DNA of 35,827 bases from an archaeon (GTDB lineage Archaea; B1Sed10-29; JAJSAI01), in contig JAJSAI010000026.1 of NCBI GenBank assembly GCA_024274695.1, forward strand, positions 1-35,827. The letters run 5' to 3'. The notes beneath the pieces are model-generated. The model was not told the origin of the DNA. It did no database searches and saw only the letters and a program-made list of their open reading frames with translations. The position numbers and the translations under genes were made by a program. Positions 1 through 35,827 of the stretch are shown one piece after another (within the stretch, counting starts at the first letter, position 1; each line of letters starts with the position of its first letter).

Positions 1-374
1 AGTCTGTTGTCGTCCTTTCCGGCCTTTTAGGTGTTGGCACTAGCGTGATCGCGGCAACGGCAGTCGCCCTCGGGACATCCCTTCCTGAACTTGTTGTTTC
101 GGTTATGGCCGCTGCTAAGGGCAAGAGTGACCTTGCCATAGGCAACATACTCGGGTCTAACATATTCAATGCGCTTGTTGTCATGGGAGGGGCCGGCGTA
201 ATTTCAGGAATTCCATTCAGCACGGAAATGATCTACTTTGGTCTTCCCATGATGCTCGTGGCCACGTTCATGTACTTCATAGTCACGAGGGACAAAGAAC
301 TCACATTCTGGGAGGGCGGGATGCTCACGTTATTCTACGTGCTCTTTGTCGGGAAAATCCTGGGTGTCTTCTGA
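1..374 (+). CDS. Sodium/calcium exchanger family protein, C-terminal part
   Basis: The frame is open from the left edge of the window, so this is the 3' end of a longer gene. It encodes a membrane protein of the CaCA (cation/Ca2+ exchanger) superfamily, which moves Ca2+ or a similar cation against Na+ or H+. The second alpha repeat is visible: a GTSLPEL motif followed by an Ala/Gly-rich stretch and GNILGSNIFNAL, the conserved ion-binding signature of the family. Three hydrophobic segments follow, ending in a short tail. An in-frame GTG at 45 is not the real start because the coding frame continues upstream with a hydrophobic sequence. The ion transported cannot be told from this fragment. Confidence 0.85.
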   Translation, partial: SVVVLSGLLGVGTSVIAATAVALGTSLPELVVSVMAAAKGKSDLAIGNILGSNIFNALVVMGGAGVISGIPFSTEMIYFGLPMMLVATFMYFIVTRDKELTFWEGGMLTLFYVLFVGKILGVF

Positions 375-445
375 AGACCGCGGCGATCCTGCGGCAGGAG
401 GTGCACCATAAAGTTTAATTACCGGGCCTGGATAATGTTGTGACG

Positions 446-2359
446 ATGGCGAAAGACTACCTTGATTTTAAAACAACAGAAGAGATCAAAGTCCCTGAAA
501 GGATAATAGACCAGGTTATAGGGCAGGAAAAAGGAGTGGAGGTAATAAAAAAAGCGGCGTCACACAAGAGGAATGTTCTGCTCATAGGCGATCCGGGCAC
601 AGGGAAGTCTCTGCTTGCCCAGGCGATGTCCGAACTTCTCCCGGTGGAAGAACTTGAGGATATTCTCGTGTACCCCAACCCCTCTGACCCGAACAATCCT
701 AGAATAAGGGTCGTGAAAGCAGGAGAAGGGAGAAAGATCGTCAGCGAAGAAAAGAGGAAGAGAATGCAGGCAGTCCCCCTCCCGGGGCAGGTAATGGGGG
801 GAGTAATGCTGATGAGCCTCCTGTACTCTGTTTTTGTGATAGTGGCAATATACTTCAAGCTATTTTCTGATGTTATAACCGCCGCTCTGATAATCGTGGG
901 TGCTCTTTTTGTGCTCGTGATGATGTTCGCGTCTACCCTGGTGCAGGGAATGAGCATGATGAGGGTGCCGTCTAACGAGTCAAACATGGTTCCGAAACTT
1001 CTCGTTGACAACTACGGGAAGACCAAGGCCCCGTTCATTGACGCTACCGGAGCGCGGGCAGGAGCCCTCCTTGGTGACGTGAGGCACGACCCGTACCAGT
1101 CAGGAGGACTGGGCACTCCCCCGCACCTGAGAGTAGAACCTGGGTTCATACACCGGGCTCACAAGGGCGTGCTCTTTATAGACGAGGTTGCTACCCTGAG
1201 CCCGAAATCCCAGCAGGAGCTCCTGACAGCAATGCAGGAGAAAAAGTACCCCATAACAGGCCAGTCAGAGCTTTCTAGCGGGGCCATGGTCAGGACAGAG
1301 CCCGTGCCCTGCGATTTTGTGCTCGTGGCCTCTGGGAACGTCTTTGACCTTCAAAAAATGCACCCTGCCCTTAGGTCCCGGATAAGAGGGTATGGCTACG
1401 AGGTGTACCTGAACTCAGACATGCCCGACACTCCAGAGAACCGGAGGAAAATAGCGAGGTTCGTGGCCCAGGAGGTCGTGAAGGACGGCGGAATACCTCA
1501 CTTCACCAGGGAGGCTGTAGAGGAAATAATCTTCGAGGCAAGAAGGAGGGCAGGCAGGAAGAACAAGCTAACCCTCCACCTGCGCGACCTCGGAGGACTG
1601 GTCAGGGCCGCGGGAGACATAGCCAAGGCCAAGGGTGCCAAGTATGTTGAAAGAGAGCACGTTCTTGAGGCCAAGAAAATCGCGAAGACCCTCGAGCAAC
1701 AGATTGCCGAGGAGCAGATCAGCATAAAGAAAGAGTACGAGATCTTCTCGGTGTCCGGAACCGCCGTAGGCAAGGTTAACGGGCTCGCGGTCATGGGTGC
1801 TCCAGGGCTTGTTGAAGGGGGTATCATCCTGCCAATAGAGGCGAGAGTGGGCCCCGCGCTATCCGCAAGTACAGGCAGGGTGATAGCCACGGGAAAGCTT
1901 GGTGAGATAGCCAAGGAAGCGGTGCAGAACGTGTCCGCGATAATAAAAGGTTACAAGGGCAAGGACGTGAAAACGTACGATATACACATCCAGTTCCTGC
2001 AAACGTACGAGGGCGTGGAAGGGGACTCCGCGTCCGTTTCTGTGGCCGCAGCGGTAATATCTGCCTTGGAGAAGATCCCAGTCAGGCAGGATGTCGCGGT
2101 CACGGGCTCTCTCTCGGTTAACGGTGAGGTGCTCCCGGTCGGGGGAGTGAGCGCCAAGATAGAGGCAGCGATTGACGCTGGAATAAAGACGGTGATAATC
2201 CCTGAAGCGAACAAGGACGACGTGCTCCTGTCCAAGGAGAAGCGGCGGAAGGTGAAGATCGTTACCGTGAAGAGACTGGACGAGGCCCTTGATCACATCC
2301 TTGCTGACAGCCCTAAGAAGAAGAGGCTGGTCAGGAAAATAAGAGCGCTTCTAGAATGA
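446..2359 (+). CDS. lonB: Archaeal membrane-anchored Lon protease (LonB type)
   Basis: This is an ATP-dependent Ser/Lys protease that degrades damaged or regulatory proteins at the inner face of the membrane. With the start at 446 it has 637 residues. The Walker A motif GDPGTGKS lies at 48-55, two membrane segments inserted in the AAA+ domain at about 121-165, and Walker B (VLFIDE) at about 242-247. The C-terminal Lon protease domain has the catalytic Ser in GDSAS (about 528) and the catalytic Lys in VSAKIEAA (about 571). The ATG at 446 is preferred over an in-frame GTG at 440 because a TATA-like element (about 413-420) lies roughly 30 bases upstream, as expected for a leaderless archaeal mRNA. 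The membrane insert is typical of archaeal Lon and absent from bacterial LonA. Confidence 0.95.
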   Translation: MAKDYLDFKTTEEIKVPERIIDQVIGQEKGVEVIKKAASHKRNVLLIGDPGTGKSLLAQAMSELLPVEELEDILVYPNPSDPNNPRIRVVKAGEGRKIVSEEKRKRMQAVPLPGQVMGGVMLMSLLYSVFVIVAIYFKLFSDVITAALIIVGALFVLVMMFASTLVQGMSMMRVPSNESNMVPKLLVDNYGKTKAPFIDATGARAGALLGDVRHDPYQSGGLGTPPHLRVEPGFIHRAHKGVLFIDEVATLSPKSQQELLTAMQEKKYPITGQSELSSGAMVRTEPVPCDFVLVASGNVFDLQKMHPALRSRIRGYGYEVYLNSDMPDTPENRRKIARFVAQEVVKDGGIPHFTREAVEEIIFEARRRAGRKNKLTLHLRDLGGLVRAAGDIAKAKGAKYVEREHVLEAKKIAKTLEQQIAEEQISIKKEYEIFSVSGTAVGKVNGLAVMGAPGLVEGGIILPIEARVGPALSASTGRVIATGKLGEIAKEAVQNVSAIIKGYKGKDVKTYDIHIQFLQTYEGVEGDSASVSVAAAVISALEKIPVRQDVAVTGSLSVNGEVLPVGGVSAKIEAAIDAGIKTVIIPEANKDDVLLSKEKRRKVKIVTVKRLDEALDHILADSPKKKRLVRKIRALLE

Positions 2360-2378
2360 AGAAAACGTTCGGGCGGTT

Positions 2379-3584
2379 TCAGTCTTTTATTGAAACGTAG
2401 TCCTCTGTCGCCAGAACAACCCTTAGGAAGGGCACTTTCACTGTTCTGTTCCTCGTCCTTATCTTGAAGTACCCCTCTTTACGCTTCACCTCGCTTATCC
2501 TCCCGATCCTGTTGCCCTTGACGTCGTACGCGTCTTTCCCAGGCTCTACGTACGGGATTATGTACTTTTCCAGGTAGGCCTTGCGCACTCCCGCGATCCC
2601 TATTATCGTTCCCAGGAACGCGACGGCTATGGCTACTATGAACTCGTCAAACCCGGTGTATCCTAGGACGAGGGACGCGGACTTGCCGAGCACGAAGAGT
2701 ATTGAGGTTATGCTTATGAGGTATATCAGGTAGTTCTTGGTTTTTCTCATTTCCTTTAAATACAGCATGTCTCCGAACCTTCCCAGCGTGAACAGCACTG
2801 CAGCCACCCAGAAGAAGGAGACGCTTCCCTGTACGAACTGGGAGACCTGGGAAACTATCCCTCCCGGAGAAATATTCTCCGCCCCGGCGATTATGCCCAG
2901 CACGAATATCAGCGCGGAGCCTATGTATAACGGAGAGGACGCTCTTTCTATCTGCGTGGTCTCCTTGAACTCCCTCACCGAGCGGATGAGAGGTTCTTCC
3001 AGGCCGAATCCCTTGAGCAGCAGGTAAACTCCTATACCGAACACTGTTATCTGTACTCCCAGGTCCTGCAGGAGCGCGATGAGCAGCAGGATGACTCCAG
3101 GAAGGCCGAATATCAGCCTGGCGAAGGCAGGATCGTGCAGTGCCTGTTTTATCACGTAGTACTGTTTTTCAAGCTGTGCAGCCTGTTTCACGATCACGGT
3201 CTTCTTGCCAACGATCTTTGTAAGGGACTGTATCACTGGGATTATCTGATCATCGTCAGCCCCGTCTGTCACGAGCAGGATACCCCCAACCTGGGGAAAC
3301 TTTTCTAAAAGCTTCTGGACCTGCTTCATTATCTCCTTGTCAGCCTTGTATCCCCTGCTAGGGTGGCCTGTTACCAGGGCCACCTCTACCGCTTCCCTTG
3401 TTTCCTTTTTTGTCTTGACAGCTTCAAAGATAGCGTTCCCGTCAGAGTCCTCAGGATCCTTCAACAGAAGTTTCTCAGCAGCTGCCACGCACGCCTTTTC
3501 TCCGATTATAGGGCCCTTTAGACCTGTCTTCTTGCCTACGTCGTCATCCCTGTCAACACACACTACCAGGATCTTCATGGTCAT
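2379..3584 (-). CDS. DUF373 family membrane protein
   Basis: This 401-residue protein belongs to the archaeal DUF373 family, of unknown function. The soluble N-terminal half begins with a Rossmann-like strand and the acidic motif CVDRDDDVG, followed by GPIIGE, both characteristic of the family. It also has the LVTDGADDDQ segment around residue 105. The second half has several hydrophobic segments (about 155-335), then a short soluble C-terminal beta-rich domain (about 345-401, containing YDVKGNRIGRI) that resembles a small PRC-barrel-like module; that last point is my inference. The gene converges with lon, leaving 19 bases between stops. A TATA-like element on this strand near 3603-3613 fits a leaderless start at 3584, although the ATG two codons downstream at 3578 is also possible. 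Confidence 0.85.
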   Translation of the reverse strand: MTMKILVVCVDRDDDVGKKTGLKGPIIGEKACVAAAEKLLLKDPEDSDGNAIFEAVKTKKETREAVEVALVTGHPSRGYKADKEIMKQVQKLLEKFPQVGGILLVTDGADDDQIIPVIQSLTKIVGKKTVIVKQAAQLEKQYYVIKQALHDPAFARLIFGLPGVILLLIALLQDLGVQITVFGIGVYLLLKGFGLEEPLIRSVREFKETTQIERASSPLYIGSALIFVLGIIAGAENISPGGIVSQVSQFVQGSVSFFWVAAVLFTLGRFGDMLYLKEMRKTKNYLIYLISITSILFVLGKSASLVLGYTGFDEFIVAIAVAFLGTIIGIAGVRKAYLEKYIIPYVEPGKDAYDVKGNRIGRISEVKRKEGYFKIRTRNRTVKVPFLRVVLATEDYVSIKD

Positions 3585-3665
3585 CCTACAAAAGGACGGC
3601 CGCCTATTTAAATTATTTGCTGGGACCGAAATCCTTTAATACACTCTTCCCGCTTTATCTTACTC

Positions 3666-4634
3666 ATGGACGAAGAACAAAAGCAAGTGGCCTTGTTCCT
3701 GGTCATGATAGTGTCAGTCGCGCTGATCATTCTCTCCCTTGTTTTCCTCGCCCCGCTCCAACAGCTCGCGGTGATCGCGGCAGTGGTCGTGATACTCGCG
3801 CTGGTATACTGGGCAGCACCGACTTTCGTTGTCCAGCTGAAGGAGTACGAGAGGGGAGTCGTGTTCAGGATGGGAAAGTACGAGCGGCTCATAGGCCCAG
3901 GGTGGCATTTCCTGATACCCTTCATAGAAACGTGCACCACTGTTGACCTCAGGATACAGACGATAGACATAAAGCCTCAGGATGTGGTCACGAAAGACAA
4001 CATAGAACTGAAGATAGACGCAATAATATACATGAAGGTGGTGGACCCCAAAAAAGCAATACTGAACGTCAAGGACTACAAGGACACTGCCGTTTCCTAC
4101 ATACAAGCCCACCTCAGGGACGTCATAGGCAAAATGACCCTCTCCGAAGTTCTCTCTAATATTGACGAGATAAACAAGCGGCTTTCCAAAGGGATAAAAG
4201 AAGCGGACGAGGAGTGGGGAATCCAGGTGCAGCAGGTGGAGATACAGTCCGTAAAACTTCCTGACGTGGTCATAAAAGCCATGCACGAGAAAAAGGCCGC
4301 AGAACAGCAGAAGCTCGCCACAAAGGAGAGGGCCGAGGCGAGCAAGATGGAGATAGAGGCCATCCGCGACGCTGCAGCAGGCCTCTCAGACCCTGCCCTG
4401 CAGTACATGTACCTGCAGGCCCTCCAGAAGATAGCAGAGGGAAGGTCTAACAAGATAATCTTCCCGTTAGAGCTGAGCAAGCTGGCTGAGATGTTCTCCC
4501 ACAGGCTTGGAGTAGACTACTCCAAGGCACAGGAGAAAATCAGGGACAGGTACGAAGAGCTCGTGGCAAAAGGAAAGAAGAAAAAGGACGCGATAGAAGA
4601 ACTGAAGAGAGAGCTCGGCATAAAAGAAGAGTGA
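3666..4634 (+). CDS. SPFH/band 7 (stomatin-like) membrane protein
   Basis: A 322-residue stomatin/prohibitin-type protein that should form oligomeric membrane scaffolds and often modulates membrane proteases. Two hydrophobic segments occupy about residues 9-55. The SPFH domain follows, with the typical sequence around YERGVVFRMGKYERLIGPGWHF and a later VVTKDNIEL segment. A long charged helical region (about 185-260) rich in Ala, Glu and Lys is the usual coiled-coil part. The tail is Lys-rich. Archaeal homologues are often paired with an NfeD-like protease, but none is next to this gene. The ATG at 3666 follows a TATA-like CTTTAATA (about 3633-3640), suggesting a leaderless transcript. It is divergent from the DUF373 gene. 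Confidence 0.9.
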   Translation: MDEEQKQVALFLVMIVSVALIILSLVFLAPLQQLAVIAAVVVILALVYWAAPTFVVQLKEYERGVVFRMGKYERLIGPGWHFLIPFIETCTTVDLRIQTIDIKPQDVVTKDNIELKIDAIIYMKVVDPKKAILNVKDYKDTAVSYIQAHLRDVIGKMTLSEVLSNIDEINKRLSKGIKEADEEWGIQVQQVEIQSVKLPDVVIKAMHEKKAAEQQKLATKERAEASKMEIEAIRDAAAGLSDPALQYMYLQALQKIAEGRSNKIIFPLELSKLAEMFSHRLGVDYSKAQEKIRDRYEELVAKGKKKKDAIEELKRELGIKEE

Positions 4635-4654
4635 AACCTCTCCTCACTGTTTTT

Positions 4655-5482
4655 TCAGGCGATCGTCTCAACTATAGCCCCGAGGAATAACAGCGCAAAG
4701 CTCAGGCCAAGGTACGCGAGCGCGTCTATCACTATCTGCTTGTACTTTAGCACGCCCTTGACACTCTCCCTGACTATCGCGGCAGAGAGTATACCTCCTG
4801 CCACGGCTCCCAGGAAGTACGCTGTGAACTCCAGGATCCCGTGAGGGAGGATTGTTATCAGCAGGAAGGGGAGGGAGAGAAGATAGTTCCCTATCATGCT
4901 CCCTAGGCTCGGCAGCCCGAAAGCTCCGGGGTTCTCGGCTATCTTGCCCGCCAGTACCCCCAGAACGCTCGCGTTCCACGAGACCAGGAAAATAGCTCCC
5001 GCTCCCAGCATGAACGACGTGACGAAAGCGATGATGAGCACGTACGAGTTGTTCACAAAAATGCTCGTGAAAGACGCTCCTCTGACAGCAGAGGCTGAAA
5101 TTGCTCCCCTGTACTTCAGGTCCTTCAATTGCTCGTGGAACATCTTCTCTGCGACGGCGTCAGGTGTTAGGACGTACATCAGGCTAGACCCTATGACTAT
5201 CCCCAGAAAGAGCCAGGCGTACACCGTTACTATGTCAAGGTGTCTTGTGAAAAAATTCCCTGCTTTCTCCTTTTCTTCCTCCTCTTCTATCCTGAGCACG
5301 TGCACGAAGAAGGGCGCCGCGGCTATTGATATGAACGCAACGAAAAGAAACCCTGATCCCGGCCCCGGCTCTTGAATGTACAGTGTTATCATCCCTGAAA
5401 CCAGGCTGAAGATTATTCCCGCGATCATGCTCTTGTAAGGTTTTTTCAGCACGATCCCAGGGTTCAGGAGGGACTCTATCAT
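4655..5482 (-). CDS. SpoIIM-like (stage II sporulation protein M family) membrane protein
   Basis: This 275-residue integral membrane protein matches the SpoIIM/DUF95 family, found in many non-sporulating bacteria and archaea where its role is unknown. It has about six hydrophobic segments. A periplasm-facing or lumenal loop lies after the second pair, followed by the family-typical FTSIFVNNSYV segment and the later LPHGILEFTAYFLGAVAGG stretch, which is the best-conserved part of the family. The gene converges with the SPFH gene (20 bases between stops) and is divergent from csl4. A link to sporulation should not be inferred. The family assignment is confident; the function is not known. Confidence 0.85.
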   Translation of the reverse strand: MIESLLNPGIVLKKPYKSMIAGIIFSLVSGMITLYIQEPGPGSGFLFVAFISIAAAPFFVHVLRIEEEEEKEKAGNFFTRHLDIVTVYAWLFLGIVIGSSLMYVLTPDAVAEKMFHEQLKDLKYRGAISASAVRGASFTSIFVNNSYVLIIAFVTSFMLGAGAIFLVSWNASVLGVLAGKIAENPGAFGLPSLGSMIGNYLLSLPFLLITILPHGILEFTAYFLGAVAGGILSAAIVRESVKGVLKYKQIVIDALAYLGLSFALLFLGAIVETIA

Positions 5483-5553
5483 CAGAGTTTAAATACCTGC
5501 AACCAATATAAATCATTTCCACTGAATATCTGCCTGGAAAGGAGGCTTTTCCT
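5483..5553. promoter_or_regulatory. Divergent promoter region between spoIIM-like gene and csl4
   Basis: On the plus strand a TATA-like CAATATAAATC (about 5502-5512) precedes csl4, with a strong ribosome site AAAGGAGG (about 5537-5544) nine bases before the GTG start. On the minus strand GTATTTAAAC (about 5488-5497) lies just before the ATG at 5482, leaving almost no leader for the SpoIIM-like gene. Confidence 0.5.
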
Positions 5554-6111
5554 GTGCTAGTGGTTCCCGGAGAGTATGTTGCGGAAGCGGAAGAGTACGT
5601 GCCAGGGTACGGGGTTTACGAGGACGATGCCCTGTACTCCAAGGTAGTCGGAGACCTGGTGCTGGACTCGCGAGAGCACGTGGCGAAAGTGCTGGCGAGA
5701 ACCAGGATCCCTAAAATGCAGTCCGCGGGCATTATAACAGTAGGGAGGGTGTCAAAAGTACAGGACCAGATGATCATGCTGGACCTTTCAGTGTTCAATT
5801 CAAAAAAGTTCTCGCTGGTCCCACCGGAAGTTCCCGGGATACTCCTCATCTCGTCAGTTTCCGACAAGTACGTGGAGGACCTGAGGGAGATGTTCAAGGT
5901 GGGGGACATAGTAAGGGTTAAAGTGGTCAAGGTAACTCCCTACTCTGTTATCGTGAGGACGGACGAGAGGAACCTCGGGGTCATAAAAGCGTACTGCTCA
6001 AAATGCAGGCGCCCTCTCCTTAGGAGGGGCAGGACCCTCATCTGCCCAGAGTGCGGCAACCGGGAAACCCGGAAGATGGCCATTGACTACGGCAAATGGA
6101 AACTATTGTAA
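5554..6111 (+). CDS. csl4: Exosome RNA-binding subunit Csl4
   Basis: Csl4 forms part of the RNA-binding cap of the archaeal exosome, the 3'-to-5' RNA degrading and tailing complex. The protein has 185 residues, the normal size. It has the N-terminal Csl4 domain (VVPGEYVAEAEEY near the start), a central S1 RNA-binding domain (about 65-135, with a VGDIVRVKVVKV strand), and a C-terminal zinc ribbon with CSKC and CPEC. The start is a GTG with a strong GGAGG site nine bases upstream. It heads a plus-strand operon with rpoL, a DUF99 gene and an S26 peptidase gene; a csl4-rpoL neighbourhood is common in archaea. Confidence 0.95.
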   Translation: MLVVPGEYVAEAEEYVPGYGVYEDDALYSKVVGDLVLDSREHVAKVLARTRIPKMQSAGIITVGRVSKVQDQMIMLDLSVFNSKKFSLVPPEVPGILLISSVSDKYVEDLREMFKVGDIVRVKVVKVTPYSVIVRTDERNLGVIKAYCSKCRRPLLRRGRTLICPECGNRETRKMAIDYGKWKLL

Positions 6112-6127
6112 AAAAGGGGTGTTTGGC

Positions 6128-6385
6128 TTGATCGAGTACAAGAAGATAAAAAAGTCTGATAACGAGCTAGAATTCCAGCTCAAGGGAGCTGACCACGGCC
6201 TGTGCGCGGTGATAGTTGAAGAGCTTCTGAAGGACAAGCAGGTTGAGGCCGCGTTCTACAGCAAAAAACATCCTCTAATCGGCGAGCCTGAATTCTACAT
6301 AAAGACAAAGTCAAAAGGCCCTGAAGAGGTCCTATCCCTTGCCCTGAGCAAGATCGAGAAAAGCCTCAAAGGCCTTAGCGTATGA
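6128..6385 (+). CDS. rpoL: DNA-directed RNA polymerase subunit L
   Basis: This small protein is the archaeal counterpart of eukaryotic Rpb11; it pairs with subunit D at the assembly platform of RNA polymerase. The family signature is clear: the early IEYKKIKKSDNELEFQLKG strand-turn-strand, then an HGLCAVIVEEL helix, then AAFYSKKHPLIGEPEFYI. The open frame begins upstream inside csl4, but homologues start near LIEYKK. I therefore chose the TTG at 6128, which has AAGGGGTG six bases upstream; a GTG at 6119 is the alternative. This gives 85 residues. Its stop overlaps the next gene's ATG as ATGA (6382-6385), implying coupled translation. Confidence 0.9.
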   Translation: MIEYKKIKKSDNELEFQLKGADHGLCAVIVEELLKDKQVEAAFYSKKHPLIGEPEFYIKTKSKGPEEVLSLALSKIEKSLKGLSV

Positions 6386-6921
6386 AACAAAACGCAAGGT
6401 TCCTGGGAGTAGACGACGGGGCGTTTTCTCCAGATGACAAGAGAGTGCTGGTCGTCGGGGCACTGCTCAAGGGTTCCTGCGAGCTAGAGGCTGTCCTGTC
6501 AACATGGGTGGAAAAGGACGGCTGTGATGCCACCGAAAAAATAGCGGGAATGGTTCTCAAGAGCAGGAAAAAGGATCAGATAAAGGCAGTGTTCCTGCAG
6601 GGCAGTACCCTTGCTGGGTTCAATCTCGTGGACCCTGTGTTGCTGCACAAGAGAACCGGGATCCCTATCGTGTGCGTTTACAGGAAAAAACCTGATTGGG
6701 AGAAAGTAGGGATCGCTCTTGAAAAGCTCGGTAAAACCATAGAACCTCCTGAGCTGCACGAGTACAGCGGAGGATGGTTCCAGGTGGCAGGAATAAACGC
6801 GGACAGCGCAAGGCAGCTCATAGAATCCTTGCTCGTCAGGAGCAAGATCCCAGAGCCCGTCAGGTACGCGCACGTTATAGCGTCCGGGGTAACAACCGGA
6901 GAAAGCACGCGCAAGGTGTGA
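6382..6921 (+). CDS. DUF99 family protein (endonuclease V-like fold)
   Basis: A 179-residue member of the archaeal DUF99 family. DUF99 proteins are distant relatives of endonuclease V, but no activity is established for them. The visible signature is FLGVDDGAFSP at the N-terminus, holding the acidic pair, then AVFLQGSTLAGFNLVD in the middle and GIPIVCVYRKKPD. The start overlaps rpoL by four bases. The next gene begins four bases after its stop, so it sits in the middle of the operon. The location beside RNA degradation and transcription genes suggests nucleic-acid work, but that is inference. Confidence 0.85.
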   Translation: MKQNARFLGVDDGAFSPDDKRVLVVGALLKGSCELEAVLSTWVEKDGCDATEKIAGMVLKSRKKDQIKAVFLQGSTLAGFNLVDPVLLHKRTGIPIVCVYRKKPDWEKVGIALEKLGKTIEPPELHEYSGGWFQVAGINADSARQLIESLLVRSKIPEPVRYAHVIASGVTTGESTRKV

Positions 6922-6924
6922 AAA

Positions 6925-7626
6925 ATGGATCCTGAGAAAATAAAAGAAAAGATCATGTCCGCCGCGCGCTTCTGGGAGGGCAAGAGCCTCCAGAGGGAAG
7001 TGTGGGACTGGATACTGTCCTTCGCGGCGGCCGCGATAGTATACTTTGTTATCCTGCCCTTCTTTCTCGGCACCAGCGCCCCTGCCGTCGTGGTGAGCAG
7101 CTGTTCAGAGAAGGGATACCTTAACATAGGAGACATAATAATCAACCAGGGCGTGAGCATAAACGACGTGAACGCGCCTGAGGTCATGATAAACTCGTTC
7201 TACGGAGTGACTCCTGTCTTCAAGGACGGGAGGGTTGTTGCGATAAACTTTTCAGGGACAGTGGTCTACCGAAACACCTCGTCAGACATTGTCACCTACC
7301 TCGCGGTCCCCTCAGGGGCTCAGATAATACACAGGGCTTTCGTGAAGGTGAACTACAGCGGGGAAACCCTCCTGATAACCCAAGGAGACGCTAACCCCTA
7401 CCCCGACCAAATGTGGGTAAAGGACGGTAGAGGAGGATGGTGCATTGACGATAATAATGGTCTGTGCATAAGTACCATGGTGACTCAGGACCGACTTCTC
7501 GGAAGAAAGATAGGTCCCCCCATACCCCTCGCGGGCCACGTTAAACTATTCTTCTGTGACATCATGCCGTTCTGCGACGGGCACGCCAACCTCGGCACGG
7601 GGTACAAGTACAAGCTCTGGTGCTAG
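6925..7626 (+). CDS. Signal peptidase I-like S26 protein, Cys-rich
   Basis: This 233-residue protein has one membrane helix (about 28-50) followed by an S26-type peptidase domain. The catalytic serine region reads SSCSEKGYLNIGDII. It aligns with the usual S-x-S-M-x-P...GD motif of archaeal and ER signal peptidases, so the nucleophile Ser appears kept while the usual Met is Glu and the usual Pro is Gly. IIHRAF supplies the catalytic His that replaces Lys in archaeal enzymes, and TQGDANPYPDQ matches the conserved TxGDN segment. The C-terminal third is unusually Cys-rich (at least five Cys, including FFCD, PFCDG and the final residue), which could form disulfides outside the cell. It may be a specialised rather than the main signal peptidase. 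It is the last gene of the csl4 operon. Confidence 0.75.
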   Translation: MDPEKIKEKIMSAARFWEGKSLQREVWDWILSFAAAAIVYFVILPFFLGTSAPAVVVSSCSEKGYLNIGDIIINQGVSINDVNAPEVMINSFYGVTPVFKDGRVVAINFSGTVVYRNTSSDIVTYLAVPSGAQIIHRAFVKVNYSGETLLITQGDANPYPDQMWVKDGRGGWCIDDNNGLCISTMVTQDRLLGRKIGPPIPLAGHVKLFFCDIMPFCDGHANLGTGYKYKLWC

Positions 7627-7691
7627 CCGTGTCTCAGGCTCGAAAGTATTAAAAACAAGGGGATTCTGAACTTGAATAAGGTGAGAATAGC

Positions 7692-8438
7692 ATGTTCAGC
7701 CTGACCTTCGATGATGCCAAGTTCTTCAAGGAATGCATTGACGCGCTCGTTTCCCTGATTGACGAGGGAGAATTTGAAGTGTCCTCAGAGGGAATGACCC
7801 TCAGGGCAATGGACACCGCGCAGATCGCCATGGTGGACTTCGCAATGCCCAAGGAGAGCTTCAAAGAAGTCAAGGTTGAAAAAGACCAGAAGATTGGGTT
7901 GAACATGGAAAACCTTAGCAGGATCATGTCCCGGACAAGACAGGGAGAATCTCTGACAATGTCCCTGGACGAGTCAGGGAACAGGCTCGTGCTCCTGTTC
8001 AAGGGGAAAGTCCGGAGGAAAGTGAGCATCCCTCTGCTTGACCTGAACCTTGTTGAGACGAGAGAGCCCAAGATAGACTTTGATGCTGTGGTCAAGCTTG
8101 ACAGCAGCGCTCTCAAGGAAAGCTTGAAGGACGCATCCCTCGTCTCCTCTTACGTCACAATGTCCGCGGAAGACGGTGCCTTCAGGATAGAAGCGAAAGG
8201 GGACAACGGAGAGATCACGAACGAGATGACCGTTGAGGACGGCAGCCTGATAAGCCTGGAATCCAAGGAGGCCAGCAGGGCAATGTTCCCCTTGGACTAC
8301 CTGAACGATATACTCAAGGGCGCTCCCTCTGACGCGGTGGTCACCCTAGAGCTCAAGACCGACGCTCCCCTGAGACTCTCGTACAACATAAAGGACGCAA
8401 GGTTCACGTACTACCTCGCGCCCAGAATAGAAGGGTGA
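7692..8438 (+). CDS. pcn: DNA polymerase sliding clamp PCNA
   Basis: PCNA is the trimeric ring that tethers DNA polymerases and repair enzymes to DNA. The protein has 248 residues, the standard length. Typical segments include GEFEVSSEGMTLRAMD near residue 27-42, the interdomain loop region around 115-130, and a C-terminal LRLSYNIKDARFTYYLAPRIE, which is the family's usual end. The ATG at 7692 has GGTGAG (about 7680-7685) as a ribosome site, and a TATA-like TATTAAAA lies about 40 bases upstream. It stands alone between the S26 gene and the convergent CNNM-like gene. Confidence 0.97.
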   Translation: MFSLTFDDAKFFKECIDALVSLIDEGEFEVSSEGMTLRAMDTAQIAMVDFAMPKESFKEVKVEKDQKIGLNMENLSRIMSRTRQGESLTMSLDESGNRLVLLFKGKVRRKVSIPLLDLNLVETREPKIDFDAVVKLDSSALKESLKDASLVSSYVTMSAEDGAFRIEAKGDNGEITNEMTVEDGSLISLESKEASRAMFPLDYLNDILKGAPSDAVVTLELKTDAPLRLSYNIKDARFTYYLAPRIEG

Positions 8439-8474
8439 CCGGAGAAGAAGGCCTAAAAATCAGTTGCCGTGCTC

Positions 8475-9710
8475 TCAATCCCTCTTTTTAGACGCTTTTT
8501 TCAGCCCGCTTATCCGCACCTTCTTTATGTGTCTTTTGTCAGCATCTTTTACCAGGAATGTCAGCCCATTCTCAGAATACTTCTCGCCCTTTTTCGGTAT
8601 CGTACCGAACTTTTCTAGCAGGAACCCTCCGAGCGTCTCGTACTCCTCGCTCTTGAGGTCCAAGCCCAGTTTCTCGTTAACCTCCTCCAGGTTCGCGTCC
8701 CCCCTTACTATCGCAGTGTTTTTACCGGTCCTGCGGATGCTGGACTCCACTTTCTCCGTCTCGTCATAAATTTCTCCGAAGACCTCCTCCAGAACGTCTT
8801 CCAGCGTGACAATTCCCCGGTAGTTCCCGTACTCGTCAAGCACTATAGCCATGTGCATTCTCTTGTCCTGGAACTCCCTCAGGAGCCTGTCAAGGGTTAT
8901 GCCCTCTGGAACGAACAGCGGAGGGTCGGCGATTTCCCCAGCGCGAGCCTTTCTGTTCGCCCTCATCGCCTTTTTCAAGTGGGCTATCCCAATAACGTTT
9001 TCAGGAATTTCCCTGTAAACAGGGATCCTGGTGAATCCTGTGTCCGAGAACAGTTTTAACAGGTCTTTTAAGGATGTTTTTGCCTCGGTCATGACCACCT
9101 GGTTCTTGGGTATCATGATGTCTTCTGCCGTGATATCATCAAGTCTGAAGATGCTGTGTATCATCTGCTTCTCATGCTTTTCTATTGCTCCCTCCTCTGC
9201 TCCTATGCTGATCATCATCTCAAGCTCGTCTTCGGTCAGCTCCGCGTCCTCCCCTCGTATCATCTTTCCGACCATCCTCTCAAAAACTACTATGAAAGGG
9301 TAGAACACGTACATTGTGACAAGGACAGGTACCGCGGTCCTGAGCGCGAACTTTTCCGACCTGCTGAGCGCGATTGACTTAGGGGTCACTTCCCCGAACG
9401 TCAGGATAAGGAACGTCATTACACCAGTGGCTATGCCCACTCCAAGAGAACCGAAGGCAGAGATTGCGGCACCCGCGGCCATGGACGAAGCGCCTATGTT
9501 CACAAGATTGTTGCCAAAGAGGATGGTTATGATCGTCCTACGCGGGTTCTGCTTCAGTTTCCTTAGGGCCCTGGCTCCAGGCTCGTCGTTCTTGACCAGC
9601 ACCTCTACCCTCGCGTTGCTAAGCTTGGTTATGGCCGTTTCGGCCCCCGAGTACATTGCTGACAATCCTATTAAAACGAGTAACGCCGAGAGAAGTATCA
9701 CGATCTCCAT
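8475..9710 (-). CDS. CNNM/CorC (HlyC-type) membrane protein with DUF21, CBS pair and CorC domains
   Basis: This family is linked to Mg2+ or other divalent cation transport at the membrane. With the ATG at 9710 the protein has 411 residues. Order of domains: an N-terminal DUF21 membrane domain with about four hydrophobic segments (containing SAMYSGAETAITKLS), a pair of CBS domains (about 190-310, including MIPKNQVV and IVLDEYGNYRGIVTLEDVLEEVFGE split across the second CBS), and a C-terminal CorC/HlyC domain. The frame stays open to 9785, but a TTTAAA box at 9748-9753 falls inside that extension and lies 40 bases before the ATG at 9710, so the shorter start is better. It was historically called hemolysin; cation transport is the safer label. 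Confidence 0.9.
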   Translation of the reverse strand: MEIVILLSALLVLIGLSAMYSGAETAITKLSNARVEVLVKNDEPGARALRKLKQNPRRTIITILFGNNLVNIGASSMAAGAAISAFGSLGVGIATGVMTFLILTFGEVTPKSIALSRSEKFALRTAVPVLVTMYVFYPFIVVFERMVGKMIRGEDAELTEDELEMMISIGAEEGAIEKHEKQMIHSIFRLDDITAEDIMIPKNQVVMTEAKTSLKDLLKLFSDTGFTRIPVYREIPENVIGIAHLKKAMRANRKARAGEIADPPLFVPEGITLDRLLREFQDKRMHMAIVLDEYGNYRGIVTLEDVLEEVFGEIYDETEKVESSIRRTGKNTAIVRGDANLEEVNEKLGLDLKSEEYETLGGFLLEKFGTIPKKGEKYSENGLTFLVKDADKRHIKKVRISGLKKASKKRD

Positions 9711-9835
9711 ACCACTTCCCTTTTGATGATAATACACAACACCCTCTTTTAAATGGTTTCTGGAGGTATTCCTGTTCTCCCGCACGCCTCGCTCGTGGGG
9801 AAACTTTTAAGGCACTGGGTTGCCTAAACAAGGTC

Positions 9836-10252
9836 ATGAAGCTCTCGCGCCAGTCAGAACACCTGATAGTCTCCACACTCCTTGGGATACTTCTCTCTCT
9901 TTTATTCGGCCACAACCTGGCAGAAGACTTTCTGATTGTTGTAGCGTGCGTTTTCGGAGGCCTGTTCCCTGACTTTGACCAGAAGCTCGGGTTCGGGCAC
10001 AGGAATCCTATCTTTCATTCGTTCCTTATCCCTACAATAGTGGGGATTGCCCTCCCTAAGATCATCGTTGTTAGAGCTTTCACCCTCGGGTACGGGGCTC
10101 ACATGATCACGGACCTGGACAACCCTAAGCAGACCTGGAGGTACATAAAACAAACAACAGGAACCGCACTGCTCTGGGTTTCGATGATAATAGTGTTAAT
10201 GCTCTTCTTTGACATCTCCTTTTACGAGATCCTTAGGGTTTTAGGGGCATGA
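9836..10252 (+). CDS. DUF457/YdjM-like membrane protein (putative metal-dependent hydrolase)
   Basis: A 138-residue membrane protein with about four hydrophobic segments. The motifs GGLFPDFDQ and GHRNPIFHS, with a further His near the N-terminus and HMITDLDNPK later, fit the DUF457/YdjM group of membrane-bound proteins predicted to bind metal. Activity is not known. The ATG at 9836 is chosen because a TATA-like ACTTTTAAGG (about 9803-9812) lies about 28 bases upstream; the open frame further upstream runs into the opposite gene. Its 3' end overlaps the convergent radical SAM-GNAT gene by 31 bases. Confidence 0.75.
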   Translation: MKLSRQSEHLIVSTLLGILLSLLFGHNLAEDFLIVVACVFGGLFPDFDQKLGFGHRNPIFHSFLIPTIVGIALPKIIVVRAFTLGYGAHMITDLDNPKQTWRYIKQTTGTALLWVSMIIVLMLFFDISFYEILRVLGA

Positions 10253-11922
10253 GGTTTTTTGACTAAGTACATCCAAGACCAGCGCGCTTTGCCACTCGTT
10301 TTCTTCATATACTCCTCGAGACTGATTTCTTTTTTGGTCTCTGGGTCTGGAAAACCGAAGCGCTCGAACTCGAATCCCATGCGAGTAAAAAACTTGAGCG
10401 ATTCAGGGCTTAGCATCATCGCCTCTGCCCTGAGTCCCTTGAATCCTTTCGCCCTGGCAAGGTCAAACGAGTACTCCACAAGCCTTCTCCCGAATCCTTT
10501 TCCTTTCTCTGCAGAGAACAGCCATTCCATGGTGAGCGTCCCGTCCTCTTCCGGCACGAGGACGGCTCCCGCGACTGGTTCAGAATTCTTGAGCAGTACT
10601 AAATCAAACTCACTTTCTTCCTCATGGTCTAGGAAAACTTTTTCAGGATACTCTTCATAGGGGGTGTCCCTGATGGCTTTTTTCCATAAGCCTACTAGGC
10701 TTTTCCGGCCTCTGGCGGGTGAGATGTGCCATGACCGATGTTTATCTCTTCTTTCGCGTTCCAGCACCATCCTCTTTTTCAGGAACTCTTTAGGGCATTC
10801 TCCACCTGTTCCGAACACTCTCAGCGCTGGGCATACGTCACAAAACCCGATAAAGGCACAGTCCTTGCAAGAGCTTTTAGGCCCTGCCTCCATTATCCTC
10901 TTCTCAAGCTCAGGAGAGGGATTGTTCCCTATTAGATAGTCGCAGGTTGTCCTTTCAAACGGAGGATAGATAACCTTTTTCAGTCCCTCTGCCCCAGGGC
11001 ACTTGAGTATGCTAAAATCAACTAATTTTCCCGGGTCAAGTCCTCTTTCCATGATTTTTCTGACCAGTTCAGGATAAATGTCCCACCATTCGCCTTCAGG
11101 GATCACGCGGTCCTGCCCGTATCCTGGGACAGCATCCACTCTCTCAGGCCTTACTATCACTCTGTCAGAAAAGCCTTTGACCTCCTGTTCCAGCATGTCC
11201 AGCAATCCTGAGTACTCGTGCAAGTTATTCCTGTCAAGATTTGACCTGATGACAAGAAGGCCGCTGGAACTGTAAAGGTAGTGGAGCATATTGCTCCATA
11301 TTCTCCAGAAGGTCCCTTTACCGCCTTTCAAGAACCTTCTCTTGTCATGCACTTCAGGAGGCCCGTCCAAGGTTATTTGGACCTTCCGTAGCCAGGGGGC
11401 ACGGGCAACAAAATCTTTTGACAAAAGGTAGCCATTAGTCACGAGCGATCCTGTGAAGAACGTTCTTTTGTTCTCCTTGTTCAGGAGGCTCATGAACTTT
11501 AGGATGTTTTCCCTTTCGAGCAGGGGCTCTCCTCCAAAGAGGGACACGTGGAAAAATTTTTCGTTTCCTGCCGCGGTCAGCACATCATGCTTTAGTTTAC
11601 TCCAGTCTATGCTCAGGCGTCTTTTACATCGCTCAAAACAGTACGGGCACTCGAAATTGCAGTCAAGCGTGACCGCTACCTTTAAGCTGGCTGGTGCTGT
11701 CTTGCCCGGATTATGGGCTTTCCTTCCAAGAATGTTGACTGCCTTTTCAAGGTCCTTATCAGAAAAGCCTGTCTCTAGCTCTACCAGCGCACCGCTGTGA
11801 GACGATCCGAGGATAAACCCCCTGTCAGAAGGAAAGTAAAAGGAGAGGGGAATTGGTTTAACCGCTTTTTCAATCCTTTTCGCATCTGCTTCCGCACTCA
11901 GGTTTTCTGCATGCTGCTGCAT
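10222..11922 (-). CDS. Radical SAM/SPASM protein fused to a GNAT acetyltransferase
   Basis: The 566-residue protein joins two enzymes. Residues about 80-390 are a radical SAM domain with CNFECPYC (Cys about 88, 92 and 95), a FGGEP motif and a SPASM-like C-terminal Cys set (CKDC, CDVC and others). This architecture is common in enzymes that modify ribosomally made peptides. Residues about 400-560 form a GNAT N-acetyltransferase domain with the acetyl-CoA loop GKGFGRRL near 474-481 and a later FFTRMGFE. The first 75 residues (around SFYFPSDRGFILGS) have no domain I recognise; a recognition domain is possible. The ATG at 11922 follows a TTG at 11925; both lie inside the small ORF at 11870-11995, so translation may be coupled. 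The substrate is unknown. Confidence 0.8.
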   Translation of the reverse strand: MQQHAENLSAEADAKRIEKAVKPIPLSFYFPSDRGFILGSSHSGALVELETGFSDKDLEKAVNILGRKAHNPGKTAPASLKVAVTLDCNFECPYCFERCKRRLSIDWSKLKHDVLTAAGNEKFFHVSLFGGEPLLERENILKFMSLLNKENKRTFFTGSLVTNGYLLSKDFVARAPWLRKVQITLDGPPEVHDKRRFLKGGKGTFWRIWSNMLHYLYSSSGLLVIRSNLDRNNLHEYSGLLDMLEQEVKGFSDRVIVRPERVDAVPGYGQDRVIPEGEWWDIYPELVRKIMERGLDPGKLVDFSILKCPGAEGLKKVIYPPFERTTCDYLIGNNPSPELEKRIMEAGPKSSCKDCAFIGFCDVCPALRVFGTGGECPKEFLKKRMVLERERRDKHRSWHISPARGRKSLVGLWKKAIRDTPYEEYPEKVFLDHEEESEFDLVLLKNSEPVAGAVLVPEEDGTLTMEWLFSAEKGKGFGRRLVEYSFDLARAKGFKGLRAEAMMLSPESLKFFTRMGFEFERFGFPDPETKKEISLEEYMKKTSGKARWSWMYLVKKPHAPKTLRIS

Positions 11923-11995
11923 CAACGGTCATCCTCTTGGCTGAAGGTGGTATTATTACGACAAGCTTTTTCTCTGACGCGTGTTTCATTAACAT
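11870..11995 (-). CDS. Candidate small Cys-containing peptide upstream of the radical SAM-GNAT gene
   Basis: A 41-codon frame starts at ATG 11995, with a better-placed in-frame ATG at 11989. AAGGGGAG sits six bases before the second ATG, and a TATA-like TTTTTATAT (about 12026-12034) lies about 40 bases upstream, so the promoter fits this ORF better than the enzyme start. The peptide has a Lys-rich start, a hydrophobic KLVVIIPP segment (residues 10-17), and three Cys in its last 15 residues (CRKPECGSRC). The position directly before a radical SAM/SPASM enzyme is where a precursor peptide would be. Against it, the last 53 bases overlap the enzyme gene in another frame, which is unusual. It could be a leader ORF or chance. 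Confidence 0.35.
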   Translation of the reverse strand: MLMKHASEKKLVVIIPPSAKRMTVDAAACRKPECGSRCEKD

Positions 11996-12025
11996 CTCCC
12001 CTTAAGTTATCTTGAGTGAAGAGTA

Positions 12026-12034
12026 ATATAAAAA
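12026..12034 (-). promoter_or_regulatory. TATA-like element for the small ORF and radical SAM-GNAT gene
   Basis: TTTTTATAT on the minus strand lies just after the stop of the upstream antiporter gene. Transcription would begin near 12004, directly before the AAGGGGAG ribosome site of the 41-codon ORF. This suggests that the small ORF and the enzyme form a separate transcription unit. Confidence 0.45.
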
Positions 12035-12037
12035 TTG

Positions 12038-13840
12038 TCATTCAGGCTTAGTTCTTTTACGTTTCTTCCTGCTCTTCTGTTTTTTGTAGGAATCTTCTTT
12101 GAGCAAGCCAAGGCTTTCCAGGACCCTCTTGCCCAGAGCCATGTCCCGCGACCCGCTTGCGATCTCCCTGAGATAGTGTTCCATGTGCTTGTTTCTCGCG
12201 AGAGCCAGCTTTTCTTTTCCTTTCATTGCGACCCTGATGTACTCTCCCATCTTCTCTCCGGCCAAGGACTCGGGTATCACCACAATGTCTGCCCCCGCGT
12301 CATACAACTCTATCACATCATGGGGCGTGTGGGCCCTGGCAAAGAATATGACCTTTTTGTTCTTCTTCTTGACCTCTTTTATCAGCGTTTTAGTGGTCTC
12401 CACGTCAGGGATTGTGGATATTATCATTTTCGCCTTGTCCAGGAAGAGCCTTTCCCTCACTTCTTCATTGTACGCGTCCCCGAAGATAACGTTGTACCCC
12501 CTTTCTTTCAGCGACTCCACGACATCCGGGTTGTAGTCTACTATCAGGAGTTTTCTCTTGCCTATCCTGGGGAGGATTCTGTTTCCTGACCTATCGCATC
12601 CTATGAGCACCACGTGATCCTTCCACTCTTTCTTAGGCTCTTCTCTGATAACCCTCCTGCTGAAGAACTCTCTGGTTATCTTCCGCTCAATCCTGTGGAA
12701 CAGGTAGTACACCTTGTTATTGTACCTGAAGGAGTAAGGGGTCAGCAGGATGGAGAAGATTATCACTATCGTCACCACGGAGAACAGTTCGGGAGTGAAC
12801 ACGCCCAGGTTGAGCCCGAGCATCGCGATTATGAAAGAGAACTCGCTCACCTGGCCCAGGGCCATGCCCGTGGTGACGGACACTCTGGCCCCGTATCCCA
12901 GCAGGAAGTATATCATTGCGCTGATCAGGGGCTTTGCTATTACTACTATGGCGAGCAGGGCGCCCAGGAGGATGAGATAGTTTTCCGGGGAGATTGATGT
13001 AAGCTGCATTCCCAGGGAGACGAAGAAGAGGGTTGCGAAAAAGTCCCTTAGAGACTTTATCTTCCCAAGGATCTCCATGTTGCAAGTGAAAGCCGACAAA
13101 GACATTCCTGCGATGAACGCCCCTATCGCTATAGAGAAGTGCAGTTGCGTGGCTATCCACATGAACGCAAAGCAAGTGGATACCGCGGTCAGGAACAAGA
13201 GTTCCTGGGACCGTACAGCAAAGTTGAGGACTTTTGGGACAACAAACTTGTTCGCCAAGAACGCTATCACTATCAGCCAAACCCCGCTGTACAAGATTCC
13301 CACGAACGCGTCCGCCGACATGAGCTCAACCCTCTCGCTTATGAAGGGCAGAACGAGGATGACTATGATGTCCTGTACTATCAGGATCCCTGTCAGGAGC
13401 CTGCCGTGCAGTGTGTCAAGCGCTCGGTTGTCTGACAGTATTTTTATGATGATCATGGTGGAGCTGAACGACACGATAAGGCCTATGAACACTGACGCCA
13501 TCTGAGGCAGGCCCAGAAGCCTGCTGACTGTGAAGCCCAGCAGGAACGTTAGGGCCACCTGAATGACCCCTGCCAGGGTGCTCACGAACCCCATCCCCCT
13601 GAGCTTGTCAAGACTTATCTCCACACCCGCCCCGAACAGCAGAAAAGCAATGCCCAGCTCTGAAAGGGCTCTTATCTCCTCGCTCCCGGTTATCAGCCCG
13701 AGGCCGAGGGGCCCGAGGGTAATGCCTGCTACAACGTACGCCAGCAGCAGAGGCTGCCGTAGTTTTTTCGCCACGAACCCCAGGAGCGTGGCTGTTACTA
13801 CCATCAGACCAATGTCAGAAAGGATCGCGTACCCGCTCAT
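12038..13840 (-). CDS. CPA2 family cation/proton antiporter with RCK (TrkA-N) domain
   Basis: A 600-residue KefB/NhaS-type membrane transporter that exchanges K+ or Na+ for H+. The N-terminal 380 residues hold about 12 membrane helices, including the family's GPLGLGLI and LFLFGAGVEISLDKLR-like segments. The C-terminal cytoplasmic part is an RCK/TrkA-N nucleotide-binding domain (about 420-545). It has GCDRSGNRI in place of the usual GxGxxG start, then LLIVDYNPD and a GDAYNEEV acidic turn. A Lys/Arg-rich tail ends the protein. The open frame reaches 13975, but the first 45 residues would cross the shared promoter. The ATG at 13840 lies about 29 bases from the TATATAAA at 13866-13873 and begins where homologues do. 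Confidence 0.9.
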   Translation of the reverse strand: MSGYAILSDIGLMVVTATLLGFVAKKLRQPLLLAYVVAGITLGPLGLGLITGSEEIRALSELGIAFLLFGAGVEISLDKLRGMGFVSTLAGVIQVALTFLLGFTVSRLLGLPQMASVFIGLIVSFSSTMIIIKILSDNRALDTLHGRLLTGILIVQDIIVILVLPFISERVELMSADAFVGILYSGVWLIVIAFLANKFVVPKVLNFAVRSQELLFLTAVSTCFAFMWIATQLHFSIAIGAFIAGMSLSAFTCNMEILGKIKSLRDFFATLFFVSLGMQLTSISPENYLILLGALLAIVVIAKPLISAMIYFLLGYGARVSVTTGMALGQVSEFSFIIAMLGLNLGVFTPELFSVVTIVIIFSILLTPYSFRYNNKVYYLFHRIERKITREFFSRRVIREEPKKEWKDHVVLIGCDRSGNRILPRIGKRKLLIVDYNPDVVESLKERGYNVIFGDAYNEEVRERLFLDKAKMIISTIPDVETTKTLIKEVKKKNKKVIFFARAHTPHDVIELYDAGADIVVIPESLAGEKMGEYIRVAMKGKEKLALARNKHMEHYLREIASGSRDMALGKRVLESLGLLKEDSYKKQKSRKKRKRTKPE

Positions 13841-13919
13841 GGTATCCCTTGAAATGCGCTGCGGGTATATAAAGGCTGGCGAAAGGGCTTTTAGGGTCCT
13901 CGTCCAAAAGACGAGTATA
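13841..13919. promoter_or_regulatory. Bidirectional promoter between the antiporter gene and priL
   Basis: TATATAAA at 13866-13873 can be read on both strands. It lies 29 bases from the antiporter ATG, which would be leaderless, and about 50 bases from the priL ATG. For priL the predicted RNA start (about 13895) is just before a short inverted repeat, CTCGTC/GACGAG with a five-base loop (13899-13915). I see no clear ribosome site for priL. Confidence 0.5.
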
Positions 13920-14855
13920 ATGGAAGACCTGTTGTTCGCGGCGAAGTACCCCTTTTCCAGGAGAGCTCGGGACATTCTCTCAGAGTATGCCCTTACGGAT
14001 GACTATGACACGCTGGAAAAGGCTTACGAGCAGACGGTCTACTGGTTGAATGAACAGGACTACTACTCCGAACTAAAGGGAATGGAGAACGCGTCTCCCT
14101 CAGAACTGGAGTTCAAGGTGGTCTGCTTCCCTCTGGCTAAGATCATGGCAGGAGTCGCGGGCAGGCACGTTTTATCCAGGCTTGGGAAGGCGTTTGCAAA
14201 GCGCACCGAAGTGTTCCTGGTCAACAGCGGGGAAGACTCTTCCAGTCTCATGAAAGAACTTTTCGGTGATACAGAAAAGGTCCACGTAAAAGACTTCCTG
14301 GAGAACAGGCCTCCTGGCATAAAACTGGCTGAAACAGGTCTTGACAGAGGATGGGTTCCTGTGAACCGAGAGCTCGGGATAAAACTGGTGTCCAGGGCGG
14401 TGTATAACAGTATCCTGTCAACCAGAACCCCGAAAGGGCTTGGCAAGAACATCCTCTTTTTTGCCGGCGAGCTGGCAAAGGAAACATTCCCTGAAGAGCA
14501 GGTCACGGGCCCTGTGTCTTTCCCGTCCTTCCCGCCTTGCATACGAAAGATAATCAGCGATCTTGAATCAGGAGAAAAGGTCGGCCACGCTCCAAGATTT
14601 GTTCTGGCCACTTTCCTCGCGAACATAGGCATGTCCAAGGAAGAGATAGTAAAGTTCTACGAAAAACAGCCTAATTTTGACAGGAAAAAAACATTATACC
14701 ACGTTTCCAGCGTGTTCAAGGGCCAGGGCAGTGCGAAGTACAGCGTGCCCTCCTGCCGCACGCTGGAATCCTACGGGCTCTGCGTCAGGGACAGCACGTG
14801 CAAGTGGAGCCATCCTCTCACGTACTACAAGAGAAGGAGGAGGAAACTATCATGA
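13920..14855 (+). CDS. priL: DNA primase large subunit PriL
   Basis: PriL is the regulatory, iron-sulfur subunit of the archaeal DNA primase, which makes primers for replication. The protein has 311 residues. The four cluster cysteines are visible: one in PPCIRK (about 205) and three in the C-terminal SCRTLESYGLC and STCKWSHP region. The conserved PNFDRKKTLYH element lies just before them. The open frame reaches back to 13563 inside the antiporter gene; the ATG at 13920 gives the normal N-terminus (DLLFAAKYPFS). Its stop overlaps the priS start as ATGA, so the two subunits are translationally coupled. Confidence 0.95.
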   Translation: MEDLLFAAKYPFSRRARDILSEYALTDDYDTLEKAYEQTVYWLNEQDYYSELKGMENASPSELEFKVVCFPLAKIMAGVAGRHVLSRLGKAFAKRTEVFLVNSGEDSSSLMKELFGDTEKVHVKDFLENRPPGIKLAETGLDRGWVPVNRELGIKLVSRAVYNSILSTRTPKGLGKNILFFAGELAKETFPEEQVTGPVSFPSFPPCIRKIISDLESGEKVGHAPRFVLATFLANIGMSKEEIVKFYEKQPNFDRKKTLYHVSSVFKGQGSAKYSVPSCRTLESYGLCVRDSTCKWSHPLTYYKRRRRKLS

Positions 14856-15769
14856 ACTGGCAAAACCCTTGGCTGGAGCAGAAGTTCAGAGAATACTATT
14901 CTGCCCACAGGCCCATTCCCCCTGCGGAAATAGAAAAAAGAGAGTTCGGGTACGGTCTCCAGAACAAGATAGACCTGCGGCACGTTTCCTTCCCCGACGA
15001 GCAGGAGTTTTACAAGTTCCTTGCAGGGGAGGCTCCGAGGTACATTAGCTATTCAGCGGCATTGTACGAGAGGCCTGACGCGCGGCCCATGCCAAAGAAA
15101 GGCTTTCTTGGGGCCGAGCTCGTGTTCGAGTTCGACGCCCACTGCGAGCACGGGAGAATAGTGTGCCCGGACTGCCTAGGAAAAGCAAAACAGGATACCT
15201 TCCGGTTAATAGAAGAGTTCCTGGTGCCTGACTTCGGGCTTTCCAAGAAAGAGATTACCGTGAACTTCAGCGGAGCAAGAGGATACCACATTCACGTTGA
15301 CAACGACTGGGCGCGGGAGCTGGGCAGGGACTCGCGCAGGGAAATAGCCGAGTTCATCACCGGGAGCGGGGTGGATCCTAAAAAACTTCCTCCGGAAAGC
15401 GTTTGGGCCAGGAAACTCGCGGGGGCGAGGGGGAAGAAGCGGGTCGAAAAGTTTCGGGAGACCGTGCTGGACATAGACGTTAACGTGACAGTAGACATCT
15501 CCCGGCTAATGAGAGTGCCTGACACCCTGCACGGTGGCACGGGCCTGCTCGCCGCAAGGGTAAGGGATCTGGAAAAGTTTGACCCCACAAGGGATCCTGT
15601 CGTTTTCCGGAACTACCCTGTTACTGTGCTCCTGTCTCAAGACTTTCCCGAGCACGAACTCAAGGGAGTTGCGTTCGGGCCCTGGAAAAAAGGAGAGGAA
15701 AAAACAGTCCCAGAATACCTTGCAGTACTGCTCGCGTGCTCTAACTCCGCGGTGGTTAAAAAGGATTAA
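14852..15769 (+). CDS. priS: DNA primase catalytic subunit PriS
   Basis: PriS is the polymerising subunit of archaeal/eukaryotic-type primase. It has 305 residues. The catalytic region reads ELVFEFDAHC (about 89-98), followed by a zinc motif with HGRIVCPDC, and FSGARGYHIHV (about 150) is the conserved SGRGxHxxV-like nucleotide-binding motif. The third acidic motif lies in VLDIDVNVTVDISRLMR. Most family members have two aspartates in the first motif (DxD); here the first appears to be Glu. A strong GGAGG site lies in the end of priL, and the start overlaps the priL stop by four bases. The start at 14852 removes a short, unlikely N-terminal extension. Confidence 0.95.
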   Translation: MNWQNPWLEQKFREYYSAHRPIPPAEIEKREFGYGLQNKIDLRHVSFPDEQEFYKFLAGEAPRYISYSAALYERPDARPMPKKGFLGAELVFEFDAHCEHGRIVCPDCLGKAKQDTFRLIEEFLVPDFGLSKKEITVNFSGARGYHIHVDNDWARELGRDSRREIAEFITGSGVDPKKLPPESVWARKLAGARGKKRVEKFRETVLDIDVNVTVDISRLMRVPDTLHGGTGLLAARVRDLEKFDPTRDPVVFRNYPVTVLLSQDFPEHELKGVAFGPWKKGEEKTVPEYLAVLLACSNSAVVKKD

Positions 15770-15808
15770 ATAAGTAAAGCGCCGAACAAAAAGAAGGGGG
15801 TTTGGCCT

Positions 15809-16411
15809 TTGGACTACGAGACTCTCAGGAGACTTCAGAGGACTGAAAGGAACAACGCTGACCTGGCCAGTCTCCCGGAGGACTTTTACACCCAGCTCGC
15901 CGAGTACATAAACTCTCTGGTGAAAGAGTACAAGAGGACAGGCTCTCCTCAGGACATCATGAAACTGGAGAACGTGATCAAGATATCAAAAGACATATTC
16001 CAGAGAAGGTCTCAGAAAATGCTCTTGCACGCTCTGAGGACTCTGAAAGAGAACAGCAACAGCGCGCCCGAGCTCGTTGAAATAGAGAAAAAATGCTATC
16101 GGGACATTGTCAGCAGTCTGGAGGAAATGAACGGCGAGTTCGAAAAAGTGCTTACTGGAGAAAGGCCTGTTCTGGGCACCGAGGCCGCGGAAGAGGCGAG
16201 CAAGGCCCTGGAGAAAATAGAGGAGATTGGAGAGCCTGCGGGCGAAGAACAAACTTTAAATAGTGTTCTGGTGAGAATACTACAAAACGTTCCGAAATTC
16301 GTTTCCTCTGACATGCAGGAGTACGGGCCTTTCCAGCCACGCGACCTGGTAAGGTTGCCTGAAAAAGAGGCCAGGCTCCTGATAGAAAGAGGTTTTGCGG
16401 AGAAGGTGTAA
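15809..16411 (+). CDS. GINS complex subunit (Gins51-like)
   Basis: GINS joins MCM helicase and RecJ/Cdc45 in the archaeal replicative helicase. This 200-residue protein begins with a helical A domain containing LPEDFYTQLAEYI, a hallmark of archaeal Gins51. It has a variable, acidic linker (about 120-150) and ends with a small B domain with YGPFQPRDLVRLPEKEARLLIERG, in the order typical of Gins51. The start is a TTG at 15809 with AGGGGG eight bases upstream. It follows priS by 39 bases. Codon use is G+C-rich right up to its stop; composition changes sharply immediately afterwards, where the island begins. Confidence 0.88.
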   Translation: MDYETLRRLQRTERNNADLASLPEDFYTQLAEYINSLVKEYKRTGSPQDIMKLENVIKISKDIFQRRSQKMLLHALRTLKENSNSAPELVEIEKKCYRDIVSSLEEMNGEFEKVLTGERPVLGTEAAEEASKALEKIEEIGEPAGEEQTLNSVLVRILQNVPKFVSSDMQEYGPFQPRDLVRLPEKEARLLIERGFAEKV

Positions 16412-16431
16412 TTTGTTATTTTTATCCCGCT

Positions 16432-17580
16432 TTAATTAACTTCCTCCTCTAAAAAAGTAGACACCTTAAATAATGCTTCATCTAGATCGTTCAGTTCTTG
16501 TTCCCCAATGTACATATTTAGCGGTAACAGGACAACTCTTTTATGAATTTCTTCTGCTTCAGGAAATCTTTTATTTTGCCATGAGGATGAAAAGAGAGGG
16601 TGTAAATGATAAGGGATGTACCAAGGTTGTATTGGGATTCCTTCCATATTTAGAGCCTTGATGATGAAGTTTTTTAAAGACGGTTTTACTTTTAGATAAA
16701 TAGGTAAAAGATGCACGGCAAAACGAGTACATTGTTTGGGCACTATAAATTGGTTTGAATATTTTTTAAAAATGTTTCTAATTTTTCTACCTGTATTCTT
16801 TCTGTATTTTATTATTTCTTCCATTCTTTCTAGGTGCAGGATGCCCAATAAGGCCTGAAATTCACTGATTCTGAAATTGTAACCTTTTATTACAGTATTT
16901 CCACGAACTTCTCCGTAGTTTGTTATAACCTCTATCTTTCTAGCGTACTCTGTATTATCTGTTATAATTGCTCCTCCTTCCCCAGTTGATAATATTTTGC
17001 CTTCATAAGTGCTAAAGCAAGAGATATCCCCAAAAGTCCCTACAAGTTTTCCATGTACTTTATTGCCAACAACCTGAGAGATGTCCTCTATTAATGGGAT
17101 TTCAAACTCTTCTTTAATTTTGGTGAACTCTACGATCCTTTCAGAGGGGTAGAATAAATGGACGGGTAGAATTGCTTTATTTTTGTTTTTCTTTGACAAT
17201 ATATTCCTAGTTTTTTTGGGATCGAGAAAGGGGTCTTCTAGACCTGAGACATCTGAAAATATTACTTTTTTGTTAACGTTAACAATCGCGTTTGGAGTAG
17301 AATGAGTTAACGGAGATGTTATGATCTCAGATGATTTTATAGATTCAAGCGCTACCATCAGGGCTGCTACTCCAGAGGAGGTTGCTTTAGCATACTTAAC
17401 ATCAAAGAATGAACGTAATAGTTCTTCATATTCTTTAGTTTTTTTACCGTGTTTAGAACTAAATCTTCTAGTTTTTAAGAGTTCAATGAACTTTTTTTCA
17501 TCTGTCTCTTGAAGATAAGTCATAAAAATTGGGAAGGCTTTCTTTCTAACAGGTTCTCCTCCGAAGATTGCCAATTTCAT
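16432..17580 (-). CDS. DegT/DnrJ/EryC1/StrS family aminotransferase
   Basis: A 382-residue PLP-dependent enzyme of the sugar aminotransferase family, which converts keto-sugars or keto-cyclitols to amino forms. The N-terminus (LAIFGGEPVRKK) is typical. The PLP lysine is Lys195 in EGKILSTGEGGA, and Asp166 in EDISQ is the residue that contacts the pyridine nitrogen. All key residues are present, so it is probably active. It overlaps the dehydrogenase gene by four bases and is the last gene of a minus-strand operon that begins with the radical SAM gene. The pairing with a Gfo/Idh oxidoreductase resembles known dehydrogenase-transaminase pairs that make amino sugars or aminocyclitols. The exact substrate is not readable. 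Confidence 0.9.
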   Translation of the reverse strand: MKLAIFGGEPVRKKAFPIFMTYLQETDEKKFIELLKTRRFSSKHGKKTKEYEELLRSFFDVKYAKATSSGVAALMVALESIKSSEIITSPLTHSTPNAIVNVNKKVIFSDVSGLEDPFLDPKKTRNILSKKNKNKAILPVHLFYPSERIVEFTKIKEEFEIPLIEDISQVVGNKVHGKLVGTFGDISCFSTYEGKILSTGEGGAIITDNTEYARKIEVITNYGEVRGNTVIKGYNFRISEFQALLGILHLERMEEIIKYRKNTGRKIRNIFKKYSNQFIVPKQCTRFAVHLLPIYLKVKPSLKNFIIKALNMEGIPIQPWYIPYHLHPLFSSSWQNKRFPEAEEIHKRVVLLPLNMYIGEQELNDLDEALFKVSTFLEEEVN

Positions 17581-18395
17581 AATATTTCCTCCATCGCCTC
17601 GTGAATAACTTGAAGTTCCTTATAGCTTGGTAAAACGGTTTGAGTCGTACTTTTTAAGAGGGAGCAGTGTGCTTGGGTTGTTAGATAAAACCATCTGTTA
17701 GTTTTGGAACCATTTATATTTAAGGAATCCAGTATCATTTCTTTTTTATTGCCTTTTTTAGATTTGTATTCAAATAAGATTTGATCGTTATCCTTGTGTT
17801 TTAAAACAATTTTAATATCTTTATTATCTTTAGTCGTAAAAGCATATTCTTTAATATATTTCTCTTCTTTTTTGTGATGGAATGTAACACCTTCCGGAAA
17901 AATATAACAGAGAACATCAACAGGATGACAGATGATATCCCTAATAGTTGTATCTTCATAAAACATTTTGGTAGTGAAGTATGTGATCCTAATTTTTTGT
18001 GGAATATTTTCTTTTATTTTTTGCACAATCGGAAGTAGTCTCCAATTATAGTTTCCATAAATTTTTTTGGCAATATCTTTTGAAATGTTTAGTAACTCAT
18101 GTCTATTCGAGCATACTGGTTTTTCGCATAAGATCACTTTTGCACTCCTTCCATAAGTTTCCAGAATTTTTTTGTGAGTTGAAGTAGGAGTTGCAATGAT
18201 AAGCAAGTCTGGTTTCTTTATGTGGTTGTTTAGGGGTTGCTTAAAATTTATTTTTTTAAACTCCTCCAACTTTTGCGTATCTATATCTGCAAGTTCTATC
18301 TCTTTAATTTCAGGGTTTAAAAGCGCTGCTAAAAAATGTATTTTTCCGATGTTTCCTATACCTATTATCTTTACGCTTGATTTCTTATCCAACAT
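17577..18395 (-). CDS. Gfo/Idh/MocA family NAD(P)-dependent oxidoreductase
   Basis: A 272-residue dehydrogenase, shorter than the usual 320-380 residues of the family. The Rossmann fold starts with GIGNIG (12-17), preceded by VKII, and the conserved EKP motif is at 91-93 in CEKPVCSN. The C-terminal substrate domain is reduced. Such enzymes oxidise a sugar or cyclitol hydroxyl, which would supply the keto group used by the neighbouring aminotransferase. Its start lies 25 bases inside the radical SAM gene and its stop overlaps the aminotransferase start, so all three are translated from one mRNA. Codon use is strongly A/T-ending. Confidence 0.85.
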   Translation of the reverse strand: MLDKKSSVKIIGIGNIGKIHFLAALLNPEIKEIELADIDTQKLEEFKKINFKQPLNNHIKKPDLLIIATPTSTHKKILETYGRSAKVILCEKPVCSNRHELLNISKDIAKKIYGNYNWRLLPIVQKIKENIPQKIRITYFTTKMFYEDTTIRDIICHPVDVLCYIFPEGVTFHHKKEEKYIKEYAFTTKDNKDIKIVLKHKDNDQILFEYKSKKGNKKEMILDSLNINGSKTNRWFYLTTQAHCSLLKSTTQTVLPSYKELQVIHEAMEEIL

Positions 18396-19372
18396 AATGG
18401 GTCCTTTCCGTCATCTTTAATCGCGGCTCTGCATCCTCCGTAACACATGTAAAAGTATGGGCACCCCTCGCATGTTTTAGGGTGTTGATTTCTCCATTGA
18501 ATGAAAATAGGGTGATTTTGGTAAATTTTTTCTACGATGTTATACTTGTCAAGCAAAAAGTTATCCTTGTCTTCAGAGTAGGGGGCAGTAGTGCATGGGA
18601 CCATATATCCGTTTACCGTAATACTGGCAGAAATGAACCCTGCGCCACATCCTAAGACGCAAGAAGATGATTCCCTTTTAGGAGGGGTTGTTAACAAAAA
18701 TTCAAAAGGACTTTTTAATATTTTTATATTTCTTGATTTTCTTTCTTTTATTAATTGAAATAATACTTTTTTGTATTCTTCTTTAGTGATTTGAAATTTT
18801 TTCTGAAATTTATTTTTAGGGATAAAACGCATTATTCTGAAAGAAGGAACCCCTCTTTCTTCTAGAAAATCTAGTAGTCTAAATACTTCTCCGTTTTGTA
18901 TAACTTTCTTTGTAAGGATAGTTCCAACTACAAATTTTTTATTTTTTTCAATTAGCTTTTCTATTCCTGAAAGTGTAAGATCAAAGCTTCCTTTTCCTCT
19001 AAAATATTCATGTGTTTCTTTTAATCCATCTAAACTTATTTGGATTCTATCAAAATGAAGTAAGGAATCTATCCTCGAATTATCAATGAGTGTTCCATTT
19101 GTAGTGATGCTTGCTATCCCCTTTAATTGATGTATCTTCTTGACAATTTTATCAAGATCGTGCCTTAGTAAAGGTTCGCCTCCAGATAAATGAACTAAAT
19201 TTCCTGGTTCAACAGTCTTTTCTAAAATTTTTATTATTTCAGCAGTTGAAAGTTCTTTATTGTTTTCTTTCTTTATTTCATGAAAGTAAAAATAGCAATG
19301 TTTACATTTTAAATTACATCTTGAAGTAATATCTATAAACCACATGACAGGTCTAGGCAAAATCAAATACAT
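18371..19372 (-). CDS. Radical SAM/SPASM peptide maturase (putative)
   Basis: A 333-residue enzyme of the PqqE/AlbA/SPASM architecture, which uses an iron-sulfur cluster and S-adenosylmethionine to form crosslinks in peptides. The radical SAM cysteines are C19, C23 and C26 (CNLKCKHC), with SGGEP at 63-67. The SPASM domain has eight cysteines, C238, C242, C260, C301, C304, C310, C314 and C327 (CEGCPYFYMCYGGC), enough for two auxiliary clusters. It starts 45 bases from the divergent small peptide gene, the best candidate substrate. It heads the operon with the dehydrogenase and aminotransferase. It lacks its own recognition domain, which the PqqD-like protein at 21666 could supply. A role in another SPASM reaction cannot be excluded. 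Confidence 0.88.
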   Translation of the reverse strand: MYLILPRPVMWFIDITSRCNLKCKHCYFYFHEIKKENNKELSTAEIIKILEKTVEPGNLVHLSGGEPLLRHDLDKIVKKIHQLKGIASITTNGTLIDNSRIDSLLHFDRIQISLDGLKETHEYFRGKGSFDLTLSGIEKLIEKNKKFVVGTILTKKVIQNGEVFRLLDFLEERGVPSFRIMRFIPKNKFQKKFQITKEEYKKVLFQLIKERKSRNIKILKSPFEFLLTTPPKRESSSCVLGCGAGFISASITVNGYMVPCTTAPYSEDKDNFLLDKYNIVEKIYQNHPIFIQWRNQHPKTCEGCPYFYMCYGGCRAAIKDDGKDPLCWIRNQA

Positions 19373-19417
19373 TAAGTTTAAATATTGGTTATTTCATCTA
19401 TTTAAATGGTGATTATT
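19373..19417. promoter_or_regulatory. Interleaved divergent promoters of the peptide and maturase genes
   Basis: Two TATA-like TTTAAA elements share this 45-base gap. TTTAAATA at 19377-19384 points to the peptide gene, placing RNA start near 19407, directly at its ribosome site GGTGA (19408-19412). The other, ATTTAAATAG on the minus strand (about 19398-19407), lies about 30 bases from the radical SAM ATG, giving a leaderless mRNA. Each promoter lies within the other's initial transcribed region, so polymerases would compete. Confidence 0.5.
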
Positions 19418-19507
19418 ATGAATAAAAAAAAGATTTGGGAAACACCTACAATAGAAGAAATAGATTTAACATTATATTGTTGTACCCCTACTGATGATGA
19501 AAAATGA
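19418..19507 (+). CDS. Putative RiPP precursor peptide (29 residues)
   Basis: The ATG has an ideal archaeal ribosome site (GGTGA, five bases upstream) and a TATA element about 37 bases upstream. The leader-like half begins with a Lys run (residues 3-5) and WETP at 7-10, then IEEIDL at 12-17. Such K-x-x-W/Y-x-x-P leaders followed by acidic and hydrophobic residues are typical of peptides bound by PqqD-like recognition domains. The tail holds Tyr20, Cys21 and Cys22, then TPTDDEK. The adjacent cysteines could be targets for radical SAM crosslinking, and Thr18, Thr23 and Thr25 for O-glycosylation. No Ser or Gly is present. The divergent maturase neighbour and the PqqD-peptidase pair in the same island support this call. 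The cut site is unknown. Confidence 0.75.
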   Translation: MNKKKIWETPTIEEIDLTLYCCTPTDDEK

Positions 19508-19540
19508 ATACTTTTAATAACTTTTAAATCATTTTTGTTT

Positions 19541-20641
19541 TTAAAGAGAATATATTTTTTGATACTCTTTTACTGTCCTTTGAATATCAAATTGAGAGAG
19601 TACCCTTTTTCGTGCACCTTTTTCTATTTTTTGTTTAATTTTTATATTTTTTTCTAAAAAAAGAATATTTTTAATTATCTCTTTGGGTTTCCCAGGATGG
19701 ACTAGAACCCCAGACTTGAAATGAGTGATAATCTCTGGAATTCCACCAACTTTTGATGCAATTACTGCTTTTTCTGATGCCATGCCTTCTATTACTGAAA
19801 TGCCAAAAGGTTCTTCCCAAAGTGAAGGGACTAAAGCATAGTCTGAGATATTATAAAAATAAGGGATGTACTTGTAATCAAAGGGTCCGAAAATTATTCG
19901 GTCTAATAATGGATCATTAGCCCATTTTATAGATGAGAGAACTTTTTGTGTTTTATGAGCACTCTCGTTTCCGGTCAAAATAAGCACGAACTCTTGTGGG
20001 AGTTGTTTTAATGTTTTGATTAGAATGTCTACTCCCTTTTCTGGAGAAATTCTAGATGTACAGAGGAGAATTCTTTTTTCCAAGAAATCACTATTTAACA
20101 TTTTTGAAATTTTTTCAAAACATTCAAATTTATCTCGCTTTTTGAAAAGAGAAGTATCTATTCCATTATAGATTACTATAATTTTTTCAGAAGGGATAAT
20201 CTTTTTTAATTCAATTTTTATATACTCGCTTGGAACGACTATCTTTTTTAAGCATTGAGATTCATTTAATAATTTGAATACTGGTTTTAATTCAAGGTAG
20301 ACGGGAGTGTGATGGGAATAAATAATCTCATAGTTTTTGCTCCCAAATGTAGTGATTATAAAAAACGCAAAATCAATGGTGTGTATTTGAATTATATCCG
20401 GTGATATCTCATTGATAATTTCGCTAATAATTTTTTTCGTTTTCTGATAATCTAATGGTCCCCTTGATGGGAGGGGCAAATGATAACACTTCCCGGTTTT
20501 TTGAATGGTTGAAACGTTATCATCACAGAAGGCGATAAAATGCTTGTTTTTTTTGTCAGAGTTTGTAAGATTGTAAAGAAGAGTTTCGACGCCACCTATC
20601 GTGTTTGCATAGTCTCTAGTTAAATGTAAAACTTTTTTCAT
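19541..20641 (-). CDS. GT4-family glycosyltransferase
   Basis: A 366-residue GT-B fold glycosyltransferase. The N-terminus has VLHLTRDYANTIGGVE, the usual glycine-rich acceptor loop, and the nucleotide-sugar half has LLCTSRISPEKGVDIL and EEPFGISVIEGMA (the E-x7-E motif of retaining GT4 enzymes). It is cytoplasmic, with no membrane segment. It follows the other glycosyltransferase by one base, so both are in one operon on the minus strand. The small peptide gene lies just beyond its 3' end on the opposite strand. The donor and acceptor are unknown; attachment of sugar to the peptide or to a cell-surface glycan are both possible. Confidence 0.88.
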   Translation of the reverse strand: MKKVLHLTRDYANTIGGVETLLYNLTNSDKKNKHFIAFCDDNVSTIQKTGKCYHLPLPSRGPLDYQKTKKIISEIINEISPDIIQIHTIDFAFFIITTFGSKNYEIIYSHHTPVYLELKPVFKLLNESQCLKKIVVPSEYIKIELKKIIPSEKIIVIYNGIDTSLFKKRDKFECFEKISKMLNSDFLEKRILLCTSRISPEKGVDILIKTLKQLPQEFVLILTGNESAHKTQKVLSSIKWANDPLLDRIIFGPFDYKYIPYFYNISDYALVPSLWEEPFGISVIEGMASEKAVIASKVGGIPEIITHFKSGVLVHPGKPKEIIKNILFLEKNIKIKQKIEKGARKRVLSQFDIQRTVKEYQKIYSL

Positions 20642-20642
20642 A

Positions 20643-21590
20643 TTAAAAAAATTCTTTTATTTTTCTTTTAAATAATTTATATTCTTTATTTATTCTTTTG
20701 TAATATTTTATTTTTACTTTTTTTATTTTTTGTTTGTAAAATTGATAATTTTCTAAAGTATCTGTTATTTTTTCTTTCCAACAGCAAATATTATTTATTT
20801 TTTTTACTAATAATTCTTTTGGAACATAATCAGGAATTCCTCCTATATCACTTCCTAGAACTGGTATTTCATTTACAATTGATTCTATACATACACGAGG
20901 AGAAGGATCTTCCCATAATGATGGAACTAGAGTTATTTTGGTTTTTTCGTAAATGAATTTTATTTGATTGTATTGTACAGGTTCCAAAATTTTGACATTT
21001 TCAAAAGGGAATTTTGGAATATTTTGTGTGGTGCTTTTTTTTATTATTAAAAAATTTTTGTCTGGATTATTTTTTATCAGTTTATAGACGATTTCTGCGC
21101 CTTTTTTTAGGGAGGGGTTAATAAATGTTATCCATTTTTGCATGCTATCATCTTTTTTGTTATTAATTACCTCTTTTGAAATAATCATTGGTTCCAGGAG
21201 AATACTCTCTTTACTTATGTATGAATATTTGTTTTGTGTGTACTTTGAATTAAATACGATTACGTCTGCTGAGTTATTTATATCATTGACTCGGGTGAAG
21301 AAAAAAACAGGAATTTTTTGCATTTTTCCATATTCGATCGCATATTTTGCCCACGCTAGTTGAGTGAAAATGATACTAGGTTTTATTTTTTTTAACATTT
21401 TTTTGATATTACTTGGGTGAATTATTTCATAAATTTTGATATTATCAATTTTTTCAGGTCTTTTCGGATGAATAAATGTAAGTACAGAACAATCATATCC
21501 ATCTTTTTTTAACTTTCTTAGGAGAGTATGTGCACTTATTTCAGAACTTCCTATTCTTGGTAAGTATTGTTCAGAAATGAAAAGTATCAT
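20643..21590 (-). CDS. GT4-like glycosyltransferase, second copy
   Basis: A 315-residue glycosyltransferase with a GT-B fold. It starts ILFISEQYLPRIGSSE, has a SLKKGAEIVYKLI segment, and ends with LWEDPSPRVCIESI, which carries the E-x7-E motif. The open frame extends to 21701 and would overlap the divergent PqqD-like gene; the ATG at 21590 is where homologues begin and leaves room for promoters. It is distantly related to its operon neighbour. It has the most extreme A+T content in the island, with many Lys, Ile and Asn codons ending in A/T. The C-terminal residues are strongly basic. The substrate is not known. Confidence 0.82.
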   Translation of the reverse strand: MILFISEQYLPRIGSSEISAHTLLRKLKKDGYDCSVLTFIHPKRPEKIDNIKIYEIIHPSNIKKMLKKIKPSIIFTQLAWAKYAIEYGKMQKIPVFFFTRVNDINNSADVIVFNSKYTQNKYSYISKESILLEPMIISKEVINNKKDDSMQKWITFINPSLKKGAEIVYKLIKNNPDKNFLIIKKSTTQNIPKFPFENVKILEPVQYNQIKFIYEKTKITLVPSLWEDPSPRVCIESIVNEIPVLGSDIGGIPDYVPKELLVKKINNICCWKEKITDTLENYQFYKQKIKKVKIKYYKRINKEYKLFKRKIKEFF

Positions 21591-21665
21591 CAATAATAAA
21601 AAGGAAAATAATACATAAATAAAAGTATATGTTTTTATAAAAATTTCAAAGGAGGTGCGAAGATA
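21591..21665. promoter_or_regulatory. Divergent promoter region of the glycosyltransferase and PqqD-like operons
   Basis: On the plus strand TTTTTATAAAAATT (about 21633-21646) and a strong ribosome site GGAGGTG (about 21651-21657) precede the PqqD-like gene. The stretch nearer 21591-21625 is nearly all A and T and contains candidate boxes for the minus-strand glycosyltransferases, but none stands out. Confidence 0.4.
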
Positions 21666-21917
21666 ATGCCTTGGAAACCAAAAGTAAACGAAAACATACA
21701 AATAAAAAAAACGGAAGAGGGTGATATTCTTATAGATATTCTTTCAGGTAAATTATTTAAATTAAATAATACAGGTTCAGATATTCTTCATTTATGTAAT
21801 GGAAAAAATGAAATAAATATGATTGTCTCTCAACTTCAGAAAAATTATGATAAAGTAAAAGAAGAAGAAGTAGTATCTTATCTAGAGAATCTAAAAAGGA
21901 TAGGGCTTGTAATATGA
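21666..21917 (+). CDS. PqqD-like RiPP recognition protein
   Basis: An 83-residue free-standing PqqD family protein. These small winged-helix proteins bind the leader of a precursor peptide and deliver it to a modifying enzyme. The fold is recognisable: three strands (around IQIKKTEEGDILIDIL), the typical GKLFKLNNTGSDILHLCNG segment at about 27-46, and C-terminal helices ending in YLENLKRIGLV. The conserved NxTG(S)xIL core is present. It overlaps the downstream peptidase gene by four bases (ATGA). The only likely partners in the window are the radical SAM enzyme and the WxxP peptide about 2.2 kb away in the same island. Confidence 0.88.
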   Translation: MPWKPKVNENIQIKKTEEGDILIDILSGKLFKLNNTGSDILHLCNGKNEINMIVSQLQKNYDKVKEEEVVSYLENLKRIGLVI

Positions 21918-22243
21918 GCTTTACTCAAGATGAAATGCGTTTGATTCGAAAAGCAATGGATCTATTTGAAGTGGTTTACTTTAAAGCGGTAGGTAACAGT
22001 ATGTTTCCTACTATCAAAGAAAATCAAATTGTAAAAGTAAAAAAAGTAGAATTAGATAAAATCAAAATTGGAGATATTTTAGTTTTTGAAGTTTTTGGAA
22101 GTATTATAGCACATAGGGTTGTACGTATAGAACATAAAAAATTCGGCCCTATTTTTATAACTAAAGAAGATAATTTTCAAAATTATCCATCTTCGAAATA
22201 TTTAATAGCAAAACCCGAAGATGTAATTGGGATAATATCTTAG
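21914..22243 (+). CDS. Soluble S24/S26-family peptidase
   Basis: A 109-residue signal-peptidase-like protein with no membrane segment. The catalytic Ser is Ser29 in GNSMFPT (S-M-x-P box), KIGDILVF (51-58) is the conserved GD strand, and AHRVVRIE holds the catalytic His67 that replaces Lys in archaeal and ER-type enzymes. KEDNFQ (84-89) aligns with the TxGDN box. Without a membrane anchor it is unlikely to be a general signal peptidase. S24/S26 peptidases paired with PqqD-like proteins are a known theme in bacterial peptide clusters, so leader removal from the 29-residue peptide is the natural inference. It is translationally coupled to the PqqD-like gene. Confidence 0.82.
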   Translation: MSFTQDEMRLIRKAMDLFEVVYFKAVGNSMFPTIKENQIVKVKKVELDKIKIGDILVFEVFGSIIAHRVVRIEHKKFGPIFITKEDNFQNYPSSKYLIAKPEDVIGIIS

Positions 22244-22253
22244 AATATTTAAA

Positions 22254-23996
22254 TCATTTTTTTTGAATTACATAATTGTTGATAATTAGATAATCCAATC
22301 CCATAGTATAAAAGTCTCTAATTGCATCTTTTAACGTTCTTACAATTGTTTTTCCCGCTATATTAAATGAAGTGTTCAATACAGCAGGAATTCCTGTTTC
22401 GTTTTCGAAGTTCTTTATTAATCTGTAGAACTTTTCATTATCTTTTGAATGTAAGATCTGTGGACGTGTTGTCTGATCTACATGCACAACCGCAGGGATT
22501 ATGTCGGGTGAGGATACAGACACAGTAAAGGTCATATATTTTAAAGCATGAAGTTTTTTGGCAGGGACTTCTAAGATTTTTAATGCTTTTTCTTCTAATA
22601 TTGTTGGGGCTAGTGGTCTCCACAATTCTCTTCCTTTTATTAGATTTACTCTTTTTTTGTTGCATGAAAGAGAAGGATTTGCTAAGATACTTCTGTTTCC
22701 CAAGGCTCGCGGTCCAACTTCCATTCTCCCTTGAAACCATCCTACTATTCTGTCTTGGCATAGGAGTTCTGCAGCATATCTTTCAGGATCTGGGACGTTC
22801 TCATAGGATATCCTTATTTTTTTGAGATAACTTTCGATTTTTTCATCGTGTTCTTCTTTTCCCAGGTAAGGAGTGAATGGATATGTATCTATCTCCTTTC
22901 CTGTTAACATTTCATATCCTATAATTGCAGAACCAAGAGCTGTACCATAATCTCCTGCAGTTGGAGGGGCGAAAAAGGCTATTTCGGGATACTTTCTCGT
23001 TAGGTAACCATTCAATCTGCAATTAAGAAAGAGGCCTCCTCCTAATGCAATATTTTCTATGTCCTCTTTTTCTTTTTTGAACTTTTGGATCAAGCTTTCT
23101 ATAATTCCTGAGATATATTCCTCAGTTATTTTTTGTACCGCCCAAGCTAGATTTTTTTGATGAACGGTAGGTTCGGCACAATTCTTAGAAATAGGTATTT
23201 TAGATGATAAAACAGCTAGAATTTGATTTGTTAAGTGATGTTTTGTAATTCTAGTAAAATCGAAAGTATCTTCTTTGGAGACGATCATTTCTTTGAATTT
23301 ATGGTAGATTTGAGACTCAGAGCCGTATGCAGAAAGACCCATCGTCTTTCCTTCGGATTTGAGCCATCCAAGACCAAGATATCCGGTAACATAGTGGTAT
23401 AGCATGGCAGGAGATTGCGGGTATTTTACGCTTAATATCTTTTCGAGGAATCCGTTTTCATATTTCCATGCTGTAAGTGACTCAAATTCTCCCCTCCAGT
23501 CTGAGATTATGACAAGTCCCTTTCTGAAGGGAGCAATCTTTGAGACTGCCGCAGCATGTGAGAGGTGATGGGGTACAGCTATAACCTGAGGTGGAGAGAA
23601 TGTATGGTTTTTGATCCACTCTTTCAGGGTCTTCAAACTGGAGACGTATCTTCTGTGTTCTTGTGAGAGGCGTCTAGTTAAAGTTATCAGTATCCTGTTT
23701 ATGTCTTTTGACCCTTCAATGAGGAATGGTTCCGCTTCTGAGACAACTCTCCGATTGAAAAGAGTTACATCCCAGGGTATAGTTATGGCTTCTACTTCAT
23801 CTAGGATAGTACCTGTTGTGGAGAGACAGAATGTTATGGACCCTGAGGGAAATGTTCTTTCGCTTCCTTTGATTCTTGTATGTCTCTCTTCTTCTTCCAT
23901 TGCTAATATTTTTCCGTTTTTTGATATGCAGGCTGAAGGATCATGGGTTCCCATGGACGGTAATGTTGGATTAATTCCTAATATCACTCCTTTCAT
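22254..23996 (-). CDS. NodU/TobZ-type O-carbamoyltransferase
   Basis: A 580-residue enzyme of the carbamoyltransferase family that moves a carbamoyl group from carbamoyl phosphate, via carbamoyl-AMP, to a hydroxyl, often on a sugar. The N-terminal Kae1-like domain has the metal-binding HHLSH at 143-147 and GGLFLNCRLN around 320. The C-terminal YrdC-like domain has GRMEVGPRALGNRSILANP, the best-known family signature, and DTT/FNI-type ends (LNTSFN). Length is normal. The start has GAGGAG eight bases upstream. It converges with the peptidase gene (10 bases between stops). Its composition is somewhat less A+T-rich than that of its neighbours. It likely carbamoylates a small molecule or sugar made in this island. 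Confidence 0.92.
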   Translation of the reverse strand: MKGVILGINPTLPSMGTHDPSACISKNGKILAMEEEERHTRIKGSERTFPSGSITFCLSTTGTILDEVEAITIPWDVTLFNRRVVSEAEPFLIEGSKDINRILITLTRRLSQEHRRYVSSLKTLKEWIKNHTFSPPQVIAVPHHLSHAAAVSKIAPFRKGLVIISDWRGEFESLTAWKYENGFLEKILSVKYPQSPAMLYHYVTGYLGLGWLKSEGKTMGLSAYGSESQIYHKFKEMIVSKEDTFDFTRITKHHLTNQILAVLSSKIPISKNCAEPTVHQKNLAWAVQKITEEYISGIIESLIQKFKKEKEDIENIALGGGLFLNCRLNGYLTRKYPEIAFFAPPTAGDYGTALGSAIIGYEMLTGKEIDTYPFTPYLGKEEHDEKIESYLKKIRISYENVPDPERYAAELLCQDRIVGWFQGRMEVGPRALGNRSILANPSLSCNKKRVNLIKGRELWRPLAPTILEEKALKILEVPAKKLHALKYMTFTVSVSSPDIIPAVVHVDQTTRPQILHSKDNEKFYRLIKNFENETGIPAVLNTSFNIAGKTIVRTLKDAIRDFYTMGLDYLIINNYVIQKK

Positions 23997-24135
23997 GATT
24001 TCTCCTCTAAATCTTTTGATCTCTTTTATAGATTCAGTCGTTGAGCCTATAAAATAATGGGTTCTTTTAATGTATTAATTTTAAGAAAGAAAGCTTATTA
24101 AACTAAATAATTCACAAAAAAGAAAGGTGTTGAAG

Positions 24136-24435
24136 ATGGAAATTCCAAGGAGTATAAGAACTTATTGTCCGAAATGTAGAGTTCATACGGTACACAGGGT
24201 AAAAAAGGTTATACAGAAACACAGTCCTGATCCCGCTAGAACTCTCTCGTGGGGTCAAAGAAAATTTATAAGGCGTACGAAGGGTTATACAAGTCAGCTG
24301 GCTGCTAAAAAGGACCACGTTAAACAGTCCCAGAGGAACGTGCTACTCCTGGAATGCTCCCAGTGCAAGAAAAAGCAGCAGAGAACAGTTGGGGGCAGGA
24401 CCAGGAAAAAAATAGAACTAAAGAGAGGAGCGTGA
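24136..24435 (+). CDS. rpl44e: Large ribosomal subunit protein eL42 (L44e)
   Basis: A 99-residue archaeal ribosomal protein with a zinc ribbon: CPKC at about 11-14 and CSQC at about 74-77. The basic middle (GQRKFIRRTKGYTSQ) and the end (GGRTRKKIELKRG) are typical. The ATG at 24136 has AAAGGTG (about 24123-24129) as ribosome site. Codon choice changes inside the gene: up to about codon 55 it uses TGT, TAT, CAT, GAT and CAA, as the island does, while later codons are TGC, GAC, AAC and CAG, as in the flanking genome. The protein itself looks intact. It starts the translation gene cluster. Confidence 0.95.
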   Translation: MEIPRSIRTYCPKCRVHTVHRVKKVIQKHSPDPARTLSWGQRKFIRRTKGYTSQLAAKKDHVKQSQRNVLLLECSQCKKKQQRTVGGRTRKKIELKRGA

Positions 24436-24441
24436 TCCCAG

Positions 24442-24612
24442 ATGCTGGCCCCGAAAACCAATTTTGTTAAAATAAAGTGCGAGTGCGGTAACGAGCAGAT
24501 CACCTTCTCGCACGCCAGCACGACGGTGAAGTGCAGTGCGTGCGGCAAAACCCTCGTGGAGCCCACGGGAGGCAAGGCGAAGATAAACGCCACAATAATA
24601 AAACTCATGTAA
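24442..24612 (+). CDS. rps27e: Small ribosomal subunit protein eS27 (S27e)
   Basis: A 56-residue zinc-ribbon ribosomal protein. The residues FVKIKCECGNEQITFSHAS and then VKCSACGKTLVEPTGGKA show the typical Cys pairs (CxC and CxxC) and the conserved end of the family (KAKINATI). It starts six bases after the L44e stop and is followed by the aIF2-alpha gene 24 bases later. It is a normal-size archaeal S27e. Confidence 0.93.
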   Translation: MLAPKTNFVKIKCECGNEQITFSHASTTVKCSACGKTLVEPTGGKAKINATIIKLM

Positions 24613-24636
24613 AAAGGTAACGAGGAGGACTTAATT

Positions 24637-25416
24637 TTGAAAATAGAAGAATGGCCGTCACCAGGAGAGTTGGTCGTAGTAAAAATAAAACAGATACTCC
24701 CTGGAACAGGCGTGAAGGCTGATTTGCTGGAGTACCCTGGAAAAGAAGGGTTCATCCACATTTCTCAGGTGGCAAGGTCATGGGTGAAAAACATACGCAG
24801 CTTTGTTTCCGTAGGCTCGATGAGGGTCGCGGCTGTTGAAAGAGTAAGACCAGAAGACGGGATCATAACACTCTCGCTTAGGAAGGTTTCTCCACAGCAG
24901 CAGAAGCGGAAGATGGACGACTGGAAGAGGGAGAAGAGAGCGGACAAGATGTTTGAAGCCATGTGCAAGGACCTTGGAGAGGATTTCGTTCAAGCGTATC
25001 ACAAGGTCGCGGTCCCCCTCATAGACGAGTACGGTGACCTGCTCGCGGCGTTCGAGAACGTCAAGATCCACGGGGACAGCGCCTTTGAAGGAATAAAGAT
25101 ACCCAAGAAATGGAAGGAGAAAATAAAGGAATTCGCGGAAAAGAATATTACCATAGCAAAGGTGTCCGTGGAGTCCAACGTCCGGATGGTCTTCAAAACA
25201 GGGAATGGGCTGGAGTTGCTGAAGAAAGCACTCTCCACGGCCGAAAAACAGGGCGTCAGCGTGCTCTACCTCGGCGCGCCCAACTACAAGCTTAAAGCAG
25301 AAGCCCACTCCTACCCTGAAGCAGAGGAACTTCTGAACAAGGCCATAAGCAAACTTGAAGAGTTCGTGAAAGCGCATGACGGAGAAATCTCCCACGCAGA
25401 AGCCCAGGCTTCCTAA
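24637..25416 (+). CDS. eif2a: Translation initiation factor aIF2 alpha subunit
   Basis: This subunit of the heterotrimeric aIF2 helps bring initiator tRNA to the ribosome. It has 259 residues. An N-terminal S1 domain (about 10-85, with PGELVVVKIKQILPGTGVKADL and EGFIHISQVA) is followed by a helical domain and a C-terminal alpha/beta domain. The family-typical VLYLGAPNYKLKAEAHSYPEAEE sits near the end of the sequence as two adjacent motifs. The start is a TTG at 24637 with GAGGAGGA about eight bases upstream. The 3' end overlaps nop10 by 41 bases. Confidence 0.95.
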   Translation: MKIEEWPSPGELVVVKIKQILPGTGVKADLLEYPGKEGFIHISQVARSWVKNIRSFVSVGSMRVAAVERVRPEDGIITLSLRKVSPQQQKRKMDDWKREKRADKMFEAMCKDLGEDFVQAYHKVAVPLIDEYGDLLAAFENVKIHGDSAFEGIKIPKKWKEKIKEFAEKNITIAKVSVESNVRMVFKTGNGLELLKKALSTAEKQGVSVLYLGAPNYKLKAEAHSYPEAEELLNKAISKLEEFVKAHDGEISHAEAQAS

Positions 25417-25558
25417 AATTAGAAGATGCCCTGATGGGCACTACTCCTTAAGAGAAGAATGCCCTGTTTGCGGAAAAAGCACTACTCCTGCAAGGCCCCC
25501 GAGCTTTTCGGAGAAAGACAAGTACGGGGAAGAAAGGAGGAAGGTACTGTACAGCTAG
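25376..25558 (+). CDS. nop10: H/ACA ribonucleoprotein subunit Nop10
   Basis: Nop10 is the small core protein of archaeal H/ACA complexes that make pseudouridine in rRNA. The protein has 60 residues; the conserved part is IRRCPDGHYSLREECPVCG followed by ARPPSFSEKDKYGEERRKVLY, which is diagnostic. The first metal-binding pair is reduced: the usual CPxC reads CPDG here, leaving three cysteines. It overlaps the end of aIF2-alpha, an arrangement seen in many archaea. The N-terminal 15 residues are longer than usual, and I see no better start downstream. Its stop codon overlaps that of the convergent gene at CTAG. Confidence 0.88.
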   Translation: MTEKSPTQKPRLPKIRRCPDGHYSLREECPVCGKSTTPARPPSFSEKDKYGEERRKVLYS

Positions 25559-25860
25559 TTCTTCCTCCTAGCCGTTTTGGCCCTCTTCTTTGAAGAAGAC
25601 TTAGACTTAGCCATCTTGTTCTTTATCCTGAGGTACTTCTTGTACAATCTCTCGTCCCTTCCCGCGTTGTTCTGCACGGGAGCCTGCGCAAGATTGTACA
25701 GGTGGTAGTACTTCGCGTTGAACAGGTCCCAGATCTCCTTAGGGACCTTGAACTCAAGGTTGTGCTCTGGAGCCTCCAGCACAACCATCCTCTTTTTCTC
25801 TCCCTCTGTCTGGATTTTGAAAGCGTACAATGTACCGCTCTCGTCCTCAAACAAGTCCAT
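25555..25860 (-). CDS. Small basic protein of unknown function
   Basis: I do not recognise this 101-residue protein. The first 40 residues look beta-rich (GTLYAFKIQTEG and MVVLEAPEHNLEFKVP). A helical segment with Tyr and Leu follows (about 45-80), and the tail of about 25 residues is dense in Lys, Arg and Ser, as in nucleic-acid-binding tails. The ATG at 25860 has GGAGGG ten bases upstream. The open frame continues to a TTG at 25914, which lies about 26 bases from a TATATAAA read on this strand (25936-25943); a longer leaderless form is therefore possible. It is convergent with nop10 and divergent from the PAC2-like gene. Confidence 0.65.
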   Translation of the reverse strand: MDLFEDESGTLYAFKIQTEGEKKRMVVLEAPEHNLEFKVPKEIWDLFNAKYYHLYNLAQAPVQNNAGRDERLYKKYLRIKNKMAKSKSSSKKRAKTARRKN

Positions 25861-25985
25861 GGCTAACAATCCCTCCAAAAACCTTTTCAAACCCCTCTCA
25901 AAAAAAGGCGGCAACTATAATAGTATGCAAACGGGTATATAAAACATGATGGTCTGCCCGCGCTCAGCACGCTTCCAGGGTTTAG

Positions 25986-25993
25986 TATATAAA
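25986..25993 (+). promoter_or_regulatory. TATA element of the PAC2-like gene
   Basis: TATATAAA is centred 27-28 bases before the ATG at 26017, so the mRNA would start at or next to the start codon. This decides between 26017 and the in-frame ATG at 25993, which would lie inside the promoter. A second TATATAAA at 25936-25943 can be read in either direction. Confidence 0.6.
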
Positions 25994-26016
25994 TGCGTTT
26001 GATTCAAAAACCTTTT

Positions 26017-26796
26017 ATGTCCAGCACGTGGGTGGTTGTCGAAAAAAGGCCCAGGCTCAAAAAGCCCGTGCTCGTGGAAGGGCTTCCCGGAGTCGGGCTC
26101 GTGGGCAGGCTGGCTGCAGAGCAACTTGTTAACGAACTAGACGCAAAGCCGTTCGCTGTGATGCATTCAAGCCATTTTCCTCCTCAGGTGATTGTTGACG
26201 AGGACGCGGAAATCTCAATGTTCGAGAACACGTTCTACTACTGGAAGAACAAGAAGGGCAAGAACGACCTGGTAATCCTGATGGGTGACCACCAAGGGCT
26301 CTCGGTTGAGAGCCATTACGAGGTGTCCAAGGAAGCCGTTGACTTGGCCCATAAGCTTGGCGTCAAAACAATCTACACCCTGGGAGGGTTCAGGACAGGG
26401 AAGATAGTTAAAAACCCGAGGGTCTTCGGCGCGGTGACTGACAGCAGGATGCGCAGGACGCTTGAAAAGCACGGGGTAGTGTTCGCAGGAGGCCCGCAGT
26501 TCATAGCAGGAGCCGCGGGCCTGATGCTAGGCCTCGGGAAACTAAAAGGGATGCGGGGAGCGTGCCTGATGGGAGAAACCCACGGCGCTTACGCTGACCC
26601 GCACTCTGCAGAGTACGTTCTGAAGATCCTTACAGAAGTGCTTAAGATAAAAATATCCTACCAGGGCCTTGAGGAAATGGCGAAAGAGATAGACAAGGAA
26701 CTGGAGAGGATAAGAAAAGCGCAGAAAAAGCAGGAAGAAGAACTGAGAAGAATGCACGAGAGCGCGCTGAAGGACAGGATGTCCTACTTCAGGTGA
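26017..26796 (+). CDS. PAC2 family (proteasome assembly chaperone-like) protein
   Basis: A 259-residue archaeal PAC2/DUF75 family protein, related to eukaryotic proteasome assembly chaperones. The conserved features are PVLVEGLPGVGLVGRLAAE near residues 17-35, MGDHQGLS, the ATP-grasp-free core with YTLGGFRTGK and the later FIAGAAGLMLGLG with ETHGAYADP. The C-terminal 45 residues are a charged coiled coil (rich in Glu, Lys and Arg). It lies downstream of aIF2-alpha and nop10, as its homologues often do. A role in proteasome assembly is the family's suggested function rather than something the sequence proves. Confidence 0.88.
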   Translation: MSSTWVVVEKRPRLKKPVLVEGLPGVGLVGRLAAEQLVNELDAKPFAVMHSSHFPPQVIVDEDAEISMFENTFYYWKNKKGKNDLVILMGDHQGLSVESHYEVSKEAVDLAHKLGVKTIYTLGGFRTGKIVKNPRVFGAVTDSRMRRTLEKHGVVFAGGPQFIAGAAGLMLGLGKLKGMRGACLMGETHGAYADPHSAEYVLKILTEVLKIKISYQGLEEMAKEIDKELERIRKAQKKQEEELRRMHESALKDRMSYFR

Positions 26797-26815
26797 TTCT
26801 TCAGGAGGCTGCTGA

Positions 26816-28063
26816 ATGGAATACGCGGACCTGCACCTGCACTCCAAGTACTCTCGAGCAACCAGCCAAAAGATGAACCCGCTGGACCTGCCGAAAGCAG
26901 CCAGGGAAAAAGGACTTACCCTCTTGGGCACTGGTGACTTCACTCACCCTGAGTACTACAGGGAGTTAGTCCAGGGTCTGGGGGAATTAGGCCCGGACGG
27001 CTTTTACCACAAGGACGGCGTGAAGTTCGTGCCCACATGCGAGATCTCGCTGATGTACTCTGACGGTAAAAAACAGCGTAAAGTGCATCTCCTCCTCATA
27101 CTGCCGGACCTTGAGGCCGTGGCACAGCTTAATTCAGAGCTTGGGAAATGGGGAAGGCTGGACTATGACGGGAGACCAATCTTCGGGAGGACCTGTCCAG
27201 AGCTCGTGGACCTTGTTGCCAGCATAACCCCCGACGCGGAAGTGATCCCAGCCCACGCGTGGACACCCTGGTTCGGAGTATTCGGCTCCAAGTCAGGCTT
27301 TGACTCCCTAAAGGAAGCCTTCCAGGATACTGTGAACAAAATTCACGCAATAGAAACGGGCCTGAGCAGCGATCCTGAGATGAACTGGATGCTCAGCCAG
27401 CTTGACGGAATAAACCTGGTTTCCTTCTCCGACGCTCACTCCCCCTACTCCTTCAGGCTGGGGAGAGAGGCCACTCTCTTTGACGTGCGGAACTACAAAG
27501 AGCTCGTGAACGCGATACGAACAGGGAAAGGGCTCGTGAGCACGATAGAGGTTGACCCAGCGTACGGGAAATACCACTACGACGGGCACAGGGAGTGCGG
27601 AGTGTTCATGACCCCTGAAGATGCTAAGAAGCACGGTAACATCTGCCCGGTCTGCGGCAAGCCCTTGACAGTTGGCGTGATGCACAGGGTCGCAGAACTT
27701 GCAGACAGGCCTTACGGGTACAGGCCAAAAAACGCAAAGCCGTTCAAGAGGGTCGTCCCTCTCGCCGAGCTGATAGCCGCCGCCGAGAAGTCAACCCTCT
27801 CCTCCAAAAAGGTTTTCACGAAAACGTTCCAGGCGATCGCCGCGTTCGGGAGCGAGTTTAACGTGCTGTTCAACGTCCCGTACTACGAGCTAGAGCGAGT
27901 GCTCGGCGACAAGATCGCGAGAATGGTCATGCTTAACAGGGAAGAGAAAATAAAAATAAGGCCAGGGTACGATGGAGTTTACGGGGAGATCATAGTTGAC
28001 GATGACCCCGGGCCAGTTTCCTCTTCCGGAGGCCCTCAGAAGACGCTAAGCCATTTCCTTTAA
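26816..28063 (+). CDS. endoQ: Endonuclease Q (PHP domain)
   Basis: EndoQ nicks DNA 5' of deaminated bases such as uracil, hypoxanthine and xanthine. The protein has 415 residues, the usual size. A PHP metal-binding domain begins with YADLHLHSKYSRATSQ, followed by GTGDFTHP and SFSDAHSPYSFR, which supply metal-binding His and Asp residues. A zinc site with CGVF and CPVCGKPL lies around 260-285. The C-terminal helical part includes RPGYDGVYGEI. It sits 19 bases after the PAC2-like gene and overlaps the convergent uracil-DNA glycosylase gene by 18 bases. The N-terminal order of motifs makes EndoQ far more likely than a generic PHP phosphatase. Confidence 0.9.
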   Translation: MEYADLHLHSKYSRATSQKMNPLDLPKAAREKGLTLLGTGDFTHPEYYRELVQGLGELGPDGFYHKDGVKFVPTCEISLMYSDGKKQRKVHLLLILPDLEAVAQLNSELGKWGRLDYDGRPIFGRTCPELVDLVASITPDAEVIPAHAWTPWFGVFGSKSGFDSLKEAFQDTVNKIHAIETGLSSDPEMNWMLSQLDGINLVSFSDAHSPYSFRLGREATLFDVRNYKELVNAIRTGKGLVSTIEVDPAYGKYHYDGHRECGVFMTPEDAKKHGNICPVCGKPLTVGVMHRVAELADRPYGYRPKNAKPFKRVVPLAELIAAAEKSTLSSKKVFTKTFQAIAAFGSEFNVLFNVPYYELERVLGDKIARMVMLNREEKIKIRPGYDGVYGEIIVDDDPGPVSSSGGPQKTLSHFL

Positions 28064-28600
28064 GAGGTCAAGGCTCTTAGCGAACAGGTCTCTCATCCTA
28101 GGGAACCTCATTGCCGCGGCAGGATGAGGGAGCACGATCACAGTCCTTTTCCTACCCTCAATTTCTGCCACTATCCGCTTTCCAGAATCCTTTCCAACAC
28201 AGTATTCTTTACCAAGGACTGCTTTCACAGCAGTATTCCCAGCGAGAAGCAAGAAATCAGGGTCCACCAGGCCTATCTGCTCCAGAGTGTACGGGAGGCA
28301 TGCTCTGACCTCTTCTGGTGTGGGCGTCCTGTTCCGAGGGGGCCGGCACTTCACCGTCCCCGTAATGAAAAATTCTTTCCTGTCAAAGCCCACCCTCTCC
28401 AGTTCTCTCTCAAGGAACCGTCCTGACAGCCCAACGAACGGCCTGCCCATCTCATCCTCTTTTTTGCCCGGCGCTTCCCCGAGCAGGAAAAACCGCGCGT
28501 CTTCCGGGCCCTCTCCTGGAACAGCATGGTTCCTGGTTTTCCAGAGGCTGCATCTCCTGCACGCCCGTATCTCGCGCGCAAGATCATCCAATTTGCTCAT
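28046..28600 (-). CDS. udg: Uracil-DNA glycosylase, family 4
   Basis: This enzyme removes uracil from DNA. It has 184 residues with the start at 28600. The family 4 signs are the cluster cysteines (CRRCSLW near residue 14-20, later Cys in TVKCRPPRNR, and another near 140), GEAPGKKEDEMGRPFVG as motif A, and HPAAA near 165 as the C-terminal motif. The open frame continues to 28642, but homologues begin near KLDDLAREIRAC. It lies tail to tail with endoQ, so two systems for deaminated bases are side by side. It follows hisS by 51 bases on the same strand. Confidence 0.92.
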   Translation of the reverse strand: MSKLDDLAREIRACRRCSLWKTRNHAVPGEGPEDARFFLLGEAPGKKEDEMGRPFVGLSGRFLERELERVGFDRKEFFITGTVKCRPPRNRTPTPEEVRACLPYTLEQIGLVDPDFLLLAGNTAVKAVLGKEYCVGKDSGKRIVAEIEGRKRTVIVLPHPAAAMRFPRMRDLFAKSLDLLKEMA

Positions 28601-28650
28601 CAGGATAAGAAAGTCCTGTATATGTATTTTAACCTTTCTCAAATATTCTT

Positions 28651-29940
28651 TCAGGAAAACATGCTGGTGATGTCATCTATTCTGACTTTCTTCTCTTCTC
28701 CCGTGCGCATGTCCCTTACCGTGACCTCGCCTTCGGCCAGGTCCTTTGGTCCCACGAACACTACATATGGGACGCCCTTGGCGGCAGCGTACTCCAGCTG
28801 TTTCCTGAGCTTGCGCTTCATCAGGTCGGTTTCTGCATTGATCCCAGCGCTCCTGAGAATCTTCAGTATCTTGAACGCTTCTTTCCTTACCTGGTCGTTC
28901 ACGGGGGCTACGAACACCCTGCACGCGGTCTTGGGCAAGTCCTTGAACATGCCCTTCTCTTCCATGAGGAGGATTAGCCTTTCCACGCCTATGGCTATTC
29001 CAGTGGCGGGGGTTGACTTTCCGCCGAGCAGGCCTATTAGGTTGTCCCATCTCCCGCCTCCTGCCAGGGATCCTGTGAACTCTTTTGACCAGACTTCAAA
29101 CACCAGTCCTGTATAATATCCCAGGCCCCTGGCAAGGCTCAGGTCAAGCACTATCTCAGCGTCAGGGGAATAGTATTCAAGAGCCCTTGCCAGCCCTTCC
29201 AGTTCTTCAAAACCTTTTGTAGCGAGGTCGTTCTCAGGCTTTATCTTGTCCAGTCCAGAGTAAAGGCTCTCCTGCGATGTCACTCTTGACATGGCAGACT
29301 GTGCCAGGGGTTCAGGGAACCCTTTTTGAACGAGCTCTTCCAGGACCCCTTCTTCTCCTATCTTGTCAAGCTTGTCCAGGCTTCTCATGAACTCCTCGCA
29401 CTTTCCCTCGGGCACGCCTTCTTGGACCAGAAGGCCTTCCAGCAGGTTCCTTGAGTTAACCTTCACGTAAAAGTCAGAAAACCCGACTGCCTTGAGCGCG
29501 TCAACTGTCATGCTTATGATCTCTGCGTCAGCTTCTGGCTCTGCGGACCCTATTATGTCCGCGTCGCACTGGTAAAACTCCCTGTACCTTCCTTTCTGAG
29601 GTCTGTCGTACCTCCAGACTTTCCCTATCTGGTACTTCTTGAACGGCAGGCTCAGGTTAGGGTTGTTGGTCACATACCTCGCGGCGCTCGTGGTGAACTC
29701 GAACCTGAGCCCAAGCTCCCTCCCAGCCTGGTCCTTGAAATAGTATATCTCCTTCTTTATTTCTTCTCCTCCACCCCCTTTTGCTGAGAGGAGGTCGTAG
29801 GACTCCACGGCGGGAGTGTCAAGCTCGTCAAACCCGTACCTTTCAAAAACCTCTCTGATCCTCCTGAAAACGTAGTTCCTTTTCACGGTCTCCTCGGGCC
29901 CGTAGTCCCTAATTCCCCTGGGGGGCTGGAATCTTGTCAT
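28651..29940 (-). CDS. hisS: Histidyl-tRNA synthetase
   Basis: The enzyme attaches histidine to tRNA-His. It has 429 residues, the usual class II length. Visible are motif 1 with PPRGIRDY near the N-terminus, motif 2 KVWRYDRPQKGRYREFYQCD (about 105-124), and the His-specific LARGLGYYTG (about 268-277). The C-terminal anticodon-binding domain starts near 325. The gene begins 29 bases after the tRNA-His gene on the same strand, so enzyme and its tRNA may share a transcript. The start also overlaps the stop of an AbrB-like frame as ATGA. Confidence 0.96.
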   Translation of the reverse strand: MTRFQPPRGIRDYGPEETVKRNYVFRRIREVFERYGFDELDTPAVESYDLLSAKGGGGEEIKKEIYYFKDQAGRELGLRFEFTTSAARYVTNNPNLSLPFKKYQIGKVWRYDRPQKGRYREFYQCDADIIGSAEPEADAEIISMTVDALKAVGFSDFYVKVNSRNLLEGLLVQEGVPEGKCEEFMRSLDKLDKIGEEGVLEELVQKGFPEPLAQSAMSRVTSQESLYSGLDKIKPENDLATKGFEELEGLARALEYYSPDAEIVLDLSLARGLGYYTGLVFEVWSKEFTGSLAGGGRWDNLIGLLGGKSTPATGIAIGVERLILLMEEKGMFKDLPKTACRVFVAPVNDQVRKEAFKILKILRSAGINAETDLMKRKLRKQLEYAAAKGVPYVVFVGPKDLAEGEVTVRDMRTGEEKKVRIDDITSMFS

Positions 29941-30353
29941 CTTCGTCCGCCTCTGCTAAAACGAGTGATGGGGCCGCGGCCGGGATTTTCTCCGCAGGAG
30001 GAAAACGCGGGAGGTTTTCCTCTCCGCGGTTTTGAACCCGGGCTGAGGGATCCACAGTCCCTAGTGCTAACCGCTACACTACCGCGGCCACCGATCTCCA
30101 TGACGTTTCTTGAGATAGGCAGTCCTTTTTCTCGGTCTGGTTTTAAAAGGATTACCCTGTCCTCTTCCAGGACGAGTTTAACAGAACCAGAGAGGTCAAG
30201 CCTCTGCCTTGCTAGCGCTGGGAGGACGAGCCTGTTCTTCTTGTCAAGCTTTACCAGCAGGGTGAAGGCGATCCACTCCGAAAACCTCCAAGAAGAATTA
30301 GGGCCGCTCCCACTATATAAAACCAGGTGTTTTCCCGACTTTTTTGGGCTCAC
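29937..30353 (-). CDS. AbrB/SpoVT-like DNA-binding ORF running into tRNA-His
   Basis: The frame has an AbrB/SpoVT-like domain at about residues 33-70 (LVKLDKKNRLVLPALARQRL and EEDRVILLKP), typical of small swapped-hairpin DNA-binding proteins. A GTG at 30353 overlaps the htpX stop and is the only clear start. However, a TATA-like TTTATATAG (about 30313-30321) lies inside the frame with no in-frame ATG, GTG or TTG between it and the domain. At the other end no stop occurs before the tRNA: about 50 codons translate the tRNA and intron, ending at 29937 where the stop overlaps the hisS start. The domain is believable; both ends of the gene are uncertain. Confidence 0.45.
   Translation of the reverse strand: MSPKKSGKHLVLYSGSGPNSSWRFSEWIAFTLLVKLDKKNRLVLPALARQRLDLSGSVKLVLEEDRVILLKPDREKGLPISRNVMEIGGRGSVAVSTRDCGSLSPGSKPRRGKPPAFSSCGENPGRGPITRFSRGGRR
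29969..30089 (-). tRNA. tRNA-His (GUG) with a 45-nt intron in the T-loop
   Basis: Read on the minus strand, the acceptor stem GCCGCGG (30088-30082) pairs with CCGCGGC (29979-29973). An extra 5' G at 30089 faces the discriminator C at 29972, the mark of tRNA-His. The CCA end (29971-29969) is encoded. The anticodon stem AGGGA/TCCCT (30062-30058 and 30050-30046) frames the loop CTGTGGA with anticodon GUG (30055-30053). The T-stem CCGGG (30041-30037) pairs with CCCGG (29984-29980), but 52 bases lie between instead of seven. A bulge-helix-bulge can be drawn: TTCA with AGAA (one A-A mismatch), bulges AAA and AAT. Cutting in the bulges removes 30030-29986 and leaves TTCAAAT, exactly seven bases. The intron forms a hairpin of about 15 pairs. 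Confidence 0.9.
30141..30148 (-). promoter_or_regulatory. Possible promoter element of tRNA-His
   Basis: TTTTAAAA lies about 55 bases before the 5' end of the tRNA on its own strand. RNA start would be near 30118, leaving a 5' leader of about 29 bases to be removed by RNase P. It lies inside the AbrB-like frame. Confidence 0.35.
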
Positions 30354-31243
30354 ATTTCCCTTAGCCTTCTTATCCTCTCTTCTATTGGAGGGTGGGTGCT
30401 GAAGAGGCCTTTCAGGTTCACGCTGCCGAGGGGGTTGGCTATGAAAAGATGCGCGTTACCAGGATTAGCGCCCTTCAGCGGTTGCTTGTAGCCAGCAATT
30501 TTTTCCAGGGCCCTGGCCAGCCCTTCAGGGTATCTTGTGAGCATGGCGCTTGTCGCGTCTGCCATGAACTCCCTCTTGCGCGAGATCACGGCCTTGATCA
30601 TGGCCGCGAAAATTGGGGCTACTATGGAGGCGATCACTGCTACCAGCAGCACTATCAACGCAGCCTGGCCCTTGTCCCTGTCTCCGCTAAAGACTCCGTG
30701 GAATGCCATGTTCCGGAACAAGAATGCGAGCGCCACGATCGTCCCAGCCATCACCGCGGCAAGGGTCATTACTTTCATGTCGTTGTTCCTGATGTGGCCC
30801 ATCTCGTGGCCTATCACGCCCCTTATCTCGTCCTTGTCCATCCTGTTCAACAGGCCTGTCGTGGCGCAGATTACTGCATTGCGGGGGTTCCTTCCGGTCG
30901 CGAACGCGTTAGGCGCGGGATCGTCTATCACGTACGCTTTAGGGGTTGGAAGACCCGCTGCTATGGCCATTTCCTCTACAGCGTGCTGGAACTCCGCTTC
31001 CTTGAGGTTCCTCATGTTCGCGGGCCTGGCCTTGAAGTGCTTGAGCACTATCCTGTCAGAATAATAGTACTGGTACACGGTCACGAGGAGCATTACCACG
31101 AACACCGCGACAGTTATCCAGTACGTCATGAAGTACCCGAACACCAGGCCTATTCCCAGGAAAAAGGTTAGGAAGAACGCCATTAGGGCTATTGAAAGGA
31201 GGTCATTCCTGCGTATCTCCGAAAAGAAAAACCTCCTGCCCAC
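30350..31243 (-). CDS. htpX: HtpX-like membrane zinc metalloprotease (M48)
   Basis: HtpX cleaves misfolded membrane proteins. The 297-residue protein has two N-terminal membrane helices (about 15-60), the metalloprotease motif GHEMGH (with the two His ligands and Glu) near residue 145, two further hydrophobic segments (about 160-215), and a C-terminal FSTHPPIEERIRRLREM typical of the family. The third ligand lies in KREFMADATSAMLTR. It follows the LemA gene by 27 bases on the same strand, a pairing frequent in archaea and bacteria. With Lon and the SPFH protein in the same window it would be part of membrane protein quality control. Confidence 0.95.
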   Translation of the reverse strand: MGRRFFFSEIRRNDLLSIALMAFFLTFFLGIGLVFGYFMTYWITVAVFVVMLLVTVYQYYYSDRIVLKHFKARPANMRNLKEAEFQHAVEEMAIAAGLPTPKAYVIDDPAPNAFATGRNPRNAVICATTGLLNRMDKDEIRGVIGHEMGHIRNNDMKVMTLAAVMAGTIVALAFLFRNMAFHGVFSGDRDKGQAALIVLLVAVIASIVAPIFAAMIKAVISRKREFMADATSAMLTRYPEGLARALEKIAGYKQPLKGANPGNAHLFIANPLGSVNLKGLFSTHPPIEERIRRLREM

Positions 31244-31270
31244 GATTTTTTGCCTCCTCTTCCGACTTTT

Positions 31271-31852
31271 TCAGAACTTTACCTTGGGCACCGCCCTCTC
31301 AGCCTCTTCTATTTCAAAGAACTCTCTTGGCTTGAACTTGAATACCCTCGCGAAGATGTTCGTGGGGAACATCTGTATCTTGTTGTTGTACGCTAGCACT
31401 GAGTCGTTGTAGAACTGTCTGGCGTACGCGATCTTTGACTCTATGCTCTCTAACTGTTCTTGAAGTAGCTTGAAGTTCTCAGCAGCCCTCAGCTGAGGGT
31501 AGTTTTCTGCCACCGCGAAGAGGCTCTTGAGGGCGGAGGTGAGCATGTTGTTGGCTTTTGCTTTCTCCGCCACGGTCCCCGCCTGCATGAGCGCTGCTCT
31601 CGCCTTGGTGACCTCCTCGAAAACTGTTTTCTCATGCTTTGCGTACCCCTTTACTGTTTCCACAAGGTTGGGGACCAGGTCTGCTCTCTTCTTGAGCTGT
31701 ACGTCTATCTGGCTCCAGGCGTTGTCCACCTGGTTCCTCGCGCCAACGAGAGAATTGTACGCGTATATCGCGTAGAGCACAAGGGCCACGAGGATGATTA
31801 TTCCAATAAGGACTGTCATGCTCAGTCCGAACAGGGATAGTAATGTCATCAT
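31271..31852 (-). CDS. lemA: LemA family protein
   Basis: LemA proteins have one N-terminal membrane helix and a long helical domain; their biochemical role is not known. This one has 193 residues with the ATG at 31852. The helix is at about 10-30, and the typical features are [19 protein letters not shown], then [28 protein letters not shown] and [21 protein letters not shown] site lies six bases before the ATG and decides against the TTG at 31870. It is the first gene of the lemA-htpX pair. Confidence 0.93.
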
Positions 31853-31952
31853 GCTGCTCTCACCGGTCAAGAAAAGGATGGCAGGTATAAAAATCTTTCT
31901 CGGCTGGCGCCGCGAAAGTTATTTAAACACACCTTCTCTTGTTCTATGCCGG

Positions 31953-32591
31953 ATGAGCGTGCTTCAGGTGAACCCGTGTTCGCTGGCCTACTTGCTGGCC
32001 GCGGGAGTGCTCGGGCTACTGTACTACTCTCTTTCAAGAGCGAGGACAATGCATCCTGCGAGAATAGCGTACAACAGGTCAATACTCGCGGCGGTGTTCT
32101 GGATGTTTTTTGACTTCCTTGAGTACAGCTCGGCGGACCCTTTGCTTGCCAGAGCATTCCTGATACTCACAACCCTTTCCATTGCGGTCACGCTATACTT
32201 CGTGCTGAACGCAGGGTTCCTCCTGGCCGGCAAAAGGCTCGGCTGGATAGCGTACGTGCCTATCATCGCGTCCGTCATCCTGTCACCCTTTTTTGAGGTC
32301 CAGCCCGCTGTTTTCACCCCTTTTGACGACAAGTTCAACGTTCCCCTGGGCGTATGGCTTGGGCTGGAGTTCGTCCTGTTTGTCGCGTTCCCGGTGGCGC
32401 TTTACACTGTGCGCCGGAAGTGTTCTGACGAGAGGGTGATAAAAAGGCTTGACAGCCTCATAGCCGCTGCAGTGTTCATAACCATTTTCACAATAACATA
32501 CTATGTTTATCACCTGTTCACTCTCCTGCCTCCCCTGACGTGGGTTATGGCCATCGCGTACGCGGGGCTGACGTACAATTCCTTCAGGTGA
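31953..32591 (+). CDS. Multi-pass membrane protein, sensor-like (copy 1)
   Basis: I do not recognise a named family with certainty. The 212-residue protein has about seven hydrophobic segments, with WMFFDFLEYSSADPLLA between the second and third. The layout resembles the seven-helix N-terminal region of some histidine kinases, but no kinase domain follows. A TATA-like TATTTAAAC (about 31920-31928) lies about 28 bases before the ATG, so the mRNA is probably leaderless. The next gene encodes a protein of the same size and layout, so the two probably arose by duplication and may pair. Confidence 0.6.
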   Translation: MSVLQVNPCSLAYLLAAGVLGLLYYSLSRARTMHPARIAYNRSILAAVFWMFFDFLEYSSADPLLARAFLILTTLSIAVTLYFVLNAGFLLAGKRLGWIAYVPIIASVILSPFFEVQPAVFTPFDDKFNVPLGVWLGLEFVLFVAFPVALYTVRRKCSDERVIKRLDSLIAAAVFITIFTITYYVYHLFTLLPPLTWVMAIAYAGLTYNSFR

Positions 32592-32600
32592 TGTGATCGC

Positions 32601-33242
32601 ATGCAGTGGTGGACTCTGTTATACCCGTTGAGCATGATTTTCCTGGCAGCATACTTCCTGCACGTCTTCCTCTCAAGCAATCACAAGACCACTGCCAAAA
32701 AAGTGTACTACGTCTCGCTTTTCACTGGCGTGGTCTGGATAATCACGGAATACCTGCAGCACCAGGCCTGCGACCCCGGCCAGGCAGGCCTTTTTGTCAT
32801 GCTCTCTTACCTGTTCGCCAGCGTGGCTGTGGCCCTCATTGCTATCACGAGCCTGTTACTCGCCGGGTGCGGGAAGGTCCTTAAAGCACTCGCGTTCACG
32901 CCATTGTTAGTCCTCTTCGTGTGGATCCCCTCTTTTAGTGTTATAAGGGTGTACTACGGCTGGACCGCCGAACCATCAGTCATGTCTGCTGTTTGGGCAT
33001 TCAGCTTCCTTGTCCCCGCAGCCCTGCTCTTGCACACGTTTTTCTTGTTCCACAAGAGAGTGAACAACAAGGACCTTAGGAAAAGGAGCCTTCTCTTCTC
33101 GCTTTATTCCACTTTCCTCCTAGTGTTCGGTTTGGCATACTACCTTTTCTGCTTTTACACCAAGTCCTTCCCGTTCATGAGCCCCGTTCCCGTGATCCTC
33201 TACCTGGCGCTGACCTACCCGTTGTTCGGGAAAAAACGATGA
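32601..33242 (+). CDS. Multi-pass membrane protein, sensor-like (copy 2)
   Basis: A 213-residue protein with about seven hydrophobic segments, resembling the preceding protein in length, helix spacing and position of the motif WIITEYLQHQACDPGQA, which matches the WMFFDFLEY...DPLLA place of copy 1. Both end soon after a LxLTY element (ALTYPLFGKKR here, GLTYNSFR in copy 1). It starts nine bases after copy 1, in the same operon. No enzymatic or kinase domain is attached. A sensing or scaffolding role is a guess. Confidence 0.6.
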   Translation: MQWWTLLYPLSMIFLAAYFLHVFLSSNHKTTAKKVYYVSLFTGVVWIITEYLQHQACDPGQAGLFVMLSYLFASVAVALIAITSLLLAGCGKVLKALAFTPLLVLFVWIPSFSVIRVYYGWTAEPSVMSAVWAFSFLVPAALLLHTFFLFHKRVNNKDLRKRSLLFSLYSTFLLVFGLAYYLFCFYTKSFPFMSPVPVILYLALTYPLFGKKR

Positions 33243-33286
33243 TTCTTGCAAAAGTTTTTTATCCTGCCGTGCTGTTGTTGTAGTGC

Positions 33287-34354
33287 ATGGAGGGTGCTAA
33301 AGAGGCGATGTTCTATGCTCCCCTGGAAGAGGGTGCTGTAAAGTGCATGCTGTGCCGGAGGGGATGCGTAATCCCTGATGGCGGCAGGGGATTCTGCAGG
33401 GTCAGAAAGAACGTTGGCGGTAAACTGTACTCGTTGAACTACGGGCGCGCGATAGGGATGGCAGTGGACCCAATAGAAAAGAAGCCGTTCTACCACTTCT
33501 GGCCAGGGTCTCAAGCGTTCTCTTTCGCGACCGTGGGATGCAACTTCAGGTGCCTGCACTGCCAGAACTGGGATATCTCTCAGGCAAGCCCAGAAGACTT
33601 TCCCACGCCGTACACTCCTCCGGAAGAGCTCGTGAGAGAAGCAGAACGCTTAGGCACCCGGATAATCGCGTACACGTACACCGAGCCAACAATCTTCTAC
33701 GAGTACGCTCGGGACACCGGCGTGCTGGCCAGGGAGAAAGGAATGCTGAACGTTTTCGTTACCAACGGGTACACCGGAAAGGAGGCCATAGATGACGCGG
33801 CCAAAAGTTTTCTGGACGCTGCCAGAATAGACCTTAAGGGAGGCGAGGAACACTACCTTAAAATAGCAGGGGGAGTGGTGCTGGACAGGGTGCTTGACAC
33901 CATCAGGGACTACTACCGGACCGGAATGCACGTGGAGATAATAACCCTCGTGATCCCCGGAGACAATGACACCAGAGAGTTCGTCGCCAGAATGGCTGGA
34001 TTCCTGAGGACAGAACTCTCGGACGAGGTCCCCTGGCACTTCACGAGATTCTACCCAGCCTACAAGATGACTGACGTTCCTCCCACGAGCGTTGAAACCC
34101 TTGAAAAAATGCATGACTGGGCGAAAGAAGAGGGCATGAAGTACGTATACATCGGCAACGTGCCCGGGCACGAGTACAACAACACGTACTGCCCGAAGTG
34201 CGGGGAAAAAGTAATAGAACGGGACGGGTTCACTGTCACGGGAGTAGCCCTCTCAGGATCTCCTGGAAAGTACAAGTGCCCCTCGTGTGGGACCAGAATA
34301 CCTATAGTGGGCGAGGCAAAACCCACGTCCCTCAGCAGGCCTGAGCTTTTTTAG
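33287..34354 (+). CDS. amrS: AmmeMemoRadiSam system radical SAM enzyme (AmrS)
   Basis: A 355-residue radical SAM protein of the AmmeMemoRadiSam type. The N-terminus has a Cys-rich motif (CMLCRRGCVIPDG) and VDPIEKKPFYHFWPG, which define the family, followed by the radical SAM cysteines C85, C89 and C92 (CNFRCLHC). The middle has AYTYTEPTIFYEYA and IDLKGG. A C-terminal zinc-ribbon-like end has CPKCGE and CPSCG. The family's usual partners (AMMECR1 and Memo) are not in this window. The reaction is not established. A TATA-like AGTTTTTTATCC lies about 30 bases before the ATG. Confidence 0.9.
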   Translation: MEGAKEAMFYAPLEEGAVKCMLCRRGCVIPDGGRGFCRVRKNVGGKLYSLNYGRAIGMAVDPIEKKPFYHFWPGSQAFSFATVGCNFRCLHCQNWDISQASPEDFPTPYTPPEELVREAERLGTRIIAYTYTEPTIFYEYARDTGVLAREKGMLNVFVTNGYTGKEAIDDAAKSFLDAARIDLKGGEEHYLKIAGGVVLDRVLDTIRDYYRTGMHVEIITLVIPGDNDTREFVARMAGFLRTELSDEVPWHFTRFYPAYKMTDVPPTSVETLEKMHDWAKEEGMKYVYIGNVPGHEYNNTYCPKCGEKVIERDGFTVTGVALSGSPGKYKCPSCGTRIPIVGEAKPTSLSRPELF

Positions 34355-34698
34355 AGCAGGCCGAAGAATATCGCGAGCATCACGACCGCAAGCCCAGGTA
34401 TTCCTGTTACTGCTACGATCAGTATGACCAGAGGGTTTGTCAAGGGCACGGGAATCCCGAGAACGAACTTTAGTATCAGCAGGCCGATTATGCCGATTAT
34501 CACGTTTGCTATGATGTTCTTAAGAAACTTTAGGAAAAGGAAAAAACCCACTATCAGTATCACCGCGCCTATAAGCAGGCCCCAGTGTCCCGTGAACGCT
34601 TTTATGGGCTCGGTTACCTGAGTGATGTTGCCCGTGACGTTGGCCACTGTGTAAGTAATGTTAAGAACATCGGTCCCTATTCCCAGCAAGCGAAACAC
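34351..34698 (-). CDS. BofA-like membrane protein
   Basis: A 115-residue membrane protein. After a short N-terminal stretch with several Asn/Thr residues, it has three hydrophobic segments. The C-terminal part, with NVIIGIIGLLILKF, then PLTNPLVILIVAVTGIPG, matches the pattern of the BofA family (named after the inhibitor of pro-sigma-K processing in Bacillus), which also has members in archaea with no sporulation. The role there is unknown. It overlaps the amrS stop by four bases in a tail-to-tail arrangement. Confidence 0.65.
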   Translation of the reverse strand: MFRLLGIGTDVLNITYTVANVTGNITQVTEPIKAFTGHWGLLIGAVILIVGFFLFLKFLKNIIANVIIGIIGLLILKFVLGIPVPLTNPLVILIVAVTGIPGLAVVMLAIFFGLL

Positions 34699-34748
34699 CC
34701 TGTTTTAAATACACTGAGTAGTATAAAAGCGTTTCAGAGGGATCTAAG

Positions 34749-35459
34749 ATGATAGAATTTTCCGAAAACGAGATAGCCGTTGGAAAAGCACTGCTTGAAG
34801 GACCTCTTGACGCCATAGAACTGAGGAAAAAAACAGGAATTCCTGCTGACGAGCTTATTCAGGCCCTGAAGAGGCTCATGAACCTCAGGATAGTAGAGCT
34901 CCAGGGCCAGAAGTACAAGCTAGTGGACAGGATCCTTGAAAAAGCGGGCAGGGCAGGAGAGTTCAAGGAAAAGTACCGGGTCAGAATGATAATAGAAGGA
35001 TCAAGCAAGGACCCTCTTGCTCTGGAGAAGCAGATGAACGTGCTCGTGGACAAGATAAAGCAAGAGAAAATACTCGTGCACGATCTCGAGCTCGCCGAGA
35101 TCAAGGAAGACCAAGGCCAGTACCACTCCTTCATAGAACTGGATTTTGGAGCGTCCTCGTTCGACTCAGTGATCCGGATGATCACCAACTACGGGCCTAG
35201 TTCCATAGAACTCCTGGAACCAAAAGGGCCGATTACCCTCACTCCAAAAGAGGTTCACGACAGCTTTGTGGACATGGCTAACTTCACCCACTACTATGTT
35301 GGCCTAGTGGTTAACCTGTCCATGCAGAACAATATTCTACGGGAAGAGCTCAGGAAGGCCAAGAACCAGTTGCGGGAAAAAGAACTTCAAGAAGGCTCTG
35401 GAACAGATGAGGAAAAGGAAAGTACGCCGGAGGCGAGGGCGGAAGAGAAAAGTTTATAA
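34749..35459 (+). CDS. Winged-helix protein with C-terminal coiled coil, function unknown
   Basis: A 236-residue soluble protein. Residues about 5-60 look like a winged helix (EIAVGKALLEGPLDAIELRKKTG as helix-turn-helix region, then RIVELQGQKYKLV as wing). A middle alpha/beta domain (about 75-165) includes YRVRMIIEGSSKDP and SFIELDFGASSFDSVIRMI. The last 70 residues are helical and charged, with LREELRKAKNQLREKEL as a coiled coil and an acidic tail. I do not recognise the family. The fold suggests a DNA-binding regulator. A TATA-like GTATAAAAG (about 34720-34728) lies about 25 bases before the ATG. Confidence 0.6.
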   Translation: MIEFSENEIAVGKALLEGPLDAIELRKKTGIPADELIQALKRLMNLRIVELQGQKYKLVDRILEKAGRAGEFKEKYRVRMIIEGSSKDPLALEKQMNVLVDKIKQEKILVHDLELAEIKEDQGQYHSFIELDFGASSFDSVIRMITNYGPSSIELLEPKGPITLTPKEVHDSFVDMANFTHYYVGLVVNLSMQNNILREELRKAKNQLREKELQEGSGTDEEKESTPEARAEEKSL

Positions 35460-35720
35460 ACTTTTCCCCAGGCGAAACCATTTATAAAGAGTAACGTTGA
35501 TACACTCCCAAGCACACCAGAAGTTTTTTGAACGATGAACGAAAAAACCCCTAAAATTGAGCGATTGACGTACCATGGATAGACGATTGTTATGCAGGGT
35601 ACCAAAACATTTATAAATGAATGGCATGTCATGTTCAAAAGACGTGGAGGGAGATCCACGTCTTTTGTAAAAAAGAAAAAACATAGATCTTTGTGAACCG
35701 AATAAGAGGTGAAATGAAGC
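35460..35720 (+). promoter_or_regulatory. Upstream region of the S-layer gene with two TATA elements
   Basis: The 261 bases have no convincing gene. Two similar TATA elements, CATTTATAAAG (box at 35481-35488) and CATTTATAAATG (box at 35610-35618), point to the S-layer gene. The second would start RNA near 35640. A ribosome site GAGGTGA (35705-35711) precedes the ATG at 35721. A 15-codon frame starts at 35535 without a ribosome site. A long hairpin is listed separately. Confidence 0.55.
35636..35667 (+). other. Perfect 13-bp hairpin in the S-layer mRNA leader
   Basis: CAAAAGACGTGGA (35636-35648) and TCCACGTCTTTTG (35655-35667) are perfectly complementary, with a six-base loop GGGAGA. The hairpin begins where transcription from the TATA box at 35610-35618 is expected to begin (about 35640), so the mRNA could start with a stem-loop. 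Confidence 0.7.
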
Positions 35721-35827
35721 ATGAGGGTTATAAACACCAAGAGGATAGCCGCAATAGCAGCGGGAGCTGCTATGGTCGGTAGCGTACTTGCTACCTGGCT
35801 AGCCGTAGACAGGGTGGGAGACGTACA
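35721..35827 (+). CDS. S-layer protein, N-terminal signal peptide (truncated by window)
   Basis: Only the first 35 codons are in the window. The sequence starts MRVINTKRIAAIAAGAA and continues MVGSVLATWLAVD, which is a classic signal peptide close to the start of methanogen-type S-layer proteins (a basic stretch, then AAIAAGAAMVGSVLA). The gene has a strong ribosome site (GAGGTGA, nine bases upstream) and a dedicated promoter, fitting a highly expressed surface protein. Another ATG at 35714 is out of frame and runs into a stop. The rest of the protein is not visible, so the call rests on the signal peptide and context. Confidence 0.65.
   Translation, partial: MRVINTKRIAAIAAGAAMVGSVLATWLAVDRVGDV

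Follow-up and report, generated by a model that had tools for sequence, protein, structure and literature searches.

A candidate archaeal RiPP gene cluster that may join an RRE and a soluble S26 leader peptidase to a SPASM radical SAM enzyme

The archaeal DNA analyzed here (35,827 nucleotides; contig JAJSAI010000026.1, hereafter "the window") on balance probably carries a RiPP gene cluster in which leader handling by an RRE and a SpI-type peptidase is combined with a swapped-in SPASM enzyme. The grouping of a short precursor, a PqqD-like protein, and a soluble S26 peptidase into one unit of leader recognition and leader cleavage is well supported. The case that the SPASM enzyme modifies the 29-residue peptide is circumstantial: the two genes are adjacent and divergent, and profile scores lean toward peptide maturases, yet the gene of the enzyme belongs to the same operon as those for Gfo/Idh and DegT. 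The features on which this reading rests are as follows.

6925-7626: likely housekeeping signal peptidase copy
16432..17580, minus strand: DegT/DnrJ aminotransferase, overlapping the Gfo/Idh/MocA-type gene (ORF list, Pfam)
17577..18395, minus strand: Gfo/Idh/MocA-type oxidoreductase, overlapping the radical SAM gene and in the same operon (ORF list, Pfam)
18371..19372, minus strand: radical SAM/SPASM enzyme, 333 aa (Pfam and profile scores, sequence)
19377..19384, plus strand: probable TATA-like box of the precursor, TTTAAATA
19400..19407, minus strand: probable TATA-like box of the divergent radical SAM operon, ATTTAAAT
19408..19413, plus strand: ribosome-binding site of the precursor, GGTGAT
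19418..19507, plus strand: candidate RiPP precursor, 29 aa, MNKKKIWETPTIEEIDLTLYCCTPTDDEK (ORF list, motif chance estimate, weak TIGR02107 match)
19436..19468, plus strand: leader RRE-binding motif W7-E-T-P10-T-I12-E-E-I-D-L (motif definition, PMC13381572)
19478..19504, plus strand: proposed core C21-C22-T-P-T-D26-D27-E28-K29 with the CX3D pair C22...D26, its boundary being tentative
19541..20641, minus strand: GT4 glycosyltransferase, convergent with the precursor (Pfam)
20643..21593, minus strand: second glycosyltransferase, likely ATG start 21593 (Pfam)
21666..21917, plus strand: discrete RRE (PqqD-like), 83 aa (PF05402, AlphaFold model, PDB fold matches)
21914..22243, plus strand: soluble S26 (SpI-like) leader peptidase, 109 aa, Ser29/His67/Asp86 (profiles, alignment, AlphaFold model)
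22254..23996, minus strand: NodU-type carbamoyltransferase (Pfam)

The original prediction placed these genes in an A+T-rich island and noted that no PqqB or PqqC accompanies them, and both observations hold. The G+C content is 27–39% over most of 17–24 kb, versus 48–57% outside, and the island stands among sugar genes. It contains no PqqB- or PqqC-like gene, no exporter (including MsbA-like), no LPP NTP transferase (nucleotidyltransferase), and no HprK-like kinase; none of the latter was found genome-wide with PF07475 either, a profile that misses divergent members. Neither a lasso macrolactam cyclase nor a B2 cysteine peptidase occurs among the island ORFs, and the search for a close homologue of the whole island found none.

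The 29-codon ORF had been predicted to possess a ribosome site and a promoter, and GGTGAT and a TATA-like box are indeed present. The start at 19418 is preferred because the alternative, longer ATG frame (19406) begins upstream of the ribosome site. Residues W7 to I12 of the leader fit the published [Y/W]xxPx[L/V/I/F/A] motif (PMC13381572). It should be noted that this looser motif is expected by chance 0.86 times per 7.6 kb and 0.04 times per 420 bp of Markov-simulated island sequence, whereas the corresponding rates for the extended motif [YW]xxPx[LVI]xx[LVI][DNE] in a short ORF are 0.01 and 0.001. For this reason, weight is placed on the position of the ORF and on the extended motif rather than on WxxP alone. 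The PqqA profile TIGR02107 matches leader residues 7–17 with 13.6 bits, under its cut-off of 20. The precursor contains no Ser, and a search for homologues of the ORF found none.

The PqqD-like protein, encoded about 2.2 kb from the precursor, matches PF05402 (E 6.6e-11) and is predicted to adopt the wHTH fold of RREs: the best six PDB matches of its AlphaFold model (pLDDT 92.3) are structures of lasso B1 RREs in complex with leaders, at a TM-score of about 0.8. Its N34 corresponds to N33 of LppB, which is essential for binding (PMC13381572). The protein is just 10–29% identical to other RREs and is the single RRE of this genome, the assembly of which is 91% complete.

The RRE gene overlaps the S26 gene by 4 bases, in agreement with the predicted coupling of a free-standing PqqD-like protein to a membrane-free peptidase. 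The AlphaFold model of the S26 protein (pLDDT 91.5) has signal peptidase and LexA as fold matches. Unlike housekeeping archaeal signal peptidase I, the protein has no N-terminal membrane helix; its maximum mean hydropathy over 19 residues is 1.56, versus 2.05–3.24 in the housekeeping archaeal enzymes. The catalytic Ser is at residue 29, as in LppS and in three of the loci described below (L134, L139, L142), and the N-terminal helix matches the LppS-type layout. A pooled S26 profile (A3) separated the window protein and that of genome G078 from other archaeal S26 proteins by a clear gap; since both were members of its training set, a bacteria-only profile was substituted. With this profile the score gap vanishes, and what is left is Ser29, the lack of a membrane helix, and alignment from residue 1 (70.4 bits), whereas alignments of housekeeping archaeal signal peptidases mostly begin at profile position 17 or later. 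An S26 tree built to find the donor gave no resolved placement, and tblastn of the S26 protein against plasmids gave no match.

The suggested search of other genomes for similar gene sets was productive. The S26-only search (A1) yielded 15 confirmed loci in 257 Gb, 11 of which (L134-L137, L139-L144, L146) have an RRE within about 5 kb, counting the weak RRE of L135 (36 bits). The loci with S26 and an RRE span six phylum-level lineages, namely Bacillaceae, Lachnospiraceae, Deltaproteobacteria, Patescibacteria, Chloroflexi, and Diapherotrites, and in six of them (L134, L137, L140, L142, L144, L146) a [YWF]xxP-type or HQPIxFET-type precursor adjoins the RRE. Among Diapherotrites, L056 and L075 (the latter listed together with L137, the G299 contig) encode a YxKPxI peptide, an adjacent radical SAM protein, an RRE, NTP_transf_5, and a soluble S26; L076 retains the peptide, the radical SAM gene, and a disrupted RRE. 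Many archaeal PqqD loci (e.g., L051, L053, L106) have neither S26 nor a recognizable leader peptide close by, and scanning PqqD loci for a loose WxxP gave too much noise for stand-alone use. The predicted joint making and cutting of a modified peptide is well supported as far as leader recognition and cleavage are concerned, by the recurrence of the RRE beside S26, the biochemistry of the Bacillota system (PMC13381572), and the YxxP peptides of Diapherotrites; modification by the SPASM enzyme is indicated by circumstantial evidence.

The radical SAM protein has the cluster motif CX3CX2C (C19/C23/C26) and, as predicted for a SPASM enzyme divergent from the ORF, eight more Cys (238, 242, 260, 301, 304, 310, 314, 327); Pfam matches are Radical_SAM (E 1e-25) and SPASM (E 0.004, under the curated cut-off). 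Its start is likely leaderless, since no ribosome site precedes the ATG. It scores 126.7 bits with TIGR04133, 111.9 with ScmE, and 111.7 with PapB; the cut-off of the last, family NF047865, is 340, which does not support PapB membership. Scores are likewise far under the PqqE (85.7, cut-off 381) and MftC cut-offs. A substrate class is not firmly assigned because scores are far under every curated cut-off. A tetrapyrrole (AhbD/NirJ) identity was considered, the nearest archaeal homologues being of that type, and was rejected: the protein scores 99–106 bits (99 with the AhbD profile), versus 228–395 for AhbD/NirJ-type archaeal relatives. A plasmid homologue (H5, 112 bits) lies one gene from a PqqD chaperone gene, and a genome-wide search using the radical SAM protein as query returned no relative that was confirmed. 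An operon of radical SAM, Gfo/Idh, and DegT genes is a layout typical of sugar pathways, which counts against a peptide role.

It is unlikely, but deserves consideration, that the RiPP unit is made up of precursor, RRE, and S26, while the radical SAM enzyme serves a sugar pathway with Gfo/Idh and DegT, the peptide being modified by another enzyme, e.g., the glycosyltransferases. The overlapping reading frames of the three operon genes fit this explanation, as do the tetrapyrrole-type archaeal homologues and the RRE and S26 pairs of Bacillaceae and Patescibacteria, which occur without any radical SAM gene. Against it, the peptide and the radical SAM gene have a 45-bp divergent promoter region in common, profile scores favor peptide maturases, and a radical SAM gene adjoins the peptide in Diapherotrites and is one gene off in Lachnospiraceae.

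Two further explanations concern the peptide itself. That the ORF is no substrate, and that RRE and S26 process a precursor from elsewhere in the genome or from the missing part of the assembly, is in our opinion improbable: the frequency of the loose motif by chance, the distance to the RRE, and the lack of a found ORF homologue are offset by the extended motif, ribosome site, TATA-like box, and neighboring SPASM gene, by the comparable peptides that accompany RRE and S26 at six other loci, and by the window RRE being the only one in the genome. Very improbable is a PQQ- or mycofactocin-like route, in which the peptide would be trimmed to a small redox cofactor (e.g., with an Asp/Glu-Tyr carbon link in D16xxxY20) and then glycosylated. 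The weak PqqA match, the PqqD-like RRE, the SPASM enzyme, and the nearby glycosyltransferases are compatible with it, but that match is below cut-off and confined to the WxxP region, PqqB and PqqC are absent from the island, the S26 is of LppS type, and the radical SAM protein scores far under the PqqE and MftC cut-offs.

In the favored reading, a RiPP cluster with a SPASM maturase, the discrete RRE would bind the W-xx-P-x-I leader in its cleft and hold the core out, as its fold, the motif, and the conserved N34 suggest. The SPASM enzyme would act on the core, the short C-terminal stretch LYCCTPTDDEK; the most plausible modification is a thioether from Cys to a nearby Asp (C22-x3-D26), a CX3D chemistry known for PapB (PMC9413430). 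The RRE-leader complex may then dock on the N-terminal helix of S26, which would cut off the leader via Ser29/His67/Asp86; leader removal has been shown biochemically solely for the Bacillota homologue LppS (PMC13381572). Judging from the motif-to-cut spacing of LppA, the cut would fall at about residues 20–22 and leave a product of about 7–9 residues. Neighboring genes for glycosyl, amino-sugar, and carbamoyl transfer may decorate the product or serve a surface polysaccharide locus, the usual setting of clusters of this type.

We tentatively suggest that the combination of [W/Y]xxP leader, discrete RRE, and soluble SpI peptidase is a widely transferred module, used by six or more lineages of bacteria and archaea with interchangeable modifying enzymes. 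In Bacillota this enzyme is an HprK kinase; in Diapherotrites it would be a YydG-like epimerase, and in the window a SPASM radical SAM enzyme whose product would be a very short archaeal peptide with a Cys/Asp cross-link. SpI-type leader peptidases, new to RiPP biology in 2026, have been reported from Bacillota. If the RRE and peptidase unit does occur in several bacterial phyla and two lineages of archaea, together with differing modifying enzymes, leader recognition and removal would form a module that can be transferred regardless of the chemistry. A small soluble S26 adjoining an RRE would then be a genome-mining handle for RiPPs with precursors too short for annotation, and a route to little-known archaeal peptide products.

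Membership in the PQQ, lasso, and LPP systems was tested, and the window corresponds fully to none of them. The set of PqqA, PqqB, PqqC, and PqqE defining PQQ biosynthesis is not found, with PqqB/C absent from the island and PqqE and PqqA scores of 85.7/381 and 13.6/20. Ranthipeptides (PapB/PapA), the products of which have a Cys-to-Asp/Glu non-alpha thioether, share the SPASM radical SAM enzyme, and the window core has just one CX3D pair; in contrast to them, the window has its RRE as a separate protein, a [Y/W]xxP-type leader, and a score of 111.7 against 340. Paeninodin-type lasso clusters share the WxxP leader, which marks paeninodin as Y marks LPP (PMC13381572), and a discrete B1 RRE, the type closest in fold to the window RRE; the paeninodin RRE, however, has Gly in place of Asn, and the window has neither macrolactam cyclase nor B2 cysteine protease.

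Linear polyphosphorylated peptides (LPP; lppAKBSDN) have been described as restricted to Bacillota, with clusters in capsular polysaccharide loci; their RRE, LppB, presents YxxP leaders to the signal-peptidase-like LppS, mutants S29A, H68A, and D93A of which are inactive (Popov et al. 2026, PMC13381572). The window resembles LPP in its discrete RRE adjoining a soluble SpI/S26 peptidase with Ser29-His-Asp, its [Y/W]xxPx[hydrophobic] leader, the RRE Asn that fixes the leader proline, and the surrounding glycosyltransferases. It differs in being archaeal and in a leader with W rather than Y: WETPTIEEIDLTLYCC has the RRE motif, whereas the HQxIxFET of YxxPxVLxHQxIxFETxxS is absent. Its island also lacks the HprK Ser-polyphosphorylating kinase, NTP transferase, and MsbA exporter, a SPASM radical SAM gene adjoining the precursor instead of the kinase gene. 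The Diapherotrites clusters (L056, L075/L137, L076) differ from the window in having NTP_transf_5 and HprK-like genes and a YydG-like radical SAM protein (109–145 bits with the peptide epimerase profile, cut-off 300); like the window, they are archaeal and combine a precursor, there of YxKPxI type, with a discrete RRE, a soluble S26, and a radical SAM gene beside the precursor.

The low-G+C stretch at 17-24 kb of the window (mostly 27-39%, versus 48-57% in the flanks, which carry chromosomal genes) bears out the A+T-rich island of the original prediction and contains sugar-type genes, a radical SAM gene, a short ORF, a PqqD-like gene (RRE) and an S26 peptidase gene:

16432-17580, minus strand: DegT gene
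17577-18395, minus strand: Gfo/Idh gene
18371-19372, minus strand: radical SAM/SPASM gene
about 34 bases before the ATG of the short ORF: TATA-like box
4 bases before the same ATG: ribosome site GGTGAT
19418-19507, plus strand: 29-codon short ORF, candidate precursor
21666-21917, plus strand: RRE gene
21914-22243, plus strand: S26 gene, candidate leader peptidase

The contig (C21) belongs to an archaeal genome of 825 kb, 91% complete, with exactly one PqqD-family match genome-wide; among the 19 genomes of the phylum that were covered, no other has such a match. The low G+C relative to the flanks, together with the sole PqqD match among these genomes, makes the island look acquired.

The radical SAM gene overlaps the Gfo/Idh gene, which in turn overlaps the DegT gene; the radical SAM gene is preceded by a TATA-like box of its own and lacks a ribosome site. 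Its product carries a CX3CX2C motif and eight further cysteines, seven of which are arranged as is usual in SPASM domains. The best curated profiles (TIGR04133, 126.7 bits; ScmE, 111.9; PapB, 111.7) all score far under cut-off. The nearest archaeal homologues (30-37% identity) are of the tetrapyrrole type and score 228-395 bits against AhbD, a profile to which the window enzyme scores 99 bits. A plasmid homologue, H5, has a PqqD chaperone gene one gene away. PapB links Cys to either Asp or Glu; it favours CX3D and accepts other spacings (PMC9413430). One CX3D occurs in the CCTPTDDE of the window core, so that the modification might, as a first guess and no more, be a Cys-Asp thioether. Outside the island, at 10222-11925 (minus strand), a further radical SAM gene carries a fused GNAT acetyltransferase domain. 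RiPP maturases make up its top-scoring profiles (TIGR04463, 106 bits, cut-off 525; Clo7bot, CefB, geopeptide), and no [WY]xxP-type short ORF was seen beside it.

The short ORF, encoding MNKKKIWETPTIEEIDLTLYCCTPTDDEK, had been noted to have a ribosome site and promoter and to diverge from the radical SAM gene; both elements are present, and the two genes lie on opposite strands, 45 bases apart. By itself the loose published motif, [YW]xxPx[LVIFA], is weak evidence, because 0.86 short ATG ORFs carrying it are expected by chance per 7.6 kb of Markov-simulated island sequence. For the extended motif of this ORF the same simulation gives 0.01 per 7.6 kb and 0.001 in 420 bp, figures that are optimistic in that the motif was picked after the peptide had been seen. 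What supports the ORF independently is that similar peptides accompany homologous RRE and S26 genes at other loci.

The query for a genome-wide scan, three aligned S26 proteins, held no RRE information; it matched 15 loci. An RRE is also present in 11 of them, by a profile built partly from those loci, which makes this a gene identification and not an independent test; the RRE of L144 was confirmed by Pfam PF05402. Six of these loci are of Bacillaceae type, with one each from Lachnospiraceae, a deltaproteobacterium, Patescibacteria, Chloroflexi (weak, 36 bits) and Diapherotrites. The same profile found no RRE beside the S26-like proteins of L138, L145, L147 and L148. Precursor-like ORFs adjoin the RRE in L140 (MDKKREYERPEIITYTEEEITNIIGPAQTMTSG), L142 (MQAKKNIQTNFYTAPKVLIHQPIRFETAQSWNPGKG...), L144 (MKKEFVEPEILFVELVPEEVLARGCWQCSANGAYNC) and L146 (MIAEKVYQRPVVLSHQPIQFETRHCWNPG...). 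One Bacillaceae-type record, L141, is labelled Chryseobacterium sp. ISL-80; its S26 groups tightly with Mesobacillus, and the record is probably contaminated or mislabelled.

Three Diapherotrites loci, L056, L075 and L076, encode YxKPxI peptides (MKKKKYKKPSIKKLSIKAARGATGIATNV; MEYKKPLIRKINIKSVGASLNFTVTQSAGIVQT; MNYEKPKIKVLNIKIANAAASISTKIVASSSTST) with conserved leaders and variable cores, adjoining a radical SAM gene that matches a single profile, that of the peptide epimerase YydG, at 109-145 bits against a cut-off of 300. All three have an RRE, disrupted in L076, and L056 and L075 also have an NTP_transf_5 protein and a soluble S26. A P-loop HprK-like gene adjoins the RRE, with a weak profile match in L056 and none in L075. 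Archaea thus pair the RRE and S26 unit with two or more kinds of radical SAM enzyme. L052 and L108 have YxxP peptides, RRE and radical SAM genes, and no S26. In L052 (6703-7611), from a G+C-rich archaeon, a series of short ORFs in tandem, with YxPPxhL leaders, stands ahead of the radical SAM and discrete RRE genes, making this a further archaeal RiPP candidate. In another archaeon (L107, 6276-9807) an RRE is fused to a metallo-beta-lactamase-like domain beside SPASM radical SAM, GNAT-like and amidohydrolase-like genes, names assigned by eye except for radical SAM and RRE. PqqD-family matches are also frequent in the archaeal phylum of G104 (27 of 156 genomes; loci L051, L053, L054, L106), mostly with neither S26 nor recognisable leader peptides nearby.

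The Bacillaceae loci are the system of linear polyphosphorylated peptides (LPP) described by Popov et al. 2026 (PMC13381572). There, a YxxPxVLxHQxIxFETxxS region marks the precursor LppA, and LppB serves as the discrete RRE. Leader cleavage is carried out by LppS, a homologue of archaeal-type signal peptidases, and requires LppB; an HprK kinase (LppK), an NTP transferase (LppN) and an exporter (LppD) are also encoded, and the clusters lie within capsular polysaccharide loci (PMC13381572). LPP are stated to be confined to Bacillota, SpI leader peptidases are treated as new to RiPPs, and radical SAM enzymes are unmentioned (PMC13381572). Genome mining has already revealed RiPP clusters in archaea of superphyla that include DPANN, with ranthipeptides and lasso peptides among the predictions (PMC12144867); within an open-access library, we came across no account of SpI-type leader peptidases in RiPPs of archaea. 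The Lachnospiraceae locus L144 (5792-14200), with a precursor (core RGCWQCSANGAYNC), RRE, radical SAM enzyme, HprK-like kinase, S26, two ABC-transporter-like proteins and NTP_transf_5, is a bacterial mixed LPP/radical SAM type.

The window RRE and S26 genes overlap by 4 bases, the pair having its own ribosome site, and the S26 protein lacks a membrane helix, so that the proposed coupling and membrane-free character both hold. Its predicted catalytic residues are Ser29, His67 and Asp86, versus S29, H68 and D93 in LppS. It scores 70.4 bits from position 1 of a bacteria-only S26 profile; archaeal signal peptidases mostly begin at position 17 or later, and some score similarly. Its N-terminal helix aligns without gaps to Mesobacillus proteins; in an AlphaFold3 model the corresponding helix of LppS docks onto the RRE-leader sheet (PMC13381572). 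A likely housekeeping signal peptidase I lies at 6925-7626 on the plus strand (TIGR02228, 52.2 bits, just above cut-off), with an unusual SSCSEKG where S-M-x-P is expected. The window RRE is modelled with high confidence (pLDDT 92.3), and its top six hits in structural comparison are lasso B1 RREs whose structures were determined together with leader peptides. It retains Asn34, the counterpart of the LppB Asn that fixes the leader proline, and in our reading of the alignment LppB Asp70 corresponds to Glu68. The cut in LppA falls 16 residues after the motif Tyr (PMC13381572), a spacing that would put the window cut near residue 22, or near residue 21 with the lasso spacing of 15; on spacing, the predicted product would have 7-9 residues. 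A lasso RRE of non-Bacillota origin accepted W as well as Y leaders when tested (PMC13381572), so that a W leader is compatible here.
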